From positions 3,429,001 to 3,493,000 of the forward strand of contig NZ_CP134772.1 in NCBI RefSeq assembly GCF_031882575.1: a stretch of 64,000 bases of DNA, read 5' to 3'. Every line of letters begins with the position of its first letter. The first letter of the stretch is position 1. This document shows positions 1 through 64,000 of this stretch, piece after piece. Below the pieces are notes generated by a model that had not been told where the DNA came from, ran no database searches, and worked only from the letters and a program-made list of their open reading frames with translations. Source of the DNA: Pseudomonas sp. VD-NE ins. GTDB lineage: Bacteria > Pseudomonadota > Gammaproteobacteria > Pseudomonadales > Pseudomonadaceae. A program made the translations under genes and the position numbers.

Positions 1-4
1 GTTT

Positions 5-207
5 TTCACGTCGGTGTCACTCGCCAGACAACTCGGTCAGTCCCCCTCCCTCTGGGAAAGGGGACCGAATGGGGATATTCAAGAGATACACCGACTTGAG
101 CGATTGGCTTTGAATCCATAATCGACTCGGTCATTCACGTCGGTGCAACTCGCCAGACACCTCGGTCAGTCCCCTCTCCCTCCGGGAGAGGGTTAGGGTG
201 AGGGGCT
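5..207. repeat. Two diverged copies of an intergenic repeat
   Basis: Two similar segments, near 5-62 and 133-190, share the core 'cacgtcggtg' followed by 'ctcggtcagtccc' and end in a short GC-rich hairpin (ctccctccgggagag at the second copy). The same family, inverted, recurs as the tandem duplication at 5631-5858. The copies sit just downstream of the leftward gene ending at 225. It is probably a non-coding intergenic repeat; no gene is visible here. Confidence 0.6.
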
Positions 208-224
208 TTTGAAGATTCAACCGA

Positions 225-1199
225 TTACCAGGAAGAAGTCTCACCACTACGCAACGCCATCTCCCGCCGACTGTTGATGTGCATCGCCTTGATCAACGAC
301 ACCGTACCCACCAACAAAATCGCCGCGCCCAACAGGAAGTCGATGTTGTACAGCTGGAAGTCCTGCACCGGCCCGATCAGCAGAACCCGCACGATCGCGG
401 CGCCCAGCAGCGTGGCGAGGAAGTCGATCCCCGGTTCATTACGGTAAAACACCAACAGCAACGGCAGACACAGCACCAACAGCAGCAGCAACACCACCAC
501 CTTGAACGAGCCTTTGCGCTCGACACTGAAGGCACATTCGTGCGGTCCGTAAGCCTTGTAATCCTCGTCACGAATCATCGAGGTTTTCTCGTTGATGTAG
601 TCGACGCGGTTGTACTTCTGGATCGGCGTGAAAGTGTTGGACATCTCCATCAACGTGGTGATGTTCTTGAAACGCAGGTCGATGCGCTCGCTGCCCTTGA
701 GGTAATAGAGCACCGGTTTGTAGCCGTAGCGATAGGTGTCAAACGGGAATTCGGTGACTTGGCCCTGCACGCCGATCGGGCGCGGTTCGAGTTCGGCATA
801 GGCGCTTTTGTTGGTCGCGGAGAGGTTGCGGCTCAGTGGCTGCACCTTGACCTGTTCAAGGAAGATCGGCGTGACGCCGTAGGACCACTGCAACGGCTCC
901 AGACGCAGGCGCAGTTCGTTGCGAGCGAGGTCGTAGCGGTTGAAGGTCCGTTCCGAAACCACCAGCGAACCGCTGAGCATGAACTCGCCGCGCAGGTTGT
1001 TGGTGACACGCAAGGTCAACTGATCCTTGCCCAGCAGCGCTGCTTCAGTGGACGGAGGCGTGCCGCACCACGCGGTGCTTTCGCCGACGCCGCCGAGCTG
1101 GCCGTCGCGGTTTTCCTTGAATACGTAAAAGTAACTGGCCCACAGCGTCAGCATCAAAAGCAACGCTGTGAGGCCGAGGATTTTTTTGCCCGGACTCAC
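225..1199 (-). CDS. Unidentified membrane protein, 324 aa
   Basis: I do not recognise this protein. It has an N-terminal membrane segment (about residues 8-27), a periplasm-sized domain of about 200 residues with two cysteines (C45 and the one in the PHEC stretch near 220), and a cluster of hydrophobic segments towards the C-terminus (about 233-310). The start is a GTG preceded by an AAGGGAG ribosome site 8 nt upstream. It is separated by a REP element from the DUF934/sulfite reductase pair. Codon use looks like the core genome. It may be an uncharacterised DUF4436-like protein, but this is a guess. Confidence 0.75.
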   Translation of the reverse strand: MSPGKKILGLTALLLMLTLWASYFYVFKENRDGQLGGVGESTAWCGTPPSTEAALLGKDQLTLRVTNNLRGEFMLSGSLVVSERTFNRYDLARNELRLRLEPLQWSYGVTPIFLEQVKVQPLSRNLSATNKSAYAELEPRPIGVQGQVTEFPFDTYRYGYKPVLYYLKGSERIDLRFKNITTLMEMSNTFTPIQKYNRVDYINEKTSMIRDEDYKAYGPHECAFSVERKGSFKVVVLLLLLVLCLPLLLVFYRNEPGIDFLATLLGAAIVRVLLIGPVQDFQLYNIDFLLGAAILLVGTVSLIKAMHINSRREMALRSGETSSW

Positions 1200-1343
1200 T
1201 GATCAGACTCCCTTCTTCGGTTCCATCGTCCAGCCGAAAACCCGCTGGCGAGGGCGACTCTACCAAAAGGCCACCACTGACCCAAGGGAAAATGCCCGAC
1301 TCAGGAGGTTTCTAGGGGTTTCCCCGGTGGTAAAAGCCAGATC

Positions 1344-1427
1344 AAAAGATCGTCCGAACGCGGCCCGAACCTTCGGCAGCTCCTACAGTTGACCTCATGT
1401 AGGAGCTGCCGCAGGCTGCGATCTTTT
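1344..1427. repeat. REP-type inverted repeat
   Basis: Nested inverted repeats: AAAAGATCG at the left edge pairs with CGATCTTTT at the right edge, and CGGCAGCTCCTACA pairs with TGTAGGAGCTGCCG inside. This is a common Pseudomonas REP doublet. It lies between the DUF934 gene (stop at 1434) and the unidentified membrane protein gene (start at 1199), where it could stabilise or end the upstream transcript. The rest of 1200-1433 holds nothing else I can identify. Confidence 0.8.
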
Positions 1428-1433
1428 CAAGCG

Positions 1434-1913
1434 TCAGCGCCGCCGGAACAGCGGGCGCGGTTCGATGACTGAGCGCCCATACAACACGCTCATGCCGGCC
1501 AACCCCTTCAGCGCATCCTCGGCGGATTTGTCCTCACGCACCGCGAAACTGTCAAACCCGCACTGGCGCATGTGGCTGAGCTGATCGCGCAACACATCGC
1601 CAATCGCGCGCAACTCCCCTGCCCAACCGAAACGACTGCGCAGCAGATACGCCTGACTGTAAGCGCGGCCGTCGCGAAAGCTCGGGAAATCCAGCGCGAT
1701 CAGCGGCAACGACCCCAGCCACGGCACCAGACTTTCAACTTCATCATCCGGGCCGAGCCACACCGCGTGAGTCGACGGCGACTCCAGCCAATGCGCCAAC
1801 GGCAACATCAACAGCCCGGCAGGCCTTGGCATCGATGGCTCGCGCACCAGCGTCCATGGATCGTCCGTCACAATCCGCGCCACACCCTGCTCCAGTCGCA
1901 GCAGATTATTCAT
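1434..1913 (-). CDS. DUF934 family protein, sulfite reductase partner
   Basis: A 159-residue DUF934 protein. This family is almost always encoded directly behind a CysI-like siroheme reductase and is thought to assist sulfite/nitrite reduction; its exact job is unknown. The ATG at 1913 overlaps the reductase stop (ATGA), so the two are translationally coupled. The conserved aspartate-rich start of the domain (DDEVESL near 55) and the FPSFRDGRAYSQA block typical of the family are visible. With the neighbouring orphan CcoN it matches PA4129 in gene order rather than the cysteine-pathway copy PA1837. Confidence 0.85.
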   Translation of the reverse strand: MNNLLRLEQGVARIVTDDPWTLVREPSMPRPAGLLMLPLAHWLESPSTHAVWLGPDDEVESLVPWLGSLPLIALDFPSFRDGRAYSQAYLLRSRFGWAGELRAIGDVLRDQLSHMRQCGFDSFAVREDKSAEDALKGLAGMSVLYGRSVIEPRPLFRRR

Positions 1914-3583
1914 GCCGTGGTCTCCAGCGTCTTCGGATAAACCCGCTCCTTGAACGGCTCCAGTCCGATCCGCGTGACGGTGTCGACAAACAGTTCCTCG
2001 TGCTCGCGATAGCGCACAAAGGTGCCGATGATGCGCTCGATCACCTGCGGGACCTCGGCGGCGCTGAACGACGGGCCGATGACTTTGCCCAGCGCGCTGT
2101 GTTTGCCCTGCGCACCGCCGAGGGTGATCTGATACCACTCGCTGCCGTTCTTATCGACGCCAAGAATGCCGATATTGCCGATGTGGTGGTGGCCGCAGGC
2201 GTTCATGCAGCCGGAGATATTCAGGCTGATATCACCCAGATCGTGCAGGTAATCGAGATTATCGAAACGCGCCTGAATCGCCTGGGCGATCGGGATCGAC
2301 TTGGCGTTGGCCAACGCACAGAAATCGCCACCGGGGCAGGCAATGATGTCGGTCAGCAGGCCGACGTTGGCGCTGCCCAGATCATGTTTGCACGCCAGTT
2401 GCCACAGCGCGTAGAGGTCGGTTTTCGGCACATCGGGCAGGACGATGTTCTGCTCGTGGGCAATACGAATCTCGCCGAAACCGAAACGCTGCGACCAGTC
2501 GGCCACCGCCAGCATCTGCACAGCGGTGACATCTCCCGGCGGCGACGCCATGCCCGGTTTGGTCGATAGCACCACACTGGTGTAGCCCGGCACTTTGTGC
2601 GGCTGCACGTTGCGCGCGACCCAACGGGCAAACGCCGGGCTTTCCGCCAGGCGTGTGCCGAAGTCCAGATCGGTGTCGGCCAGGGTGTGATAAACCGGCG
2701 GCACGAAGGCACTGGCGACCCGTTGGTACTCGGCCTCGGTCAACTGCGCCGGGCCGTCCTTGAGGTGTTGCCATTCCGCTTCGACTTCCTTGGCAAACGC
2801 CTCGATGCCCAGCGCCTTGACCAGAATCTTGATCCTCGCCTTGTACTTGTTGTCGCGCCGGCCGTGCCGGTTGTACACGCGCAGCACGGCTTCGACGTAG
2901 GACAACAAATGCTGCCACGGCAAGCCTTCGCGGATCTGCAAACCAAGGATCGGCGTGCGTCCCAAACCACCGCCGACGATCACTCGCAGCAACATCTGCC
3001 CGTCACGACCGGGGTAAAGATACAGGCCGATGTCATGCATCATGATTGCCGCGCGATCCTGCTTTGCCGAGCAGATGGCGATCTTGAATTTGCGTGGCAG
3101 AAAGAGGAATTCCGGGTTGATCGTCGACCACTGCCGCAGGATTTCGGCCAGCGGGCGCGGGTCGATCAACTCGTCCGCCGCGACCCCGGCGAAAGCCTCG
3201 GTGGTGATGTTGCGCACGCAGTTGCCGGAGGTCTGGATCGCGTGCATGTTGACCTGCGCCAGGCGTTCGAGGATGTCCGGCACCTCGGCCAGTTCGATCC
3301 AGTTGAACTGCATGTTCTGCCGCGTGGTGAAGTGGCCGTAACCGCGATCGTAGTCGCTGGCGATGCTGGCCAACGTGCGCATCTGCTCGGCGCTCAAGGT
3401 GCCGTAGGGAATGGCCACCCGCAGCATGTAGGCGTGCTTTTGCAGGTACAGACCGTTTTGCAGGCGCAGCGGCAGAAACTCCTCTTCGCTCAATTCCCCG
3501 GCCATGAAGCGCTCGACCTGATCGCGAAATTGCGCGACGCGCTCGAATACCAGCGCCCGGTCGTAATCATCGTATTGATACAT
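1910..3583 (-). CDS. Siroheme/4Fe-4S sulfite or nitrite reductase (CysI-like)
   Basis: Reduces sulfite or nitrite by six electrons at a siroheme coupled to a [4Fe-4S] cluster in the cytoplasm. The protein has 557 residues from the ATG at 3583, which follows a GAGGTGG ribosome site; a GTG three codons upstream is less likely. The TSGNCVRN motif (about 118-125) and the four cluster cysteines (about 416 and 422 in CPGGDFC, 459 and 463 in CMNAC) are all present. It is coupled to DUF934 and divergent from the orphan ccoN. Gene order matches PA4130 of the cyanide-responsive cluster of P. aeruginosa, so the substrate may differ from assimilatory CysI. Confidence 0.9.
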   Translation of the reverse strand: MYQYDDYDRALVFERVAQFRDQVERFMAGELSEEEFLPLRLQNGLYLQKHAYMLRVAIPYGTLSAEQMRTLASIASDYDRGYGHFTTRQNMQFNWIELAEVPDILERLAQVNMHAIQTSGNCVRNITTEAFAGVAADELIDPRPLAEILRQWSTINPEFLFLPRKFKIAICSAKQDRAAIMMHDIGLYLYPGRDGQMLLRVIVGGGLGRTPILGLQIREGLPWQHLLSYVEAVLRVYNRHGRRDNKYKARIKILVKALGIEAFAKEVEAEWQHLKDGPAQLTEAEYQRVASAFVPPVYHTLADTDLDFGTRLAESPAFARWVARNVQPHKVPGYTSVVLSTKPGMASPPGDVTAVQMLAVADWSQRFGFGEIRIAHEQNIVLPDVPKTDLYALWQLACKHDLGSANVGLLTDIIACPGGDFCALANAKSIPIAQAIQARFDNLDYLHDLGDISLNISGCMNACGHHHIGNIGILGVDKNGSEWYQITLGGAQGKHSALGKVIGPSFSAAEVPQVIERIIGTFVRYREHEELFVDTVTRIGLEPFKERVYPKTLETTA

Positions 3584-3606
3584 GCCTGCCACCTCATCAG
3601 TTATTC

Positions 3607-3698
3607 CTGTGGGAGCGAGCCTGCTCGCGAATGCGGTGTGTCAGGCAACTGCATTGTTGGCTGACACACCGCATTCGCGAGCAGGCTCGCTCCCACAG
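3607..3698. repeat. REP doublet (inverted pair)
   Basis: Two long arms, CTGTGGGAGCGAGCCTGCTC and its complement, extended through GCGAATGCGGTGTGTCAG, flank a loop of about 18 nt. It sits in the 340-bp gap between the divergent reductase and ccoN genes. The rest of that gap (3584-3922) should hold two promoters; I find no good TTGAT-N4-ATCAA Anr site in it. Confidence 0.9.
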
Positions 3699-3922
3699 TT
3701 TTCTTCAGAGCACTATGACGAAGCAGCGCAGCACGTTACAGATTCACCTGAAGCGATAAAAACCATATCAGGGCGCGGCAGAACGCCGCAGTCAGCCCTT
3801 CAATCTGATCCGCACAAATCAAAGATTCCTGAGCCTGTTTTGTTTCTGGCGGGGTTTCTACAGTGCAGCTCATGCCAGACCGGGTGGCCTGGCAAGACTT
3901 TGCAACCGTGGATGAACTGACC

Positions 3923-5350
3923 ATGAGCACAGCAACAATCGGACAGGCTTATAACTACAAGGTCGTCCGCCAATTCGTCATTGCGACAATTTTCTGGGGT
4001 GTGGTGGGCATGGCGATGGGCGTGTTGATCGCCTCGCAACTGGTCTGGCCAGAGATGAACCTGGACCTGCCATGGACCACCTTCGGCCGCTTGCGCCCGC
4101 TGCACACCAGCCTGGTGATTTTCGGTTTCGCCGGCAGCGCACAATTCGCCGCCAGTTATTACGCGGTGCAGCGTACCTGCCAGGTGCGGCTGTACTCGGA
4201 CACCCTCGCCGCGTTCACCTTCTGGGGCTGGCAATCGGTGATCGTGATCATGTTGATCACCCTGCCGCTGGGCTACACCACCACCAAAGAATACGCCGAG
4301 ATCGAATTCTCCGGCGCGGTGTGGATGGCCGTGGTCTGGGTCGCCTACGCCGTGGTGTTTTTCACTACCGTGGTGCAGCGCAAGACCAAGCACATCTACG
4401 TCGGCAACTGGTTTTTCGGCGCGTTCATTCTGGTGATCGCCATGCTCCATGTGGTCAATCACCTGTCGATTCCGGTGGACTGGTTCAAGTCCTATCCGGT
4501 GTATTCCGGGGCTACCGATGCGATGGTGCAGTGGTGGTACGGGCACAACGCCGTGGGTTTCTTCCTGACCACCGGCTTCCTCGGGATGATGTATTACTTC
4601 GTGCCGAAACAGGTCAATCGGCCGGTGTATTCGTATCGCTTGTCGATCGTGCATTTCTGGGCGCTGATCACCCTGTACATCTGGGCCGGCCCGCACCATT
4701 TGCATTACACCGCACTGCCGGACTGGGCGCAGTCGCTGGGCATGGCCATGTCACTGATCCTGCTGGCGCCTAGCTGGGGCGGGATGATCAACGGCATGAT
4801 GACCTTGTCCGGTGCCTGGCATAAGTTGCGCACCGACCCGATCCTGCGCTTCCTCGTGCTGTCGCTGGCGTTCTACGGCATGTCGACGTTTGAAGGACCG
4901 ATGATGGCGATCAAAACCGTCAACGCCCTCTCCCACTACACCGACTGGACCATCGGCCACGTCCACGCTGGCGCTTTGGGCTGGGTGGCGATGATCACCT
5001 TCGGCGCGACCTATCACATGGTGCCGAAAGTCTTTGGCCGCGAGCAGATGTACAGCACGCCGCTGATCAACCTGCACTTCTGGCTGGCGACCATCGGCAC
5101 GGTGTTGTACATCGCCTCGATGTGGGTCAACGGCATCACTCAGGGCCTGATGTGGCGGGCGATTAACGAGGACGGCACGCTGACTTACTCGTTTGTCGAG
5201 GCGCTGCAAGCCAGTCATCCGGGCTTCATCGTGCGCTTTGCCGGCGGGGTGTTTTTCCTCACCGGGATGTTGCTGATGGCCTACAACGTGTGGCGCACGG
5301 TGCGGGTGGCGGACGTCGCGCTGGCGCACCGCGAAGCGCAGATCGCCTGA
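3923..5350 (+). CDS. ccoN: Orphan cbb3 cytochrome oxidase subunit I (CcoN4-like)
   Basis: Catalytic haem-copper subunit of a cbb3 oxidase in the inner membrane. The 475-residue length from ATG 3923 is normal; an in-frame ATG 20 codons upstream would add an atypical extension. Ligands are in place: His61 (haem b), His208, His258 and His259 (CuB), His346 and His348 (haems b3 and b), and Tyr252 for the cross-link. Only a CcoQ-like peptide follows, with no ccoO or ccoP, so this is an orphan subunit that must borrow partners from a complete operon. Position next to a CysI-like gene and DUF934 matches CcoN4 (PA4133), which helps respiration under cyanide in P. aeruginosa. Confidence 0.92.
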
Positions 5351-5368
5351 GGCAGGGAGCCGCTCGTG

Positions 5369-5587
5369 ATGGAGATTTTCTTTGATGTGTTGGGCGTGGT
5401 GTTTCTGTGGCTGGCGGTGGAGTACTGCTTGCGGCGGGAGACGGCGGACAGTCTGGATGAAGCGAGCATGGTGCCGTTTGCCGATGACCCGGAGGTGGCG
5501 CGACGGGTGGAGCTGGCTACCGGTAAAACCGTGAAAGCGGTGGCGCCTGAAGTGGCGAAGCCGGGGTGGGTGAATCTCGATATGTGA
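5369..5587 (+). CDS. ccoQ: CcoQ-like small membrane subunit
   Basis: A 72-residue peptide with one membrane helix near residues 4-17 followed by a charged cytoplasmic tail. It begins 18 nt after the ccoN stop. ATG 5369 is taken as the start (GGGAG 9 nt upstream); an adjacent GTG at 5366 is the alternative. Orphan ccoN genes in Pseudomonas are typically paired with such a CcoQ homologue, which stabilises the oxidase. Assignment rests mainly on size, the single helix and position. Confidence 0.75.
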   Translation: MEIFFDVLGVVFLWLAVEYCLRRETADSLDEASMVPFADDPEVARRVELATGKTVKAVAPEVAKPGWVNLDM

Positions 5588-5630
5588 GGGTGTCAGGTGG
5601 GCTGCCCTCACCCTAGCCCTCTCCCGGAGG

Positions 5631-5858
5631 GAGAGGGGACTGACCGAGTTGTTTGTTCGGGTTACGCCGACCTGAAATATCTCGGGTGAATGCAATCTCA
5701 AACACAACGAAGGTCGGCTCCCTTTCCCCCTCGCCCCCCTGGGGGAGAGGGGACTGACCGAGTTGTTTGTTCGGGTTACGCCGACCTGAAATATCTCGGG
5801 TGAATGCAATCTCAAACACAACGAAGGTCGGCTCCCTTTCCCCCTCGCCCCCCTGGGG
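5631..5858. repeat. Perfect 114-bp tandem duplication
   Basis: Positions 5631-5744 and 5745-5858 are identical over 114 bases. Each unit starts with GAGAGGGGACTGACCGAG and ends in the GC-rich hairpin CCCCCTGGGG. Flanking partial copies occur on both sides (ctctcccggagggagag before, gagagggttggggtgaggg after). The family also occurs inverted at 5-207. The stretch 5588-5892 otherwise has no gene. Confidence 0.95.
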
Positions 5859-5892
5859 GAGAGGGTTGGGGTGAGGGGGTAAGCTCTTGATC

Positions 5893-6384
5893 TTAACTAC
5901 GCTCGCGCGGAATCAGGCTCTGCAACTGCTGGGCAAGGAAGTTTGCGTCAAAGGCAAACGTATCCGGATCCTTCAAACCATTGGTCTTGCGCCACTGCCA
6001 CGTGCCGTCCGGCAAGCCCACCAGCGAAATGCTGCCATAACGCGCCGCCGTCAGCCCCATCACCGCAAGCGAGATCTGCCCCGCGCTGCCCATCACATCC
6101 GGCACGAACTCCACCGGTTTGCCAGCAATCACAATGCTCAGTTTCTCAGTCTTGAAGGTCGAGGTTTCCACCGGTGTACTCGGCCCGAACGCAACATAAG
6201 CCTCACGACTCACCTCCAGCAGATTCGGCGCCTGCACCGGTTCCAGCCATTGCTGAATCTCCCCGAACAGCCCGGTAATCCGTGTGGCCCACGCGGCCGA
6301 TTGCGTCTCGAACAGTTGCTTCTTGTGCGCTTCGCTCTCGGCGTAGTGACGAAGCATCTCGCCCAGTTGTTGTACGTCGTCCAT
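5893..6384 (-). CDS. Unknown soluble protein, 163 aa
   Basis: I do not recognise the family. The start at ATG 6384 is supported by CGAGGAA about 8 nt upstream; in-frame codons before it look non-coding. The N-terminal 50 residues are helical and charged (MRHYAESEAHKKQLF), while the C-terminal half is mixed and predicted soluble, with no signal peptide or membrane segment. It stands alone between the tandem repeat and a divergent racemase-family gene, and its codon use is like the core genome. Confidence 0.75.
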   Translation of the reverse strand: MDDVQQLGEMLRHYAESEAHKKQLFETQSAAWATRITGLFGEIQQWLEPVQAPNLLEVSREAYVAFGPSTPVETSTFKTEKLSIVIAGKPVEFVPDVMGSAGQISLAVMGLTAARYGSISLVGLPDGTWQWRKTNGLKDPDTFAFDANFLAQQLQSLIPRERS

Positions 6385-6598
6385 AGCGGTGTTCCTCGGA
6401 AAAGGACCTGCAAAGGTCGATAGTGGCAGATACCAGCCGCTGCGTACGATTAAGCTGCTGCAAGGCCGACGAAGCACCATGACACTTGGGTGAAACATCA
6501 GCGGTACAGTCATTTGTTTGCTGGCATCGGACCGTGAACAGAAGGAAACTCCGGGCAGACCTGAACGCTCGACACTGTCATTTGCCTGAGGAGTTCCA

Positions 6599-7291
6599 AT
6601 GCGCACCATCGGCCTGATCGGCGGCATGAGCTGGGAATCCAGCGCCGAATACTATCGACTCATCAATCAGCAAGTCCGTGATCGTCTCGGCCCGCTCCGC
6701 TCGGCGCAATTGCTGATGTACAGCGTAGATTTCGGCCCTGTCGAACAGGCCCAGCACGCCGGGCGCTGGGACGATGCGGCGGCAATTCTGGTGGATGCCG
6801 CGCGCAGGCTCGAAGCCGGCGGCGCCGAATGCGTGGTGCTGTGTACCAACACCATGCACAAAGTCGCCGAGCAGATTCAGGCGGCGATCAGCATTCCCTT
6901 TTTGCACATTGCCGAACCGGCCGCACAGGCGGCTCTGGAGATTGATGCGCGCACGGTCGGGTTGCTCGGCACCGCATTCACGATGGAGCAGGACTTTCTC
7001 AAGCAACGTTTGATTGCTCAGGGTTTGACGGTACTGGTGCCGGACGAAGCCGAGCGCAAGGACGTGCACCGGATCATCTACGACGAACTCTGCGTCGGCG
7101 TGATCAGCGATCAGTCGCGACAAATCTATCAGCGGGTGATCGAATCCCTCACCGCGCGCGGCGCTCAGGCAATTATCCTCGGCTGCACCGAAATCGGTAT
7201 GTTGGTCAAACCCGAACACAGCGCCCTGCCCCTGCTCGACACCACCGAACTGCATGCGCAGTCGGCGGTGGCGTTCGCGCTGAGCGAATGA
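6599..7291 (+). CDS. Aspartate/glutamate racemase family protein
   Basis: A cofactor-independent amino-acid racemase of the Asp/Glu/hydantoin superfamily, 230 residues, with both expected catalytic cysteines: Cys82 in the CTNTMHK motif and Cys196 in GCTEIG. The N-terminal GLIGGMSWESS loop is the substrate-binding signature. The protein resembles E. coli YgeA, so broad-specificity racemisation of amino acids in the cytoplasm is likely. ATG 6599 follows GAGGAG 7 nt upstream. It converges with the GNAT gene, with one base between their stop codons. Confidence 0.9.
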   Translation: MRTIGLIGGMSWESSAEYYRLINQQVRDRLGPLRSAQLLMYSVDFGPVEQAQHAGRWDDAAAILVDAARRLEAGGAECVVLCTNTMHKVAEQIQAAISIPFLHIAEPAAQAALEIDARTVGLLGTAFTMEQDFLKQRLIAQGLTVLVPDEAERKDVHRIIYDELCVGVISDQSRQIYQRVIESLTARGAQAIILGCTEIGMLVKPEHSALPLLDTTELHAQSAVAFALSE

Positions 7292-7292
7292 G

Positions 7293-7811
7293 TCAGGCTT
7301 TCGGACGATTGCGCAGGCGGGCCATGCTCAGGGTGTCGACCCATTGCCCGTCGCGCACGGCGTAATCGCGAAACAGGCCTTCGGTTTCGAAACCGAATTT
7401 GCGGTAAAGCGCGATGGCGGCCTCGTTGTCGGCGTAAACCGAGAGTTCGACGCGGTGCAGATTCATCCAGTTGTCGGCGACGTCCAGCGCCGCCGCCAAC
7501 AGCTTCGACCCCACGCCTTTGCCCTGCCACTCCACGGCGACTGCCATACCGACGCTGCCGGCGTGGCTGCGACGAATCCGCGAATAGTTTTCCAGCCCCA
7601 AATGGCCGATGACCTGACCCTGATGCAGCGCGACCAGCTTCAACACCCGTTCATTCTCCCCCAGCAGCCTTTGGCGCCAGACGTCGACGGACTGGAACGG
7701 CATCTGCAACACCTGCCGGGTGACAGCCCGCTCGTTGTAAAGCGCAGTGACAGCCTCGAGGTGCGACTCGCTGAAGCGTTCGATGTGAATGGCGGCGTTG
7801 TGGTCTGGCAT
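7293..7811 (-). CDS. GNAT N-acetyltransferase (AaaT/YhhY-like)
   Basis: A 172-residue acetyl-CoA-dependent N-acetyltransferase. The acetyl-CoA loop is seen as EWQGKGVGSKLL (about 91-102), followed by the ELSVYADNEAAIALYRKFGF block typical of the fold's last strands. The overall pattern, including QMPFQS near residue 38, resembles E. coli YhhY/AaaT, which acetylates free amino acids such as phenylalanine and methionine. ATG 7811 is favoured by AAGGA 7 nt upstream. The substrate is inferred only from resemblance. Confidence 0.85.
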   Translation of the reverse strand: MPDHNAAIHIERFSESHLEAVTALYNERAVTRQVLQMPFQSVDVWRQRLLGENERVLKLVALHQGQVIGHLGLENYSRIRRSHAGSVGMAVAVEWQGKGVGSKLLAAALDVADNWMNLHRVELSVYADNEAAIALYRKFGFETEGLFRDYAVRDGQWVDTLSMARLRNRPKA

Positions 7812-7884
7812 GGAGGATCCTTCCTGGATCGATGAGTGGCCGACCACTCTAAACCGGTGAACCTCTGTCTGGCGAATATCAAAA

Positions 7885-7912
7885 TGTGGGAGCGAGCCTG
7901 CTCGCTCCCACA
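7885..7912. repeat. Single REP palindrome
   Basis: TGTGGGAGCGAG and CTCGCTCCCACA form a compact hairpin with a four-base loop. It is the same arm as the REP doublet at 3607-3698. It lies just past the stop of the LysR gene (7924) and before the GNAT gene start, so it may act as a transcript end or mRNA stabiliser. Confidence 0.85.
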
Positions 7913-7923
7913 GGGGATTAGCA

Positions 7924-8904
7924 TCAGGGCTGGAACCACTCCTGGCGCTCGTTAAAGGTGTGGTGGATCAGGTCAGTCAGAGTCTGCACTTCGGCCACAT
8001 TCTGTGAGTCAGCATTGACCGCCAGCCATGCCTGCAATTGCATGGGCTCGGCGAATAATCCGGGTAACGCAATCAGCCCCCTATCGAAGCGGCTCATGTA
8101 CGCCGGCAACAACCCGATGCACGCGCTGCAGCGAATCATCTCCAGCATCAATTCATAAGACTGCATCTGCACCACCCCGGCCAACCGCTGTTCAACCAAC
8201 TCATTCCACGGCCGGAAGCTGTCGATCTGCCGGTCATGCTGCCACTGCACGAGCATGAAGTCGGCGAGGTCATCAGGCGTGTCCGGGCGGGCGGTGACGC
8301 GGGAGTAGCGTTTGGCGATGTGCGGCAGGTAGTCGAGGCGCGCCAGTGGTTGCGGTTCGCTGGTGGCGAAAGTCGGGCCGGGGTGTGGGGTTTCGCCGTG
8401 GGCGAGCCAGAGGACGATGTCGGCGCTGACGGCGCGCAGGGACAGTTCGCTGTCCAGCGCGATGATTTCCAGACGCACGCTGGCGTTACGGCGCAGCAAT
8501 GCGATGAGGTCGCGGCCGAGGATGTCGTGGAGGATCGATTCGGCGACGGCGAGGCGAATCAATGGTTGTTCGATCACCGGCAGTTTGCGTTCGTTGGCCA
8601 GCGCCACCAGTTTGGCCTGTAGCTGTTGGCCTTCGCGGGTGAGGCTTAGGGCGCTGCCCTGAAAGCTGAACAGGGTGTGTTGCAGTTCTTGTTCGAGCTG
8701 CGCCAGTTGTTTGCGCAGCAAGGTCGAGCGCACGTTGAGGCTGCGTGCGGCTTGCATGAAGCAGCCGCAGCGGGCGCTGACCAGGAAGTATTGGGCGACG
8801 TCGCTGTCGATGGTGGCGGCGTGTGCGAGCCACGGTTCGCTGTGGTCGTGTGGCCAGTGGTAATCGGTGCTGCCCTGGCGTCCTGCGGGTTCGGTGAATG
8901 ACAT
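7924..8904 (-). CDS. LysR-family transcriptional regulator
   Basis: A 326-residue regulator with an N-terminal winged helix (about 35-95; the block FMQAARSLNVRSTLLRKQLAQLE is the recognition region) and a C-terminal effector-binding domain. The first 30 residues are an unusual extension before the helix-turn-helix. ATG 8904 has AGGGAGT 5-6 nt upstream. Its position after the TonB/parvulin operon recalls PA0701 near the P. aeruginosa pdt locus, but a REP doublet separates them here and its targets are unknown. Confidence 0.85.
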   Translation of the reverse strand: MSFTEPAGRQGSTDYHWPHDHSEPWLAHAATIDSDVAQYFLVSARCGCFMQAARSLNVRSTLLRKQLAQLEQELQHTLFSFQGSALSLTREGQQLQAKLVALANERKLPVIEQPLIRLAVAESILHDILGRDLIALLRRNASVRLEIIALDSELSLRAVSADIVLWLAHGETPHPGPTFATSEPQPLARLDYLPHIAKRYSRVTARPDTPDDLADFMLVQWQHDRQIDSFRPWNELVEQRLAGVVQMQSYELMLEMIRCSACIGLLPAYMSRFDRGLIALPGLFAEPMQLQAWLAVNADSQNVAEVQTLTDLIHHTFNERQEWFQP

Positions 8905-8979
8905 CGATGACTCCCTGTCGATCTTTGTATTTTGGTTGCTTCCAGCACTTTTTAACTATTTCTGAACCCATTGGAGATC

Positions 8980-9071
8980 CTGTGGGAGCTGGCTTGCCAG
9001 CGATGAGGCCGGCAGATCCAACATCATGGGTGACTGATAAGCCGCCATCGCTGGCAAGCCAGCTCCCACAG
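8980..9071. repeat. REP doublet at operon end
   Basis: Arms CTGTGGGAGCTGGCTTGCCA and complement, extended by GCGATG-type bases, around a loop of about 40 nt. It lies immediately downstream of the parvulin stop (9092). An almost identical doublet lies at 18288-18384, upstream of the same operon. Confidence 0.9.
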
Positions 9072-9091
9072 GTCACTCAGTGAAGGTGAGA

Positions 9092-10039
9092 TTAGTGTTT
9101 TTCCTCCAGGACCCTGTTGAGTTCAGCACCGTCGATGCTCAGTGTCGCGGTGTTGAGCATGCCGTCCAGATACGCCTGGGCGATTTGTTCCTGCCGCTGC
9201 GCACGCAAGGCCTGGGTCAGTTGATCGCGCAGTTCATCAAGGGTCGCGGTACGGGCGGGTTGTTGCTCAGTGAGTTTGATCACGTGGAACCCGGCGGCGC
9301 TTTGGACGGGATCAGAGACTGCGCCAACCTTGAGCCGCGCCACTGCACCACGCACTTCCGGGACCAGTTGCTGCAACGGTTGCAGACCGGTATCGCCACC
9401 ACGTTCAGCGGTGACGCGATCCTGTGAGTATTGAGTCGCCAATGCAGCAAACTCCGCTGGCGTCGCCTGCGCTTTCTTGCTCAGGTCAAGCGCCTGCTTG
9501 CGCACCGATTCAAGATTCTGCGGATCATTTACGCCGAGGAAAATCTGACTGACCCGATACAACGCCGGTGTCTGCCAATTCGCCTTGCCTGAGTCATAAG
9601 CCTGCTGCAATTCAGCCGCACTCGGATAATCCGCCGGCACCTGGCTGACCGAACGCAAGTAATCACGGAAGACAATCTGTTCAGTCGCCGCCCGGGTCTG
9701 CCGCGCAACCTCGGGGCGCTGCGCCCAGCCTTGCGCATCGGCCTGCTCGAGCACCGCTTTCTCGGCCAGTCGCGTGCGAATCCAGCGCTCCAGCGCCTCA
9801 CGATTGCCGCGCAGTTGTTCGCGAGTCTCCGCTGGCACCGTCGCCAGCAAACCCTGAAGTTCCGCAGGGGTTACCTGCTGATTACCCAACCGCGCCACCG
9901 CCGGCCCCGCAGCAACCGCCGCCAGCGGCGACGATTGCTGGGCGGCGACCGGGTCACTGCCCGGCCGCACCACCAGCGCCACGGCCACCACCAACAGCGC
10001 TACAGCTGCAGCGCTGATCACCATGGCAGGCTTTTTCAC
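9092..10039 (-). CDS. PpiC-type peptidyl-prolyl isomerase (parvulin), exported
   Basis: A periplasmic folding catalyst of 315 residues. It has an N-terminal signal anchor (about 5-24), a SurA-like helical segment (about 45-145) and one parvulin domain (about 155-262) with the FHVIKL end strand. Start is GTG 10039 overlapping the upstream stop (GTGA). As the last gene of the TpsB/TonB operon it may help outer-membrane or exported proteins fold. It matches PA0699 by order and type. Confidence 0.88.
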   Translation of the reverse strand: MKKPAMVISAAAVALLVVAVALVVRPGSDPVAAQQSSPLAAVAAGPAVARLGNQQVTPAELQGLLATVPAETREQLRGNREALERWIRTRLAEKAVLEQADAQGWAQRPEVARQTRAATEQIVFRDYLRSVSQVPADYPSAAELQQAYDSGKANWQTPALYRVSQIFLGVNDPQNLESVRKQALDLSKKAQATPAEFAALATQYSQDRVTAERGGDTGLQPLQQLVPEVRGAVARLKVGAVSDPVQSAAGFHVIKLTEQQPARTATLDELRDQLTQALRAQRQEQIAQAYLDGMLNTATLSIDGAELNRVLEEKH

Positions 10040-10506
10040 AGCGCGACTTCCTCTTGCTCGGCGACAGCGACTTTGGCGGTCTGTGCGGTGCCGTTCTGGG
10101 TGAAGTCACGCAGATAAACGATGAACTCCTGCAACAGGCGATCCCACAATTCCAGGTTGCCACGCAGGTGCTCGTTGCTCACGCCCGCCGCTACCACCAC
10201 GTCCATTTCCATCACCAGAAACTCGCCCTGCAACGACAAGCGCGCAAAACGGCGCGTGGCGTTCCACTGCTCGGCCACACCCGGCGGCAACTCACCCTGC
10301 ACGCGCAGCGCACAGCTGAAGGTGAAATCGACGTAGCTGCCCTGTTCCACCGCCGGATTGCCGAAACGCACGGCGTAGCCGATGCCCTGGCTGGCGCTGA
10401 GCAACTGGACGATACCGTTCTGCTCGGTCTGGTTGACGCGATAACCGGCCGCTTGCAGGACGTCGGTCAGGGATTGTGGCGATACGTGGCTGATCAATTG
10501 AGTCAT
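10036..10506 (-). CDS. YbjN domain protein
   Basis: A 156-residue protein with a YbjN fold, a family resembling type III secretion chaperones and of unclear function. Features include ISHVSPQSLTDVLQAAGYRV at the N-terminus and the FARLSLQGEFLVMEMDVVV central strand block. ATG 10506 is preceded by AAGGAAG. It overlaps the parvulin start by four bases and follows the coiled-coil protein by 17 nt. It has no signal peptide, so it is the likely cytoplasmic member of the operon. Confidence 0.8.
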   Translation of the reverse strand: MTQLISHVSPQSLTDVLQAAGYRVNQTEQNGIVQLLSASQGIGYAVRFGNPAVEQGSYVDFTFSCALRVQGELPPGVAEQWNATRRFARLSLQGEFLVMEMDVVVAAGVSNEHLRGNLELWDRLLQEFIVYLRDFTQNGTAQTAKVAVAEQEEVAL

Positions 10507-10523
10507 TACTTCTTCCTTGTTTA

Positions 10524-11153
10524 TCAGTGCGTGAGCGCGGCTTGCGGCGCGTCAAATTGAGTCTTGTAGAGGTCGTCGCCGAACCCTTGGGCCAGTTCAT
10601 CGAACTTGACCCGGGCGCTGCCCGCGAAGGGCTGGCGGATCTTCATCACCTCGGCCACATCGATGTTTTCGTAGGCAGTGAGGATCTGCTTGGCGACGCC
10701 GTACATCTGCTGATTCTTGACTGAACATTGCTGCACTTGTGTGTCACGTTCAGCCAATTGCGCTTGAAGCTTAGACCGTTCTGCCTCTTTGGCACGGGCC
10801 ATGACCAGCAACTCGTCATAGGCCTTTTTGAACTTGCCGGTCTGCTCGGCGCTGGCCGCCACTTGCGCCTGCGCCTGGCTGTGCAGGCTCTGTTGCTGCC
10901 CGGCCAATTGCTCGGCAACGCCTTTGGCCTTGGCCAGTTCAGCACTCAATTGCTTGATTTGCGCCTGCGCAACCTTGGCGTCGTTTTGCGCCGCCAGTTG
11001 CGCGGCGCTGGCCTGGGCCTGCTGACTTTGCAGGGCCTGCAACTGCTGCGTGGTGCTGCGCAATTGCGTGCGCAGGCGCTCTTCCATGCCTTCGGCATTC
11101 ACCCCGGTGGCAATCAACAGCCCGAGCCCGAGCAACACAAATCGCGTTTTCAT
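10524..11153 (-). CDS. Exported coiled-coil protein, 209 aa
   Basis: It has a signal peptide (about 1-20, cleavage after VNA) and then a long Gln/Ala-rich coiled coil (about 25-145) before a short C-terminal globular part with one cysteine. No enzyme motif is seen. It lies between the porin and the YbjN gene in one operon, so a periplasmic scaffold spanning to the TonB complex is conceivable, but this is inference from position only. Confidence 0.8.
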   Translation of the reverse strand: MKTRFVLLGLGLLIATGVNAEGMEERLRTQLRSTTQQLQALQSQQAQASAAQLAAQNDAKVAQAQIKQLSAELAKAKGVAEQLAGQQQSLHSQAQAQVAASAEQTGKFKKAYDELLVMARAKEAERSKLQAQLAERDTQVQQCSVKNQQMYGVAKQILTAYENIDVAEVMKIRQPFAGSARVKFDELAQGFGDDLYKTQFDAPQAALTH

Positions 11154-11170
11154 AACCCTCTCCCGGCGCC

Positions 11171-12868
11171 TTAGAAGCGCGTGTTGATCTCAAGCTGCAA
11201 GACGTCGATGTCGAACGGCGCGCCGTACACCGCTTCGGTGCTCATCCAGCGACCGGTGGCGTAAACGTTCTTCGCCAGACCGTAGTTGCCGCCGATGAAA
11301 TAACCCTTGGCGTTGGTACCGCCGAGGTGGAACGACGAGTCGTTGAAGCCGTCCGGCAAGGCGTCGGGCTCGATGTATTTGTAGCCAGCGAACATGTTCC
11401 AGTCGCCCTGCTTTTTCAGGTCCAGCGCGCTGCCGAGGGTGAATTGCACCATCCACGCATTGGCGCCGCTTTCGATGTCGCCGTTGCTGTCGAGGTTGTT
11501 GACGATCTGCCCGGCCGAACGCTTGCGCATGTCGCCTTCGTCGTACGCGAGGTTGTGGATGTAGTTGCCCTGGCTGCGCAGTTTGAAGTCTTCTGGCAGG
11601 TCGGCATCCCACACCACGTTCAGATCAAGCAGATTGAATTCGGACGCGAGACCAACAAATTGCGGCTGCGGCGTGGTGGTCGGGTTGAGCGGGTTCGGCG
11701 TGATGTCGCGCAGCAGGAACACGCTGTTGCCCTTCTGCATGAACGCTGCGCGGCTGCCATCGCTGTCGCAGCCCGGTGCGCCGGCCCACGGTTCACAAGG
11801 GCTGGAGCGCTGGCCTTGAATGTCGTCGAAGCGGTAGTAAGCCAACGCACCTTTCAAGCGGTTGTTGCTGTTGATCGCCCATTTGGCGCCAATCTGCGCG
11901 CCGTACAGCCACTTGTTGTCGCTCTCTTCCTTGTCGAAGCCGTTGCTGCTGGCGGTGTCGTTGGTGTAGTCCACCGGGAACGCACCGACGGTGCCGAACA
12001 CACCCCAATCGCGGTTGAGTTTGTGGTCGAAAATCGCTGCCACACCGTCGAAATTCAAGTCGTTGGAATAGAGCATGTCGGTGGACATGAACGGGTTAGC
12101 AAAGCGCCCGCCGGTCAGGGTCAATTCATCCGTCGGCTTCCAGTTCAGGTAACCCTGATCGAGCCAGATGTCCTTTTTGGCGAAGCCGCCGCCGAGGCTT
12201 TGCGTGGTCGATACCGGGTTGTTGTCGGAGCCGGTGCCGATGCGAATGCCAGCGGTCCATTGCGGCGAGATCTCGGCTTTCATGCCCAGTCGCGCACGAA
12301 TGCGGAACTGGTTGGTGCGGTCTTCGCGGGTATTGAGCAATGGCGGCAGATTGGTGCTGCTGTTGGGGTTTACGTCGTACGGGCCGTTGTTGTTGAGCTT
12401 GGCGAAGTCGACGATCTCGTTACTGTTGCTGTCCGAGTAGTAGCGCGACTCGTCACGCAGACGAATGTCGCCATCGAAGCTGATGCGCGCAGCCCATTCC
12501 GGGAAGCTGTTGGGCGCTGCCCAGTTTTCCTGTTTGGCGGTGGCCATGACTTCGGCTTTGACCTGGTCGCGGATCTGGTCACGCACCGCTGCCGGCACGT
12601 ATTGCACACGGACATCGCCCGGCGCCGCCACTGGCCCGGCCGCCACGGCGGTGGATGCCGCAGCCTGTTTCGCTTGGGCCGCTTCGTTCTGCGCCTGAGC
12701 GATCAGTGCGTCGGCCTTGTCCTGTTTCAGAATGCCCTGCTCGACCAGCAAGCGGATCAGATTGATCGTGGCGTTCTCCGAGGGCGCAGGCGCTGCCACG
12801 GCCTGACCGACCAGGGTCGCGATGACCATGCCGACCGCCAGGGACAATCGATTCACGTTGGAAATCAT
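11171..12868 (-). CDS. Putative outer-membrane porin, 565 aa
   Basis: An exported beta-barrel protein: signal peptide (about 1-25, ending AVAAP), a helical N-terminal segment (ENATINLIRLLVEQGILKQ) that in related porins forms a coiled coil, and about 450 residues of alternating beta strands ending in aromatic-terminated FEINTRF-like sequence (final residue Phe). This fits the Porin_5 type. ATG 12868 is chosen; a GTG two codons earlier sits very close to the AAGGAG site. It lies between tonB and the coiled-coil gene, so it may be the TonB-linked substrate channel of the operon. Confidence 0.85.
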   Translation of the reverse strand: MISNVNRLSLAVGMVIATLVGQAVAAPAPSENATINLIRLLVEQGILKQDKADALIAQAQNEAAQAKQAAASTAVAAGPVAAPGDVRVQYVPAAVRDQIRDQVKAEVMATAKQENWAAPNSFPEWAARISFDGDIRLRDESRYYSDSNSNEIVDFAKLNNNGPYDVNPNSSTNLPPLLNTREDRTNQFRIRARLGMKAEISPQWTAGIRIGTGSDNNPVSTTQSLGGGFAKKDIWLDQGYLNWKPTDELTLTGGRFANPFMSTDMLYSNDLNFDGVAAIFDHKLNRDWGVFGTVGAFPVDYTNDTASSNGFDKEESDNKWLYGAQIGAKWAINSNNRLKGALAYYRFDDIQGQRSSPCEPWAGAPGCDSDGSRAAFMQKGNSVFLLRDITPNPLNPTTTPQPQFVGLASEFNLLDLNVVWDADLPEDFKLRSQGNYIHNLAYDEGDMRKRSAGQIVNNLDSNGDIESGANAWMVQFTLGSALDLKKQGDWNMFAGYKYIEPDALPDGFNDSSFHLGGTNAKGYFIGGNYGLAKNVYATGRWMSTEAVYGAPFDIDVLQLEINTRF

Positions 12869-12907
12869 CTGCACACAACTCCTTTTGGCAAAGCGTAAAT
12901 AAATGAA

Positions 12908-13612
12908 TTAACCCGGACGCCGTCCTTGCAGGGACAGGCGCACAGGCAAAGTGATGGAGGCCGGTGGCCGTTCGCTCAGTGCCGGCGCACCACGCAGCGC
13001 GGCCAACACTTGCGTATCAATCTCGGGGTTGCCGCTGGACTTGATCAGCTCGACCCGGGTGATCTCGCCAACGCTGCTCAGCCAGACATCGGCCTGCAGC
13101 GAAAACGCGAGGTTGCGCAGCTCGGGGTTCTCGCGCAGCAAACGCTGGAAGGTGAACGCCAGAAACTGGCTGTACGTGCCCGTGCCCAAACGTCCGCCGC
13201 CGGTACCGGCCATGCCACCACCCTTGCCCGCGCCGATGTTGAAGGCGTCGTTGCCAGACTGCGCATCGCCGTCCATTTGCATCGGGTTGGCCAGATCGTC
13301 CGCCGGCGATGGCGGCGCTTCTTCCTCGGGCTTGACCTCTTCTGGCTCGGGCGTTGGCTCCGGCTCGACGACTTTTTCTTCGACCGGGGTTTCCGGTTCC
13401 GGCGGTTTTTCCGGCGGCGGAGGTGGCGGTGGCGGCAACGGAATGATCGTCGGCACCTTCGGCGCTTCGCGGCGGATGCCGCTCATGTCGTTGGCCCACT
13501 GCCACAAAAACCACGCAGCGAGCGCGCCGATCAGTAAGCCGGCGCCCCACTTCGCATAACGCAGCGCTGGCTTCTTCACCGGCAGCGGCTCGATCGGGAG
13601 TTGTGCGGTCAT
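12908..13612 (-). CDS. tonB: TonB-family energy transducer
   Basis: A 234-residue TonB protein: one membrane helix (about 24-42), a Pro/Glu-rich periplasm-spanning stretch (about 50-105, with eight consecutive prolines) and a C-terminal domain (about 145-230) ending SITLPVRLSLQ. It transmits proton-motive force from ExbB/ExbD to outer-membrane proteins. The stop of exbD lies three bases upstream. In P. aeruginosa the equivalent is the gene after exbD2 (PA0695). Confidence 0.88.
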   Translation of the reverse strand: MTAQLPIEPLPVKKPALRYAKWGAGLLIGALAAWFLWQWANDMSGIRREAPKVPTIIPLPPPPPPPPEKPPEPETPVEEKVVEPEPTPEPEEVKPEEEAPPSPADDLANPMQMDGDAQSGNDAFNIGAGKGGGMAGTGGGRLGTGTYSQFLAFTFQRLLRENPELRNLAFSLQADVWLSSVGEITRVELIKSSGNPEIDTQVLAALRGAPALSERPPASITLPVRLSLQGRRPG

Positions 13613-13615
13613 GAC

Positions 13616-14041
13616 TCAGCCCTGACTCGGTTTGCCGGTCACAAGACCGACCTGGGACAGTTCGAGCCGGCGCAACAGATCCAGCACTTCGATGACTTTC
13701 TGGTATTGCACCGTGGCGTCGCCGCGCACGATTACCGGGAAATCCGGGCTCTGCGCTTTCTCGATGCGCAGGCGTTCTTCCAGCTCAGCCAATGTCACCG
13801 GGTAAGCGTCGAGGAACACCTGGCCGCCGTCATTCACCGAAATCGCTTTGGTCTTGGCCTCGGACAGCGACACCGAAGCGCTGGCCTTGGGCAGGTTGAT
13901 CTGGATCCCGGAGACTTGCGCGGTAGCGGTGAGGATGAACATCACCAGCACCACCATCAGCACGTCGACCAATGGGGTGATGTTGATGCTGTCCACTGCG
14001 GCATCTTCGTCATCGTCATGGGAGGCATTTACGGACGCCAT
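13616..14041 (-). CDS. exbD: ExbD/TolR biopolymer transport protein
   Basis: 141 residues with one N-terminal membrane helix (about 24-44) carrying the proton-relay aspartate in the INITPLVDVLMV motif, then a periplasmic domain. It forms the proton channel with ExbB and drives TonB. ATG 14041 follows GAGGAG. It lies directly between the exbB-like fusion and tonB, as in the exbB2-exbD2 pair of P. aeruginosa. Confidence 0.93.
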   Translation of the reverse strand: MASVNASHDDDEDAAVDSINITPLVDVLMVVLVMFILTATAQVSGIQINLPKASASVSLSEAKTKAISVNDGGQVFLDAYPVTLAELEERLRIEKAQSPDFPVIVRGDATVQYQKVIEVLDLLRRLELSQVGLVTGKPSQG

Positions 14042-14052
14042 GTCAGTGCTCC

Positions 14053-15849
14053 TCAGGCCGGTACGGAGTGGTTGGCGTGATGGCCGCGATGCGACGACTC
14101 ACTGAACTGGCTCTCGCCGTGCATTTCCGCCAGACGGGTGATGAACTCGTCGACGAACACGCGCATGTCGGCGCTGACTTCCTTGTTGCGGGTGATCAGG
14201 CGGTTGTAGCCAAACAGCGCCGGGATCGCGACGAACAGGCCCATTGCCGTGGCCAACAATGCGGCAGCCATACCGGGAGCAATGGCGTTGATGTTGACGT
14301 CGCCGGCCATTGCCGTGCCGAGGAACACCACCATGATCCCCAGCACTGTGCCGAGCAGGCCGATGTACGGGCCGCCGGCGATGGCGTTGGACAGGGTCGA
14401 GAGTTTCGAACTCAGTTGCTGGTTTTCGCGGGTGCGCACGCCGTCCATGGAGCAGCGGATCGCTTCGATGGTCGCGGCGGAAACCGAGGAGGTATCGGCG
14501 CCCTGCTCGCGGCGGGTGCGGATCTCTTTCACCGCCACCAGGTACAGGCGCCACAGCGACGAATGCTGCAAACGCTGCGCGAGTTGCGCGTCGTCGGCGA
14601 ACATCTCCAGACGCGTGCCGACCTTGGCAAACTGCACGCGGAAATCTTCATTGGCGGCAGACACGCGGCTGAGGCTGCGGTTCTTGCGCAGCATGATGAT
14701 CCACGACTGGAACATCATCAGCACCAGCACGGCGATGATCACCCAGGCGTCGATCGGCACCGCGTTGAGCAGGAAGCCGAGGCTGCCGAAACCGAAACCG
14801 GATTGCTCTTCATCAACGCCGTAAGCGACCAGTTTCGACTCGGCACCTTGCGAAGTCGCGTCCGCCAGCAACAGCGCTGCCGGGCGCGAAACCTTCGACA
14901 GACGCAATTCATCGATAGCGCCCACGAACGGCTGGAACGGGCCTTCGTGCAGATCGGCACCGATGGCCATGACCGAATTGAAGGCTGGCATCGCCTGAGC
15001 GAGCGTGGCGGCCTCGCGACCGTTGATGAACAGGGTCACTTTGGAACCTTCAGCGGTCAGTGCAACGTGTTGCCATTGGCCCGGATTCAGCGCTTGTGTG
15101 GCGACGGCACGTTGGCCATCGATCTCCACAAACGGCACGCCTTGGTTCGCACCGATCAGCAAGCTGTTGGCGCCTTCGCGACGGGCGAGAATCAGTTGCT
15201 CGCCACTGGCCTGATCAAGTCGCAGCCAGGCACTGAAGGTGAAAGCGCTACCAGCGTTGTGTTGCAGCGAAGGACTGGCCGGCAGCAACAACGGCTGACC
15301 GCTGAACTGCAAGGCGCGCCCGACGACGCCGTCAATCGCCGCGCCGGTCGCACTTTGCGCCGTGTTGCCATAGGCGGTGGTGTCTTTGGCCGGGGTGCCG
15401 GTGGCGCCGTCGAAGTGATAGAGCGCGGTGTAATTGGGGTCGAAGGTCAGTTGGCCGTTGCCAGTCGCCGGGGCCTTTTGATTGCCGTAGTACATCCAGA
15501 TGTCCTGGCGCTGACCGCCCTCGACATTCGGCACATCGACCCAGATCAGCGCCATGCCCATCAGTGCGTCGAAACTCTCGATCTGGTGGTTGAGCACGGT
15601 CTTGTCATCGGCGGCGACGAAGCGCAGATCAGCGCCGTCCTCTTTCACCCCGTCAAAGGTGAAGTTGCCGGTGTGCAGGCGCACCAGCAGCGCGGTACGC
15701 CCGAGCGCCTGATTGATGCCCGCACCTTGTGGCGTGGTGTCAACGGCGATCTGTTTGCGGTAATGCCAGTCGTCCTGCCACCAGGCCTGAGCCGTGGCCG
15801 GGAGCACGAAGCCCAGGCAGATCAACAACGAAAGAATGAGGCGCTGCAT
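14053..15849 (-). CDS. DUF2341-LamG-ExbB fusion protein, 598 aa
   Basis: A motor protein with a large extra exported half. It has a signal peptide (1-21), a DUF2341 domain (about 25-125, starting WWQDDWHYRKQ), a concanavalin/LamG domain (about 140-320), a membrane helix (about 366-386), a cytoplasmic stretch and a MotA/TolQ/ExbB domain (about 400-575) with two further helices containing GLLGTVLGIMVVF and LLATAMGLFVAIP. Plain ExbB proteins are about 240 residues. The exported lectin-like half may bind glycan or the TpsB/porin partners. It corresponds by position to exbB2 (PA0693). Confidence 0.9.
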   Translation of the reverse strand: MQRLILSLLICLGFVLPATAQAWWQDDWHYRKQIAVDTTPQGAGINQALGRTALLVRLHTGNFTFDGVKEDGADLRFVAADDKTVLNHQIESFDALMGMALIWVDVPNVEGGQRQDIWMYYGNQKAPATGNGQLTFDPNYTALYHFDGATGTPAKDTTAYGNTAQSATGAAIDGVVGRALQFSGQPLLLPASPSLQHNAGSAFTFSAWLRLDQASGEQLILARREGANSLLIGANQGVPFVEIDGQRAVATQALNPGQWQHVALTAEGSKVTLFINGREAATLAQAMPAFNSVMAIGADLHEGPFQPFVGAIDELRLSKVSRPAALLLADATSQGAESKLVAYGVDEEQSGFGFGSLGFLLNAVPIDAWVIIAVLVLMMFQSWIIMLRKNRSLSRVSAANEDFRVQFAKVGTRLEMFADDAQLAQRLQHSSLWRLYLVAVKEIRTRREQGADTSSVSAATIEAIRCSMDGVRTRENQQLSSKLSTLSNAIAGGPYIGLLGTVLGIMVVFLGTAMAGDVNINAIAPGMAAALLATAMGLFVAIPALFGYNRLITRNKEVSADMRVFVDEFITRLAEMHGESQFSESSHRGHHANHSVPA

Positions 15850-15861
15850 GAACGTGCTCCT

Positions 15862-17460
15862 TTAAAAAGTCGCTTGAAGGTTGAAGTGCAGGCGCGATTC
15901 CTGTTTCGAGGTGTTCGGCCCTTCGAGTAGCGGGTAGCCCCAGTCGAGGCTGCCGGACAGCCATTTGCTCAGGCTGGCGCGGGTGCCGAGGCCGACACTG
16001 GCCAGGGCGTAATTGGCGTCCTGATCCGGCAGTTCGTCGCGCAGATAAAGCTGTGCGCCTTCGGCGAAGGCATAGAAACGCCAGTCCTGCATCCACGTGC
16101 CGGCGTACTTGGCCAGCGACGGCGTGCGCACTTCCTGGCTGAGCAGCAAGCCGTCATCGCCAGTTCGCTCGGCGGCCAGATAGCCACGCACCGAGGTCGC
16201 GCCGCCGGCGGAGAATTGTTCGTTGGAAACCAGTGGCCCCGAGGCCAACTGGAACGCGGCTTTGCTTGCGCTCTGCCAGTCGCTGTCGAAGGTCCAGGTG
16301 TAATTGGTATCACCCTTGAGCACGGCAAAACTTGGTTTGGCGCGGTAGCGTTTGTAGTCGAAGTCTTCGTCGGAGCTGCCGTAGCCGAAAATGCTGCGAG
16401 TGGCGGCGACCAGGCTCAGGCCGAGGCCGAGCTGGCTCTTCTCGGTGTAGCGATAGCCGTTGTAGGCGAAGGTGAACGGGGCGTATTGCAGCGGGACTTT
16501 GTCGCTCTCGCCGGACAGGGTCAGGCGTTCGTCGAAGTCCTTGAAGTCGATGCCGGCCGACAGCGAGTTCGACCAGTTGCCGCTGGAGGGCAGTGTGTAG
16601 ATCGCCGAGATGCCGTAGCTGTGGCCCTTGCCGAGCACGTTACTGCCGCCGATGGTGGCGACGTTGCTGTCGGACTGGTAACCGGAGAACTGCACGCTCC
16701 AGCGCTCGGTCAGCGGCGCGGTGTAGGAGCCCGACCAGACCTTGGCGTTGTCGGTGTCCTGCGGCGCGGTGAAGTAGGTCAGCGAGATGCTATGACCGAG
16801 CTGCCAGAGGTTGTTGTAGCCGAGGCTGGTGACCGTGCGCAGCTTCTCGGTGTCGGCGCTGTAATCGTTGTTGAGGCCGACGCTGGCGGTCCATGGGTTC
16901 TGGTCTTCGACCTGCAAATCGACGTCCATGGTGCCGGGGCGCTGACCCTCGCGGACCAGCGGCATCACCTGCCGGCCCGGCGTTTTGTTCAACTGCGCCA
17001 GTTCGCCCTGAACCTTGGCGAAGTCCGGCACCTCGCCTTCCTTCAGCGCCGGGACGTCGTCGCGAATGTCCAGCGGCGAATAGTGTTTGGCGCCGACCAC
17101 ACGCACGCGGCCGACCTTGGTTTCGCTGACTTGCAGGTAAACGATGCCGTCGGCAACTGCCTGCTCTGGCAGCTCGACGAACACCGATTGATAACCGCGT
17201 TGCTGATAGGCCTTCTGCAAGGCGTCCCGCGCGCCTTCGATATCGGTGAGGGCTTTTTGCGGGCCGAGGAACGGGTATACCGCTTCTTCAATCGACCGCG
17301 CATCGAGCACGGTGTTGCCGCGCACGAAGTATTCGTTGACGTCGACCAGACGCTGGGCCGCTGCGTTGTTGGCGGCCTCTTCGGCCAATGCCGGCTGCGC
17401 GCCCGCCGTCACCAGCAGCCAGCCCCACAGCGCCAGCCGTGACTTGAAAATCGGTTCCAC
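15862..17460 (-). CDS. pdtB: Two-partner secretion outer-membrane transporter (TpsB, PdtB-like)
   Basis: A FhaC/ShlB-type Omp85 transporter: signal peptide, two POTRA-like repeats (about residues 45-180 from this start), and a barrel carrying the lid motif SAGGATSVRGYLA near two-thirds of the length and a C-terminal aromatic (LQATF). GTG 17460 is chosen because it is followed at once by a normal signal peptide and preceded by AGGGGG; the longer frame to 17559 adds 33 residues unlike a signal. Order with phdA, exbB/exbD and tonB matches PdtB (PA0692). No TpsA substrate gene is adjacent. Confidence 0.88.
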   Translation of the reverse strand: MEPIFKSRLALWGWLLVTAGAQPALAEEAANNAAAQRLVDVNEYFVRGNTVLDARSIEEAVYPFLGPQKALTDIEGARDALQKAYQQRGYQSVFVELPEQAVADGIVYLQVSETKVGRVRVVGAKHYSPLDIRDDVPALKEGEVPDFAKVQGELAQLNKTPGRQVMPLVREGQRPGTMDVDLQVEDQNPWTASVGLNNDYSADTEKLRTVTSLGYNNLWQLGHSISLTYFTAPQDTDNAKVWSGSYTAPLTERWSVQFSGYQSDSNVATIGGSNVLGKGHSYGISAIYTLPSSGNWSNSLSAGIDFKDFDERLTLSGESDKVPLQYAPFTFAYNGYRYTEKSQLGLGLSLVAATRSIFGYGSSDEDFDYKRYRAKPSFAVLKGDTNYTWTFDSDWQSASKAAFQLASGPLVSNEQFSAGGATSVRGYLAAERTGDDGLLLSQEVRTPSLAKYAGTWMQDWRFYAFAEGAQLYLRDELPDQDANYALASVGLGTRASLSKWLSGSLDWGYPLLEGPNTSKQESRLHFNLQATF

Positions 17461-17516
17461 ACTACCCCCTGAATTCGCGATGACCTGTTGGCGTTTCGAA
17501 CGCCGCGTGTATGGCG

Positions 17517-18128
17517 TCAATTGCTGGCTGTCGAGGCGCAGGCGTGTTTGCCCAGCCACGTGTGCAAAAGCGCGAAGTTCAGCGAGAACTCGGGCATTTG
17601 CAGCAAGGCACCGCAGAACACTTCGCCGATGATTTTTTGAATGAGCAGCACCGCACGGGGCTCGTTGAGCAACGTGGCGATGTCGCGACTGAGGGCGTTG
17701 AAGCTCCAGACTTTCTGGTTCAGGCCAAGACCGACGAACCAGCGGAACAGCAGGTTGTAATTGAGCTGTTCATACAGTTGCTGCTCGCTGGGCACCGAAT
17801 ACAGCAGTTGCAGGAGCAGGATGTGCATGACCGTTTGCGCGGGAATCAGCATGCCGGGCTCGGCATTGAGGTCGTGCAGGAGGTCGCGGTGGGCATCGAG
17901 CAAGTCGTCGATCTGCGGGCGCAGCAACACCAGCGAATGGCCCGGCGGAATGTAGCTCGAGACCTCTTTCAAGGCGCCCTGCCAATCATCCTGCGAGACG
18001 ATCCAGACCCACGGCGCGCCGTAGCGATACACCGAAACCGGCTTCTTGCGCGCGGCCTCGACGATCTTCGACAGGCGTTGATCGAGTTCCTGCATGCCCA
18101 CTTTCGAGTAGCGTTCCATAGTCCCCAT
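17517..18128 (-). CDS. phdA: PhdA-like protein: antitoxin-like N-terminus with transposase-like domain
   Basis: 203 residues. Residues 4-58 look like a Phd/YefM antitoxin fold (SKVGMQELDQRLSKIVE, then VSVYRYGAPWVWIVS). Residues about 95-155 look like the N-terminal DUF772 domain of IS5/InsH transposases (LLLQLLYSVPSEQQLYEQL, NLLFRWFVGLGL). No DDE catalytic domain follows and no inverted repeats flank it, so it is not an active element. P. aeruginosa PhdA (PA0691), linked to prevention of cell death in biofilms, lies at the same place before pdtB. First gene of the operon; ATG 18128 with GGGAG upstream. Confidence 0.8.
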   Translation of the reverse strand: MGTMERYSKVGMQELDQRLSKIVEAARKKPVSVYRYGAPWVWIVSQDDWQGALKEVSSYIPPGHSLVLLRPQIDDLLDAHRDLLHDLNAEPGMLIPAQTVMHILLLQLLYSVPSEQQLYEQLNYNLLFRWFVGLGLNQKVWSFNALSRDIATLLNEPRAVLLIQKIIGEVFCGALLQMPEFSLNFALLHTWLGKHACASTASN

Positions 18129-18234
18129 TGCCTCACTCCCGGCGTCCCGCCTCGGCTTGTGAAAAGCGCCCCGTTGGGCCCCTCAAGCGCGTTACATAGG
18201 CATGACCGGACTGGCGATGTGCTACCGAACTTTT

Positions 18235-18255
18235 GTCATAAAAGCTTCATTACAG
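18235..18255 (-). promoter_or_regulatory. Candidate Pho box before phdA-pdtB operon
   Basis: On the minus strand the sequence CTGTAATGAAGCTTTTAT resembles two direct CTGTCAT heptamers separated by four bases (6/7 and 5/7 matches). It lies 107 bp upstream of the phdA start. The P. aeruginosa pdt locus is induced by phosphate starvation, which makes the match meaningful, but the second half-site is weak and no strong -10 is obvious. Confidence 0.45.
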
Positions 18256-18287
18256 AATTTGGCAATGAGATGGGACATACATCGAGA

Positions 18288-18384
18288 ACCCTGTGGGAGC
18301 TGGCTTGCCAGCGATAGCGGTCTGTCAGCGACAGTAAAGGTTGCTGACATGACGCCATCGCTGGCAAGCCAGCTCCCACAGGGT
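18288..18384. repeat. REP doublet upstream of pdt-like operon
   Basis: Arms ACCCTGTGGGAGCTGGCTTG and complement around a loop of about 45 nt. It is nearly the same element as 8980-9071. It lies between the phdA promoter region and the stop of the DSD1-like gene (18410). Confidence 0.9.
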
Positions 18385-18409
18385 TTTGCAGTGTTTGGGT
18401 GATTTGGGG

Positions 18410-19693
18410 TCAGTCGTAGACAGGCCAGGTGTCGATGATTTTGCCGCCGCGCACGGCCAGCAGATCGCCGAATTGCAGCAGTACGGACTCGGTCTGGGTC
18501 GGGCGCAGGAACACCTGGTCTTCCACAGTGAGGCCGACGGCACTTGAGCCGTTGACCATCTCCTGATTGGAGCTGCGACCATACACGCCATTACTCTGCA
18601 AACCGGCCGGCGATTCGAACTCGGCCATCCAGTTACCGCCATAGATGAAGAAGGTCTGGCGCTGATTCTGGTCCCACCACGAAAACAGCTTCGACTTGTC
18701 ATCCAGCGCCGGGATATTCACCGCGCCGGTGCTTTTCAACACGGGCGTGGCGATGTAGGTCGCAGGGACGTGCTCGCTGAGCGATGGCAAATCATAGTGC
18801 GTCGGTTTGAGCATCGCCGTGCCCACGGAAACCTCGCTGCTGAGCTTTTCGTTTTCGTGAATGCGGTAACTCGGGCTGCCGGCGGTATTCAGGCACAAGC
18901 CGTCGTGCCACAGCGCCGGAAACTGCTGCCGGGTGAAATCGACGCAGCGCTGATAAATCACCATGACCTTGGCGAACAGTTCTTCCGGTGAACCGAGAAT
19001 CCCCGGCACCCCCATGCCCACGAACGGGTCGTAACCCATGAACCCGGCAAATTCCAGATGCTGCGGGTTGGCGCTGATCAGCGTGAGCATTTGCCCAAGG
19101 ACATTCACATCGCTGACGCCGCCGCGATGCAGGCCGACGTCCAGTTCGATGTTGATGCGCATCCTTGTGCCAAAACCCTGAGCCAGCGCGAGGTATTGCT
19201 GCAATCGCTCCGGGCCGTCGAGCAGCCATTGCAGTTGCCTTGCGGGATCGAACGGGCCTTTGTGGGATTGATAAAACAGTTCTGCCGAGCGCACCGGCAA
19301 CGGCTTGCCCAGCAGAATGTCGGAATGCGGAAACACCTGTGCATCGTGATTGAGAAACGGCTGATGAAACGACATCAGCTTCTGCGTTCCGGCACGTTGC
19401 GCGATGTAGCTCAACAGTCCCGGTGACGGCAGCGACTTCTCCACCAGACGCAATTGTTTGCCGCCATGTCTGACCGACTGCATCACCACATCGATGTTGT
19501 GATCGAGGCGATCGAGATCGATCAACAGCACCGGGCGCATCGGGCCTTTTTCCTTTAACTCTTTGTTCAGTGCGCGGAAATAATCGCTGTACGGCGCGCC
19601 GTGGTCTCCCGGCCGCAACCATGCGCCGACGCCCACCAACAATGCGCCAAACCCCAACGTGCCAAGCAGAAAATTACGTCGATTGACCGTCAT
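18410..19693 (-). CDS. Tat-exported DSD1-family PLP protein (alanine racemase-like fold)
   Basis: 427 residues with a twin-arginine signal (NRRNFLLG, hydrophobic stretch to about 27), then an alanine racemase N-terminal type TIM barrel and a C-terminal DSD1-like metal domain. The PLP lysine is probably in LRLVEKSLPSP (about 82-92). Relatives include D-threonine aldolases and D-serine dehydratases; the substrate here is unknown. It is the last gene of a trio, its start overlapping the lactone oxidase stop (TGATG). Periplasmic location is unusual for a PLP enzyme and suggests folding with cofactor before export. Confidence 0.82.
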   Translation of the reverse strand: MTVNRRNFLLGTLGFGALLVGVGAWLRPGDHGAPYSDYFRALNKELKEKGPMRPVLLIDLDRLDHNIDVVMQSVRHGGKQLRLVEKSLPSPGLLSYIAQRAGTQKLMSFHQPFLNHDAQVFPHSDILLGKPLPVRSAELFYQSHKGPFDPARQLQWLLDGPERLQQYLALAQGFGTRMRINIELDVGLHRGGVSDVNVLGQMLTLISANPQHLEFAGFMGYDPFVGMGVPGILGSPEELFAKVMVIYQRCVDFTRQQFPALWHDGLCLNTAGSPSYRIHENEKLSSEVSVGTAMLKPTHYDLPSLSEHVPATYIATPVLKSTGAVNIPALDDKSKLFSWWDQNQRQTFFIYGGNWMAEFESPAGLQSNGVYGRSSNQEMVNGSSAVGLTVEDQVFLRPTQTESVLLQFGDLLAVRGGKIIDTWPVYD

Positions 19694-21087
19694 CAGCTCA
19701 CCCCCAAAATCGACGACAAATGCGCATTGAGAAACCGTCCGCTGGGGTCCAGCGCCTGGCGCACATCGACAAACTCGCGCCAGCGCGGATACAGCGGTTG
19801 CAGGTTCTTCGCGTTGAGCGAGTGCAACTTGCCCCAGTGCGGCCGCCCGTTGTACTTCCAGAAAATCGGCTCGACCGCCGCGAAGAAGTTGTGATGATCC
19901 ATCTGATAATGCTGGTGCACCGAGATCGAACAGCTGTCGCGCCCCTCGAACATGCTCAGCGGGATATCGTCAGCCTTGACGTAGCGGTACTCGATGGGAA
20001 ACCAGGTGCGCAGGTCCTTGTCCTGGATCAGCTTGAGAATTTCGCGCAGGCACGCCGGGCCGTGTTCCGCCGGCACCGAATATTCCATTTCGTTGAAGCG
20101 CACCGTGCGCACGTTGGCGTAGATGTCGAAAGAGTCGCCGACGCGGTCATCGAAGCTCGCCAGATGACGCAGGCTATTTAGCAGCGTGCGGCGCAGGTCA
20201 GGGAAGTCGCTACCGTATTTGTCGATCTTCTCGATCAGGGTGACGAACTCGTTGCCACCCTCCTCTTCGGGCGGAATCGGTGGTGTGGCCGGGTCATCGG
20301 TTTCGTTGAGGGCGATGGACAGCGCGTAGTCGGAATGGGTGACGACGAGCATTTCCCAGTGCTGGTTTTCGCGGGTGTTCTTTTCGAGGTCTTCCAGCAG
20401 CTCTTCGGTCTTGGCGATCCATTGGCGCTCTCGCAAGCGGTATGCCGGACGGTTTTGCAGGCGGATTTTGGTGGCTACGCCGAGTGCACCGAGGGAGACG
20501 CGAGCAGCGTTGAATACTTCGGCATGGCGGTGGCTGTCGCAGTCGAGCACTTCACCGCTGGCCGTCACCAGTTGCATGCCGCAGACGTGCGCCGAGTAGG
20601 ACTGGAAGTTTTTGCCGGTGCCGTGGGTGGAGGTCGAAAGGGCCCCGGCGAGGGTCTGGTAATCGATGTCGGCCATGTTCTGCAGGGCCTGGCCGATGTC
20701 TTTCAGTGGCTGGCCCATGCGTGACATCGGCGTGCCGGCAGCGAATTCGGCTTGCAGGGTTTTCGCATCATGGTCGAGCAGACCGTTAAAGTAGCTCAGC
20801 GACAACAGCGTGCCGTCGGTAGGCACCAAGGCGCTGAACGAGTGCGCCGAGCCGACCGGGCGGATCTTGCCTTGCGCCTGCTGGATAGCGGCCACCAGCT
20901 CATCAAGATTCTTCGGCGCCAGTCGCGCCGCCGGCAGGCAACTCTGCCCGCCCGACCAGTTGCGCCACGGAATCAGCCGTGGCGCCCGCAGCAATTGACC
21001 CAATGCCGGATGGCTCGCCAGCGCACTGAAGGCGCCGACGATGCTCGCCCGTTGCAACAACTGACGCCGTGTCAGATCCATGCTCAT
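19693..21087 (-). CDS. Tat-exported FAD-linked lactone oxidase (ALO family)
   Basis: 464 residues. A twin-arginine leader (LTRRQLLQ) precedes an FAD-binding PCMH domain (about 45-210; the block KIRPVGSAHSFSALVPTDG is diagnostic) and a D-arabinono-lactone oxidase domain ending in PHWGKLHSL. These enzymes oxidise aldono-lactones or alditols. ATG 21087 has AAGGTG 6 nt upstream; a GTG at 21096 is less likely. The cytochrome lipoprotein just upstream suggests electrons go to a cytochrome rather than to oxygen. Confidence 0.87.
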   Translation of the reverse strand: MSMDLTRRQLLQRASIVGAFSALASHPALGQLLRAPRLIPWRNWSGGQSCLPAARLAPKNLDELVAAIQQAQGKIRPVGSAHSFSALVPTDGTLLSLSYFNGLLDHDAKTLQAEFAAGTPMSRMGQPLKDIGQALQNMADIDYQTLAGALSTSTHGTGKNFQSYSAHVCGMQLVTASGEVLDCDSHRHAEVFNAARVSLGALGVATKIRLQNRPAYRLRERQWIAKTEELLEDLEKNTRENQHWEMLVVTHSDYALSIALNETDDPATPPIPPEEEGGNEFVTLIEKIDKYGSDFPDLRRTLLNSLRHLASFDDRVGDSFDIYANVRTVRFNEMEYSVPAEHGPACLREILKLIQDKDLRTWFPIEYRYVKADDIPLSMFEGRDSCSISVHQHYQMDHHNFFAAVEPIFWKYNGRPHWGKLHSLNAKNLQPLYPRWREFVDVRQALDPSGRFLNAHLSSILGVS

Positions 21088-21097
21088 GCCGGGCACC

Positions 21098-21454
21098 TTA
21101 TTGTGGGAGCGGCTGGTCGGCCATGAAGCCGATCAGTTGCAGGAATTGTTCTTCGCTGCACTCGACGCACTGCCCCATCGGCGGCATGCCGTTGTAGCCG
21201 TTGATGGCGTGATCTAGCAGCGTGTCGGAGCCCTGGCGGATGCGCGGTTCCCAGGCTTTGCGGTCACCGGTGAGCGGCGCGTTGGCGGCCGGGTTGGCGT
21301 GGCAGAGCTGGCAGCTGTTGGCGTAGATCTGCGCCAGTGCCGGGTCTTTGGGCATGGCGTTGTTGTGGATGGTGGCCGGGGGTTTGGGGTCTTCGCCGCA
21401 GCCGGGCAGCGTCATGGCAAACGCCAGCAGTAGAGTGAGTCGGATTGCCCGCAT
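21098..21454 (-). CDS. c5-type cytochrome lipoprotein
   Basis: 118 residues. The start at ATG 21454 gives a lipoprotein signal with lipobox LPGC. One CQLCH haem site follows near residue 50, then an MPPMG axial-methionine region and the CVEC disulfide pair found in c5-type cytochromes. It should be anchored in the membrane and face the periplasm. It begins a three-gene operon with the Tat-exported lactone oxidase, for which it is the natural electron acceptor (inference). Confidence 0.88.
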   Translation of the reverse strand: MRAIRLTLLLAFAMTLPGCGEDPKPPATIHNNAMPKDPALAQIYANSCQLCHANPAANAPLTGDRKAWEPRIRQGSDTLLDHAINGYNGMPPMGQCVECSEEQFLQLIGFMADQPLPQ

Positions 21455-21558
21455 AACGGCCTCGCTTATTGTTGTGCTCACACCTTAAGGCAGCGGCTGC
21501 AACGGGTTGAGGGCATTGCGGGACAGTGAGGGGGGCAAACGGGGCCAGCTCTCCCCCC

Positions 21559-21669
21559 GATGATCGTTCCCACGCTCTGCGTGGGAATGCCTCAAGGGAC
21601 GCTCCGCGTTCCAATGGGACGCAGAGCGTCCCGGGCTGCGTTCCCACGCGGAGCGTGGGAACGATCATC
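21559..21669. repeat. Large intergenic inverted repeat
   Basis: Outer arms GATGATCGTTCCCACGCT and AGCGTGGGAACGATCATC enclose further smaller palindromes (gacgctccgcgtt / gacgcagagcgtc). This is a common Pseudomonas intergenic repeat between divergent genes. The remaining bases 21455-21803 should carry the two promoters, but none stands out. Confidence 0.85.
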
Positions 21670-21803
21670 AAGCCTGTCCGCTCTGCTGTGCGCCTTTGCG
21701 TGACATTCCGGTGACATTTGCGGGTTTAAATTCCGGCGCATTCAGGCGTATAACCTGTGAAGGCTTTTTGATCTGCATACGGACATCAACACGGGGTAGC
21801 GAC

Positions 21804-23429
21804 ATGACCACAGCAAACATCCTTGGCAACCTGTTCCCTTCTGTCAGCGACATCCCGGAAAAATACCGCCTCGACGCTCAGGTCGAGCAACGCGAATACC
21901 TGGTCGACGGCCAGTTGCGCCGCTGGGACGGCCCGCTCGCCACCGTGCGCAGCCCGGTCTATCTCAAAGGTGACAACGGCGACGAACAAGTCATCCTCGG
22001 CAGCACGCCGCTGCTCGATGCCGAGACCGCCCTCACCGCCCTCGACGCCGCTGTGCGTGCCTACGACCGTGGCCAGGGCCTGTGGCCGACCATGCGCGTG
22101 GCCGAACGCATCCAGCACGTCGAAGCCTTCCTCGGTCGTATGCGCCAACAGCGCGATGCCGTGGTGAAGCTGTTGATGTGGGAAATCGGCAAGAACCTCA
22201 AGGACTCCGAAAAGGAGTTCGACCGCACCTGCGACTACATCGTCGACACCATCAATGCGCTCAAGGAACTCGACCGCCGCTCCAGCCGTTTCGAGCTGGA
22301 ACAGGACACCCTCGGGCAGATCCGTCGCGTCCCGCTAGGCGTCGCCCTGTGCATGGGCCCTTACAACTATCCGCTGAACGAGACCTTCACCACGCTGATC
22401 CCGGCGCTGATCATGGGCAACACCGTGGTGTTCAAACCGGCCAAGCTCGGCGTGCTGTTGATCCGCCCGCTGCTCGAAGCGTTCCGCGACAGCTTCCCCA
22501 CCGGCGTGATCAACGTCATCTACGGCAGCGGCCGCGAAACCGTCAGCGCGCTGATGGCCAGCGGCAAGATCGACATTTTCGCCTTTATCGGCACCAACAA
22601 AGCCGCCAGCGACCTGAAAAAACTCCACCCAAAACCTCACCGTTTGCGCGCCGCGCTGGGTCTGGATGCGAAGAACCCCGGCATCGTCTTGCCGGAAGTC
22701 GATCTCGACAACGCCGTCAGCGAAGCGGTCACCGGCTCACTGTCGTTCAACGGTCAGCGCTGCACCGCACTGAAAATTCTCTTCGTGCATGAAGACGTGG
22801 TCGACAGCTTCATCGAGAAATTCAACGCCAAACTGGCCACGCTGAAACCGGGCATGCCGTGGGACAGCGGCGTGTCTCTGACGCCGCTGCCGGAGTCGGG
22901 CAAGGTCGATTACCTGCACGGCCTAGTGGCCGACGCGCGCAGCAAGGGTGCCGAAGTGGTCAACCCCAATGGTGGCGAATCCCGCGAGTCGTTCTTCTAT
23001 CCGGCGGTGCTGTACCCGGTGAATCCGCAGATGCGCGTCTATCAGGAAGAACAGTTCGGCCCGGTCGTGCCGATCGTGCCGTACCGTCATCTCGATACCG
23101 TGATCGACTATGTGCTGGAGTCCGATTTCGGTCAGCAGTTGAGCATCTTCGGCACCAACCCGGTGGCGGTCGGTCGTCTGGTCGACACCTTTGCCAACCA
23201 GGTCGGGCGGATCAACCTCAACGCGCAATGCCAGCGCGGCCCGGACACTTATCCGTTCAATGGCCGCAAGAATTCGGCGGAAGGTACGCTCTCGGTACAC
23301 GATGCGCTGCGGGTGTTCTCGATCCGTACGCTGGTGGCGACCAAGTTCCAGGACAGCAACAAGGACCTGATCAGCGAGATCATTCGTGGGCGTGATTCGA
23401 GCTTCCTGACCACCGATTACATCTTCTGA
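21804..23429 (+). CDS. gapN: NADP-dependent glyceraldehyde-3-phosphate dehydrogenase-like ALDH
   Basis: A 541-residue aldehyde dehydrogenase of the type annotated as non-phosphorylating GAPDH in Pseudomonas (compare PA2323). Visible are GPYNYPLNE (about 185-193), the NADP-binding FKPAKLG (210-216) and the catalytic Cys320 in SFNGQRCTALK. The usual ELGGK general-base motif is replaced by GLDAK (286-290). It would oxidise glyceraldehyde-3-phosphate to 3-phosphoglycerate with NADPH formation. ATG 21804 has GGGGT 6 nt upstream. It is monocistronic. Confidence 0.85.
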   Translation: MTTANILGNLFPSVSDIPEKYRLDAQVEQREYLVDGQLRRWDGPLATVRSPVYLKGDNGDEQVILGSTPLLDAETALTALDAAVRAYDRGQGLWPTMRVAERIQHVEAFLGRMRQQRDAVVKLLMWEIGKNLKDSEKEFDRTCDYIVDTINALKELDRRSSRFELEQDTLGQIRRVPLGVALCMGPYNYPLNETFTTLIPALIMGNTVVFKPAKLGVLLIRPLLEAFRDSFPTGVINVIYGSGRETVSALMASGKIDIFAFIGTNKAASDLKKLHPKPHRLRAALGLDAKNPGIVLPEVDLDNAVSEAVTGSLSFNGQRCTALKILFVHEDVVDSFIEKFNAKLATLKPGMPWDSGVSLTPLPESGKVDYLHGLVADARSKGAEVVNPNGGESRESFFYPAVLYPVNPQMRVYQEEQFGPVVPIVPYRHLDTVIDYVLESDFGQQLSIFGTNPVAVGRLVDTFANQVGRINLNAQCQRGPDTYPFNGRKNSAEGTLSVHDALRVFSIRTLVATKFQDSNKDLISEIIRGRDSSFLTTDYIF

Positions 23430-23559
23430 TCAACTGTCACGCGGATCGTGAATAAGCAAAAAGGCGACGGCAACCGCTTCTGATCCAAAGTCGCCAAGCG
23501 CCCGGCAAATCAGTGTCTACACTGATGCCAGCACTGTGCTGGATGCCGGGAGCTTGACC

Positions 23560-23910
23560 ATGCTGGATTACTTTGCGCTAGGGGTTTTGGTGTTTGCCGG
23601 GCTTGTACTGTTTTACGGGATCATCGTGTTGCACGACATTCCCTATGAGATTGCCGTTCATCGTAACCACCCGCATCAGGATGCGATCCATGCCACTGGC
23701 TGGGTCAGTCTGTTCACGCTGCATGCGCTCTGGCCTTTCCTGTGGATCTGGGCGATGGCCTATCGAGAGGATCGCGGCTGGGGCTTCGGTGACGGTAAAT
23801 CCGTGCAAAACCATGTCGTTCGCCTGGAGCAACAGCTGGTCGAACTGCAAGGACGCCTCGAACGACTCGAAGCGCTGAATGCCACTGCTCCCCACAACCG
23901 GGAGGGCTGA
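23560..23910 (+). CDS. DUF3302 inner-membrane protein (YiaW-like)
   Basis: 116 residues with two membrane helices (about 5-25 and 45-68) and a C-terminal coiled coil (about 90-108). The motif HDIPYEIAVHRNHPHQDAI is typical of DUF3302. E. coli has the same pair, yiaW with the HlyD-like yiaV. ATG 23560 follows GGGAG. It lies five bases before the HlyD gene, so it is the first gene of an efflux operon of unknown substrate. Confidence 0.87.
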   Translation: MLDYFALGVLVFAGLVLFYGIIVLHDIPYEIAVHRNHPHQDAIHATGWVSLFTLHALWPFLWIWAMAYREDRGWGFGDGKSVQNHVVRLEQQLVELQGRLERLEALNATAPHNREG

Positions 23911-23915
23911 ACACC

Positions 23916-24875
23916 ATGGATCTGCTGCTTATCCTGACTTACGCCGCGATCTGCGTCGCAGTGTTCAAGATCTTCCGTATCCCGCTGAACAAATGGACGG
24001 TGCCCACCGCCGTACTGGGCGGCATCCTGATGATCGGCGCCCTGATTTTCACCATGAACTACAACCATCCCTACTCCGAGGTGGCGCGCACTTACTTCGT
24101 GTCCGTGCCGGTGATTCCCATCGTCAGTGGTCAAGTGATCGACGTGCCGGTGAAGGGTAACGAGCCGCTGGAAAAAGGCGATGTACTGTTTCGCATCGAC
24201 CCTACGCCGTTTGAAAACCGGGTGAAATCGCTGAAGGCGCAATTGATCGCCGCCAAAGGTGATCGCTATCGCATCACCGAATTGATCCGGCGCAACTTCG
24301 GCACCCAACGTGAACTGGATGCGGCCATCGCCCGCACCGATGATCTGCAGGCGCAACTGGACAACGCCCAGTTCGAGCTGGACAACACCACCGTTCGCGC
24401 GCCGAGCAAAGGCTTCGTCACCCATGTTTCGCTACGGCCGGGGATGATGGCGAGCAAGTTGCCGTTGCGCCCGTCGATGGTGTTCATTCCCGAGGAAGGC
24501 CAATATTTTGCCGCGTGGATGCGCCAGAACAGCCTGCTGCGATTGACCGTCGGCGACGAGGCAGAAGTCGCGTTCGACGGCATTCCCGGCAAGGTGTTCG
24601 CCGGTCGGGTAAAAAATGTCATCGGAGTGATTGCCGAAGGTCAGGTGCAGCCTTCCGGCACACTGATCGGCTATACCGGTTCGCCGCCGGCCGGGCGAGT
24701 GCCGGTGATCATCGAAATCACCGATCCGGACTTCGCCCAGTACAGCAAGCTGATGCCGGGCGGTGCTTACGGGCAGGCCGCGCTGTACAGTCAGCACTTC
24801 CACCACATTGGCACGATGCGCAAAATCCTCCTGCGTATGGCAGCATGGATGAATTACATTTTCCCTTTCCATTGA
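23916..24875 (+). CDS. HlyD-family membrane fusion protein (YiaV-like)
   Basis: 319 residues: two N-terminal membrane segments (about 4-21 and 28-48), a biotinyl-lipoyl half-motif (VIPIVSGQVIDVPVKGNEPL), an alpha-helical hairpin (about 105-150) and a second lipoyl half (TVRAPSKGFVTHV). It links an inner-membrane pump to an outer-membrane channel. It lies between DUF3302 and a FUSC protein, so the set resembles an AaeAB-like aromatic-acid efflux system. Confidence 0.9.
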   Translation: MDLLLILTYAAICVAVFKIFRIPLNKWTVPTAVLGGILMIGALIFTMNYNHPYSEVARTYFVSVPVIPIVSGQVIDVPVKGNEPLEKGDVLFRIDPTPFENRVKSLKAQLIAAKGDRYRITELIRRNFGTQRELDAAIARTDDLQAQLDNAQFELDNTTVRAPSKGFVTHVSLRPGMMASKLPLRPSMVFIPEEGQYFAAWMRQNSLLRLTVGDEAEVAFDGIPGKVFAGRVKNVIGVIAEGQVQPSGTLIGYTGSPPAGRVPVIIEITDPDFAQYSKLMPGGAYGQAALYSQHFHHIGTMRKILLRMAAWMNYIFPFH

Positions 24876-24903
24876 CCTGAAACCCAATCACGAGAGGCCC
24901 GCA

Positions 24904-25977
24904 CTGAGTACTTACAGCACCCATCGACTTCCGCCCTTGCTGCGTCGTGTCCTGCGTCCGTTGCTTGATCCTTATCGACGTTACCGGCACGCGCGGCTGA
25001 TCCATGCGGTGCGCGTGGCCCTCGGTTTGCTGGCAACGATCCTGCTGACCACCGGCATCAATCTGCCCCACGGCGAATGGGCCTCGGTAACCATGCTGGT
25101 GGTGATCGGCGGTTTGCAGCACCACGGCAACATCGGCAAAAAAGCCGCCGAACGCGCCACCGGCACCTTGATCGGTGCCGGCGTCGGTTTGCTGCTGGTG
25201 GCGCAGCAGGCGTGGCTCGGCATGCCGTGGCTGACGTATTTTGCGATGGCGGTGGTCTGCGGTTTCTTCTCTTATCACGCCATTGGTAAGGGTGGTTACA
25301 CTGCTCTGCTCTCGGCGATTACCGTGTTCATTGTCGCCGGGCATGGCGACAATCCGATCACCGATGGTTTGTGGCGCGGCGTCGATATTCTGATCGGCAT
25401 CGCCCTCGCCCTGGCCTTCTCTTTCGCCCTGCCGCTCTACGCGGTGTATTCGTGGCGCTACAACCTCGCCGATGCCCTGCGCGATTGCGCCACGGTGTAT
25501 GGGCGGATCATCAGCGGCCAACCGGTCAGCGCCGATGAGCATTTGAAGCTGATGGGCCGACTCGGCGCGGTGATGGTGCAATTGCGCTCGCTGATGCCGT
25601 CGGTGTCCAAGGAAGTGAAGATTTCCATGACCGAACTCGATGCGATTCAGCGCAACCTGCGTATGTGCATCAGCACGCTTGAGATCCTTGGCAACACGCG
25701 ACCGGATGCAAGCGATCCAGAAGCCATGGCGCATCTGCAATCTGCGCTGAAGGCCGAGCACCGGCAGATTCGCGTGCAACTGATCGGCATGGCCCGGGCG
25801 TTGAAAACCGGTGCCTCGCAACGTCTGGAGAAGCCGCTCGAACTGCCGGAAGCCAACCTCGATGCGCCGGTTTACAGCACGCTGGATGGCTACCGACTGT
25901 TGACCCGGCAACTGGCGGCGAATATCGGCGAGATGCGCCAGCGCCTGGCGAAAAGCGCACCGCACTGGAACATCTGA
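24904..25977 (+). CDS. FUSC-family inner-membrane transporter
   Basis: 357 residues with six hydrophobic segments in the N-terminal half (about 30-170) and a cytoplasmic helical domain. It resembles YccS/AaeB (FUSC) exporters, though shorter than the 650-residue forms. The start is unusual: no ATG is available. CTG 24904 has GAGAGG 6 nt upstream and opens an LSTYSTHRLPP leader; TTG 24937 is the fallback. It is the likely pump for the preceding HlyD protein. Confidence 0.82.
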   Translation: MSTYSTHRLPPLLRRVLRPLLDPYRRYRHARLIHAVRVALGLLATILLTTGINLPHGEWASVTMLVVIGGLQHHGNIGKKAAERATGTLIGAGVGLLLVAQQAWLGMPWLTYFAMAVVCGFFSYHAIGKGGYTALLSAITVFIVAGHGDNPITDGLWRGVDILIGIALALAFSFALPLYAVYSWRYNLADALRDCATVYGRIISGQPVSADEHLKLMGRLGAVMVQLRSLMPSVSKEVKISMTELDAIQRNLRMCISTLEILGNTRPDASDPEAMAHLQSALKAEHRQIRVQLIGMARALKTGASQRLEKPLELPEANLDAPVYSTLDGYRLLTRQLAANIGEMRQRLAKSAPHWNI

Positions 25978-25980
25978 GGG

Positions 25981-26874
25981 TTACTGCGCAGCCAGCCGCC
26001 GGCTCTTCAGGCCCCAGCCCTGTTGCATGCCGGCGGCGGCCAACAGAATCGCGGCCACGCCGAGCCATTGCAGGGTTTCCAGGCGATGGCCGAACGCAAA
26101 CCAATCGACGAAGATCGCGGCAATCGGATAGATGAATGATAGTGCGCCGGTCAATGCCGTCGGCAGTTTCTGAATCGCGCCGTACAACAGCACATACATA
26201 AGGCCGGTGTGAACGATGCCCAGCGTCACCAGACTGGCCCAGGCACTCGGCGCTTGCGGCAGCGCACTGAAATGCGCGAACGGCGCCAACAGCAAAATCC
26301 CGGTGCATACCTGAATCAGCGCGATCAGATGCGGCGGCGTGCCGGTCAGGCGCTTGATGATCAACGCGGCAATCGCATAGAGAAACGCCGCACCCAACGC
26401 CAACGCAATCCCCATCAGATAGTCGTTGCCGCTTTCACCCTGAGTGCCATGGGCACTGACGATCGCCAACATCCCCATGAATGAAATCGCCAGCCAGAAC
26501 AGCTTTTGCAGGGTGATCTTTTCGCCAAGAAACAGTGCCGCCAACCAGACCAGCATGAACGGCTGCACGTTGTACACCGCTGTGCCAATGGCAATCGAAG
26601 CGCGGGAGTACGAGGCAAACAGCAACACCCAGTTACCGACAATCGCCATCCCGCTGAGCACTGCAAGCAGGAACGTCGTGCGGGTCAGAATCCCCGGGCG
26701 CAGGAAACCGAATGCCGCGCAGATCAGCAACAAGGTGCCAGCGCCGAACACGCAGCGCCAGAACACTACGTCGAGTACCGGTTGCCCGGAGACCAGCACA
26801 AACCAGCCGATCGTCCCGGATATGAGCATGGCGGCAGTCATTTCGAATGAGCCGCGCCGCAGGGTCTTGTCCAT
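25981..26874 (-). CDS. EamA-type drug/metabolite exporter
   Basis: A 297-residue inner-membrane protein with ten hydrophobic helices in two EamA repeats; the family exports amino acids or metabolites. Two adjacent ATGs (26877, 26874) follow GAGGAG; the second has the better spacing. It is divergent from an Lrp/AsnC regulator 137 bp away, so amino-acid export under that regulator is a reasonable inference. It nearly touches the FUSC gene stop on the other strand. Confidence 0.88.
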   Translation of the reverse strand: MDKTLRRGSFEMTAAMLISGTIGWFVLVSGQPVLDVVFWRCVFGAGTLLLICAAFGFLRPGILTRTTFLLAVLSGMAIVGNWVLLFASYSRASIAIGTAVYNVQPFMLVWLAALFLGEKITLQKLFWLAISFMGMLAIVSAHGTQGESGNDYLMGIALALGAAFLYAIAALIIKRLTGTPPHLIALIQVCTGILLLAPFAHFSALPQAPSAWASLVTLGIVHTGLMYVLLYGAIQKLPTALTGALSFIYPIAAIFVDWFAFGHRLETLQWLGVAAILLAAAGMQQGWGLKSRRLAAQ

Positions 26875-27011
26875 CATCAATCTCCTCAACAATTGAGCAA
26901 AGTATGCCAAGGCGTCCCTGCGGCGCTCCAGAGCAAAAAGCAGGCTAAACTCGCAATCTGCCTTTTTTATCGCGGGTGGTTTTCATCGATCGCCTAATAC
27001 AGGAGTTTTTT

Positions 27012-27449
27012 ATGACGGATGACATTGATCAGATCCTCATCGGCGCATTGATGGAGGATTCGCGGCGTTCGCTCAAGGCGCTGGCGCAGATCAGCGGCTT
27101 GTCGTCACCAAGTGTGGCCGAACGCTTGCGCCGGCTGGAGGAACGCGGTGTGCTCAAGGGCTATACCGTAGAAATCGATCCAAAGTTCTTCGGCTATCAG
27201 TTGCAGGCGATCGTCCGGGTTCGCCCGTTGCCGGGGCAATTGCAGGAAGTCGAGCGGCAGATCCTGGCAATTCCCGAATTCACCGAGTGCGACAAAGTAA
27301 CGGGCGAGGACTGCTTCATCGCTCGCCTGCATGTGCGCTCGATGGAACAGCTCGACACCCTGCTCGACCGCCTCAATACCCTTGCGGAAACCAATACTGC
27401 GATCGTCAAGAAGACGCCGGTCAAGCGCCGTTTGCCACCGATGGCCTAA
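27012..27449 (+). CDS. Lrp/AsnC-family transcriptional regulator
   Basis: 145 residues: helix-turn-helix (about 8-55, SLKALAQISGLSSPSVAERL) and an Lrp-type ligand-binding domain (RAM fold, about 65-140) with VTGEDCFIARLHV. It binds amino acids and probably controls the divergent EamA exporter. ATG 27012 has AGGAGT 5 nt upstream. Confidence 0.92.
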   Translation: MTDDIDQILIGALMEDSRRSLKALAQISGLSSPSVAERLRRLEERGVLKGYTVEIDPKFFGYQLQAIVRVRPLPGQLQEVERQILAIPEFTECDKVTGEDCFIARLHVRSMEQLDTLLDRLNTLAETNTAIVKKTPVKRRLPPMA

Positions 27450-27506
27450 GTGCTTTTTCAACACGTTTGACGTAGATTGAGTTTTTTCCGACGAAGGATT
27501 GGCGGT

Positions 27507-27824
27507 ATGAAAGTTCAGGCAATGATGCTGAGCGCATTAGTGTTGAGTGGTTGCGGGACAGTGCAAACGGTCATGCGCGACGACCAGGTCGCCGTGGACG
27601 ATTTGAGATCGAACAAATCCTATTGCGGGGCGGTGCCGAGGATCTACAGCGGCGTGATGTATGACTTCTGCAGTCTGCATGCGCCGATAGACGAAGGTAA
27701 CAAGTACAACGCCGCCCTGCCCGGCTGGGCGATTGATGCTGTGGCGTCCGGGGTGCTCGACACGTTGTTGTTGCCTTACACCATTTACAAACAGCAGACT
27801 GATGGCAGCATCCTGATCAACTGA
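27507..27824 (+). CDS. YceK/YidQ-family lipoprotein
   Basis: 105 residues with lipobox LSGC at Cys16 and the conserved pattern RIYSGVMYDFC and LDTLLLPYTIY seen in YceK/YidQ lipoproteins. These are small envelope lipoproteins of unknown function. ATG 27507 is supported by GAAGGA 8-9 nt upstream. A bidirectional terminator follows at once. Confidence 0.85.
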   Translation: MKVQAMMLSALVLSGCGTVQTVMRDDQVAVDDLRSNKSYCGAVPRIYSGVMYDFCSLHAPIDEGNKYNAALPGWAIDAVASGVLDTLLLPYTIYKQQTDGSILIN

Positions 27825-27825
27825 A

Positions 27826-27861
27826 AAAAGCCTGCGCACGCCGAAACGTGCGCAGGCTTTT
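27826..27861. terminator. Bidirectional rho-independent terminator
   Basis: AAAAGCCTGCGCACG and CGTGCGCAGGCTTTT form a perfect stem with a six-base loop and A/T runs on both sides. It separates the convergent lipoprotein and cytochrome genes. Confidence 0.92.
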
Positions 27862-27867
27862 CGCTTG

Positions 27868-29223
27868 TTACTCCAGCAGTTGCTGCAGGCTCGGGTCACG
27901 AATGACTTTCTGCAACGGCTGCGGCGTGGCGTTGTTGGTGGAATTGAGCATTTTCAGTTTCACGTCCGACGCTTTGCTGCACGCATTCTTGCCGTCAGCG
28001 TAGATGCCGCTCATGTCGCATTTCCACTCGAAGTAATTCACCAGACCGCCGGACAATTGCAGGCTGTAGTCAGTGCTTTGAGTGCCCGGCGTGAAAGCAT
28101 GGCCGGCCGGAATGTTCTGGAACCACTTCATCCATTCAGGCGAACCCGGCTTCGGCGCATTGGCCTGGAACGTTGGATTCATGATCGCCACTTGCGGCGT
28201 TTCGGCGGTTGCATGGCAGCTCAGGCAGGAACTGTTGGGGTTGTCCACCGGACCATTGAGGCGACCGTTCCAGCCCAGGTGAGTGGGCGGTAATTCCTGG
28301 GTCTTGGCGTTGATCGCAGTCTGTTGCAACGCGGGATTGATCTTGGTCTGCGTCGGTTGCGGGTTGGTGAAGTCGTTGCCGATTTCTTCCGGATCGTTGC
28401 CCCACATGATCCCTACCGGGACGAGGTTGTCCCAGCCAGGCTTGCCGGTTTTCGCGCCGTTGTACTGAAAGGTGCCGAAGATCCAGCCAGTGGCGCTCAT
28501 GCGCTTATCGCGCACGGCGATATCCATCTGGATCAATGCGACATCTTTGACCTTGCGATTGGCCGACGTGAATGTTTCGGTGACGTAGCCCTTCCACAAC
28601 ACCGGGTTCACCAGGAACGGCACGGTGCTGCGATCAATATCGGCGAACAGGGCTTTGCAGACTACGGTGCCGTCGGGGAAGCTGTTGGGTGCCGATGTGT
28701 ATTTCGGATCAGGGTTGTTCGGGTCTTTCCAGACCTCTCCGATGGTATAGGCACCGATGTCGTTATAGATGCCCACCGCGTATGTCTGGCCAGTAGCGGT
28801 CTGCGTGGGGGCGAGTTGCTTGACCTGGATCTGCGCCTCTTTGGTCAGGCCGTGAATCCCTTCGCGTCCCAGCGGGCCATAGTGCTGCCACGGCATGTGA
28901 TACCACTGACGTTTTTTATTGTTCTGCACGTACCAATCAGCCTCGACGTTGCCTTCGAGGCAATAGGTTTTGACTTCCTCCATGTACGCACGCCAAGTCT
29001 CAAAATTGTTATCTGGCTTGGTCGGTAGATTCTTGAAAAAACCGGGTAGCGGTACTTTCGGCGCTGTTGCCGGGTAACTCTGGCTCAACTCGAACAGTGG
29101 ACCAGAGTATTGGCTTGAAGGTGGCTGATAGCCGAAGTCAGGATAGACGCCGGCGAAGGTTGACGCGCTGAACAGCGCGGTGGTGACGGCCAGTACAGCC
29201 AGTTTTCCTTGGGGCTGGTTCAT
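27868..29223 (-). CDS. Exported monohaem cytochrome c-like protein, 451 aa
   Basis: A signal peptide (about 1-24) leads a large periplasmic protein with a single CLSCH haem motif near residue 340. The rest is not a family I can name; aromatic-rich stretches (ADWYVQNNKKRQWYHMPWQ) recall large c-type redox proteins of proteobacteria. ATG 29223 has AAGGAG 8 nt upstream; the longer in-frame extension does not look coding. It is monocistronic. The substrate is unknown. Confidence 0.82.
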   Translation of the reverse strand: MNQPQGKLAVLAVTTALFSASTFAGVYPDFGYQPPSSQYSGPLFELSQSYPATAPKVPLPGFFKNLPTKPDNNFETWRAYMEEVKTYCLEGNVEADWYVQNNKKRQWYHMPWQHYGPLGREGIHGLTKEAQIQVKQLAPTQTATGQTYAVGIYNDIGAYTIGEVWKDPNNPDPKYTSAPNSFPDGTVVCKALFADIDRSTVPFLVNPVLWKGYVTETFTSANRKVKDVALIQMDIAVRDKRMSATGWIFGTFQYNGAKTGKPGWDNLVPVGIMWGNDPEEIGNDFTNPQPTQTKINPALQQTAINAKTQELPPTHLGWNGRLNGPVDNPNSSCLSCHATAETPQVAIMNPTFQANAPKPGSPEWMKWFQNIPAGHAFTPGTQSTDYSLQLSGGLVNYFEWKCDMSGIYADGKNACSKASDVKLKMLNSTNNATPQPLQKVIRDPSLQQLLE

Positions 29224-29580
29224 CGATGATCTCCTTGATTGGGACAACGCCCGCAATGGCAGGGCCTCCATTATTTTTCTGGTATCAGGGTCCCGGTCTT
29301 TCGCCGGGATACGGTCACGGTGCATGGCATTTGGCGTGGTTCACCTCCCGGTTTTTACTGGACGAACGAATACAGTCGCTCTCGACCGAAAGGCCTGGCG
29401 ATCAACAGCGAGGGAAGTGAATGCGAGGGACGCAGGAATTACACGAGGGGTGCTGGTTACCGACTCCTGTCGATCAGGCTACTGCTCTTCCTTGGTAATT
29501 AGGTGTAGGTGATTTCCAAAAAGACGCCACTATTTTCAGATCATTTTGTATGTAAAAGGCCACTACGCTTTTCGGCGAGC
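29224..29580. other. Intergenic leader region without a recognised gene
   Basis: About 360 bp upstream of the cytochrome gene. Open frames on the + strand here lack ribosome sites and coding bias. I see no clear operator; it must hold the cytochrome promoter and a long leader. Confidence 0.6.
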
Positions 29581-29612
29581 AACAAAAAACCCGCCGAAGC
29601 GGGTTTTTTGTT
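29581..29612. terminator. Terminator of the Bax inhibitor-1 gene
   Basis: AACAAAAAACCCGC-CGAA-GCGGGTTTTTTGTT is a strong stem with a tetraloop and a U-run on either strand; it ends the leftward gene whose stop is at 29627. Confidence 0.92.
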
Positions 29613-29626
29613 GAAACGAATAACGA

Positions 29627-30298
29627 TCAGTCGTCGCGGCTCATGATGCCGAAGATCTGCAACAAGCTGATGAACAGGTTGTAGATCGATACATACAGGC
29701 TGATGGTCGCCATGATGTAGTTGCGCTCACCGCCGTGGATGATGGCGCTGGTCTGGAACAGGATGCACACCGAAGAGAACAGCACGAAACCTGCGCTGAT
29801 CGCCAGTTGCAGGCCGCTGATCTGGAAGAAGAAGCTCGCCAGTGTTGCACCCAACAACACGAAGAAACCAGCGGTGATGAAACCACCGAGGAAGCTCATG
29901 TCCTTGCGGGTGATCAGCACGTAGGCCGACAGACCACCGAACACCAGCGCGGTCATCGCGAACGCCGAGCTGACCACTTCAGCGCCGCCCTGCATACCCA
30001 GGTAACGGTTGAGGATCGGGCCGAGCAGGAAACCCATGAAACCGGTCAGCGCAAAAGCGGACACCAGGCCCCACGCGGAATCACGGAGTTTGTTGGTGAG
30101 GAAAAACAGCCCGTAGAAGCCGATCAGCACCACGAAAATGTTCGGGTAGCCAACACGCATCTGCTGTGCGACGAAAGCCATGACGCCGCTGAATGCGAGG
30201 GTCAGAGCCAGTAGGCCGTAAGTGTTGCGCAGGACGCGGCTAACCTCTAGCTGCTCAGCCTGCACGCTGTTATTAACTGCGTAATCCTGTTCGCGCAT
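29627..30298 (-). CDS. Bax inhibitor-1/YccA family membrane protein
   Basis: 223 residues with seven hydrophobic helices, the usual TMBIM/YccA architecture. Family members act as proton-sensitive calcium leak channels or modulate FtsH; the bacterial role is not settled. The C-terminal SLYVSIYNLFISLLQIFGIM block is characteristic. AGGAG lies about 9 nt before the start. It stands alone next to the tRNA-Ser gene. Confidence 0.92.
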   Translation of the reverse strand: MREQDYAVNNSVQAEQLEVSRVLRNTYGLLALTLAFSGVMAFVAQQMRVGYPNIFVVLIGFYGLFFLTNKLRDSAWGLVSAFALTGFMGFLLGPILNRYLGMQGGAEVVSSAFAMTALVFGGLSAYVLITRKDMSFLGGFITAGFFVLLGATLASFFFQISGLQLAISAGFVLFSSVCILFQTSAIIHGGERNYIMATISLYVSIYNLFISLLQIFGIMSRDD

Positions 30299-30375
30299 GG
30301 CGACACTCCTGTTGGTTTGAAACGTTCAGTCGCAAAGATCATAACAGACGCTCTGTAACAAGCCATGCAGAGAGT

Positions 30376-30403
30376 TTGACAGTGTGTTTCATTCAGGTAT
30401 TAT
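30376..30403 (+). promoter_or_regulatory. Sigma-70 promoter of tRNA-Ser
   Basis: TTGACA and TATTAT separated by 16 bases, with the -10 ending 17 bases before the tRNA. A near-consensus stable-RNA promoter. Confidence 0.85.
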
Positions 30404-30420
30404 GGCGCCCGCAACGCAAC

Positions 30421-30508
30421 GGAGGTGTGGCCGAGTGGTTTAAGGCAACGGTCTTGAAAACCGTCGACTGTAACAGGTCCATGAGTTCGAATCCCATCGC
30501 CTCCGCCA
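30421..30508 (+). tRNA. tRNA-Ser (anticodon UGA)
   Basis: The acceptor arm GGAGGTG pairs with CGCCTCC, the anticodon loop CTTGAAA gives UGA, a long variable arm follows as in serine tRNAs, the T-loop is GTTCGAATCC, and CCA is encoded. It reads UCA-type codons. It marks the boundary between core genome and phage or cargo DNA and is a typical integration target. Confidence 0.97.
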
Positions 30509-30516
30509 TCTTATGT

Positions 30517-30553
30517 ACGACAAAGCCCTGATTATTCAGGGCTTTGTCGTTTC
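30517..30553 (+). terminator. Terminator after tRNA-Ser
   Basis: ACGACAAAGCCCTG and CAGGGCTTTGTCGT form a perfect 14-bp stem with an ATTATT loop, followed by TTT. Confidence 0.88.
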
Positions 30554-30587
30554 TGGCGTCCTGAAAAATCTCCGCCTAGCCGAATGC

Positions 30588-30620
30588 GTTCCATAACGTT
30601 TGTGGACGCGTTCCATAACT
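30588..30620. repeat. Short direct repeat GCGTTCCATAAC
   Basis: The 12-mer GCGTTCCATAAC occurs twice with about 21-base periodicity, just past the tRNA terminator. It could be an arm-type binding site of an integrase or a regulator site; nothing decides this. The interval 30554-30719 otherwise has no gene. Confidence 0.45.
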
Positions 30621-30719
30621 CGACCGAGTTTTCCCCTCTCCGGCGTCCTGCCAATAGTTAAAACACTCTTCATGTAACACGGTGCTACGCTGACTCCTTG
30701 GCTGCCAAGGAAACCAAAA

Positions 30720-30929
30720 ATGCCCAACTCCGACCTGCTCCCTTCCCTTCTCTTCAAAATCAACGAAAACCAACTCGCCCTCGAAGCCGCCATCATGGAG
30801 TTGTCGAACTGGGTCGAACAACGCGGATCGGCAGACGTCGCCGAGAATGTGCGCGGCGCGCTCTGGGCGATCGACAAGAACGAAGAGTTCATCAAGATGA
30901 CGCTTGCAGTGCTGATGACGCCCGACTGA
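30720..30929 (+). CDS. Small unknown protein, 69 aa
   Basis: ATG 30720 is preceded by AAGGAA with normal spacing. The product is soluble and helical, with INENQLALEAAIMELSNWVEQ at its centre. I believe similar small proteins occur in Pseudomonas accessory regions, but the function is unknown. It lies just inside the accessory region after the tRNA. Confidence 0.7.
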   Translation: MPNSDLLPSLLFKINENQLALEAAIMELSNWVEQRGSADVAENVRGALWAIDKNEEFIKMTLAVLMTPD

Positions 30930-30992
30930 CGAATAGACAGTCAGAACCGTTCGGAGATATCTAGGAATACGACTAGGAGGCGTGAGGGTCAA

Positions 30993-31178
30993 ATGGACTT
31001 CATTTTCGATTTGATAGCTCATCGTGTTGGCGTCTACGTACTGAGCCTCTTGAGTGGCGGCCGCTTCAAGGGAGAAAGTGGTTTTGCCTGGGGCTGGGCA
31101 GTTGTCGTCGGCGCGCTGATTCTGATCTCTCCATTCGCAGCATTCATAGCCTTGCTCATCTACACCAGTGGCCCGTGA
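30993..31178 (+). CDS. Small membrane protein, 61 aa
   Basis: One clear helix in the C-terminal half (about 36-57) and a weaker hydrophobic N-terminus. GAGGG lies 5 nt before ATG 30993. It has no recognisable family and may form a pair with the gene at 30720, 63 nt upstream on the same strand. Confidence 0.65.
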   Translation: MDFIFDLIAHRVGVYVLSLLSGGRFKGESGFAWGWAVVVGALILISPFAAFIALLIYTSGP

Positions 31179-31312
31179 AGTGATGTCTCGCATGGGTCAT
31201 TAACCGCACTTCGCGACAGGCGCCAATCGGCCAAAAAAGCTGACGGTACCTACAGGCAGCAATCGACCCACAGCTGCCATTTAGATCTGTTGTTATCTTT
31301 GTTAGAGCGGGC

Positions 31313-31573
31313 TTACCCGCGCGTAGGCTGCTTGAGCAACGCACATACTCTTCGAGCGATCTCATCTGCGCCATCGGGAATGACCACTGAAATGCCTAAA
31401 TAGTGTTCAAGGTGCAGGGTAAGCGTGTGTTCATCCACCACCAGATCCCAATAGCGCTGGTCCGGGCTATCGAGCCTCTCTTTCCAGCAACCGCCCAGCC
31501 CTTTCTCAAGAACCCGGGCCGCGTCCTCGAAAAGCTTCCAGTCGGCTTCTTCTGATACTTCAATCCTCACCAT
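31313..31573 (-). CDS. Small unknown protein, 86 aa
   Basis: A soluble acidic protein with a KLFEDAARVLEKGLGG helix and a WDLVVDEHTLTLHLEHYLGISV strand pair, a pattern I associate with DUF3630-like proteins, without certainty. GAGGTG lies 5-6 nt before the ATG. It is encoded opposite to its neighbours. Confidence 0.7.
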   Translation of the reverse strand: MVRIEVSEEADWKLFEDAARVLEKGLGGCWKERLDSPDQRYWDLVVDEHTLTLHLEHYLGISVVIPDGADEIARRVCALLKQPTRG

Positions 31574-31766
31574 GCGTCACCTCACCATCAATAGTCCTCC
31601 GATTTTGGTGGCTCCTGCGAATGGCCGCAATGGGTCGACACCTACCGGTGAAGGATGACCGCTATTGGCCGGTAGCGGTCGCTTGCAAACATCCGCTTCT
31701 GGCTGAAAGTAGCCGCACCGCTGCAGTTCGTCGCCTCACCCTCGCCCACCTGCCTCGTTTAAATTA

Positions 31767-31782
31767 CTGTACATGCATACAG
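31767..31782. promoter_or_regulatory. LexA (SOS) box
   Basis: CTGTACATGCATACAG is a near-perfect CTGT-N8-ACAG palindrome, centred 33 bp before the ATG at 31807. A further TTTTGTACAG half-site follows. SOS control of the downstream gene is strongly suggested. Confidence 0.8.
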
Positions 31783-31806
31783 CTTTTGTACAGCGAACCC
31801 CGCAAC

Positions 31807-32532
31807 ATGAATTTCGACCAGGCAAAAAACCTACGGCTCCAGCGATGGTGCGCGACTCTCGACGATCAGGACTTCCGTATGCAAAACCCAGAGGGGCATC
31901 GGGAAACCCTCCACGAGATGGCAGCTACGCTCCGCGATGAGGGCCTGATCGACCAGCTTGAGCAATTCGACATGAACGAAATGGCAGACGCCGCGTACTG
32001 GCAAGCCGTCGAGGAGCTGCAGAACTCGCCCGGGCACTACCGCGGCGCCTCTACCTATGACGTCGTTCAGATCGACAACGGGAATCTGCTGGGCACTATC
32101 AGCCGGTCAATCTTCAACTTCGAAAGTGATGAACCGCGCGGCGCTTCCTTCGCCTATGACGGCAAGGTCTACTCTGACGCTGATGGTGTGCGGCTGACTT
32201 TGAGTCTTTCTCGGAAGATTGGGCTGATTTCAGGCCTGGTGCTGGAAATGAATGGTCGCCGATATCAGTTGGTAGAGACCGAACGAATGATCGTCGGCAT
32301 CACCCACCCACCTCTCTCTGACGCTGACGCCTATCGAGCGCTTATAGATGCAGCGCAAGTCGCGCATGAAGAAAGGGATCTCCGCGTCTTTGAAAAGGTG
32401 CGCCCTCATATTGAGTCGGCCGCTTTCTGCCTTTGCCCCGCCTGTCTCGATCGCTTTGGTGTGCGTGACGATTGCTCGACCTGCGCCGGGAAAGGTTTTG
32501 TGAAGAAGCCGGCGCCGACGTATCTACGCTGA
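31807..32532 (+). CDS. SOS-regulated unknown protein with C-terminal zinc-finger-like motif
   Basis: 241 residues from ATG 31807; the upstream in-frame region contains the LexA box, so it is not coding. Soluble, no signal peptide. The C-terminus has CLCPACLDRFG and CSTCAGKGF, four or five cysteines in CxxC pairs like a DnaJ-type zinc ribbon. The rest is not recognised. With an SOS box in front, a DNA-damage-linked role is likely, possibly tied to prophage induction. It is followed by a hairpin at 32601. Confidence 0.75.
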   Translation: MNFDQAKNLRLQRWCATLDDQDFRMQNPEGHRETLHEMAATLRDEGLIDQLEQFDMNEMADAAYWQAVEELQNSPGHYRGASTYDVVQIDNGNLLGTISRSIFNFESDEPRGASFAYDGKVYSDADGVRLTLSLSRKIGLISGLVLEMNGRRYQLVETERMIVGITHPPLSDADAYRALIDAAQVAHEERDLRVFEKVRPHIESAAFCLCPACLDRFGVRDDCSTCAGKGFVKKPAPTYLR

Positions 32533-32600
32533 AAGATCAATGTTCAAAGCAAGAGATGCGCAGAATTGCTGGCGTTTGTGGTATGGAGGTTTTAAAGGGC

Positions 32601-32623
32601 TTCAGGGGGCCCTCAGCCCCTGA
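32601..32623. terminator. Hairpin after the SOS-regulated gene
   Basis: TTCAGGGG and CCCCTGAA form a perfect stem around GCCCTCA. No T-run follows directly, so it is a weak terminator candidate. Confidence 0.5.
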
Positions 32624-32645
32624 ATCTCCCCAAAAAAGAAGGAAT

Positions 32646-32663
32646 GGTACAAAAAGTGGTACG
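32646..32663. repeat. TGGTAC direct repeat, possible recombination site
   Basis: TGGTACAAAAAGTGGTAC, followed by an AT-rich run. Such paired GGTAC-type repeats occur near phage and island ends as integrase arm sites. It lies where core-like genes give way to the AT-rich cassette. The assignment is speculative. Confidence 0.35.
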
Positions 32664-32708
32664 ATAATTTTTTTGCAGCGCGACTGCTGAGCGCCATGAC
32701 TGCGACAA

Positions 32709-33248
32709 TCATCCGAAAGACAGATTGCTGAAAGCCCAAATCAATAGTGTAAAAATAAAGATTGATAGTAATCCGAACGCTACACCACTAAGTTCATACA
32801 GAAACCTATTGACTCGGCTTAGTGCGGAACTGCTAAAATACAGCTCATCGCACCCAAGTTCTATTTTCTCCACTATCTGAGATGCTAAAGCTCTAGCCTT
32901 GTAACTAAGCTCATCTCGACCAGACTCTTTGAAGAAGTCCAAATCTCTTAGTGCACCGACCATTGCAATATCAACCAAAGATGTTCGAACATGGCCATTT
33001 AACTGATTGACACGCAGTTCCAGTTCCAGCATCAACCCAGTATACGCCTCCTCCGCTCTACTCGCATCGAAATTCCCCTTTGTAACTTCATCCTCTACCC
33101 ACGATGACAAGTTATCCAATCGGTCGATAATTTTATCTTTCCGCTTCAGAGCCTCAGCTCTTCGGTTTGCATTGTATTGAAGATAAATGGTAAACATCCA
33201 CCCAACCAATAAAACTATTAGCTGACCGGGAAGGTTTTGAAAATTCAT
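32709..33248 (-). CDS. Two-TM membrane protein of the GHKL/DUF4325 cassette
   Basis: 179 residues: a membrane helix at each end (about 7-24 and 154-175) and a helical cytoplasmic middle with charged coiled-coil sequence (NRRAEALKRKDKIIDRLD). I recognise no family. It overlaps the DUF4325 gene by four bases (ATGA), so it is the last gene of a three-gene unit. The AT-rich composition differs from the surrounding phage. Membrane-bound effectors of this build are common in abortive-infection systems; that role is inference. Confidence 0.75.
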   Translation of the reverse strand: MNFQNLPGQLIVLLVGWMFTIYLQYNANRRAEALKRKDKIIDRLDNLSSWVEDEVTKGNFDASRAEEAYTGLMLELELRVNQLNGHVRTSLVDIAMVGALRDLDFFKESGRDELSYKARALASQIVEKIELGCDELYFSSSALSRVNRFLYELSGVAFGLLSIFIFTLLIWAFSNLSFG

Positions 33249-33574
33249 TTATCCTTACCACCTGCAGCGTCAATTCGATCCTTGATTAGCGTTTCAATGC
33301 TTTTAACAAGAGAATGTGAATAAGTTAATTTTCTTTGCAACTCATCCCAAGTAAATCCTTCTTCGCGGATTAGTCCACCAAACGCCTCATCCAAGAAAGA
33401 TCGACCATAACGATTATAACCATCGAGTTCCACGTGAACCTCGTCGTACTCTCGCAACTTAGGAGCGAGAATTCTTTCTCGAAAGTACTGGCCGCAACCT
33501 TCCCCGTCGTCAGGATATCTGCCATATGGACGCTTACTAAAATCCTTGACGACACTAATTGTAATTTTACTCAT
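33245..33574 (-). CDS. STAS-like DUF4325 protein
   Basis: 109 residues. The block YGRSFLDEAFGGLIREEGF (about 58-76) is the DUF4325 signature, a STAS-like fold often encoded next to GHKL ATPases. By analogy with SpoIIAA/SpoIIAB it may be the partner or target of the ATPase. Start ATG 33574 overlaps the upstream stop (ATGA), and its own stop overlaps the membrane gene start, so all three proteins should be made together. Confidence 0.82.
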   Translation of the reverse strand: MSKITISVVKDFSKRPYGRYPDDGEGCGQYFRERILAPKLREYDEVHVELDGYNRYGRSFLDEAFGGLIREEGFTWDELQRKLTYSHSLVKSIETLIKDRIDAAGGKDK

Positions 33575-34671
33575 AATTCTATATTCCATTGGACCAAGGT
33601 ACCAGGGAACTTATTCTTCAGCTTAGACGCACCTGGCTGCTGCCCGTCTTCATTAAACGTATAAAGACCGTTATTACTAAACACCCACAAAACACCACCA
33701 TCCGTATCGTTAACAAGTGCTTTTATACTCTTGCTACCTTGACCATGCTTTTCTTGGCGGGTTCCAGAAACGTCATTTTGCATGGAAAAATAAATCAATC
33801 TCTCATCAGAAACTCTAGTGGGCACTGCATCAAAAATCTTAACACCTGAGCTCTCGAAATCTGGAATATCTTTAGTCATGTCATCATAAAGCTTAGGATC
33901 AGTAAATTTCAGAAGCGGGAAGAACCACGGTTGTTTCACCACAGTTTTCGGTATCCCCACACCACAATCATATATCGCTAGGTATAATTTCTTCCCGAAA
34001 GTGCTACACATCAGCCACCAGCGTTTATTCTCGTTGGGCTCTCCGGGATAGGCGTGCAACCTTACATTATTAATAGTTTCAGATACCGCATCACCGTAGA
34101 CGTGCTCCTGCTCTGGGCTCATTCGACCGTCGTATATTCGACGCTGGATAAAATCTACGACTTCATCCATTTGCTCCCTACCAACACTCGACACAATTGG
34201 CATATTCCTAGAACTAGTAAGAGCATACTTAATCTCAAATCCATTTATAAGCTTATGCAAATTACTAGATTTTATTGCATTATTAACCGCAGGAGACTTG
34301 AGAGAGAGAGAAACGCTAGCTTTGCCTGACCGGCCGACGCCTGCGAGTTCAATTGCAGCGTAAACCACTACTAACGCTGCTGCAGAAATCTTCTCTGTTC
34401 GGGAAAAATCAACTACACAATTTCGGTTCCGGTACTTCTTGCGAATCTGATGTAGAAACTCCATTGTCTCATTATACGGACTGACTCTACTTTCAAATTC
34501 ATAAATAGAGATGTATTTGGGGGCAATAAAAACATCTCTGTCAATCAACGCACGTACAGGTGCAATTTTCCCTGCAATATATTTTTTATTTTTTCGACGC
34601 AGTTGTATAAGCCATCGAGCCTCGCCGGCGGCCTGCTTTATATCCCTATGTTCTGCGCTAATTCGCTTCAT
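33571..34671 (-). CDS. GHKL (HATPase_c) ATPase with STAS-like segment
   Basis: 366 residues from ATG 34671 (GGA 7 nt upstream; a GTG at 34710 is the alternative). Residues about 85-115 (CVVDFSRTEKISAAALVVVYA) look STAS-like. The ATPase domain follows: N-box ETINNVRLHAYP (E198, N201/N202), G1 box DCGVGIP (D235-G239) and G2 box HGQGSKSI (309-316). No histidine-phosphotransfer site or receiver is present, so it is not an ordinary sensor kinase; it resembles anti-sigma-type serine kinases or MORC/Hsp90-like switches. First gene of a coupled three-gene cassette at the prophage cargo end. Confidence 0.82.
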   Translation of the reverse strand: MKRISAEHRDIKQAAGEARWLIQLRRKNKKYIAGKIAPVRALIDRDVFIAPKYISIYEFESRVSPYNETMEFLHQIRKKYRNRNCVVDFSRTEKISAAALVVVYAAIELAGVGRSGKASVSLSLKSPAVNNAIKSSNLHKLINGFEIKYALTSSRNMPIVSSVGREQMDEVVDFIQRRIYDGRMSPEQEHVYGDAVSETINNVRLHAYPGEPNENKRWWLMCSTFGKKLYLAIYDCGVGIPKTVVKQPWFFPLLKFTDPKLYDDMTKDIPDFESSGVKIFDAVPTRVSDERLIYFSMQNDVSGTRQEKHGQGSKSIKALVNDTDGGVLWVFSNNGLYTFNEDGQQPGASKLKNKFPGTLVQWNIEL

Positions 34672-34885
34672 CTTTATTCCGAAGTTGTTAAATCTTCCTT
34701 GCCGCCCCACTTCTCGATAACCCGCTGAGCCAGTAGGTCGCCACCTTCATTCTGTCCGCTGTATGTGACGGCACCGCACATTATCAAAAGCGAGTCTGAA
34801 GGTCACTCATCGTCCCCAACAATAGCTCATGCAAAAAAGGATTAACTCTCTCGTGGGACAGCCATTTTTCGAATTTTCCGCCCAT
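34672..34885. other. Intergenic region before the cassette
   Basis: About 210 bp between the end of the phage lysis genes and the ATPase gene. It must hold the cassette promoter; I see no clear -10/-35 pair or operator. Confidence 0.5.
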
Positions 34886-35398
34886 TCAATCAGATTCAAA
34901 AATTTTTCTAACATACGATTGACACGCCTGCAGCGCGATCAACCCCCGGTCGCTGGTGTTGGTAATGTCGATAATTCGTTGAGCATGCGCCGGGTCAAGT
35001 CGGGCGCGTACGGTTGCATGATCCACGCCGCGGGCGCCGGCGGTGGCAGGCATGTCGCAGCCTTTGGCAACGTCGGTTGCGTCGAGGAGGACTGACAGCC
35101 GCAGATCAGAAGTGGCAAGGCGATCACGCAGGCGATCTTGGTCACGTTGGGCATCGGTCATTTTCTCGAAGTGGGTTTTCTCGCTGGCCGAAAGCTTCTG
35201 CTCGAGCGCCAGGCGCTTGTCCTGCTCGACCTGTTGGGCGGTAGCTGCAGCGATGGTCAATTGATTGAGGGTTTCCGCGCTCAGCCTCGCCTGCTCCGCC
35301 AACTGTTGCCCATAACGCCAGTCCTGAAACTGCCAGGCGCTGCCGAAGCCGGCGAGCACCAGCGCAAGCGCGCCCACCGCTTTCCAAGGTACGACCAT
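34886..35398 (-). CDS. Rz-like i-spanin
   Basis: 170 residues: N-terminal membrane anchor (about 6-23) and a long periplasmic coiled coil (about 30-110), then a cysteine-bearing C-terminus. It disrupts the outer membrane with Rz1 in the last step of lysis. ATG 35398 overlaps the endolysin stop (TGATG). An Rz1-type lipoprotein gene is nested in another frame inside it. Confidence 0.88.
   Translation of the reverse strand: MVVPWKAVGALALVLAGFGSAWQFQDWRYGQQLAEQARLSAETLNQLTIAAATAQQVEQDKRLALEQKLSASEKTHFEKMTDAQRDQDRLRDRLATSDLRLSVLLDATDVAKGCDMPATAGARGVDHATVRARLDPAHAQRIIDITNTSDRGLIALQACQSYVRKIFESD
34939..35154 (-). CDS. Rz1-like o-spanin lipoprotein, nested in Rz
   Basis: 71 residues in a different frame within the Rz gene. 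The lipobox LLICGC (Cys20) follows a short hydrophobic signal, and the mature part is proline-rich (LPPPAPAAW), both hallmarks of Rz1. Entirely embedded Rz1 is the lambda arrangement. It should join the C-terminus of Rz to span the periplasm. Confidence 0.85.
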   Translation of the reverse strand: MPNVTKIACVIALPLLICGCQSSSTQPTLPKAATCLPPPAPAAWIMQPYAPDLTRRMLNELSTLPTPATGG

Positions 35399-35820
35399 CA
35401 CGGCACATCCCTGAAGAACACGTGACCACCCAACTTGAGCGTCTGCTTTGCCTTCGCCGCCCAGGCCGGGGCCTTGATGCTGGTGGCGTAGTAGTGCGTG
35501 GCACCGCCGGTAGGATCCAGCACTTTCCCGTCGATCACTTGGTCAGCCGCGATCCGGCACTGCGCCAGCTCGCGGAACGGAATCTGCTTCACGCCAATCA
35601 GGAACTGATAGTTCGGGTCTGTCTTGTTCCAGCAGCTGAACTGGTACTTTGCCTGGCAAACGCCAGCGTAGCCCTCACCCCACCACGAACTTTCCCTCCC
35701 ATCAAACACGCGGTTGCGAATCGTCCAGGCCACGGCGATCTGGCCGGCAGTTCCTTCGCCGCGGGCCTCTCCCCACAGCGTGCGCGCGAGGATGTCTCGA
35801 TCTTTTTCGGTTGCAGTCAT
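35398..35820 (-). CDS. SleB-type cell-wall hydrolase, phage endolysin
   Basis: 140 residues of the Hydrolase_2 (SleB) family, starting RDILARTLWGEARGEG with the catalytic glutamate, then AVAWTIRNRV and a DPTGGATHYYA block. It cleaves peptidoglycan. ATG 35820 has GGAG 6 nt upstream; another ATG precedes it by one codon. No signal peptide, so release needs the holin, which is encoded far away at 63261-63593. It is directly followed by Rz. Confidence 0.9.
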   Translation of the reverse strand: MTATEKDRDILARTLWGEARGEGTAGQIAVAWTIRNRVFDGRESSWWGEGYAGVCQAKYQFSCWNKTDPNYQFLIGVKQIPFRELAQCRIAADQVIDGKVLDPTGGATHYYATSIKAPAWAAKAKQTLKLGGHVFFRDVP

Positions 35821-35836
35821 CATTATCTCCAAGCAC

Positions 35837-35858
35837 AAAAAAACCGCCTCATGGGCGG
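35837..35858 (-). terminator. Rho-independent terminator before the lysis genes
   Basis: On the minus strand CCGCCCATGAGGCGG followed by TTTTTTT. It separates the tail-fibre genes from the endolysin gene. The same sequence with its flank is repeated at 42096-42120. Confidence 0.85.
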
Positions 35859-35877
35859 CCGGGTATTCTTGATTCGA

Positions 35878-36120
35878 TCACGCCGGATTGGCTTGCGGCA
35901 GTGGGTACCGCGCTTTAATCGCCGCTACTGAGGCGACCCACGGCAAATAGTCCGGCTCCAGTCCCTGACTGAGTGCGTCATAGGCGATTTCCAAACGCAG
36001 CGGATCCGACTCCGCCTGATAGGCCGCACGGCGCTGCGCACGGGCTGTTTCGAAATCGGCCTGAAACTGCTCAGACTTCCGCTGCTCGGCGGTGATCACT
36101 TTGCTGAAGTCGATGTTCAT
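35878..36120 (-). CDS. Small phage tail-fibre accessory protein, 80 aa
   Basis: A charged helical protein (SKVITAEQRKSEQFQADFE) with a C-terminal LPWVASVAAIKARYP segment like tail-fibre assembly proteins of Pseudomonas phages. The ATG overlaps the upstream stop (ATGA). Its place at the end of the tail operon suggests a fibre chaperone; this is inference. Confidence 0.75.
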   Translation of the reverse strand: MNIDFSKVITAEQRKSEQFQADFETARAQRRAAYQAESDPLRLEIAYDALSQGLEPDYLPWVASVAAIKARYPLPQANPA

Positions 36121-36407
36121 TCCGGCAGCCTCACTTCGCCGTCTGGCGGGTTGACGATATCGACCGGAAAGCACGCAGCCTCACCGGCGTCCACGGCAAT
36201 TGGAAGTGACAAAGTGATAACCAGCTGGCCGTTTACCCGCTCAACCGGGAGTTCGACCCGCCGGCATCCTACGGCTTCGGCCGGCAATGTCGCGCCGTCC
36301 GGCAATGCAGTGAAGTCGAAGGTCTCACCGTCAATGGTGAGCGCGTCGCCAGACTTGGAAAGCGTCATGACGCCGTCCATGCGGATGGGGGAAAGCTTGA
36401 TGATCAT
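36117..36407 (-). CDS. Phage tail-associated protein, 96 aa
   Basis: Beta-rich small protein (TLSKSGDALTIDGETFDFTAL). AAGGAG lies 7-8 nt before the ATG. It lies between the fibre gene and the 80-aa accessory protein and is coupled to the latter. Function unknown. Confidence 0.75.
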   Translation of the reverse strand: MIIKLSPIRMDGVMTLSKSGDALTIDGETFDFTALPDGATLPAEAVGCRRVELPVERVNGQLVITLSLPIAVDAGEAACFPVDIVNPPDGEVRLPE

Positions 36408-36417
36408 GAAGTACTCC

Positions 36418-37419
36418 TTAGAACCAGCGGCCGGTTGCGAACAGACGCGAAGCGCGACCGGTGGAATCGTTGTAGAAAGCCATGCGCGACCAGTTCACGC
36501 TGGTTGGTGTCGGCGGTGCATTTTGGGTCATGACGCCGTTACCCGTGTTGGGCATCCCGAGGAATACCGGTTCTGACCCAGCCACGAACGCGGCAGGAAA
36601 CGTCCAGACGGTACCGGGGCTCATCCAGCCATTCCCTTGTGCTGTAGTCGCCGTAGTCGCACCGGTCGTGCACGTGCAGAACTGCGTCCCGTCAGCAAAA
36701 CGAACCCAGGTCCCGTTGACATTCGACCCACTCTCCACGACATTGCGCCCAGCAAGCTGAAGACCCACTGGTACGTTCAGCACGCCTGCATACGAGTAGG
36801 TCATGAAAGGGCCGCCGGCGGTATTGGCCTGGTTGACGGTTCGCCAACTGAAACCGCCGCTGCCGCCACCTTGGTTGCAGGTGAAAGACACTGCGCCAGA
36901 CATACCGCTGCCATTACCGGTTTCGTTCCAGCCTAGGAAACCACCACCGCCCGAGGGTACTGCCCCGGTCACCACACGAAGCGAATTGAAAATGGGCGTA
37001 TAGGCGCCACCCACCACAGGCATAGCACCAATAGCAGCAAGCAATTCAGAGTTGTTGTTCGTCGCGACCCCGACACCGCCCTTGGTCAATGGCAGGATTT
37101 CGTAGTTACCCGTGGTGCCGAGGGCCGCGAGTTTCCCTCCCCACTGCAGGTTGATGTTATTAAACGCATCGGCCAACGCTTTCGGATAACCCTGAACCGG
37201 CATAATTGCGTATGTTGCCCCGCTCTCAGTTGCGCCTTTGTAAGCCGGTATAATTGAAATAACTGTCGCGCTAGCAACATTTCCTACTTCGTAATTCAAA
37301 CCATCCGGCCCAACGAAGGCGTCACCTATCTTTGCGTTTGCGGCAAAGTCTGCATTCACACCAATAACCGTCGTCGATCCGTTCGCAACATTAACTGTCC
37401 CGCCTCTAAGCCAAGGCAT
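36418..37419 (-). CDS. Phage tail fibre protein
   Basis: 333 residues, Gly/Ser/Thr/Asn-rich, with a repetitive beta pattern. The N-terminal part (about 1-75) resembles a carbohydrate-binding or spike domain (WLRGGTVNVANGSTTVIG), and the C-terminus (WVRFADGTQFCTCT and the gp53-like MAFYNDSTGRASRLFATGRWF end) is typical of Pseudomonas phage fibres. It probably recognises the host surface. ATG 37419 is preceded by GAGGGG. Confidence 0.85.
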   Translation of the reverse strand: MPWLRGGTVNVANGSTTVIGVNADFAANAKIGDAFVGPDGLNYEVGNVASATVISIIPAYKGATESGATYAIMPVQGYPKALADAFNNINLQWGGKLAALGTTGNYEILPLTKGGVGVATNNNSELLAAIGAMPVVGGAYTPIFNSLRVVTGAVPSGGGGFLGWNETGNGSGMSGAVSFTCNQGGGSGGFSWRTVNQANTAGGPFMTYSYAGVLNVPVGLQLAGRNVVESGSNVNGTWVRFADGTQFCTCTTGATTATTAQGNGWMSPGTVWTFPAAFVAGSEPVFLGMPNTGNGVMTQNAPPTPTSVNWSRMAFYNDSTGRASRLFATGRWF

Positions 37420-37463
37420 AGCTACCCCTCTTTGGCAAAGTACCAAACATGCAATTTAAATTA

Positions 37464-37475
37464 ATACAGCTGTAT
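37464..37475. repeat. Short palindrome ATACAGCTGTAT
   Basis: A perfect 12-bp palindrome in the short gap between two fibre genes. It is not a LexA site, since the half-sites are in the wrong order. Significance unknown. Confidence 0.4.
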
Positions 37476-38158
37476 CAGCCGAGCTTTGCAAACATCGCCG
37501 GCAACCAGAATGCATACGGGTTTGAGAATGCGACAGTTACCGCATATAGCGCCTTATTTTTGAAATCCCACCACGAATAAAGAGCTCTACCAACGTTATC
37601 GCTGTTATACATCCGAGTTGAAAAGGAGTTAGCCAGCAAATATTCATTTTCAGGAAAATCGAACGGCACAGTATAGTAGTTAATATATTCGCCCTGCGCC
37701 CCTCGACCGGTCATCACGTAAGTCCAGTTTTGGAACGCGCGAGTAAACAATACGCTCGGCGTACCGGTATCGAAAATAGGCTTGGCAGTTTCAGAAAAAA
37801 GTCTGACGCCGTATTCTGCAATCGACTGAGCACCAAACGAAGCGACGATATACCTGCCGTTTGGATAAAACCCGATCTGGTTGTACATCCCCGTCAAAAA
37901 ACCTGTCCAGTTACCGGGGCTACCTATCAAGCCAGCGGCGCCGCCCAACTGTGCCATCCCGTCAACAGTATCCGGTCTGATGAAAATAAAGGGCTGTTCG
38001 ATGGTGGTTATAGGGGTTGGGAAGGTGACCACGGATCCATAATTACCGGGGCCGTAGTTCGGCGAATATCGCCCTGTGAAAATCACACACAGCCTTGCAT
38101 ATTCCGAATCCAGGACAACTTCATTGTCTTTATTGACAAAACTCAGACCATAGGTCAT
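37475..38158 (-). CDS. Phage tail tip/fibre-region protein, 227 aa
   Basis: Aromatic- and Gly/Asn-rich beta protein without signal peptide (FTGRYSPNYGPGNYGS near 28-43). It is coupled to the upstream 105-aa gene (TAATG). Codon use and base composition are more AT-rich than gene J, suggesting recent acquisition. Likely a receptor-binding part or baseplate-like subunit; function unknown. Confidence 0.78.
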   Translation of the reverse strand: MTYGLSFVNKDNEVVLDSEYARLCVIFTGRYSPNYGPGNYGSVVTFPTPITTIEQPFIFIRPDTVDGMAQLGGAAGLIGSPGNWTGFLTGMYNQIGFYPNGRYIVASFGAQSIAEYGVRLFSETAKPIFDTGTPSVLFTRAFQNWTYVMTGRGAQGEYINYYTVPFDFPENEYLLANSFSTRMYNSDNVGRALYSWWDFKNKALYAVTVAFSNPYAFWLPAMFAKLG

Positions 38159-38475
38159 TAACGAAACCTCACAACAAACAACCGCATAGAACCTGCTGAT
38201 GTATTACTGGCGTCGAACATGCGCGTATAGTTATACACGCGCGCGACACCATTCAGCATTTCAGTCTCAAACTGTCTATCATTTGACGTAGGTGTTGTTA
38301 TTGGCAGGATAAACGCGATTGCATTATTTGGATTACAGCCGGGAACAGCAAAGTCCTGTGTTCCTTTTGCGTTAGGAAAGGTCACCACCACTGACAATAC
38401 CAACCTGACAGTGAATGAGTTCTCGTCAATCTCCGGAAGTCCTTGTGCGCTCCACGTGCCCAATCCATATTCCAT
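38158..38475 (-). CDS. Phage tail-tip accessory protein, 105 aa
   Basis: Beta-rich (FTVRLVLSVVVTFPNAKGTQDF) with no recognised domain. Its ATG overlaps the J stop (TAATG) and its own stop overlaps the next start, so J, this gene and the 227-aa gene form a coupled set. It may link fibres to the tail tip. Confidence 0.75.
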   Translation of the reverse strand: MEYGLGTWSAQGLPEIDENSFTVRLVLSVVVTFPNAKGTQDFAVPGCNPNNAIAFILPITTPTSNDRQFETEMLNGVARVYNYTRMFDASNTSAGSMRLFVVRFR

Positions 38476-41400
38476 TATGAAAGTCTCCCGAATTTGGCTC
38501 GCAGTGTTCCAGCTGCATCGAATGCCGCAAGTCCATCATTATTGAGAAGAGACGAACCTCCAGAGCCAGCGCTTCGCAGTGTCAATGTCCCGGCTGGAAT
38601 GTTGATTTCCAACAGCGGCTGGCCTTGAGCGTTTAATGTTGCCGAACGCAGCGTCATGCCTAGGACCAGATCCTTGATGAAGGCTTGGCTGATAATTGCG
38701 GTGTTCATGAACACCTGGCCACTCTGTACAACAAATGGCGCAATCATTTGGCCGCTCACTTCATCAAGGATCGCGAAACGTTGAGCGAACGCAAGGATCT
38801 GCGACTCTTGCTGTTCACCCTCCACGCCGATGGCGAGGCCAGCCATCACTGTTCTGTTTCCCACAGTGGTGGACGTTTTGATGGTGGTCAGCGCAGACAC
38901 TTTGCCGTTCAAACCAGAAACGGCGGTGCTCGCGGTTTCTGCTTTTGCGGTGGCGTTGTTGGCGGTAGCCGAGATGGTCTCGATGCGCTGCGCCGTGGCT
39001 TCTTTATCTGTTGCAACCGCAGATTCCAGTGTTGAGAGATTCGCGGCATTTTTCCCTACCGCAGCATCAATGGACGTGAAGCGCGTTGCTGACGCAAGCT
39101 TCTCCTCCGCTATTACCTTCTCATTTGTCACGATGCTGGCCGTGTTGTGATATGCCTTCAGCGCCTCGCTCATTGCGCCAGTGCCGTCATCCTCTCGCCA
39201 CACCGCTTGCAGGGCCTGCATCGTTGACGCCTGCGCGGAAACCTTGCCATCGATGGTTTGAATCAGCGTCGTGTGCTGCTGGATCTGTAAGGCCATCGCA
39301 TTGGTGGTTTCGGCAATGGTGCCCATGTCGTACCAGAACTCAGCATTCGGCGGCGTTGTGCCGGCCGGCACAGCCTTGATGGCTGAAAATAGCCGGCCAT
39401 CCAACCGCACTATTTCGCCTTTTCCGTATGGCTTCGCCGGGTCATAGACCATGGCATCGGTGATTTCGCCGATCAGGTTTTCAAGCTCTTGCTTGGCTTG
39501 CTCAAGCCGCTCATTGACCGAACCTTCGCCATCGCCAGAGATTTTCCCAATCTCTTTGAAAAGCTGCTCTCCCAAGGCTGACTCTTGGATTTTCCCGAGG
39601 AAATACTGCTCGTACTCAGACTGGTCGATGCTCACCTGCCCGTTGACACCATTTACTGCTGGGTACCATGGCCCTACGTTGCCAATGCGATCGACCAGCC
39701 TCCCCCAGAAAAACAGAGTGGTGCCCGGCACAACGTTCTGCATTTCGTGGTTCGATTGGGGATAGGCGAAATCCGCCAACTTCACAGCAGTAGCCAGATC
39801 GTTGATCTTGTTGTTCCAGATCTCCGTGCGCTGGGTGTCTTCCGCACCAGGTGGAAACCCCCATTCCAGACCAATGCCGTAAACCTTGCTGATCGTTTTC
39901 AGATACGCCAGTGCGGGCGGCAGCCCCTGCTTCCCGCTGAGGTTCGTCAGGATCGAGTTGCGCCATGGCGAAGTGATGTCGAACGCGCTCACCGCACGCA
40001 CCCGCGCCACGTAGGCACCGGCATAGATACCGACCACGTCTGCGTTGGTCATACCTGTGCGCTGTAGTTTGATCCAGTTACCGCTGTCTTTGCGCCATTC
40101 CACGTCATAGCCAACCGCGCCGTCCACGGCGGGCCAGCTTATGGTCATGGTGGCCACGGCCAGACCCTGCACGATCGACGACGTCGACGACAGTGTCACG
40201 CTCGCCGGCGCTGGAACAACGGTGATCGGGATGACGCTGATCGGCCGCTCTTCCAAGCGGGCGCCGGTATCGATATAGGCGAACTTGCTCGGTTCAAATT
40301 GCAACGCACTGATTTCGTAGTCGCCTTCAATCGTGCGTTTGGTGCGCAGCACGCGGTACAGCGGGATTGCCAAATCATCGGCGTCGAGCGCCCATTGCAG
40401 TTGCGCAACCGGTGGTTCGCTGTAGGCAACTGTGACGGTCACGGCGCGGCCGTTGACGCTCTGCACTGTCCGACCTTCGGCGCGGCCACCCGGCAGGTTG
40501 ATGATCAGCCGGTCGCCGGCCTTGGCCTGGGTATCGCGATCAAGTGTGATCACCCGCCCCGCCACTGCCGAGATCCGGCCGCCGACTTCACGACCAGCGA
40601 GCAGCGAATCGGCAACCGGGATGACATGGCCAGGCAGCGGAATCACACCTTCCATACCGGTCTTAAACGACACGGTGCGGTCTTGGTTGTTGCTCAAGAT
40701 CGCCCACTTGCCACGGCGCTGGGCCTCAGATGCGCGTGTGCAGCCAATGGCGCTCAGCTCGGTCGGCCGATCACCATACCGGCGCTGCAGATCGAGGTCA
40801 GAAAACGGGATGACGTCTGTGTCGTAGTTGTTCGCCGGGTTGTCATAGCTGACCAGCGCCCGGGTGTAACGGGTCTTCGCCGAAGCGCTGCCATAGGAGA
40901 ACTTTCCGTCGATAACGTTGGACCGGGTGAAGACGTAGTCGAAGTCCTGCGCTCGCGGCATGTCTGCCTGCATCACCAACTGTCCCTGCGCCCAGTACGT
41001 CATGCCTCGGTAAATCGCCGAGATATCGCGCAGCAGCGACCAGGCATCGGCCTTCCCCTGCAGGTTCATGTCACAGAGGAAGCGTGGTTCCTGCCCGCTT
41101 AATCCGTTCGGCACCAGCTGGTCGCAGTATTGGGCGATGCGATACAGCTCCCACTTGTCGACCATGAACGGCTTGATGCGCTTGCCCAAGCCGAAGCGCT
41201 CTTCAGTGCAAATGCCGTAGGTGATCCACGCCGGGTTATTAGTCCAGGCCGATTTCATCGAGCCGTCCCACGTCCCCGTATAGGTGCGCTGAATCGGGTC
41301 ATAGTTGCTCGGCACCATCCAGCGGCGAGCCTTGCACTTGACGGTGACGGCCGGGATGTTGGTGAACTGCTCAGCGTCGAACTCGATGTAGAGAAGCGCG

Positions 41401-42080
41401 GTATTCGGGTAGCGAAGCTTCGCGTCGATCACCTCGGTGTAGCCGGCCACCAGCATGGTGTCGGCGATCTTGTTGGTGTTCTGATTCGGAGTCAGGCGGC
41501 GCACGCGGATCTGCCAGCCGGTAGTGGCGTCCGGCAGGTCAATGCGGCGCGAGCGCTCGTAGCGCGTGGTGGTCTTGCCGTCGACAGCATCCACCAGCAC
41601 CTGCTGATAGGCGCCGCCGTCGGTGGCCACATCAATGGCGTACTCCATGCGGTACCCGCCAACGTTGCCTTCGTCGTCGGACCGTTGCAGTGCCGGCCAG
41701 GCCAGTCGCATGCGCACCGCAGAAAGCTGAGTGTTAGTAATCGACCGCACCCACGCGGTATCGCTGCGCAGTTCGATGTTCAGCGATGTCTCATTCTCCA
41801 CGGCCGGAATGCCGGGGATGTAGGTCTGATCCACGGAGCCCGGGCGCCAATCCCACTTCACGTTCGGGAAGTTGTAGTTGCCGCTGGAATCGCGGATTGG
41901 CGTGTTGTCCAGATAGATGTCGTAATCGGTCGGGACGCCGTCGAATTCACCCTCGCCCACGGCGATCAACAGCTTGGCCAAGTTGGTCGAGCGCAGGCTG
42001 TCGGAGGCTTCGGTTGGCGACTTCGGCTTGCTGCTGCCGCCCTTCTCGCCGCTGATGTCGATCTGTGCTGCTGCGCCCAT
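38475..42080 (-). CDS. J: Tip attachment protein J (host specificity)
   Basis: 1201 residues, the size and order of lambda gpJ. The N-terminal 600 residues hold the tail-tip domains (ISGEKGGSSKPKSPTEASDSL start; central GQLVMQADMPRAQDF), a fibronectin III domain lies at about 630-715 (MTISWPAVDGAVGYDVEWRK), and the C-terminal third is a helical, threonine-rich DUF1983-like region ending in a beta segment. It forms the tail tip and determines adsorption together with the downstream fibres. Terminator sequence lies just upstream of the start. Confidence 0.93.
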   Translation of the reverse strand: MGAAAQIDISGEKGGSSKPKSPTEASDSLRSTNLAKLLIAVGEGEFDGVPTDYDIYLDNTPIRDSSGNYNFPNVKWDWRPGSVDQTYIPGIPAVENETSLNIELRSDTAWVRSITNTQLSAVRMRLAWPALQRSDDEGNVGGYRMEYAIDVATDGGAYQQVLVDAVDGKTTTRYERSRRIDLPDATTGWQIRVRRLTPNQNTNKIADTMLVAGYTEVIDAKLRYPNTALLYIEFDAEQFTNIPAVTVKCKARRWMVPSNYDPIQRTYTGTWDGSMKSAWTNNPAWITYGICTEERFGLGKRIKPFMVDKWELYRIAQYCDQLVPNGLSGQEPRFLCDMNLQGKADAWSLLRDISAIYRGMTYWAQGQLVMQADMPRAQDFDYVFTRSNVIDGKFSYGSASAKTRYTRALVSYDNPANNYDTDVIPFSDLDLQRRYGDRPTELSAIGCTRASEAQRRGKWAILSNNQDRTVSFKTGMEGVIPLPGHVIPVADSLLAGREVGGRISAVAGRVITLDRDTQAKAGDRLIINLPGGRAEGRTVQSVNGRAVTVTVAYSEPPVAQLQWALDADDLAIPLYRVLRTKRTIEGDYEISALQFEPSKFAYIDTGARLEERPISVIPITVVPAPASVTLSSTSSIVQGLAVATMTISWPAVDGAVGYDVEWRKDSGNWIKLQRTGMTNADVVGIYAGAYVARVRAVSAFDITSPWRNSILTNLSGKQGLPPALAYLKTISKVYGIGLEWGFPPGAEDTQRTEIWNNKINDLATAVKLADFAYPQSNHEMQNVVPGTTLFFWGRLVDRIGNVGPWYPAVNGVNGQVSIDQSEYEQYFLGKIQESALGEQLFKEIGKISGDGEGSVNERLEQAKQELENLIGEITDAMVYDPAKPYGKGEIVRLDGRLFSAIKAVPAGTTPPNAEFWYDMGTIAETTNAMALQIQQHTTLIQTIDGKVSAQASTMQALQAVWREDDGTGAMSEALKAYHNTASIVTNEKVIAEEKLASATRFTSIDAAVGKNAANLSTLESAVATDKEATAQRIETISATANNATAKAETASTAVSGLNGKVSALTTIKTSTTVGNRTVMAGLAIGVEGEQQESQILAFAQRFAILDEVSGQMIAPFVVQSGQVFMNTAIISQAFIKDLVLGMTLRSATLNAQGQPLLEINIPAGTLTLRSAGSGGSSLLNNDGLAAFDAAGTLRAKFGRLS

Positions 42081-42095
42081 GCTTTCCTCCAGGCA

Positions 42096-42120
42096 TAAAA
42101 AAACCGCCTCATGGGCGGTT
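42096..42120 (-). terminator. Terminator between genes I and J
   Basis: On the minus strand AACCGCC-CATGA-GGCGGTT plus TTTTTTT. It closely repeats the element at 35837-35858. Since it precedes J, antitermination or a local promoter would be needed for J expression. Confidence 0.85.
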
Positions 42121-42138
42121 GATGTGTTGCTGACCTGC

Positions 42139-42732
42139 TTACACTTTGTCTTCAGCCAGGATCGAAGCAGAGATGATCATCCCGCCCCACCGGCGTTCGC
42201 CGATGCAGATCGGTGCCGGGTTGCCGCTGGCCGTGGTGTTCTTGGCGCTGCCGAAGGCGTAGGACGGGGAGTTTTCGGGGGATGCGCTTTGCTTCAGGCC
42301 CGTCGCTTGCGGACTCAGGAGCTGCACGACGCCACCGATTGTCAGACCAACACCGGCTGAAAAGAGACTCGGCCCAGCCCCGCCAGCAAAAAAAGAAGCC
42401 GCGATCAGCACCACCCCGATAATCGTTTGGAATACCCCTGCGCGTTTGCTTCCCGTAATTACTGGGACGATACGAATTTCGTGAGTACCTCCCAATGAGA
42501 AATCTTTCTCGCCGACGTTCTTTTTATTACGGAAAATCGCGAAACGCATGCCGCGTAGATCTAGGTCTTTGATCGCCTTATCAAAACCATCTAGCGTGCA
42601 TTTCAAAGCCTTGAAGGCCTCACCAACTGACTTTGTTCCGAGTTCTCGATAATGAGTTCGCCCGAACAGTTTTGCCAGCGGCCCCGATAGTAGGATGGTT
42701 GTCATCAATGGATTGGAAGCTGTCGCCGACAT
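42139..42732 (-). CDS. I: Tail assembly protein I
   Basis: 197 residues, like lambda gpI: an N-terminal ubiquitin-like part (LGTKSVGEAFKALKCTLDG) and a C-terminal hydrophobic region (GVVLIAASFFAGGAGPSLFSAG). It lies directly before J as in lambda. ATG 42732 has AGGAGT 9 nt upstream. In lambda it follows K at once; here about 2.2 kb of cargo separates K from I. Confidence 0.88.
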   Translation of the reverse strand: MSATASNPLMTTILLSGPLAKLFGRTHYRELGTKSVGEAFKALKCTLDGFDKAIKDLDLRGMRFAIFRNKKNVGEKDFSLGGTHEIRIVPVITGSKRAGVFQTIIGVVLIAASFFAGGAGPSLFSAGVGLTIGGVVQLLSPQATGLKQSASPENSPSYAFGSAKNTTASGNPAPICIGERRWGGMIISASILAEDKV

Positions 42733-42751
42733 AACATATTTACTCCTGACG

Positions 42752-42776
42752 AAAAAAAACCGCCATTTGGCGGTTT
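42752..42776 (-). terminator. Terminator after the first lipoprotein gene
   Basis: AAACCGCC-AAAT-GGCGGTTT plus a T-run on the minus strand. It ends the moron lipoprotein transcript before gene I. Confidence 0.85.
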
Positions 42777-42791
42777 GTTGATCTAGTCGGG

Positions 42792-43136
42792 TCACAGACA
42801 GTCTCGGACTGCGTCCTCAATCGCTCCGCGTCCCACCATTTTTGCCCACGGCATTCTCTGATAGAGGGACACCTTGCTTCCCGAGCCGACGCTGGTTACT
42901 TCAAGCACTTCATCAGCCGAGATATCTGTTGCCACGATTAAGCGATAGCCGTTCTCAGTTTCAGACATAGTCGATGCTGAGCGGGACTCCTGCCATTTAG
43001 GCAGTACACACAAAGCGTATTGTTTAGGCGACTTCTTCGAGCTTGCGCTAATGGACGGAGGATTCTTTTTCAAATCACTCGGGGTTGAACAACCCGCCAA
43101 CAGCATTGCCCCCAACGCCACTACGATAAATTTCAT
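42792..43136 (-). CDS. Moron lipoprotein A, 114 aa
   Basis: Lipobox LLAGC at Cys16 after a short signal. The mature part has CVLPKWQ and ends in DCL, a pattern shared with lipoprotein B (43335-43685): both have a conserved Cys-Val-Leu-x2-Trp-Gln motif, a GSxVxLY strand and a C-terminal CL. ATG 43136 has AGGAG 8 nt upstream. As a prophage-borne envelope protein it may alter the host surface, for example in superinfection exclusion (inference). Confidence 0.8.
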   Translation of the reverse strand: MKFIVVALGAMLLAGCSTPSDLKKNPPSISASSKKSPKQYALCVLPKWQESRSASTMSETENGYRLIVATDISADEVLEVTSVGSGSKVSLYQRMPWAKMVGRGAIEDAVRDCL

Positions 43137-43169
43137 GCAGGTCACTCCTGTGGAAAATGGCCCACGATA

Positions 43170-43298
43170 TCACTGCGCGTCCTTGTGGCGCAGCACCAAC
43201 CGTGTTCTGTCGAGCCACGGCCCGCCGAAGACTATGACATCAGGTGCTAGTCCATACATATGGTGTAAAGAGCGGGGAAAAACCGAACGCTGCGGCAT
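43170..43298 (-). pseudogene. Relic of the 3' end of tail gene K
   Basis: Read on the minus strand this gives HHMYGLAPDVIVFGGPWLDR then TRLVLRHKDAQ and stop, which closely matches the C-terminus of the K protein at 44914-45678 (HHLYGRPSEVIVFGGPWHER, TRLILRHKDAQ). Upstream of HH the match continues with a frame change. It lies just before lipoprotein A and has no ribosome site, so it is a dead fragment left by recombination. Confidence 0.85.
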
Positions 43299-43303
43299 GC
43301 TCC

Positions 43304-43330
43304 AAACAAAAAAAGCCGCCTGAAGGCAGC
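43304..43330 (-). terminator. Terminator after moron lipoprotein B
   Basis: GCTGCC-TTCA-GGCGGC followed by seven T on the minus strand; one G-U pair in the stem. It follows the stop of lipoprotein B. Confidence 0.7.
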
Positions 43331-43334
43331 CCTG

Positions 43335-43685
43335 TCAAAGACATTTATTCACAACTTCGGCTCGTCGGTTTTTACGCCAATCCATCAGTCCAGACGTGAA
43401 ATACAATTCAACGCGGCTTCCATTTGAAGAGTTCTTAAAATCCGCAAACTCAATCTGGCCTGCGCTTACGACTGTCTTACCACTATCAGGTAGCGGCTGT
43501 ACAAAGACGTCGTAATGCGCCCCAGCTATGGACTGATTCTGCCAGCCATAGAGAACACATTCGGCCACAGTATTAGCATCTTTTTTACTGTTAAATGTTT
43601 TCCATGGCCCGTCAGCACGACGCTCGCTCATTGAGGCACAACCAGCCAACAGCGCTACCGCCAACGCTCCTACGATCAATTTCAT
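43335..43685 (-). CDS. Moron lipoprotein B, 116 aa
   Basis: Paralogue of lipoprotein A. Lipobox LLAGC, then an ECVLYGWQ motif, the SNGSRVELYFTSG strand and a terminal KCL. The 30 bases around its start, including the AGGAG site, are almost identical to those of lipoprotein A, pointing to duplication of a small expression cassette. Function unknown. Confidence 0.8.
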   Translation of the reverse strand: MKLIVGALAVALLAGCASMSERRADGPWKTFNSKKDANTVAECVLYGWQNQSIAGAHYDVFVQPLPDSGKTVVSAGQIEFADFKNSSNGSRVELYFTSGLMDWRKNRRAEVVNKCL

Positions 43686-43819
43686 CCAGGTCACTCCTGT
43701 GGGAAAGGAGAGTACTGTAGCGCGGCACTGTCCGGGCATCCAGCGTGGATGGAATGCCAGTGGCAAAATTGGATCCATAAGTAGTAGCGTTATGCCTTAT
43801 TTCTTTTGAAGGATCCGGT

Positions 43820-44356
43820 ATGGATCTCGCTACTGATTTACCTAGCTACAAAGATCTGTATCTCCCTGTTCTTGTCGCTTTGGCTTTTTGGGGCTTCAAA
43901 AAAGCTTTCGTTCCCGCACAGCGCTTTGTAGGGAAAGCCCTTCGAAAGTCTCGCAGCAAAGAGCTGAAAAAGGCGAAAGCGATTCGTGTCGATGCCTTCG
44001 CTGTACAGCGACAGCTTCAGAAAGAAGGCGCGCTTTTCGGAGCGTTCATGTTGTCAGCAATCGTATCGATGGGAGTCATGTTAATAGCGCTTCAAACGAC
44101 TTCTTCAACAAGTCGAGTCTTTTACCAACTCGTTTACATGGCTCCGCCGCTCGCGCTAGAAGTGTGGTGGTTATCCCAGAAAACGTTTGTTGAGACGCTC
44201 CTTCAAGAAGCCAGTCGCCTTGGACATGGATTCACAAGAACCATCCCCTCCAGATATCGCTCGCCTAGGCGAGCAAAAGATCGTGAAGTTCGACAAGAAC
44301 AAATCAGGATCGTGAAGAAAACGAAGACCACTTGGAGGCAAATCAAACAGTGCTGA
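43820..44356 (+). CDS. Moron membrane protein, 178 aa
   Basis: Encoded against the late operon, so it should have its own promoter and be expressed in the lysogen. N-terminal hydrophobic segment (about 13-27), two more helices (about 72-92 and 100-118), and a very basic C-terminal tail. AAGGA lies 6-7 nt before ATG 43820. No family recognised; superinfection exclusion is one possibility. Confidence 0.75.
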   Translation: MDLATDLPSYKDLYLPVLVALAFWGFKKAFVPAQRFVGKALRKSRSKELKKAKAIRVDAFAVQRQLQKEGALFGAFMLSAIVSMGVMLIALQTTSSTSRVFYQLVYMAPPLALEVWWLSQKTFVETLLQEASRLGHGFTRTIPSRYRSPRRAKDREVRQEQIRIVKKTKTTWRQIKQC

Positions 44357-44370
44357 TTGCTTTTAAATAC

Positions 44371-44403
44371 CCAGTCCTTTGCCTGCAAGCCCAAGGACTG
44401 GGA
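44371..44403. repeat. Hairpin between moron genes
   Basis: CCCAGTCCTT and AAGGACTGGG form a perfect 10-bp stem with a 13-base loop. No T-run follows, so it may be an RNA-stability or weak termination element. Confidence 0.6.
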
Positions 44404-44442
44404 TTGCGCCAATTTCGGCGCGGATAACGCAAGGAAAGTGAA

Positions 44443-44646
44443 ATGAGCAAAGAGCTGCCAAAAGATCCAGAAAATGAAGGCTGGGTACTCGGCTGGGGTG
44501 TTGTCCGCAATGCGCCTTGGAGCTTTATTGGCATTTATCAAAGCGAAGACGAGGCAAGATCCGCAGCGAATAATGCTGGAGAGGGCTACTTGGTACATCA
44601 CGGATCGCACAAGCCAGGAACAGATGATTTCGTCTGGACTTCCTAA
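44443..44646 (+). CDS. Small moron protein, 67 aa
   Basis: AAGGAAAG lies 4-6 nt before the ATG. Soluble and acidic (WVLGWGVVRNAPWSFIGIYQ at about 14-33, then SEDEARSAANNAG). The pattern of a small domain for reading side-product lengths, GIYQSEDEA, recalls SPOR-like modules but the identity is not established. It is the second gene of the + strand moron pair and its stop overlaps the next minus-strand gene's end. Confidence 0.68.
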   Translation: MSKELPKDPENEGWVLGWGVVRNAPWSFIGIYQSEDEARSAANNAGEGYLVHHGSHKPGTDDFVWTS

Positions 44647-44888
44647 GCCAGATTCGTGAGCGTAACGGTCCCGGGGCCGAAGGTGATTTCGGCTCTTAGC
44701 CCAGGCTTTCCAATGTAGCCGCGACTATGGCCATCACCGCCGGGGCCGACTTTGCCCTTGAAGTTCAAACGGTCGATTTCAATATTGTCGTCGAGGACAG
44801 AGATCACAACTTCTGCACCCCGCAGCGCCCCGCAGGACGCAGTAAATAAATCTCGAATATTCAATACGTAGTTCTGAGTGACTTCCAT
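44643..44888 (-). CDS. Small phage protein, 81 aa
   Basis: Beta-rich with Gly-rich centre (GKVGPGGDGHSRGYIGKPGLR). ATG 44888 has GGGAG 6 nt upstream; an ATG at 44933 would overlap the K stop and is less likely. It follows gene K on the same strand and may belong to the cargo block. Function unknown. Confidence 0.65.
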   Translation of the reverse strand: MEVTQNYVLNIRDLFTASCGALRGAEVVISVLDDNIEIDRLNFKGKVGPGGDGHSRGYIGKPGLRAEITFGPGTVTLTNLA

Positions 44889-44913
44889 TTCCTGCTCCCG
44901 CGGCCGTGCCGCA

Positions 44914-45678
44914 TCAGGTGGTTGGTTGTGCATCTTTATGCCGGAGTATCAGGCGTGTTCTCTCATGCCACGGACCGCCGAACACGATGACTTCGGACGG
45001 CCTGCCATACAGGTGGTGAAGCAGGAACGGACCGGGGCCGAACGTTGCTGCGCCCTCACCGGGCAAAGCCGGATCAGCGCCTAGGAAAATCCCGGCGTGG
45101 TTTGGGTAAACCGTGCGCCCCACTTCCATCACGATCATGTCGCCGCGCTGCGGCTGGTCGACGCGGTAGAAGCCGGCGGCCTCGTAGTTCGCCTCGTACA
45201 GACTGGTGTTGTCCTTGCTCTCCCACCAGCCATCGGCGCGTTTGAAGGCTTCGAACTCCAGCCCCCACTCGCGCTTGTACCAATCCGCGCAGACCTGCCA
45301 ACAGTCCCACGCGCCGTGCACGAAAGGCCGCTTCAGTAGCGGCACCTCGCCGGACGGTATGACCGTTCGAAGATCGCCTTCGGGCCAGCTCAGGATGTGC
45401 CAAGGCAACGCAGTCGCCTCGCACATGGCCAGGTCGCGCGGTGACGGCCTGCTGGTGGCGTCCGGATGCGAATGAACTACACCAATCACCTCCCCGACGT
45501 CCTCGGCCGCTGCGTACTCCTCCGGGTCGATTCGAAACTCTTCGTTCGGCTCAGTAGAGACGTTGCGGCACGGGTAGTACTGCTGCTTTCGACCCACCGC
45601 CAGCAGCAACCCGCAGCACTCTTTCGGGTACTCGGCTGCCGCGTGCGCCTGGATCGCATTCAAGATGTGCTTTCGCAT
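44914..45678 (-). CDS. K: Tail tip assembly protein K (JAB + NlpC/P60 peptidases)
   Basis: 254 residues with two peptidase domains as in lambda gpK. The N-terminal JAB/MPN metalloprotease (about 1-105) has Glu20, His69-Ser-His71 and Asp82. The C-terminal NlpC/P60 domain (about 120-245) has Cys126 in WDCW and His194 in NHAGIF. It helps finish the tail tip and may trim peptidoglycan during DNA entry. A relic of its 3' end lies at 43170-43298. Confidence 0.93.
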   Translation of the reverse strand: MRKHILNAIQAHAAAEYPKECCGLLLAVGRKQQYYPCRNVSTEPNEEFRIDPEEYAAAEDVGEVIGVVHSHPDATSRPSPRDLAMCEATALPWHILSWPEGDLRTVIPSGEVPLLKRPFVHGAWDCWQVCADWYKREWGLEFEAFKRADGWWESKDNTSLYEANYEAAGFYRVDQPQRGDMIVMEVGRTVYPNHAGIFLGADPALPGEGAATFGPGPFLLHHLYGRPSEVIVFGGPWHERTRLILRHKDAQPTT

Positions 45679-45679
45679 G

Positions 45680-46429
45680 TCAGCTCCTTGCGATCAGGGA
45701 TACAGCCGGGAAGCCACCGAACGGCAACGGATTACCCTCGCCGAAGCGCGGGATGCAGCCCTTTCCTAGTGTGGCGTCGCACTCGTCTAATTCCGGGTTG
45801 TCGGTGATGACGCCATCTTTCGTGACGTATGGCCCGGTGTACCCGCAGTTCGGCCCGCGATAGCCGCCGGTGAGACACCAGTGGCAAAGGGTTGTGGCCT
45901 GCCGCCCGATTGATTCATTGCCAACGTCGCCCGGGCTGGCCAACTCCCAACTGACGGTCTCCCCGTCCTCGTTCATCTTCTGGTCGACATACCAAACCTC
46001 AATCGTCTCTTGAGTCGGATCCGCCGTAGGATTGCCCCCCGGAAAGTTCGCTGCATCAAGGTATGTGCCGAGCGTGTGGCGCATCGTCAGTTTGAAATCG
46101 GCCAAGTCTTGGAACGCTAAGCAAAGCGCCGTGATGCGCCCGTTTACGTTGCCGACCGAAAGCGTGGGCCGAACCGCCGTACCATCCCCGTTCGCCTCAA
46201 TGCCTTCGATCTGCATCGGCCAGGCGCTGTATTCATCGCCCTGCCAGTAGATCGCCTTCGCCGGGAGTTGGTCTGCATTGTCGCCGGCGGCAATCAGCTC
46301 GGCCGCCGTGTGCGGGATCGCGTGCCCGTGGAAGCGCAGAACGTCCGCGCCGTAGTCCGTGCCGTCCAATTCAAAGAGCAGCACTTCGCTGCCAGGCTCG
46401 AGCACTTGGATATCACTGATCAGCGGCAT
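45680..46429 (-). CDS. L: Minor tail protein L
   Basis: 249 residues. The C-terminal part has four cysteines (CHWCLTGGYRGPNCGYTG and CDATLGKGC) that bind the iron-sulfur cluster found in lambda gpL. It begins the tail-tip complex and lies in lambda order between M and K, one base before the K start. Confidence 0.92.
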   Translation of the reverse strand: MPLISDIQVLEPGSEVLLFELDGTDYGADVLRFHGHAIPHTAAELIAAGDNADQLPAKAIYWQGDEYSAWPMQIEGIEANGDGTAVRPTLSVGNVNGRITALCLAFQDLADFKLTMRHTLGTYLDAANFPGGNPTADPTQETIEVWYVDQKMNEDGETVSWELASPGDVGNESIGRQATTLCHWCLTGGYRGPNCGYTGPYVTKDGVITDNPELDECDATLGKGCIPRFGEGNPLPFGGFPAVSLIARS

Positions 46430-46438
46430 GATTGCCCC

Positions 46439-46777
46439 TTATGGTTGGAATGCCCGCTCGAAAGTGGCGGTGAGTTTAAAGACCCTGCCACCCATTGCTG
46501 TGGGAGCGGGATTTTTGCAGGTGAACAGTCCGAGTTCGCCGAGCGGCGTTGTCCAGAGAAATGCCTTTGCCCCAGCGTGCCGGTCGAGGAACTCCATGAT
46601 CTTCACCACCACGGCCTCCTGGCCTACGCAGGTGACCGGATACGAGTCCTCTTTGTTATTCGGCCCGTCACCGACGTTCTGCGCGTAGCCGTTTCCGAAT
46701 TTCGAGGTACGCACCCGATAATTGATATCGGGCGTTTCCCCCCGCTCGGTCGGCCAGGTGAATTTCTCGATGGCCAT
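46439..46777 (-). CDS. M: Minor tail protein M
   Basis: 112 residues of the lambda gpM type (FTWPTERGETPDINYRVRT and FLDRHAGAKAFLWTTPLGE). ATG 46777 overlaps the tape-measure stop (TGATG). It joins the tail tip to the tube. Confidence 0.9.
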   Translation of the reverse strand: MAIEKFTWPTERGETPDINYRVRTSKFGNGYAQNVGDGPNNKEDSYPVTCVGQEAVVVKIMEFLDRHAGAKAFLWTTPLGELGLFTCKNPAPTAMGGRVFKLTATFERAFQP

Positions 46778-49700
46778 CAGGCCCTCCCATTTGCGTTTCG
46801 GAAGCTGGTACCGCCCGCGCGCCAAGAGTCAGCGACGGCTTTCTCGGCCACGGCCTGCATTTGCGATTGCAGGTTTCTCGACAGGGCCTGCTGGTCAATC
46901 TGCATGCCTTCGGAGCCTCGATCCTGCGTCACCACCGTGACCGGCGCGCTGATGCTGATCGCAGTCCCGGAGCCACCGCCGGCCGCGAGGACACCCAGCT
47001 TGCCGCTGGAAGTCCGGGTCAGTGGCATGATCGCCTCCGGCCCCGCCTCACCCATGACGCCCGCCCGGCCTCCAGCCATCCCGAAAGCGGTTGGCGAACT
47101 GACGATGTTGTTGGTGAAGGCGCCGCCATTGGCGAACATTTGCACGCCGGACGACCAGGCGCCGCCGAGCGCTTGCGGGAAGTAGTTGCTGGAGTAACCC
47201 GCCGAGGACGCCCCGAGATTCGACGATGTCGCACCTGCTGATCCAGCCGCCAGCCCATTCCCGCCACCTCCGCCAGTGAAGTAACTGGTGGCCGCACCAA
47301 CCAGACTGCTCAGCAACGCCGAACTGGCCTGACGGGTCGCGATCCGCGCCATATCCGCCAGAATCGACTTGGTGAAGTCAGCAAACGACAGCTTCCCGGT
47401 CATGGCAAAGTTGACGACCGCGTCTTCCATCGAACTGAAGGCGTTGCCGAACAGGGTCTTCGTCTGGCCAGCAATATTGCTCGCCGAATCCAGGTAGTTG
47501 GCCCAGGCCGACGTTGCGCCTTTGGTCCAGTCACCCTGCGCCGCCTCCACGTCCGCGTAGTTCTGGCGGATTTGGTCGGTGCCAGCTTTGTTCGCATCGG
47601 CGAGGGCCTGCGACTTCCGAGCGAACTCCTCCTCCGACATGTTCCGCGACGGATCGGACTTCTGGTTTGCCAGTTCCAGTGATTGCTGAGCGAACCGATC
47701 CTGCTGGCTATTCAGCTCATTGTTGAGCGCGTTCTGGCGATCGCCTTGTCCGACGCCAAGCACGGCGCGCTGCCCCGCCAGTTCCAACGCTCGCTGCTGC
47801 TGAGCCAAGGCCTGAACGTAGGTCGCTATCGCACGCTCTTGTCGGGCGAGGCGGCCGGTCTCGTTTGTGGCCAAAACCTCGAGCTGGCTGTCCGCATCTT
47901 TCTGCGCTTTGACCATGCCGGCGCGCGCATCGGCGATCTTCTGGTCAAGCTGGATGCTTTGGGCGGCAGAGGTGGTCTTTTTCGCCTTCGCGGCTTCCAG
48001 TGCGGCAATCTCTGCCTCGTAGGCTGCGGTTACCTCGTCGCGCTCGTTGCCGATCAGTGCTTCGCGTTTCAAGGCGTAGTCAACTTGAGAAACGAGTCCG
48101 GCCTTCTGCGCGGCGTCCAGTTCCTTCTGGGCGTTTTTGTACTCTTCGCTGATGGCTGCGAGGTTGTTCTTGGCGTTGTTGAAACTGGTCAGATCAACCT
48201 GCGACCCGGCCGCTTTCGAATCCTTGAACTGGTCGTTGATGTTCGCCAGGTTCTTATCGATCGCGGCCTGATTCAGGCGCGGGTCATTGGGGGCTACCTT
48301 GCGGATGTCTTCGAGCTGCCGCTTGTACTCCTTGATCGCGTCGGTACGTTTCTGCTCATTCGTCCACGCTGACTTGGTGAGTGCGTCTACCTTCGCCATT
48401 GAGGAGACGGCATCGCCCTGAGCTTTCGCGTGCTCTCCTTGCCATTTGGCGATATCGGCTTCGGCAGCCTTCTGATCCTCCAGCATGTTGAGACGATTCT
48501 GGTAGAGATCAATCATCTCCTGTTTATTCTGGAACAGGCCGACATTGCCTGCCTGAGCGCTCGCCAAGTCGCGCTGGGCTTGCTCGATATCGGCGCCGAT
48601 ATCGCTGCGCCCGATATTCTTCAATCCATCAGCAGCCCGAGCAACGGCGTTGTAGCCCTTCTCCCAGAAACTCAGATTCTCGAGGATTCGAGGTGTGCGC
48701 TCGTTGATTGCATCAGCGAACGACTCGGTGGCCAGCTTCACGGCGCCGGCATGATCGCCCTGCTTCTCCAGCGCGGTGATTTGCGAATAAACCGACGCGG
48801 TCAGGTAGTGGTATTGCTCGTTCAGTGCGGCAGAGGCTTTGACCGGATCGTCGGCGAGCTTGGCGAACTCCGCTACCGTCTCGCTCACTGCCTTGCCGGT
48901 CGCTTCCTGCATCGACACCGCGGCTTGAGTGATGCCCGTAAAGCTCTCGCCGGCGATCTTGCCATTGTCGGCAAGCAGAGCCAGCACGGCTGCGGCTTGG
49001 CCAGTGGTACCAACGGTTGCGCTGACCTGACGGGCCATGTCGCCCAATTGCCCGGCGCTCACACCGGCATAATTGCCGGTGAGGATTAACGATTTGTTGT
49101 AGCTGTCCTGCTCTTCGCTGCCCTTGTAGAAGGCGTATGCTAGCCCACCCACCGCAGCGGCGGCGAGCGCAAGCGGACCAAGAATTGCGAGCAGCCCCGC
49201 CGCACCCTCGCCCGCACCGGCACCCAATTGCGCAACTGCGCGAACACCGCTACCCCAGTCTCCCGAAGACAGCGCATTCCCCAGTTGCACGACGTTTTCC
49301 TGTGCCTGGCGCGTGCCGAGTCGCAGCTTGTCGAAGCCGGTGGTGGTTCTGTTGAGTTTGTCGTAGTCCTTATCGATCTTGCTCAGGGCGGTGTTGTACT
49401 CGTCCTGACTAATTCGGCCGGCGTCCAGATGCTTGCCCAATTGCTCGACCTGCGTATCCAGCTTCGCCAGCGCGGAGCGGGCGGGATCGATGGCGCCCAG
49501 CAGGCTATTCAGCGCCTTCTGCTCATCCATGGTCGACTTGGCCAGCGCTACCTGTTGCTTGTCGAGCTGCGCAGAGATCTTCGCTGCCTCAGCCTCGCCA
49601 TAGGCGCCGGTCTTGGTCAGCTTCGCCAATGCATCGCGCTGTTTGGCAAGGTCCTGTGTGGTCTTGGCGTTGGTAGAAAGCGATTTCTCCAGCGCCTGCA

Positions 49701-49827
49701 TTTCGTTCATCAGCGAAACGGCGGACTGCTCGGCCCGACCGCCAGCTTTCGCCATTTCATCTAGGCTCGTTTTGGCCTCGATCGCATCGGCCGAGTCGAT
49801 CTTGACGCCGAGTTCTGCAATGTTCAT
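46777..49827 (-). CDS. H: Tail tape measure protein H
   Basis: 1016 residues: long coiled-coil N-terminus (about 20-200), a hydrophobic segment (about 213-236, LLAILGPLALAAAAVGGLAY), further helices to about 830 and a Gly-rich C-terminus. It sets tail length; a ruler of this size suggests a tail of roughly 150 nm, by the usual 1.5 Angstrom per residue. It follows the G/GT chaperones, as expected. Confidence 0.94.
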   Translation of the reverse strand: MNIAELGVKIDSADAIEAKTSLDEMAKAGGRAEQSAVSLMNEMQALEKSLSTNAKTTQDLAKQRDALAKLTKTGAYGEAEAAKISAQLDKQQVALAKSTMDEQKALNSLLGAIDPARSALAKLDTQVEQLGKHLDAGRISQDEYNTALSKIDKDYDKLNRTTTGFDKLRLGTRQAQENVVQLGNALSSGDWGSGVRAVAQLGAGAGEGAAGLLAILGPLALAAAAVGGLAYAFYKGSEEQDSYNKSLILTGNYAGVSAGQLGDMARQVSATVGTTGQAAAVLALLADNGKIAGESFTGITQAAVSMQEATGKAVSETVAEFAKLADDPVKASAALNEQYHYLTASVYSQITALEKQGDHAGAVKLATESFADAINERTPRILENLSFWEKGYNAVARAADGLKNIGRSDIGADIEQAQRDLASAQAGNVGLFQNKQEMIDLYQNRLNMLEDQKAAEADIAKWQGEHAKAQGDAVSSMAKVDALTKSAWTNEQKRTDAIKEYKRQLEDIRKVAPNDPRLNQAAIDKNLANINDQFKDSKAAGSQVDLTSFNNAKNNLAAISEEYKNAQKELDAAQKAGLVSQVDYALKREALIGNERDEVTAAYEAEIAALEAAKAKKTTSAAQSIQLDQKIADARAGMVKAQKDADSQLEVLATNETGRLARQERAIATYVQALAQQQRALELAGQRAVLGVGQGDRQNALNNELNSQQDRFAQQSLELANQKSDPSRNMSEEEFARKSQALADANKAGTDQIRQNYADVEAAQGDWTKGATSAWANYLDSASNIAGQTKTLFGNAFSSMEDAVVNFAMTGKLSFADFTKSILADMARIATRQASSALLSSLVGAATSYFTGGGGGNGLAAGSAGATSSNLGASSAGYSSNYFPQALGGAWSSGVQMFANGGAFTNNIVSSPTAFGMAGGRAGVMGEAGPEAIMPLTRTSSGKLGVLAAGGGSGTAISISAPVTVVTQDRGSEGMQIDQQALSRNLQSQMQAVAEKAVADSWRAGGTSFRNANGRA

Positions 49828-49854
49828 CGACTCACCTTGAATAAGTGCCCGTGG

Positions 49855-50181
49855 TTACGGGCTGTTTTCCCTTTCCTCCGCCATCACGCGCAGGGCTTCG
49901 CCTTCCAGCACCTGCAGGTCAGGAAAGATTTCAGCGAGTTTCTTTTTCTTGATGCCGAGGAATTCGGCGACGTCGCGAATGCAGTTGTAATCGAGACCGA
50001 TCGGGCCACCGGTGCCGACCCGCCACTGCGTGGACATTCGATTGAACAGGAGAAAGGCCGGCCAGTTGCATGGCCAGACCTCTACATCGTCACCCGACAA
50101 ATCGGCAGCCGTCAGCCCGAGGATTGCCAACTGCTCAGCAGATGGCCCGCTTTCGTACAACGCTGCGGCTGCTGCCCTCAG
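49855..50181 (-). CDS. T: T extension of tail chaperone GT (DUF1799), by -1 frameshift
   Basis: 108 residues (DUF1799) with no start of its own that fits: the frame runs into the end of G. After slippage at GGGAAAC it continues GKLRAAAAALYESGP. The resulting GT fusion would have about 234 residues. It binds the tape measure during tail assembly, as in lambda. An independent ATG at 50250 in this frame lacks a ribosome site. Confidence 0.85.
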   Translation of the reverse strand: MRAAAAALYESGPSAEQLAILGLTAADLSGDDVEVWPCNWPAFLLFNRMSTQWRVGTGGPIGLDYNCIRDVAEFLGIKKKKLAEIFPDLQVLEGEALRVMAEERENSP

Positions 50182-50558
50182 TTTCCCAGCCGGGCCTGAT
50201 TGAATGCGCTCTGGTAGGCATTCACTACCGCTTCGGCAGTACCTTGGCATGACTTCACAAGGGCAAGGATGCTCTTGTCGTCGAACTTGTCATCGAAGCC
50301 CCAGCCCGCGACCAGGTCCTTGATCTGCTGCACCTGATATTCGGTTTCGGCAGCAACGACATCTGACAATGTGGTGCCTTCCCCGAACCCCTCGCGCATT
50401 TCCTTCGCCTTCAGGTTCCATTCGTCGAACAGCGCGGCGAGTGCCGGGCGATCGCGATACTTGAAGGTGAACTCGATTGCCTCGGGCTCACACCCAACGA
50501 CAGGGATGTGCACAAGTGCCCTGAACGTAGGGTTCTGGGCGATCCTGATCTTTGCCAT
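50178..50558 (-). CDS. G: Tail assembly chaperone G
   Basis: 126 residues, acidic and helical (AALFDEWNLKAKEMREGFGEG). It lies between the tail tube and tape measure and ends at the slippery heptamer, exactly the arrangement of lambda gene G. It chaperones the tape measure and is not part of the virion in lambda. Confidence 0.9.
   Translation of the reverse strand: MAKIRIAQNPTFRALVHIPVVGCEPEAIEFTFKYRDRPALAALFDEWNLKAKEMREGFGEGTTLSDVVAAETEYQVQQIKDLVAGWGFDDKFDDKSILALVKSCQGTAEAVVNAYQSAFNQARLGN
50181..50187 (-). promoter_or_regulatory. Programmed -1 frameshift site GGGAAAC
   Basis: On the minus strand G GGA AAC immediately precedes the TGA stop of G. It fits the X XXY YYZ rule in frame and differs by one base from lambda's GGGAAAG. 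The -1 frame leads directly into the DUF1799 reading frame. Confidence 0.88.
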
Positions 50559-50567
50559 GGGGAGTCC

Positions 50568-51227
50568 TTATGCGCCGGCCAAGTAACGAAGCGAACGAGC
50601 CGAAAGCCCGATGCTGATAGTTCGCGTCATCACGTTGTTACGCTCCATCGTTGGATCAGGAGTGATGCTCACATAACCCGGGTAGAGGATCTGATCGCCG
50701 TTACGCAACTTCATGCGTACAACGGCCAGCTCTTTGGTGTCGTCGAAGCCTTCGACAGTCTCGACGTATTGAGCGGTCGGCTGATCCTCCACCACGATGG
50801 TGATCGTGGTCGGGTTGCGGTTGGTTGGAAATTGCTTGTCGTCGTCATCTTCCAGGTAGCCAACAGTTTGGTATTGCTGCTCACCGCCGGAGGATGTGAA
50901 GGACGTAACTTTCGAGATTTGCGTCCATCCGGACACAGGAATCACTGAGCCAGAACCTGCGCCAACAGTGAATTTGTCAGTGTTGATGGTATTGAGACCA
51001 GCCAAGGCAAAAGCATCGGCAGTGACGCCGGACGCCTTTACTGCGCGGTCATTGATCAGCGCCCAACCGGAGTTGATCAGCAAAACGTCGCCATTTTCGA
51101 TGCTGTGCCCCACAGAAGCAGCGACCGGCGGTTTCGCATTGGTCAAGGCAGTGAAAGCGACGGCGGATCCCATAATGCTGGCAATCTCCAGCACAGCGCC
51201 GTTCGGCAGCGGGAAGCGTGCGGCCAT
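50568..51227 (-). CDS. V: Major tail tube protein (V-like)
   Basis: 219 residues with the N-terminal tube domain (VLLINSGWALINDRAV, DGTP-like strands) and a C-terminal portion with VVRMKLRNGDQILYPGYVS. Position just before G and the size fit gpV. It polymerises into the tail tube. Confidence 0.88.
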   Translation of the reverse strand: MAARFPLPNGAVLEIASIMGSAVAFTALTNAKPPVAASVGHSIENGDVLLINSGWALINDRAVKASGVTADAFALAGLNTINTDKFTVGAGSGSVIPVSGWTQISKVTSFTSSGGEQQYQTVGYLEDDDDKQFPTNRNPTTITIVVEDQPTAQYVETVEGFDDTKELAVVRMKLRNGDQILYPGYVSITPDPTMERNNVMTRTISIGLSARSLRYLAGA

Positions 51228-51266
51228 GGTGTGTTTCCTCTTGAGTGCCCGCCTGACGGCGGTAGG

Positions 51267-51695
51267 TTATGCCCCAGCGGGCGGTAGGTCTGCGACACCT
51301 GCGTAGGTGAAGCTGGCCGGGACCGTGTAGGTCGCCGACTCTGTGATTGTTGGCCCTTGATCTACTGGTTCCGTGATGAGGCCATCGAACCCGTTGCGGG
51401 CCAGTGGCGTGTCTACGCGAAAGAGTTGGGTCAGCTCTTCAACAAGCGTCTCTGCGGTGGCCATGGCCTGGGCAGATGGACAAACGATGCTGATCTGATA
51501 AACACCGGCGTATTCGTAGGCGTCCCCGCCGAGATAACGGCAAGTGGTGCTGGCTGGTAGCTGGAAGGCCCGGAGATAGGTTTCAGATGGATTTGGCGTG
51601 AATGGCTGATTCGAATAGGCCACTCGTATTGGACGCGCAGCCGACCATGCGGCCAGCTTCGTTTCGATGGACTGACGGGCGCGTGCGTGACTCAT
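51267..51695 (-). CDS. Tail terminator-like protein (DUF4128)
   Basis: 142 residues. IETKLAAWSAARPIRVAYSN at the N-terminus and a PSAQAMATAETLVEELTQLF helix match DUF4128, a gpU-like tail completion family. It lies between the gp10-like connector and the tail tube. Confidence 0.83.
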   Translation of the reverse strand: MSHARARQSIETKLAAWSAARPIRVAYSNQPFTPNPSETYLRAFQLPASTTCRYLGGDAYEYAGVYQISIVCPSAQAMATAETLVEELTQLFRVDTPLARNGFDGLITEPVDQGPTITESATYTVPASFTYAGVADLPPAGA

Positions 51696-52288
51696 ACCTG
51701 ATTGTTCCTGATGGCCTCCTGCACGATCTGCTGAAAGCGAGCCACGGTTACCCGGACCATGCCGCCAGGAGCTTGGGTCGAATGACCGAACTCCAGCGGA
51801 ATCGCGTAGGGCAAGTTGTTGATGATGTAGGCCATCTGGCCGGCGGTGAAGTCGCTCATTGCTGCTACCAGCGCCGCGGTAGTCTCCGCGCCGCTCGGGT
51901 CAACCTCGTCGAAGGTGACGCTCTCGACCACGCCGAGAGATATGTGCCAGTTCGCGCGGAACCGGCCGCCGACGTAGCCTTCAGGCGCCTTGATGTCCAT
52001 GCCGTCGTTGAGCTTGCGGCCCTTCTTCAGTCTGCCGCCCTTCGTGGGGTTGGCTGGGTCACTGCGCAAAGCGCTGCTGTGGTCGTCGACGGCCTTGTTG
52101 TATTCGGTCGCAATCGCGTTCTGCGCCCAGATCTCCGGGTTACCGACAGGAGACATGCGGATCAGGCTGCTGCCGACCTCGATGATGATCTCGCGCACAC
52201 TCGCGTCGATGGCTTCGCTGGTCTGGGCGGCAAACTCGGCCAGGCTCATAGCGAAGCTACCGGACTGGCCGGCACCTGCCCGGCTCAC
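51692..52288 (-). CDS. HK97 gp10-like tail completion/connector protein
   Basis: 198 residues. GYVGGRFRANWHISLG and LPYAIPLEFGHSTQAPGGMV are characteristic of the gp10/gpZ family that joins head and tail. GTG 52288 overlaps the upstream stop (GTGA); its own stop overlaps the next start, so translation is coupled. Confidence 0.85.
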   Translation of the reverse strand: MSRAGAGQSGSFAMSLAEFAAQTSEAIDASVREIIIEVGSSLIRMSPVGNPEIWAQNAIATEYNKAVDDHSSALRSDPANPTKGGRLKKGRKLNDGMDIKAPEGYVGGRFRANWHISLGVVESVTFDEVDPSGAETTAALVAAMSDFTAGQMAYIINNLPYAIPLEFGHSTQAPGGMVRVTVARFQQIVQEAIRNNQV

Positions 52289-52653
52289 GACCGCACCTGC
52301 AGCTCATACAAGATGGGCGTACCGGCAGGGTTGACCTCTTTCAGCGGCGGGACGATGGCCCAAGTACGGTCCTGAGTGACAACCTTGTCGAGCAAGCCCG
52401 GTACCCAGGACAGGCCCTGCGCGGCAATCTTGAGCTTCTTGTCGCCCTGCTTGATAAGGCTGTTGTTTTGGAATTCTTGGCCGGTGAAGTCGAGCAGGAT
52501 GCCTTGGGCGATTTGCTCGACGGGCACGCCTGGCGCTTCGCCGCCGAGATCCGGGTCGTACTCGCCCGGCTGAGTCTTGCTGATAGTCACCGACTGGCCG
52601 AACTCTGTGATCATCTCCAGAGCCATCACGGCCATTTCGTCGTAGAAGGCCAT
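52285..52653 (-). CDS. Head-tail connector protein, 122 aa
   Basis: Beta-rich small protein (VTISKTQPGEYDPDLG, then KQGDKKLKIAAQGLSW) of the kind found between the gp6-like adaptor and gp10-like gene in siphophages; probably a head-closure stopper. It has no other recognised domain. Confidence 0.8.
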   Translation of the reverse strand: MAFYDEMAVMALEMITEFGQSVTISKTQPGEYDPDLGGEAPGVPVEQIAQGILLDFTGQEFQNNSLIKQGDKKLKIAAQGLSWVPGLLDKVVTQDRTWAIVPPLKEVNPAGTPILYELQVRS

Positions 52654-52669
52654 GGTGGCTCCGTTTCAG

Positions 52670-53173
52670 CTATGCGCGCACTGCGAACAGACCGCGCTTC
52701 TGTAGGTAATCTGCAAATTGCGTGGCGCTCGGCCGATCCGGCGCCGCCGGCAATAGTCGGCCGCTGGTGTTCGGGATCGTCGCGTATTCGCGGGTTACCG
52801 CGCCCTCGACACGCTCAAGCGTTACCGCGCCTTTGCGCTTCTCGATCGGGTCGACGTCGTCAGTGTGGATCTCGGCAGCCAGCGCCATCTGTCCGTACTG
52901 GATCCGCGCCGGCAGGTAGTTGTCGGGCTTGAGCTCGTAATCCAGCTCGACGCCGCGGCGTGGCCAGGACAGGGCCTGTTCGCTGTTAGACTTTCGCCCT
53001 TTCCACGTCATGCCATCCATTGCCAGCGCGGACCGGCGCAGCAGCGCTTCCTGTACTGGCACATCTGCCGGGATGGTCACGCCAAACTTCACGGCGTAAA
53101 TGGCCAGGTCTTCGGCGGATGCGTAGCTTTCGGCGTCAGGCTTGCCGGTACCGTCCTCAATGATGAGAGTCAT
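52670..53173 (-). CDS. Head-tail adaptor with DnaT-like domain
   Basis: 167 residues; starts IEDGTGKPDAESYASAEDLAIYA and contains LRRSALAMDGMTWKGRK, the signature of phage proteins often labelled DnaT-like ssDNA-binding. By position after the capsid it is more probably the gp6-like connector that binds the portal. Confidence 0.82.
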   Translation of the reverse strand: MTLIIEDGTGKPDAESYASAEDLAIYAVKFGVTIPADVPVQEALLRRSALAMDGMTWKGRKSNSEQALSWPRRGVELDYELKPDNYLPARIQYGQMALAAEIHTDDVDPIEKRKGAVTLERVEGAVTREYATIPNTSGRLLPAAPDRPSATQFADYLQKRGLFAVRA

Positions 53174-53230
53174 GAATCAGCTCGCTGTGGTGTTCTGGAT
53201 CGGATGCCACGTTACCGGGCACCCGGATTG

Positions 53231-53821
53231 TTACGCCTGCTGTAGGTCAGCAACTGCCTTTTCCAGCGACTCTACCGAAGCGTTCGCTCGATACGGCACA
53301 TTAGCGGCGTCGAGTTGCGCCTTGAGGCTTGCGATCTTCTCGGCATTGTCGACCGGCTCAGCTGCTGCCTTGAGACGCACGACTTCAGCGCGGAGCGATT
53401 CAACCTCGCCCGCCAGGTTGTCACGTTCACCCGTGAGTGTTTCGAAACCTTCATGAATGGCTTTCAGCGCACCGAACAAGCGGATTGGCAGTTCGCCGGC
53501 GCCCGGGTGTTCCAGATCCGATTGCCCCTCGGCGGCGTCGATCAGTCGCAGAATGCCGTCACGCTCGGCGCGCAGCGTGGCGTTGTCCTGTTCCAGGCCG
53601 ACAATAGCGTCGGCATCACCCGAATCAACCGGCGGGCTGATCAAAGGCTTCAACACCGAGACGTCGACGCCTTGCGCCTCATAAGCGTCGACCACCTTCG
53701 GCCAGTCACCAATCACAACTGCATGAGTTACACCCGCCTCAGGCTGATCAAAGTGCGCGGGATTGCGGTACCGCTTCTCCGGATCGAAGTCCGAATTCTG
53801 AGTGGAATAAACCAGTTCCAT
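53231..53821 (-). CDS. Phage structural protein with coiled coil, 196 aa
   Basis: N-terminal 60 residues are globular (KRYRNPAHFDQPEAGVTHA), then two coiled coils (about 75-95 and 130-165) and a short Ala-rich end (ASVESLEKAVADLQQA) resembling a HeH/LEM-type segment. GGAG lies 6 nt before ATG 53821. It follows the capsid gene; its role is unknown, possibly a capsid decoration or head fibre protein. Confidence 0.78.
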   Translation of the reverse strand: MELVYSTQNSDFDPEKRYRNPAHFDQPEAGVTHAVVIGDWPKVVDAYEAQGVDVSVLKPLISPPVDSGDADAIVGLEQDNATLRAERDGILRLIDAAEGQSDLEHPGAGELPIRLFGALKAIHEGFETLTGERDNLAGEVESLRAEVVRLKAAAEPVDNAEKIASLKAQLDAANVPYRANASVESLEKAVADLQQA

Positions 53822-53866
53822 AAATATCTCCGTAGCGGCCATCGCTGGCCGCTGTCTGGGCCGGTA

Positions 53867-54829
53867 TCAGCCGCCGGCTGGTGGCGTAGTAGTCAGGTTG
53901 ATCAGCACACCAGCAGTCACCTTGTTGCTGTTGGAATGCTTGACCCAGTTCGCAGCCGAACCCACGGCGGCAAGCGTTGGGTTCGCACCACCAGCAGCTT
54001 CCTTCCAGCTGTAGCCGAGAACGTCGATGTTGACGGCGCCTTCAGCGCGGTAACCGATACCCAGGTTCTCCTCATCGTTCACCGCATACGAACGGAAGCC
54101 CGGCGCCTGAGACTCGGTGATCAGCACAGCGTTTGGCAGCAGGCCGAAGATCACATCTGCGGGCGCAGTGTCGGTCACCAGCACTGGCTTGCCGAGTGTG
54201 CCTGGCAATCCGCCGTAGATGACAACGCCGGCCTCTTCGTAAACCTTGTTCGCGATCGCTTCATCGACGATGTCGAAGTAAGCGCTGGAGTGCATGACCC
54301 ACAGAGCAATGCGGCCGAACTTGTCACCGAACTTGCGCATGCCGCGGGTCAGGGTCTTTTTGCCGTCGGTTTCAATGTTGGCCGAAACCACCATGTCAGC
54401 GTTGGAGCTGATCGAGGCACGCAGTGCAGCAGTGGCGTACTGGATGAAACCTTCCAGAGTGGCGTCGGCAACGTCGGCGCCGATGATCTGCGAGAACTCG
54501 TCGACCGGTCGGCCGCGGCGTTTGAACGCTTCTTCGGTGGTCTGGTACGGGCCGTACTTCCACGGTGCTTTGACGCCAACGGCTTCGCCAGCGCCGATCT
54601 TCTTCGCGGTCACCTTGCCGGTGGAGTTAACGTCGCGGTGCTCCAGCGAACCGCCGATCTTGTAGAACGAGCGCTTGCGGAAGTCGCCTTCGATCAGCTC
54701 GTTGTCGAGCACGATCGCACCATTGGACGATGCGTTGAACACATCGAGGTTGTCCTGGACACGCTCCAGGTATGCAGTTTGCGCCTCATCGTTGTAGATG
54801 ATCAGGTCGCTGTTCACAGTCGTTGCCAT
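53867..54829 (-). CDS. Major capsid protein
   Basis: 320 residues of a coat type found in phages with a DUF4055 portal, with GFIQYATAALRASISSNADM and MRKFGDKFGRIALWVMHSSAYFDIVD blocks. It forms the head shell after scaffold-guided assembly. It lies 12 nt after the scaffold gene. The HK97-type fold is assumed from context. Confidence 0.9.
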   Translation of the reverse strand: MATTVNSDLIIYNDEAQTAYLERVQDNLDVFNASSNGAIVLDNELIEGDFRKRSFYKIGGSLEHRDVNSTGKVTAKKIGAGEAVGVKAPWKYGPYQTTEEAFKRRGRPVDEFSQIIGADVADATLEGFIQYATAALRASISSNADMVVSANIETDGKKTLTRGMRKFGDKFGRIALWVMHSSAYFDIVDEAIANKVYEEAGVVIYGGLPGTLGKPVLVTDTAPADVIFGLLPNAVLITESQAPGFRSYAVNDEENLGIGYRAEGAVNIDVLGYSWKEAAGGANPTLAAVGSAANWVKHSNSNKVTAGVLINLTTTPPAGG

Positions 54830-54841
54830 GGGTGGATCCCC

Positions 54842-55570
54842 TTACTTGGGCAATTGCAGATATGCGGTTTGGCCGTGCTTACGCTGGTAGTCGCGCTTTT
54901 GCTCAGCAGTCATTTCGGAGCGCTTGAATGCAGCCTGGCCGCCACCCCCGCCCGGGGCTTGTGTCCCTGAGGCCCTTGGCCACAGATGAGGTGCGCTTTC
55001 GCGCAGAGATTCCGCCCATTCGAGCGGGGTCAGAGGGGTCTTGCCGTCTTTGCCGAGGATGACCTGGCCGGATTCATCAACGGCGACCGCTTCACCCTCT
55101 TCGTTCAGCGAGAACACGCCTTTGGCGCGCAGGATGATGTCGTCGGTTGCTTCCGGCAGTGCGCCGGCTTTGAGCGCTGCACCGCGCACCGAATCGCCCA
55201 GGACTTTGCCCTGGAACTTGGCGGCGAATGCCTCGGCCTTCTCGGCCCGCGCTGTGACGGTCTTCAACTGCTTGTCGTAGTCACCGCGCAGGCGCTCGGT
55301 GCGGCGGTTAAAGACCTCGTCCACCTTGCCCTCGGTCAGCAGCTTGGTTTCTTCGTCCTGGCCGGCACGACTGAGCAAGCCTTTGACGGCGTCGATGTCG
55401 ATGCCTTCAAACTGGGTTTCGAACTGGGTTAGCTTGGTGGAGGTGTCCTTCAGCTTTCCCAGCAGCTCTGTATTCTTGGTTTTCAGCCCGGTAACAGAGG
55501 CTTCAACGGCAGTCGCGATAGCGGCCTTGATTGCCGGGTTTTCTAGGTCGATTTCGTTTTCTTCTGCCAC
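54842..55570 (-). CDS. Scaffolding protein
   Basis: 242 residues, acidic and helical with a coiled coil (about 30-65), a Gly-rich linker near 210-218 (QAPGGGGGQ) and a basic C-terminal helix (MTAEQKRDYQRKHG) likely to bind the capsid. The start is GTG 55570. Direct precedence to the capsid gene supports the role. Confidence 0.85.
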   Translation of the reverse strand: MAEENEIDLENPAIKAAIATAVEASVTGLKTKNTELLGKLKDTSTKLTQFETQFEGIDIDAVKGLLSRAGQDEETKLLTEGKVDEVFNRRTERLRGDYDKQLKTVTARAEKAEAFAAKFQGKVLGDSVRGAALKAGALPEATDDIILRAKGVFSLNEEGEAVAVDESGQVILGKDGKTPLTPLEWAESLRESAPHLWPRASGTQAPGGGGGQAAFKRSEMTAEQKRDYQRKHGQTAYLQLPK

Positions 55571-55612
55571 GTTGATGCACCCCTTGGGTATGTTTCGCCC
55601 GTTTTGCAGGCA

Positions 55613-55636
55613 TAAAAAAACCCGCCGAAGCGGGTT
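55613..55636 (-). terminator. Terminator upstream of the scaffold gene
   Basis: AACCCGC-TTCG-GCGGGTT with seven T on the minus strand. It ends the moron gene at 55651-56019. Confidence 0.88.
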
Positions 55637-55650
55637 ATATTCATAATCGT

Positions 55651-56019
55651 TTATTCTAAATACATCTCTAATGTCTCAAGTGTTTCATCATCTTGAGCGA
55701 ACTCGCATATAAGGTCTGTGATCGCAATTAAGCTGCGTCGCGCCTCAACTTCCTCTTTGCTACCAGAGACGGCTGAAATAAAAGTGTGGGCTTGTTCGCG
55801 TACGTGCAATCTTAACCATCTATTATTCCGAATACTTGCCAGCACCAGCAAAATATCATCCTTATACTGGTGGGAATGGGCAAACACTTTAATGCAGAAA
55901 ATAGCATTGCGTTGATTCCACAGCCGATCAACAAAACTATGAAATCCTGCTAACCCAAAAGCTCGCACAAAATCATTGAAAAGGTCTTCTTGCTCTTGTC
56001 CTTGGAGTTTACCCAGCAT
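55651..56019 (-). CDS. Moron-like unknown protein, 122 aa
   Basis: A soluble helical protein, AT-richer than the flanking head genes, with its own terminator downstream. LWNQRNAIFCIKVFAHSHQY and RNNRWLRLHVREQAHTF are its most conserved-looking parts. AAGGAAG lies about 7 nt before ATG 56019. It is inserted between the Mu F-like and scaffold genes. Function unknown. Confidence 0.72.
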   Translation of the reverse strand: MLGKLQGQEQEDLFNDFVRAFGLAGFHSFVDRLWNQRNAIFCIKVFAHSHQYKDDILLVLASIRNNRWLRLHVREQAHTFISAVSGSKEEVEARRSLIAITDLICEFAQDDETLETLEMYLE

Positions 56020-56051
56020 CCGACACCTTCCTTGATATAGCGCTAAAACAA

Positions 56052-57143
56052 TCAGATTAGCAGACCAGCCCTTTCAAATGATAACGGTTCTAGAGCGCGC
56101 ATCTGCACCAGAGTCAACGGGGCGAAGTTGCGATCAAGCTGCAGTTCGGCGAAGCGCTCCACCGTCAACCCGCCCTCACGGAACAACTTGGCCCGCACGG
56201 GACCGATTGCCACGTCCTGGAACGATGCGGGCTGCTGCTGAAGCCAGTGGTAGTAATCGAGGTCAGCACTGACCTGCTGTCCGCCATCAGCACCCACCGA
56301 GGCGCGTGTTGCGCCCTTCGCGAACATCTCGCTGAGCTTTGTCAGCAGAGTGAATGTGGTGCGACAGTTCGGGTGAAACGGCGGCCGCGGCCCAGAATCG
56401 ACCGGAAACCGTCGCTTATCCATCGACCGACACTGCTGGCTGGTCTTGCTGTCCAGCGTGGCGACCATCTCGACTTCAGACACGATGTCCGTGTTGGCCT
56501 TGGCCACCTCCATGCGCGCCTGAGACGACACATGCTGTATCGCGGTGTGCACGACGGTGCTGGCATTGCGGTTGGTGGTAGCGAGAATGCCGTCCTTGTA
56601 GCCAGCCGACTTCGTGCCGCGGATGTTGCGAATGATCTGGAAGTTCGTCTGCCCCTCGAAGAAGCCCTGCCGGATCGTGCCGGTGACGCGCTCGCGCTCT
56701 GCACTGGTCCAACCCTTGATGAACGACTTCAGCAATTTACCGCCCCCGGTGCCGCGAACGCTGAGTGGGTTTGTCAGTACAGCTGTACGGATAGCCGCTG
56801 CCGTCGGCGCGACTACATCCAGCGAGACTCCAACCGGCGCTGACCGGGCCAGGCTCGTAGCCTCGAACTCAGCCTCGTAGTTGGCGATGTCGATCAGGTC
56901 GAGGTTCAATTGCGCGCTGTAGCGGTCGAAGATGCCCAGCAGCAGACTGTCGACCTCTTTCAGCAGCGCCTCCAGCCGCTTCACGTTGTACTCGGTCAGA
57001 TCCGACTGGGTGAGCCGGTCGCGGATCGAGCGGTCGATCTCCTTCAAGAAGGGGGCAAACTTGCCGACCTCCCCAGCCTTAAGCTTTTCGAGGAAGACAG
57101 CGTGCCGAATCGTAGCGTCAAGGATTGCTTGGTCTGCCGCCAT
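56052..57143 (-). CDS. Minor head protein (Mu gpF-like)
   Basis: 363 residues with the F-like motif near 240-270: CRSMDKRRFPVDSGPRPPFH followed by PNCRTTF. It packs in the procapsid with the portal. Its start lies inside the portal gene end (26-bp overlap). Confidence 0.9.
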   Translation of the reverse strand: MAADQAILDATIRHAVFLEKLKAGEVGKFAPFLKEIDRSIRDRLTQSDLTEYNVKRLEALLKEVDSLLLGIFDRYSAQLNLDLIDIANYEAEFEATSLARSAPVGVSLDVVAPTAAAIRTAVLTNPLSVRGTGGGKLLKSFIKGWTSAERERVTGTIRQGFFEGQTNFQIIRNIRGTKSAGYKDGILATTNRNASTVVHTAIQHVSSQARMEVAKANTDIVSEVEMVATLDSKTSQQCRSMDKRRFPVDSGPRPPFHPNCRTTFTLLTKLSEMFAKGATRASVGADGGQQVSADLDYYHWLQQQPASFQDVAIGPVRAKLFREGGLTVERFAELQLDRNFAPLTLVQMRALEPLSFERAGLLI

Positions 57144-58536
57144 CTACTTTGTCCTCATCGTCCAGGCCCAAGCCGTCGCCCTGCTCTGCCAGCTCGCCAT
57201 CGATATGCTGGTCTGTGCGCTCAGGCGCGATCAGGCCCAATTTGCGCAGGTACGCCCGAAGATCCGCTTTGGCGAATCCACCGTTCTGCCAGAGGCCGAC
57301 CAAGGCGGTGATCATTTGTGGATCAGCCGTCAGCTCCACGAACTCCTGATTGATCTGGTAGGCGACCTTCGCGTCGTTGACGCCCATGTACGTGCAGCAC
57401 CACATGATCGCCCGGGTGTAAGCCTCGCTGACGTTGGCCACGCAGCCGGCGAGCACCGACGTCGATGCAGATTGATCACCACGTGCTTCGGTCGCCGTCT
57501 TGGAAGATAGAGAGGCCACGACCATCCGGGCGCCAAGCTCAATCATCATCTGATTCTTGTCGGCCATCGCCTCCTTCACCAGCGTGTTCGGCAATGGCTG
57601 GGCATAGCCGAACTGTCCGCCGGCAGGCAACATCATCGGGGCGCGGGAACCAACGTAGACGCCGTTCTTCTCCATCCAGTCGCGCCACTGTTCGTCCAGA
57701 CCGGAAATCCATGGCTGTGCCTGGCCACACCAGAAGACGCTGTCCTCGTAGTCGGCGCTGTTCCGGTAATGGCCCAAGTTGATCATGGCGATGTCGTACA
57801 GCGGCGACTCATCTATGCTCGGATCGTTGTTCTGCGCGCCGACGAAGGTGAACGGGATCTCCTTCAGGCGGCCGGCGGCGCCGTTGGGCTTGAAGTCCTG
57901 AACAACGGCCAATGGCCCGCCACCTTTAGGCCCGGACCGACGCCACACACGACAAACAAAACCATCATCCTCAAGCGCAAGCTCTCGGTATTGCTCGACC
58001 ACCTTGAAACCAAATCCATCTTCGATCTCCGGCGACTCGCGCAACACCACCAGGGTCAGCACGCTGTGACCGTTCACCATGCCCGTGCGCCAGTTGATGA
58101 TGTCTTCGGCGCAGTACGACAGGATGACGGAGTGGCCACCGGTGCCGGCGTCTTGGTGATAGTCGACATACAAACCGTGGCGACCAGCCTCAAGCACCTT
58201 TTCCAGCGTACCTTGCGAGTGCTGGTAAATGCTCACGCCTGACCCATTGGCATTGTCTTGCAGGTACTCCATCTTCTTCGCAACGACCAACGTCGGGTCT
58301 TTGTGAAACGCCAAACCAAGCAAACCGTTTCGCGTATGACCAGTGGCGTTCTTGAACACCGCCCGTTCTCGATAGGCCTTGTTGCGATCAACGTTCTCCG
58401 GCGACTTATCGTGAGCATTGATGTAAGGCAGTCGGTCGACAACCCGGTGCTGGCCAGCGCAGACATCGCGCACGGTCGACCAGCGATCCAGTACTTCGAT
58501 GTAGTCCGCCCGCTTGAAGGAAACGTCGTTGCTCAT
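57118..58536 (-). CDS. Portal protein (DUF4055)
   Basis: 472 residues from ATG 58536, which overlaps the TerL stop (ATGA). The DUF4055 pattern (KRADYIEVLDRWSTVRDVCAG start, NAHDKSPENVDRNKAYRERA) is clear. It forms the dodecameric ring through which DNA enters and leaves the head. Confidence 0.92.
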   Translation of the reverse strand: MSNDVSFKRADYIEVLDRWSTVRDVCAGQHRVVDRLPYINAHDKSPENVDRNKAYRERAVFKNATGHTRNGLLGLAFHKDPTLVVAKKMEYLQDNANGSGVSIYQHSQGTLEKVLEAGRHGLYVDYHQDAGTGGHSVILSYCAEDIINWRTGMVNGHSVLTLVVLRESPEIEDGFGFKVVEQYRELALEDDGFVCRVWRRSGPKGGGPLAVVQDFKPNGAAGRLKEIPFTFVGAQNNDPSIDESPLYDIAMINLGHYRNSADYEDSVFWCGQAQPWISGLDEQWRDWMEKNGVYVGSRAPMMLPAGGQFGYAQPLPNTLVKEAMADKNQMMIELGARMVVASLSSKTATEARGDQSASTSVLAGCVANVSEAYTRAIMWCCTYMGVNDAKVAYQINQEFVELTADPQMITALVGLWQNGGFAKADLRAYLRKLGLIAPERTDQHIDGELAEQGDGLGLDDEDKVDGGRPSNP

Positions 58537-59834
58537 CGGGCGTATCCCATTTTGATAGCGGTGACCGGTTTGATAATCGGGTACTCGCGGTGAATGAAGT
58601 AACCGCCGCCGTCGTTGGCGTGGTCGTTGCCTTGGCTCTTGTCTGGCTCGCCATTGGGCGCCCAGATCTGCTGTTCCAGGCCATCGGCGTAGGTCGGGCA
58701 TGTGAACGGGTTCACCAGGTAACGCCGCTCGCCCTGCGCGTTGCAGAACATGGCGTTCATGGCGTTGATCCGATCCTTCACCGGCGGGTTGGCCGCCGGC
58801 GCGATGACCGTGAAGCCCGCCTGCTTGAGCATGGCGATATCGGTGAGGCTGGCATTGACTGACTTGCGCGAGTCGCCAGAGGCGTCCGGGTAGATCCGGA
58901 TCTCGCAGGTCTTCTTGTAGTCGTTGCCGGTGTGCTCCCAGTACCGCTCTTTGATGCGACGAATCATGTCCGGCGTGTCGTAGCCATCCATCAACTCGTC
59001 CACGGCTCGCGGTAGGCCTTGGTCACGTTTGACGTGGGTGATCGCGGCCATTTTGCCGACGTTGAAGTCCATGCCGATGAACAGCGGCTCGCCAGCCTGC
59101 ACAGTGTCGAAGCACTGGTTCAGCTTGCGGTCGTAAGCGTGGTAGATCGATCCGGACGTCAGGTTGACGAACTGTCCGTTCAGGTACGCGCGGATCAGCT
59201 GCTCGGGGTACGACTCCATCAGCGATGCGATGTAGTCGTCAGGCAGGTTCAGCTCGTTGTCGAAGGTGCTGGCCTGGATCAGGCCATACATTTCCTTTAG
59301 CGCCGGCTTGTCGCGTAGCTGCTTTACGAACTGGAGGAAGACGAACTTGAAGCCTTCAGGCGTCGTTGTCACATCTACGCCGTTTTTCAACCCGGGCAGG
59401 TTATAACGCATCCGGGCAATGATCTTGCGCCAGGCCTGCTGCGCCTTGATCGACGTCAACACGTCCAACTCATCCACTAGAGCGTGACCGATCTTGAAGC
59501 CGACGATGGTCTGCGGCTTCTCCATCGACCGGCAAATCACAGTGCCGCGATACTGCCGGCCGCTGTAAATGTGAACCTCATGGTTCGCCTGGTTGATCTT
59601 GGTCTTCAGCCCCCAGTCGTAGGCTACCTCCTCCATTGTTGGATAGAAGATGTCGCGGATCTGCGGGTATGTCGGTGCGAAGTAACCAGCGTTGACGCCG
59701 GGCCACTCCATGAAATGCTTGCTCAGTGCTGAGCATCCGACCCAGGTCTTCCCGGAGCCGAATCCAGCAACGAAGGCGCGAAACTTGTGGGGCAAAAGGA
59801 GGAACTGCGACTGCGGAACGTTAAGGCTCGGCAT
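58533..59834 (-). CDS. terL: Terminase large subunit
   Basis: 433 residues. The ATPase has Walker A GFGSGKTW (about 25-32) and a Walker-B-type HALVDELD (about 120-127); the nuclease part follows with acidic residues (FIGMDFNVGK and YPDASGDSRK). It cuts and pumps DNA into the head. ATG 59834 has AGGAAG 4-6 nt upstream and lies inside the terS end. Confidence 0.95.
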   Translation of the reverse strand: MPSLNVPQSQFLLLPHKFRAFVAGFGSGKTWVGCSALSKHFMEWPGVNAGYFAPTYPQIRDIFYPTMEEVAYDWGLKTKINQANHEVHIYSGRQYRGTVICRSMEKPQTIVGFKIGHALVDELDVLTSIKAQQAWRKIIARMRYNLPGLKNGVDVTTTPEGFKFVFLQFVKQLRDKPALKEMYGLIQASTFDNELNLPDDYIASLMESYPEQLIRAYLNGQFVNLTSGSIYHAYDRKLNQCFDTVQAGEPLFIGMDFNVGKMAAITHVKRDQGLPRAVDELMDGYDTPDMIRRIKERYWEHTGNDYKKTCEIRIYPDASGDSRKSVNASLTDIAMLKQAGFTVIAPAANPPVKDRINAMNAMFCNAQGERRYLVNPFTCPTYADGLEQQIWAPNGEPDKSQGNDHANDGGGYFIHREYPIIKPVTAIKMGYAR

Positions 59835-60282
59835 TCGGCTTCCTCGCATCCACTACGTCGACCTGGATGCGCGTCGGGATTGCCGGCTCATCGTCTGGCT
59901 CATCCTTCCGGTGGCGATTGACATAGACGTCGCCGACTTCCTTCGCGGCTTGCTCGAGGATCTGCATCGCCAGGCCGATGTTCTTCAGCGACTCGGCCCG
60001 CTCGACAAACCGGTTCATGGCGCGGAGCCGGAACGCTCGGTTCGCGATCGGGATTTCGGCGGTCTCCTCGCGGAAGCGCTTGCGGGTATCTTCAAACACC
60101 GCTTTCCACTTCACGCCAAGGTCACGGCCGGCATGCTTCGTTGGGTCGTACTGTTCGCACTGCTGGCGAGACACTTCGACGCCGAATGTTTCCTTGACCG
60201 CCTGCACTACCTGAGTCGGCGTATCAAAGCAGGCCAACGCCTGCACAATGAACCGCTTCACCTCATCTTTCAGGGCTGCCAT
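59821..60282 (-). CDS. terS: Terminase small subunit (DUF2280)
   Basis: 153 residues: N-terminal helix-turn-helix (FIVQALACFDTPTQVVQAVKE), a central helical core (RFREETAEIPIANRAFRLRA) and a charged tail. DUF2280 proteins lie before TerL in many Pseudomonas phages. It recognises the packaging start site. Confidence 0.9.
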   Translation of the reverse strand: MAALKDEVKRFIVQALACFDTPTQVVQAVKETFGVEVSRQQCEQYDPTKHAGRDLGVKWKAVFEDTRKRFREETAEIPIANRAFRLRAMNRFVERAESLKNIGLAMQILEQAAKEVGDVYVNRHRKDEPDDEPAIPTRIQVDVVDARKPNAEP

Positions 60283-60314
60283 ATGGGTTTATTCCGTCAA
60301 GGTCCTGTCAAGGA

Positions 60315-60938
60315 TCAGGCCAACTTGAGCAGACAGGTTCCGCAGGCCCTCGATATGTTCAATTTCCCCACCTCAGCAGGATTGTTTGCTGCGTCCACCA
60401 GTTCTTGAACTTGAGGGCTCGCCCCATACCGACGCACCACACCGACGAACTCTTCAACGTCGTGTCCTCGCATCTCAAGCTTGGGCAATCCTTCCTGGGT
60501 GAACTTGGGTGCGCCGTACTGATCTGTCGCCTGAGCGATGTGGTACAGCTCGTGTTCGACCAGTGCGCAGAAGTCAGCGTCACTGCATTGAGCGCAGTAG
60601 TCCGCGGCCAAGGTGATGATGTAGGCCGGCACTTCGCCGAACCAATCCAGCATCTGCTGTTCCATCCGAGCCTTCTGCCAGCCACCGGCGCGGAACGCAA
60701 CTTGCTCGGCCTGACCTACAACCGTGCGACCCTTCTTCGTGAAGGCGGCAGACGCCCACATCACACGAATATCCGCGTCGATCAGATGGGCGTGTTCTTC
60801 GTTGTGGATGCTTCCGGTATCGGCGAGGATCTCGGTTTGGAGCCATTTCCACACTTCCGGAGCAGGTATCAGGCGGATACCGAAGGCCGATAGCTCTGAA
60901 AGCTCAAGCACCGATGATGGAGGGAATGGCCTTTCCAC
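60315..60938 (-). CDS. Putative phage zinc metallopeptidase
   Basis: 207 residues with an HELYH zinc motif (HExxH, about 129-133) and a later HDVEEF acidic segment that could give the third ligand. Of the phage metallopeptidase type often found next to terminase genes. GTG 60938 has AGGAGG 5 nt upstream; a TTG one codon earlier is closer to the site. Substrate unknown. Confidence 0.82.
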   Translation of the reverse strand: MERPFPPSSVLELSELSAFGIRLIPAPEVWKWLQTEILADTGSIHNEEHAHLIDADIRVMWASAAFTKKGRTVVGQAEQVAFRAGGWQKARMEQQMLDWFGEVPAYIITLAADYCAQCSDADFCALVEHELYHIAQATDQYGAPKFTQEGLPKLEMRGHDVEEFVGVVRRYGASPQVQELVDAANNPAEVGKLNISRACGTCLLKLA

Positions 60939-60972
60939 CAATGCCTCCTTCTTTTATCTTACTGCTAAGAAT

Positions 60973-60998
60973 AAAAAACCCAGCGTTTTGGCTGGGTC
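60973..60998 (-). terminator. Terminator upstream of the metallopeptidase gene
   Basis: CCCAGC-CAAAAC-GCTGGG plus TTTTTT on the minus strand, ending the gene at 61028-61570. Confidence 0.88.
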
Positions 60999-61027
60999 TG
61001 TAGCTCGGGCATTTGAGATGTCATGTC

Positions 61028-61570
61028 TTACGGAGTTGGGCATTGAGCAAGCAATCCGACCGCAGCAATGTTTGATTCACTAGCTGTCTTCGCGGCAGAG
61101 AATGACTTCACTCCATTTTCTATTGCCTGCCCGACTGCCGCCCTTCGCGCCTCGTACGCGGCCGTGCCCAGAGGTCCCTTTTCGCTCGAGCCCAAGGTGG
61201 TACTGACAAGACCTGCCACCCCGGCAGCTATCCCGGGAGCTACCCCACCAGTTCCAGCAGCAGCCATGACTGCTCCTGCTATACCAAACACACCGCCAGT
61301 AAGGCCAATTCCTAGTTTGTACCCTTCAGAGCACTTTGCACGGTTTTCATACCAGTTATAAACGCTACGACAAAATTTGTTCACCTTCCAAAAACTCGCG
61401 TCTGCGTGCCCTCTTTTTATATCTTCCGATTTCTCGGCTATCACCGCTGTTGGATAGGCGCTCATATCAGGATATGGCTCAACGCTTGATTCAGTACACT
61501 CCCAAGCAGCGCTAGCTTTCGGACAAGTTAGGATAGCCAAGGTGGCCATCATGCAGATTTCCTTTTTCAT
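61028..61570 (-). CDS. Exported moron-like protein, 180 aa
   Basis: Signal peptide (about 1-21, cleaved after ASA), five cysteines in the mature part and a Gly/Ala-rich membrane-like hairpin (about 88-125, LGIGLTGGVFGIAGAVMAAAG). It lies between terminators as an independent unit. The hydrophobic glycine-zipper core suggests insertion in a membrane; it could alter phage entry. No family recognised. Confidence 0.75.
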   Translation of the reverse strand: MKKEICMMATLAILTCPKASAAWECTESSVEPYPDMSAYPTAVIAEKSEDIKRGHADASFWKVNKFCRSVYNWYENRAKCSEGYKLGIGLTGGVFGIAGAVMAAAGTGGVAPGIAAGVAGLVSTTLGSSEKGPLGTAAYEARRAAVGQAIENGVKSFSAAKTASESNIAAVGLLAQCPTP

Positions 61571-61683
61571 ATATATCTCCCCATACCGCCTAAAATAGGC
61601 AGTTTAGAGGTTAGATTAAGGATAGATTTCTGCACCTAGCAGCAGAGGTATTTGTGTGCATCTATAGAGCACTCACCAACACA

Positions 61684-61932
61684 TCATTCGCCACCCGACA
61701 GCACATCAATCAGCTTCTGCTCACCCAGGCGCATTGCACCTAGGCATTGGAGGTCGTCGCACTTAGGCCCGAGCCCGAACACAGTCACCTGCCCTTTCGG
61801 GCCGATCAGGGTCAAGGCGCCTACGGTGCATTCCGGATGGACACCAGCATCGAGGTCGTCAGCGATCTTGCGCAGGGTCTTGGCGGCGTCGCGCCAGCCC
61901 TCACGCTTGAACTCAACGAGCTTCGCGGTCAT
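61684..61932 (-). CDS. Small phage protein, 82 aa
   Basis: Soluble; KREGWRDAAKTLRKIADDL at the N-terminus and LTLIGPKGQVTVFGLGPKCDD in the middle. ATG 61932 overlaps the preceding stop (ATGA), AGAGGG upstream. Last gene of a four-gene coupled set that includes the Acb2-like gene. Function unknown. Confidence 0.72.
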   Translation of the reverse strand: MTAKLVEFKREGWRDAAKTLRKIADDLDAGVHPECTVGALTLIGPKGQVTVFGLGPKCDDLQCLGAMRLGEQKLIDVLSGGE

Positions 61933-62117
61933 GCCGTTACCCTCTGGAACCACTCTTCAATGATCCGGCGCACTACCGGCTCGGTCAGGATGGCTGATGG
62001 CTCTTCAACGGCGATCACTGAGCGCACCAAGTGACAGGGCAGAACATGGACACCGTCCTCAGCCGTTACCGTCAGGTGCGGGCGCTGATCAGCGATGTCG
62101 TGGATGTCTGCGGTCAT
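61929..62117 (-). CDS. Small phage protein, 62 aa
   Basis: Acidic, soluble (VTAEDGVHVLPCHLVRSVIA). It overlaps both neighbours by four bases (ATGA at each end). The C-terminus EPVVRRIIEEWFQRVT is helical. No family recognised. Confidence 0.7.
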   Translation of the reverse strand: MTADIHDIADQRPHLTVTAEDGVHVLPCHLVRSVIAVEEPSAILTEPVVRRIIEEWFQRVTA

Positions 62118-62305
62118 GCCTTCACCATGTTGTGGGTCTGTGCGTGGGCGTGCCCGTGCAGCCCGGCGACGATCAGGCCCTGAGGCAGTCCAGCAGCCTT
62201 GGCCGCGTCGATGGCCTTGGCGATCGCGCTATCCAATTCGGTCAGTACCTTGTTGATGTCCTGGCTCAGGGGTAGCGCGTGGCGCAGGCGAGTTACGTTG
62301 CTCAT
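62114..62305 (-). CDS. Small phage protein, 63 aa
   Basis: Helical (LSQDINKVLTELDSAIAKAI) with a His-rich end (GLHGHAHAQTHN). It starts on the stop of the Acb2-like gene (TGATG) and ends on the next start, so it is co-translated with the sponge. Function unknown. Confidence 0.72.
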   Translation of the reverse strand: MSNVTRLRHALPLSQDINKVLTELDSAIAKAIDAAKAAGLPQGLIVAGLHGHAHAQTHNMVKA

Positions 62306-62535
62306 CAGCTGAAAGGGTCAGCGGGTTTTGCGATCGAGCGAACGAACCACATGAAGCCCTGCTGGAGATTGGTCTTGGCCAACGCCAGCAGCCGAAGGTC
62401 AACACCTTCAATCTGGCCGATCTGTTTGAACAGTTTGCCGGCGCCGGCTTCCAGAGCCTTGATCGAGTTCATACCGTCGATTTCAGACTGGGTCAGGTCG
62501 CGGTAGCCGGTTATCTTTTGGTGCTGGTTATCCAT
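62305..62535 (-). CDS. acb2: Acb2-family cyclic-nucleotide sponge (anti-CBASS)
   Basis: 76 residues. ITGYRDLTQSEIDGMNSIKA (8-27), LRLLALAKTNLQQGFMWFVR (about 48-67) and SIAKP match the Acb2 pattern as I recall it (GYR-L, E-I-x2-N-IK, then A-T-LQ-GFM-L-R-x3-P). Acb2 hexamers soak up cyclic di- and trinucleotides, protecting phages from CBASS, and related forms counter Thoeris. GAGGAG lies 5-6 nt before the ATG. It is the first gene of four overlapping ones. The match was made by eye. Confidence 0.82.
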   Translation of the reverse strand: MDNQHQKITGYRDLTQSEIDGMNSIKALEAGAGKLFKQIGQIEGVDLRLLALAKTNLQQGFMWFVRSIAKPADPFS

Positions 62536-62552
62536 GCCGCTCTCCTCGTCGC

Positions 62553-62598
62553 GTGTCGCGACACAATTTGAGTTGTGTGAAAAAGTGTCGCGGCTCAG
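62553..62598. promoter_or_regulatory. Palindrome cluster upstream of the Acb2 operon
   Basis: GTGTCGCGACAC is a perfect 12-bp palindrome (62553-62564), overlapping ACACAATTTGAGTTGTGT, a second inverted repeat, and followed by a GTGTCGCGG half-site near 62588. It lies 18-60 bp before the Acb2 start. It may be an operator for the operon or part of the divergent control region with the + strand gene at 62789. No other gene lies in 62536-62788. Confidence 0.5.
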
Positions 62599-62788
62599 TC
62601 CATCCGAAGGATGCGAGCGAAATTGCCGCGGGCCGGCCTGGTTGGGACGGCGTTGTCGTTCGCTCGGTCAGGAGCCCGACACGCTCATCTGCAACCATTA
62701 GCCACTTGGCTGCTCACGCGCGCCGGGCGGCGCAGCCTTTACACATGCTTTAAACTCCTTGGCCGAATTACTTCCATGGCAGGAACCC

Positions 62789-63226
62789 ATGACTCAAACA
62801 GCTAACCACCAGACTCCATCCCCTTCTTGGTTTACAGTTACTTTTTTCTCACTGCTTTTCTCCGTGATAAGCGGTGTAGTCGTTGCTGCGGTCGGTTATG
62901 GCAAGCAAGAGGCTGCGAACGGGACGCTTGTGCAGCGTGTCGCGGACTATAAAGAGGCGAATGATCGATTAGTCGCAAATAGTGAAAAATGGAGTAACGC
63001 CTACGACGTCAGAGGCGAGCTACTCGCGTCCGCTCAGTCGCGCGTGGCGGAACTGGAGAACGACCGCTGCACACCTCTAAAACGAGATATTGATGCCATT
63101 CGGAACGACATTAACTTTTTAGAAAACAACAACCAATCCGCTCAACAAATCGAGCGAAACATCCGCCAGATGAACGATTACCAACAATCTCTGCGAGCTT
63201 GCTATGCCTCGACGGGGCACCGCTGA
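62789..63226 (+). CDS. Moron membrane-anchored coiled-coil protein, 145 aa
   Basis: One N-terminal membrane helix (about 15-38), then a long coiled coil to the C-terminus with two cysteines (CTPLKRD and the one near the end). AGGA lies 5 nt before ATG 62789. It opposes the late operon and so is likely expressed in the lysogen. The build resembles spanin-like or exclusion proteins, but without an obvious partner. Unknown. Confidence 0.75.
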   Translation: MTQTANHQTPSPSWFTVTFFSLLFSVISGVVVAAVGYGKQEAANGTLVQRVADYKEANDRLVANSEKWSNAYDVRGELLASAQSRVAELENDRCTPLKRDIDAIRNDINFLENNNQSAQQIERNIRQMNDYQQSLRACYASTGHR

Positions 63227-63260
63227 ATGCGGATTGCTAAAGCGTCCGCCTAAACTTGAC

Positions 63261-63593
63261 TCACTCAGCCTTGCGGGTCGGCAGCTTAAAATCGGTGACC
63301 CGATCCGCGATGTTGCGGATCTTCTCGACACCCAAGAAGCCAACCCAGCCGCCGGCGAAGGTGGCCATACTCTGAGGCAGGCCGAAGAAGTCCAGACCGC
63401 TGATGATGGTCAGGGTCAGACCGCCGCATATGGCGCCTTCCACAAGCATCTGGCGACGAGTACCGCCACCGTAAGTGATCCGCAGCACGGCCATGGCGCA
63501 GGACAGCGCAGCCGCATAGAGGATTGGCGAATGCTGGCTCAACCACGCAAGCGCTATCGCCCATGTGTCTGGTTTGTCTGGCATGTTTGGCAT
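63261..63593 (-). CDS. Holin, lambda-type superfamily III-like
   Basis: 110 residues with three hydrophobic segments (about 10-30, 48-68 and 75-92) and a charged C-terminus (KIRNIADRVTDFKLPTRKAE). It forms the lesion that releases the endolysin. GGAGG lies 7 nt before the ATG. It is placed before the terminase genes, far from the endolysin and spanins, an arrangement seen in several Pseudomonas phages. Confidence 0.85.
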   Translation of the reverse strand: MPNMPDKPDTWAIALAWLSQHSPILYAAALSCAMAVLRITYGGGTRRQMLVEGAICGGLTLTIISGLDFFGLPQSMATFAGGWVGFLGVEKIRNIADRVTDFKLPTRKAE

Positions 63594-63624
63594 CTCGGTT
63601 CCTCCCCGTCAGGGAGTCAGGAAT

Positions 63625-63650
63625 AAAAAAGCCCGGCAAAAAGCCGGGCT
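63625..63650 (-). terminator. Terminator upstream of the holin
   Basis: AGCCCGGC-TTTTT-GCCGGGCT with TTTTTT on the minus strand. It ends the gene at 63667-63924. Confidence 0.9.
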
Positions 63651-63666
63651 CTTGGTGTTGGGATTG

Positions 63667-63924
63667 TCACATCCCGAAGGACGGACCTGATCTGCTTTTC
63701 TTCCGCTGCTTCTCCGCCTCAGCCTCCTGATGGAGCTCAGCCTCGGCTTCCCTCTGGCGCTCGGCCTCAGCTTCCGCATCACGCTGCTCAAGAAGCTTGA
63801 TATAGCCCTCGGCTTGCTCTCGGGATGGATACGGATTGCCAATGGTCTTCCCGCCGATGAACACCTGATAGAGTTTCTGGCCGGTTATGGAGCCACGACC
63901 TTCATTGATGTGGTACTTCGACAT
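63667..63924 (-). CDS. Charged coiled-coil protein, 85 aa
   Basis: The first 45 residues are globular (YQVFIGGKTIGNPYPSREQA), followed by a Glu/Ala/Arg/Gln-rich helix (about 48-78) and a short GPSFGM end. GGGA lies about 6 nt before ATG 63924. The rest of the window (63925-64000) shows nothing more. Unknown phage or cargo gene. Confidence 0.7.
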   Translation of the reverse strand: MSKYHINEGRGSITGQKLYQVFIGGKTIGNPYPSREQAEGYIKLLEQRDAEAEAERQREAEAELHQEAEAEKQRKKSRSGPSFGM

Positions 63925-64000
63925 ACGATTCCCATCCGCGATGACAAAGTGCCACTCTATCAGAGACAAGAACGAAAAAGTCCCTGCAAGTGCAGAGGCC

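Follow-up and report, generated by a model that had tools for sequence, protein, structure and literature searches.

A prophage-borne kinase, DUF4325 protein and membrane protein trio as a candidate anti-phage module related to VapKSC

Three consecutive genes in a Pseudomonas prophage (genes A, B and C, in that order on the minus strand, positions 32709–34671) constitute a real, widespread unit. We analyzed them within a 64,000-nt stretch of Pseudomonas DNA, hereafter the window. Our best explanation makes the trio a mobile anti-phage module, carried mostly by prophages, and a sister branch of VapKSC. Kinase A would be activated during foreign phage infection or DNA damage, and active A would phosphorylate protein B, most likely at the invariant Ser59. 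Unphosphorylated B would keep the cytosolic part of the membrane protein C inactive, phosphorylated B would release it, and freed C would disturb the inner membrane, the infected cell halting before phage release. RexB of phage lambda has been proposed to act likewise on the membrane. We give this explanation as a whole (an anti-phage module in which A phosphorylates B and C is released) a probability of about 0.5, a figure that allows for partial correctness. Among its parts, a kinase/STAS switch is very probable, defence is the likely function of the trio judging from sequence, and the role of C as a released membrane effector, argued by analogy, is put forward tentatively. Homology suggests that A phosphorylates B and that the third protein is bound by B. 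By analogy alone, the signal would be DNA damage or ssDNA, as with CapK, C would be set free, and damage to the membrane would then abort infection.

Organization and surroundings of the trio

The features to which we refer are as follows.

30421–30508, tRNA-Ser, beyond the phrog_19595 gene on the far side of the trio
31804..32532, plus strand, phrog_19595 gene (PHROGs), convergent, other flank of the cargo site
32709..33248, minus strand, gene C, membrane protein of 179 aa with hydrophobic stretches starting at residues 7 and 156
33245..33248, minus strand, ATGA overlap of genes B and C (sequence read)
33245..33574, minus strand, gene B, 109 aa, DUF4325 (STAS-like) partner, PF14213 E 3.6e-15
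33398..33400, minus strand, Ser59 codon of B; invariant residue at the beginning of helix 58–70 and putative phosphate acceptor (alignment and model)
33571..33574, minus strand, ATGA overlap of genes A and B (sequence read)
33571..34671, minus strand, gene A, 366 aa, phrog_3364 E 3.8e-66; structure model
34066..34080, minus strand, N box of A, codons E198 to N202, without variation across 30 close relatives and 29 divergent ones
34886..35401, minus strand, Rz-like spanin, PHROGs E 4.7e-52, phage-side flank of the cargo site
35398–35838, endolysin, upstream of the spanin, PHROGs search, E 5.1e-23

An earlier note on this DNA had described an AT-rich cassette of three genes with ATGA overlaps, placed after the lysis genes of the prophage. 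All of this held: ATGA joins the genes at both junctions, the trio has a G+C content of 42.2% (0.422) against 58.8% (0.588) for the remainder of the window, and it lies directly behind the spanin and endolysin genes, with a gap of 214 bp to the spanin. Genes for a tail fibre and a central tail fibre J precede the endolysin, and Pseudomonas phage PseuP_222 matches part of the structural region of the window (79.9% identity over 37% of 24.3 kb). The trio has the same orientation as the late genes, promoter-like sites at the trio are no more frequent than chance (four found, 4.3 expected), and the nearest S24 gene in the same genome is ~35 kb away; expression in the lysogen is therefore unsure.

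Conservation as a unit

We used an alignment of A to fetch 24 loci from species genomes and 22 from IMG/VR, and these 46 loci (copies included) hold 38 distinct C proteins. Genes A, B and C were consecutive in 43 of the 46. Two of the exceptions are contig ends, one cut inside A (L051) and one ending after B (L043), and in the third, from Avibacterium, the third gene is split into two frames (L037:11300-11900). This last is the only uncut locus of the 46 without an intact C. Gene A was found in 20 of 398 sampled Pseudomonas genomes, the window's included, and each of the 19 others has B and a further gene directly behind A. Beyond these genomes, Marinobacter phage AS1 and a Helicobacter prophage carry the trio, as do two Vibrio plasmids and one from Novosphingobium; on the last, C is unannotated and its reading frame is open. 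In Francisella phage KIRK, genes 46 to 48, just behind the CI gene, are described as an AS1-protein-like gene, a DUF4325 gene and a transmembrane protein gene (PMC7924643).

Between the window and its closest relative, dN/dS was ~0.03 for A (0.041/1.425) and ~0.04 for B (0.050/1.363); for C, dN was 0.076 and dS was saturated. These low ratios, together with a gene order that is kept elsewhere, indicate that the trio is more than a chance arrangement. Pairwise distances of A, B and C correlated at 0.84, 0.81 and 0.79 over 39 loci, values that are uncorrected for shared descent. The neighbourhood search that the earlier note proposed thus found the trio kept together elsewhere, with six of six E. 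coli records (below) adding to the 43 of 46 loci and the 19 of 19 Pseudomonas genomes.

Gene A as a probable serine kinase

The structure model of A contains a STAS-like domain at residues ~32–144 and an anti-sigma-type GHKL serine-kinase domain at ~155–366. In fold comparison the GHKL part modelled best on the anti-sigma serine kinases SpoIIAB and RsbW. A has the SpoIIAB-type feature set, namely the GHKL serine-kinase fold with the N-box Glu and Asn, and we presume that residues E198–N202 play the role of their SpoIIAB counterparts. The earlier note called A a GHKL ATPase with its own STAS-like segment and B a DUF4325 protein. The model upholds the GHKL and STAS-like assignments, and the Pfam match upholds that of B, whereas the label ATPase fits less well: on the model, A is better called a serine kinase. 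An ATPase of the MutL/MORC or Hsp90 type is less likely, since the anti-sigma kinases outscored Hsp90, gyrase and topoisomerase VI in fold comparison. Domain-library searches gave no helix-turn-helix (HTH) family match on A, and the model has one long helix ahead of the STAS part.

The analogy with SpoIIAB/SpoIIAA partner switching, which the earlier note had drawn, was borne out by fold and sequence. Like SpoIIAB/SpoIIAA and RsbW/RsbV, the trio combines a GHKL fold in A with a STAS-like partner. It differs from them in that A carries a STAS domain of its own and that the third gene encodes a membrane protein; no sigma factor was found in the operon among its open reading frames or by domain search.

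A and B are related to VapK and VapS

VapKSC (Chambers et al., EMBO J 2026, PMC13373217) is described as a STAS-GHKL kinase with a STAS protein that inhibits a VapC-like toxin. In its authors' model the toxin is released by phosphorylation, and the operon gave ~2 logs of protection against phage Bas42. According to the same paper, F54 of VapK is an aromatic residue for ssDNA binding and S48 of VapS is the acceptor. The name DUF4325 does not occur in its main text, where passages with the word 'membrane' concern a compound class and blots. Residues 44–111 of the VapS chain in PDB 9Z7O matched PF14213 at E 2.5e-14.

A survey with PF14213 found matches in 29 of 398 Pseudomonadota genomes and 21 of 298 genomes of the window's family, giving 49 loci. 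At least 19 of these carry A, B and a third gene with a hydrophobic segment, as called by script. In four other loci (L123, L126, L150 and L153) the third gene encodes a PIN domain (Pfam E 7e-9 to 1.5e-5), and these are VapKSC-type operons of Pseudomonadota, of which two come from the same family as the window. We built VapK-type and VapS-type profiles from these four loci and from L124, in which no PIN gene was seen. A matched the VapK-type profile over both its STAS and GHKL parts (probability 99.2, E 2.5e-19), and B matched the VapS-type profile (probability 95.0, E 3.8e-8). These matches indicate that A and B are homologues of VapK and VapS.

A tree of kinases with 42 rows has a branch (support 96/99) that separates 30 of the 31 kinases of the membrane type from all four of the PIN type. 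The tree has several long branches that leave its details unsure, and the membrane-type label is weaker for L037, L015 and L083. The kinase of L082, a locus with a membrane third gene, grouped with that of L143 on the PIN side.

The trio resembles VapKSC in being a three-gene operon with a STAS-GHKL kinase, without an HTH in VapKSC and with none found on A, a DUF4325 partner, and mobile and defence contexts. Its third gene encodes a membrane protein, whereas that of VapKSC encodes a PIN-domain toxin; its kinases form a separate branch; and its B has a conserved N-terminal part, in which P16, R19 and R32 are invariant. The trio thus shares two defining features of VapKSC but has no PIN toxin, and to class it as VapKSC would be wrong. 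We read it best as a membrane-type sister branch, which probably works like VapKSC with another third component.

The acceptor residue fits this reading less smoothly. In an ungapped alignment the VapS acceptor serine falls on residue 58 of B, one column before the invariant Ser59; residue 58 is Arg in the window and Ser or Pro elsewhere. We take the aligned VapS serine to be S48, judging by the length of the chain and by the published account. Either Ser59 is the acceptor in the membrane-type branch, or the acceptor differs.

The survey also returned other arrangements. At L124:1-2766, VapK-type and VapS-type genes occur with no PIN gene, and ~0.9 kb on, on the same strand, another protein starts. 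The latter presumably is of DUF262/GmrSD type, by its look, and a further effector type may exist there. GHKL-type and DUF4325 pairs for which no third gene was recognized were seen in L131, L133, L154, L156 and L081, and their partners may lie elsewhere. In L117, L119, L128, L136 and L138 the DUF4325 match lies within open frames of 338–533 codons, which are possible fusions.

Gene C as a putative membrane effector

Membrane segments were called with a hydropathy script and a threshold rather than a trained predictor. By this measure the two-transmembrane reading of C in the earlier note stands for the window. An N-terminal hydrophobic segment was above threshold in all 39 distinct C proteins, and a C-terminal segment was also present in 24, the other 15 having a single clear segment. 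The 25 residues after the first segment carried more positive than negative charges in 32 of the 39, which fits an outward N terminus. Among the third genes of the 19 other Pseudomonas places, the N-terminal segment was clear in 17 and weak, below threshold, in two (L010 and L015). C matched no family at E < 0.1 in four libraries: the best match of all, in PHROGs, had E 0.19, there was no Pfam match up to E 1, and the search gave no homology to any toxin or pore. C is the fastest-evolving of the three proteins, with a mean column identity of 20% against 51% for A and 51% for B, and its only near-invariant residues are M1, W17, R30 and E32.

This pace of change bears on whether C is an effector at all. 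C might instead be a sensor or anchor that feels membrane or injection stress and recruits B and A, the output being either a protein encoded elsewhere or a block to DNA entry, the latter amounting to superinfection exclusion with no killing. The fastest evolution would suit a part that meets changing phages, and the single clear hydrophobic segment of 15 of the 39 proteins would also suit a sensor. Yet effectors usually change fast as well, and the third gene stands where the toxin gene is in the homologous VapKSC operons. We consider a sensor role unlikely and continue to favour release of C as an effector.

The trio lies at sites of phage accessory and defence genes

A DNA search of E. coli found an 81-base match within the STAS-like gene in 20 of 5426 complete genomes. 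In all six records that we opened among those 20, a P2-like prophage carries the trio with the portal gene on one side and that of the replication endonuclease on the other; this is the P2 gpQ-gpA hotspot. This locus is described as that of old/tin and of other validated, interchangeable defence systems (Rousset et al. 2022, PMC9122126; Vassallo et al. 2022).

For the cargo site of the window, between the spanin and the phrog_19595 gene, we examined 14 stretches beside the flank gene in other Pseudomonas genomes, out of 21 further places. The cargo in L174 is PD-T7-5 (L174:6464-7516, PADLOC E 9.2e-120) with a Dam-type methylase, and L165 and L172 carry one identical TIR_2 protein (L165:7039-7854 and L172:6969-7784, Pfam E 8.3e-9), as at an interchangeable cargo site. 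AT3-SGNH acyltransferases fill the site in L164 and L166, which means that it also takes other kinds of genes. A methylase-like gene occurs in L175, small genes in L169 and L170, and a SRAP-like gene only in L167, L168 and L177, while L171, L173 and L176 run into other sequence. The SRAP and methylase assignments were confirmed with Pfam only in L166 and L174, and the rest were made by eye. At L148:443-2539, GHKL-type and DUF4325 genes with no third gene seen adjoin SRAP-like and phrog_19595-like genes (by eye); this pair probably occupies the site that holds the trio in the window's prophage.

A gene for an S24 repressor-type protein lies up to ~1.1 kb upstream on the same strand in four of the 20 Pseudomonas genomes (G084, G139, G051 and G015), and likewise in four of 22 virus contigs (L054, L059, L060 and L061, of which L059 and L060 are near-copies). 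In lambda, rexAB lies behind cI. Integrase genes adjoin the trio in at least four Pseudomonas genomes (G307, G339, G024 and G066). We concluded that the sites of the trio are places where temperate phages store accessory and defence genes. The claim of the earlier note that the trio sits in a usual place for phage-borne defences was thus supported, both by the P2 hotspot and by the PD-T7-5 and TIR genes that relatives carry at the window's cargo site.

These neighbours allow two other readings of what the trio is for. It may serve its own element, sensing DNA damage and tuning induction of the prophage, its immunity or the timing of lysis, and have no general part in defence. The S24 repressor genes beside it in several phages, the integrases and the lysis genes of the window would fit such a role, as would the activation by ssDNA reported for its relative CapK. 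Against this stand the varied sites in unrelated phages and plasmids, and the E. coli position, which is a site of interchangeable defence systems; we therefore regard a purely self-serving module as quite improbable. The trio could also be a toxin-antitoxin pair plus kinase, kept because it stabilizes the mobile element. Three plasmids carry it, one copy adjoining MazF/MazE-type genes, and the VapKSC authors themselves use the term toxin-antitoxin-like (PMC13373217). The position in the P2 defence hotspot and the PD-T7-5 and TIR alternatives at the window's site speak against a stabilizing role of this kind, and we think it very unlikely. Anti-phage defence is the function that we prefer.

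Comparison with other systems

The earlier note had offered the trio as an undescribed defence candidate. None of the PADLOC-DB 2.0.0 models hit the trio, with cut-offs of E 1 for the window copy and E 10 for the E. coli copy. The literature that we searched (most subscription papers and bioRxiv preprints lie outside that search) gave no description of the trio as a system and no paper joining 'partner-switching' with phage defence; two papers in it name DUF4325 and one names VapKSC. The trio is therefore apparently undescribed. It is nevertheless not isolated: a homologous kinase and partner pair is already known from VapKSC, and the membrane third gene is what differs.

CapK/CapS, as presented in PMC13373217, shares with the trio a STAS and GHKL kinase and a STAS partner with a conserved Ser, and CapK is reported there to be activated by ssDNA. 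CapK has an N-terminal HTH and CapS a winged HTH behind its STAS domain, whereas A gave no HTH match and B has no winged HTH, being 109 aa long with a single STAS-like domain that reaches the C-terminal end and no HTH match in domain searches. Unlike CapK/CapS, the trio has no immune operon adjoining it in the window.

RexAB of lambda and the RexAB-type system of P. putida (PMC12894663) resemble the trio in position and layout only: they too are prophage operons that combine a cytosolic component with a membrane protein, and a repressor gene often stands beside them. They are without a kinase or STAS protein, and the P. putida membrane protein is described as having four predicted transmembrane helices.

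The systems of Rousset et al. (2022, PMC9122126) share the E. coli P2-like prophage locus with the trio. Their main text contains neither STAS nor GHKL. Among the validated hotspot systems that it reports is one of three genes, said to have 'no clear predicted domain' and to protect against P1, which may or may not be the trio itself. Two further candidates were set aside by their reported composition, WonAB because WonA is an ABC ATPase and VcSduA because it is a GHKL-nuclease fusion.

Discussion

Several points stand against our best explanation: the acceptor serine is one column off, C is without toxin or pore homology, the N-terminal segment is weak in L010 and L015, expression in the lysogen is unsure, and L164 and L166 hold other kinds of cargo. 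With these in mind, we suggest, at slightly less than even confidence, that the trio represents a widespread and unnamed anti-phage class that parallels VapKSC at the membrane: a STAS-GHKL serine kinase would phosphorylate a DUF4325 antitoxin and thereby release a membrane effector. Such a class would extend over lambda-like, P2-like and other temperate phages, plasmids and integrative elements, in Gammaproteobacteria, Alphaproteobacteria and Helicobacter.

The trio is a concrete, testable candidate in the best-studied E. coli P2-like defence hotspot and in 20 of 398 Pseudomonas genomes, one that PADLOC-DB 2.0.0 misses, and it suggests what some members of the DUF4325 family may do. If our explanation is true, the kinase/STAS switch of CapKS and VapKSC would be a general trigger, wired to a transcription factor, an RNase or a membrane protein.
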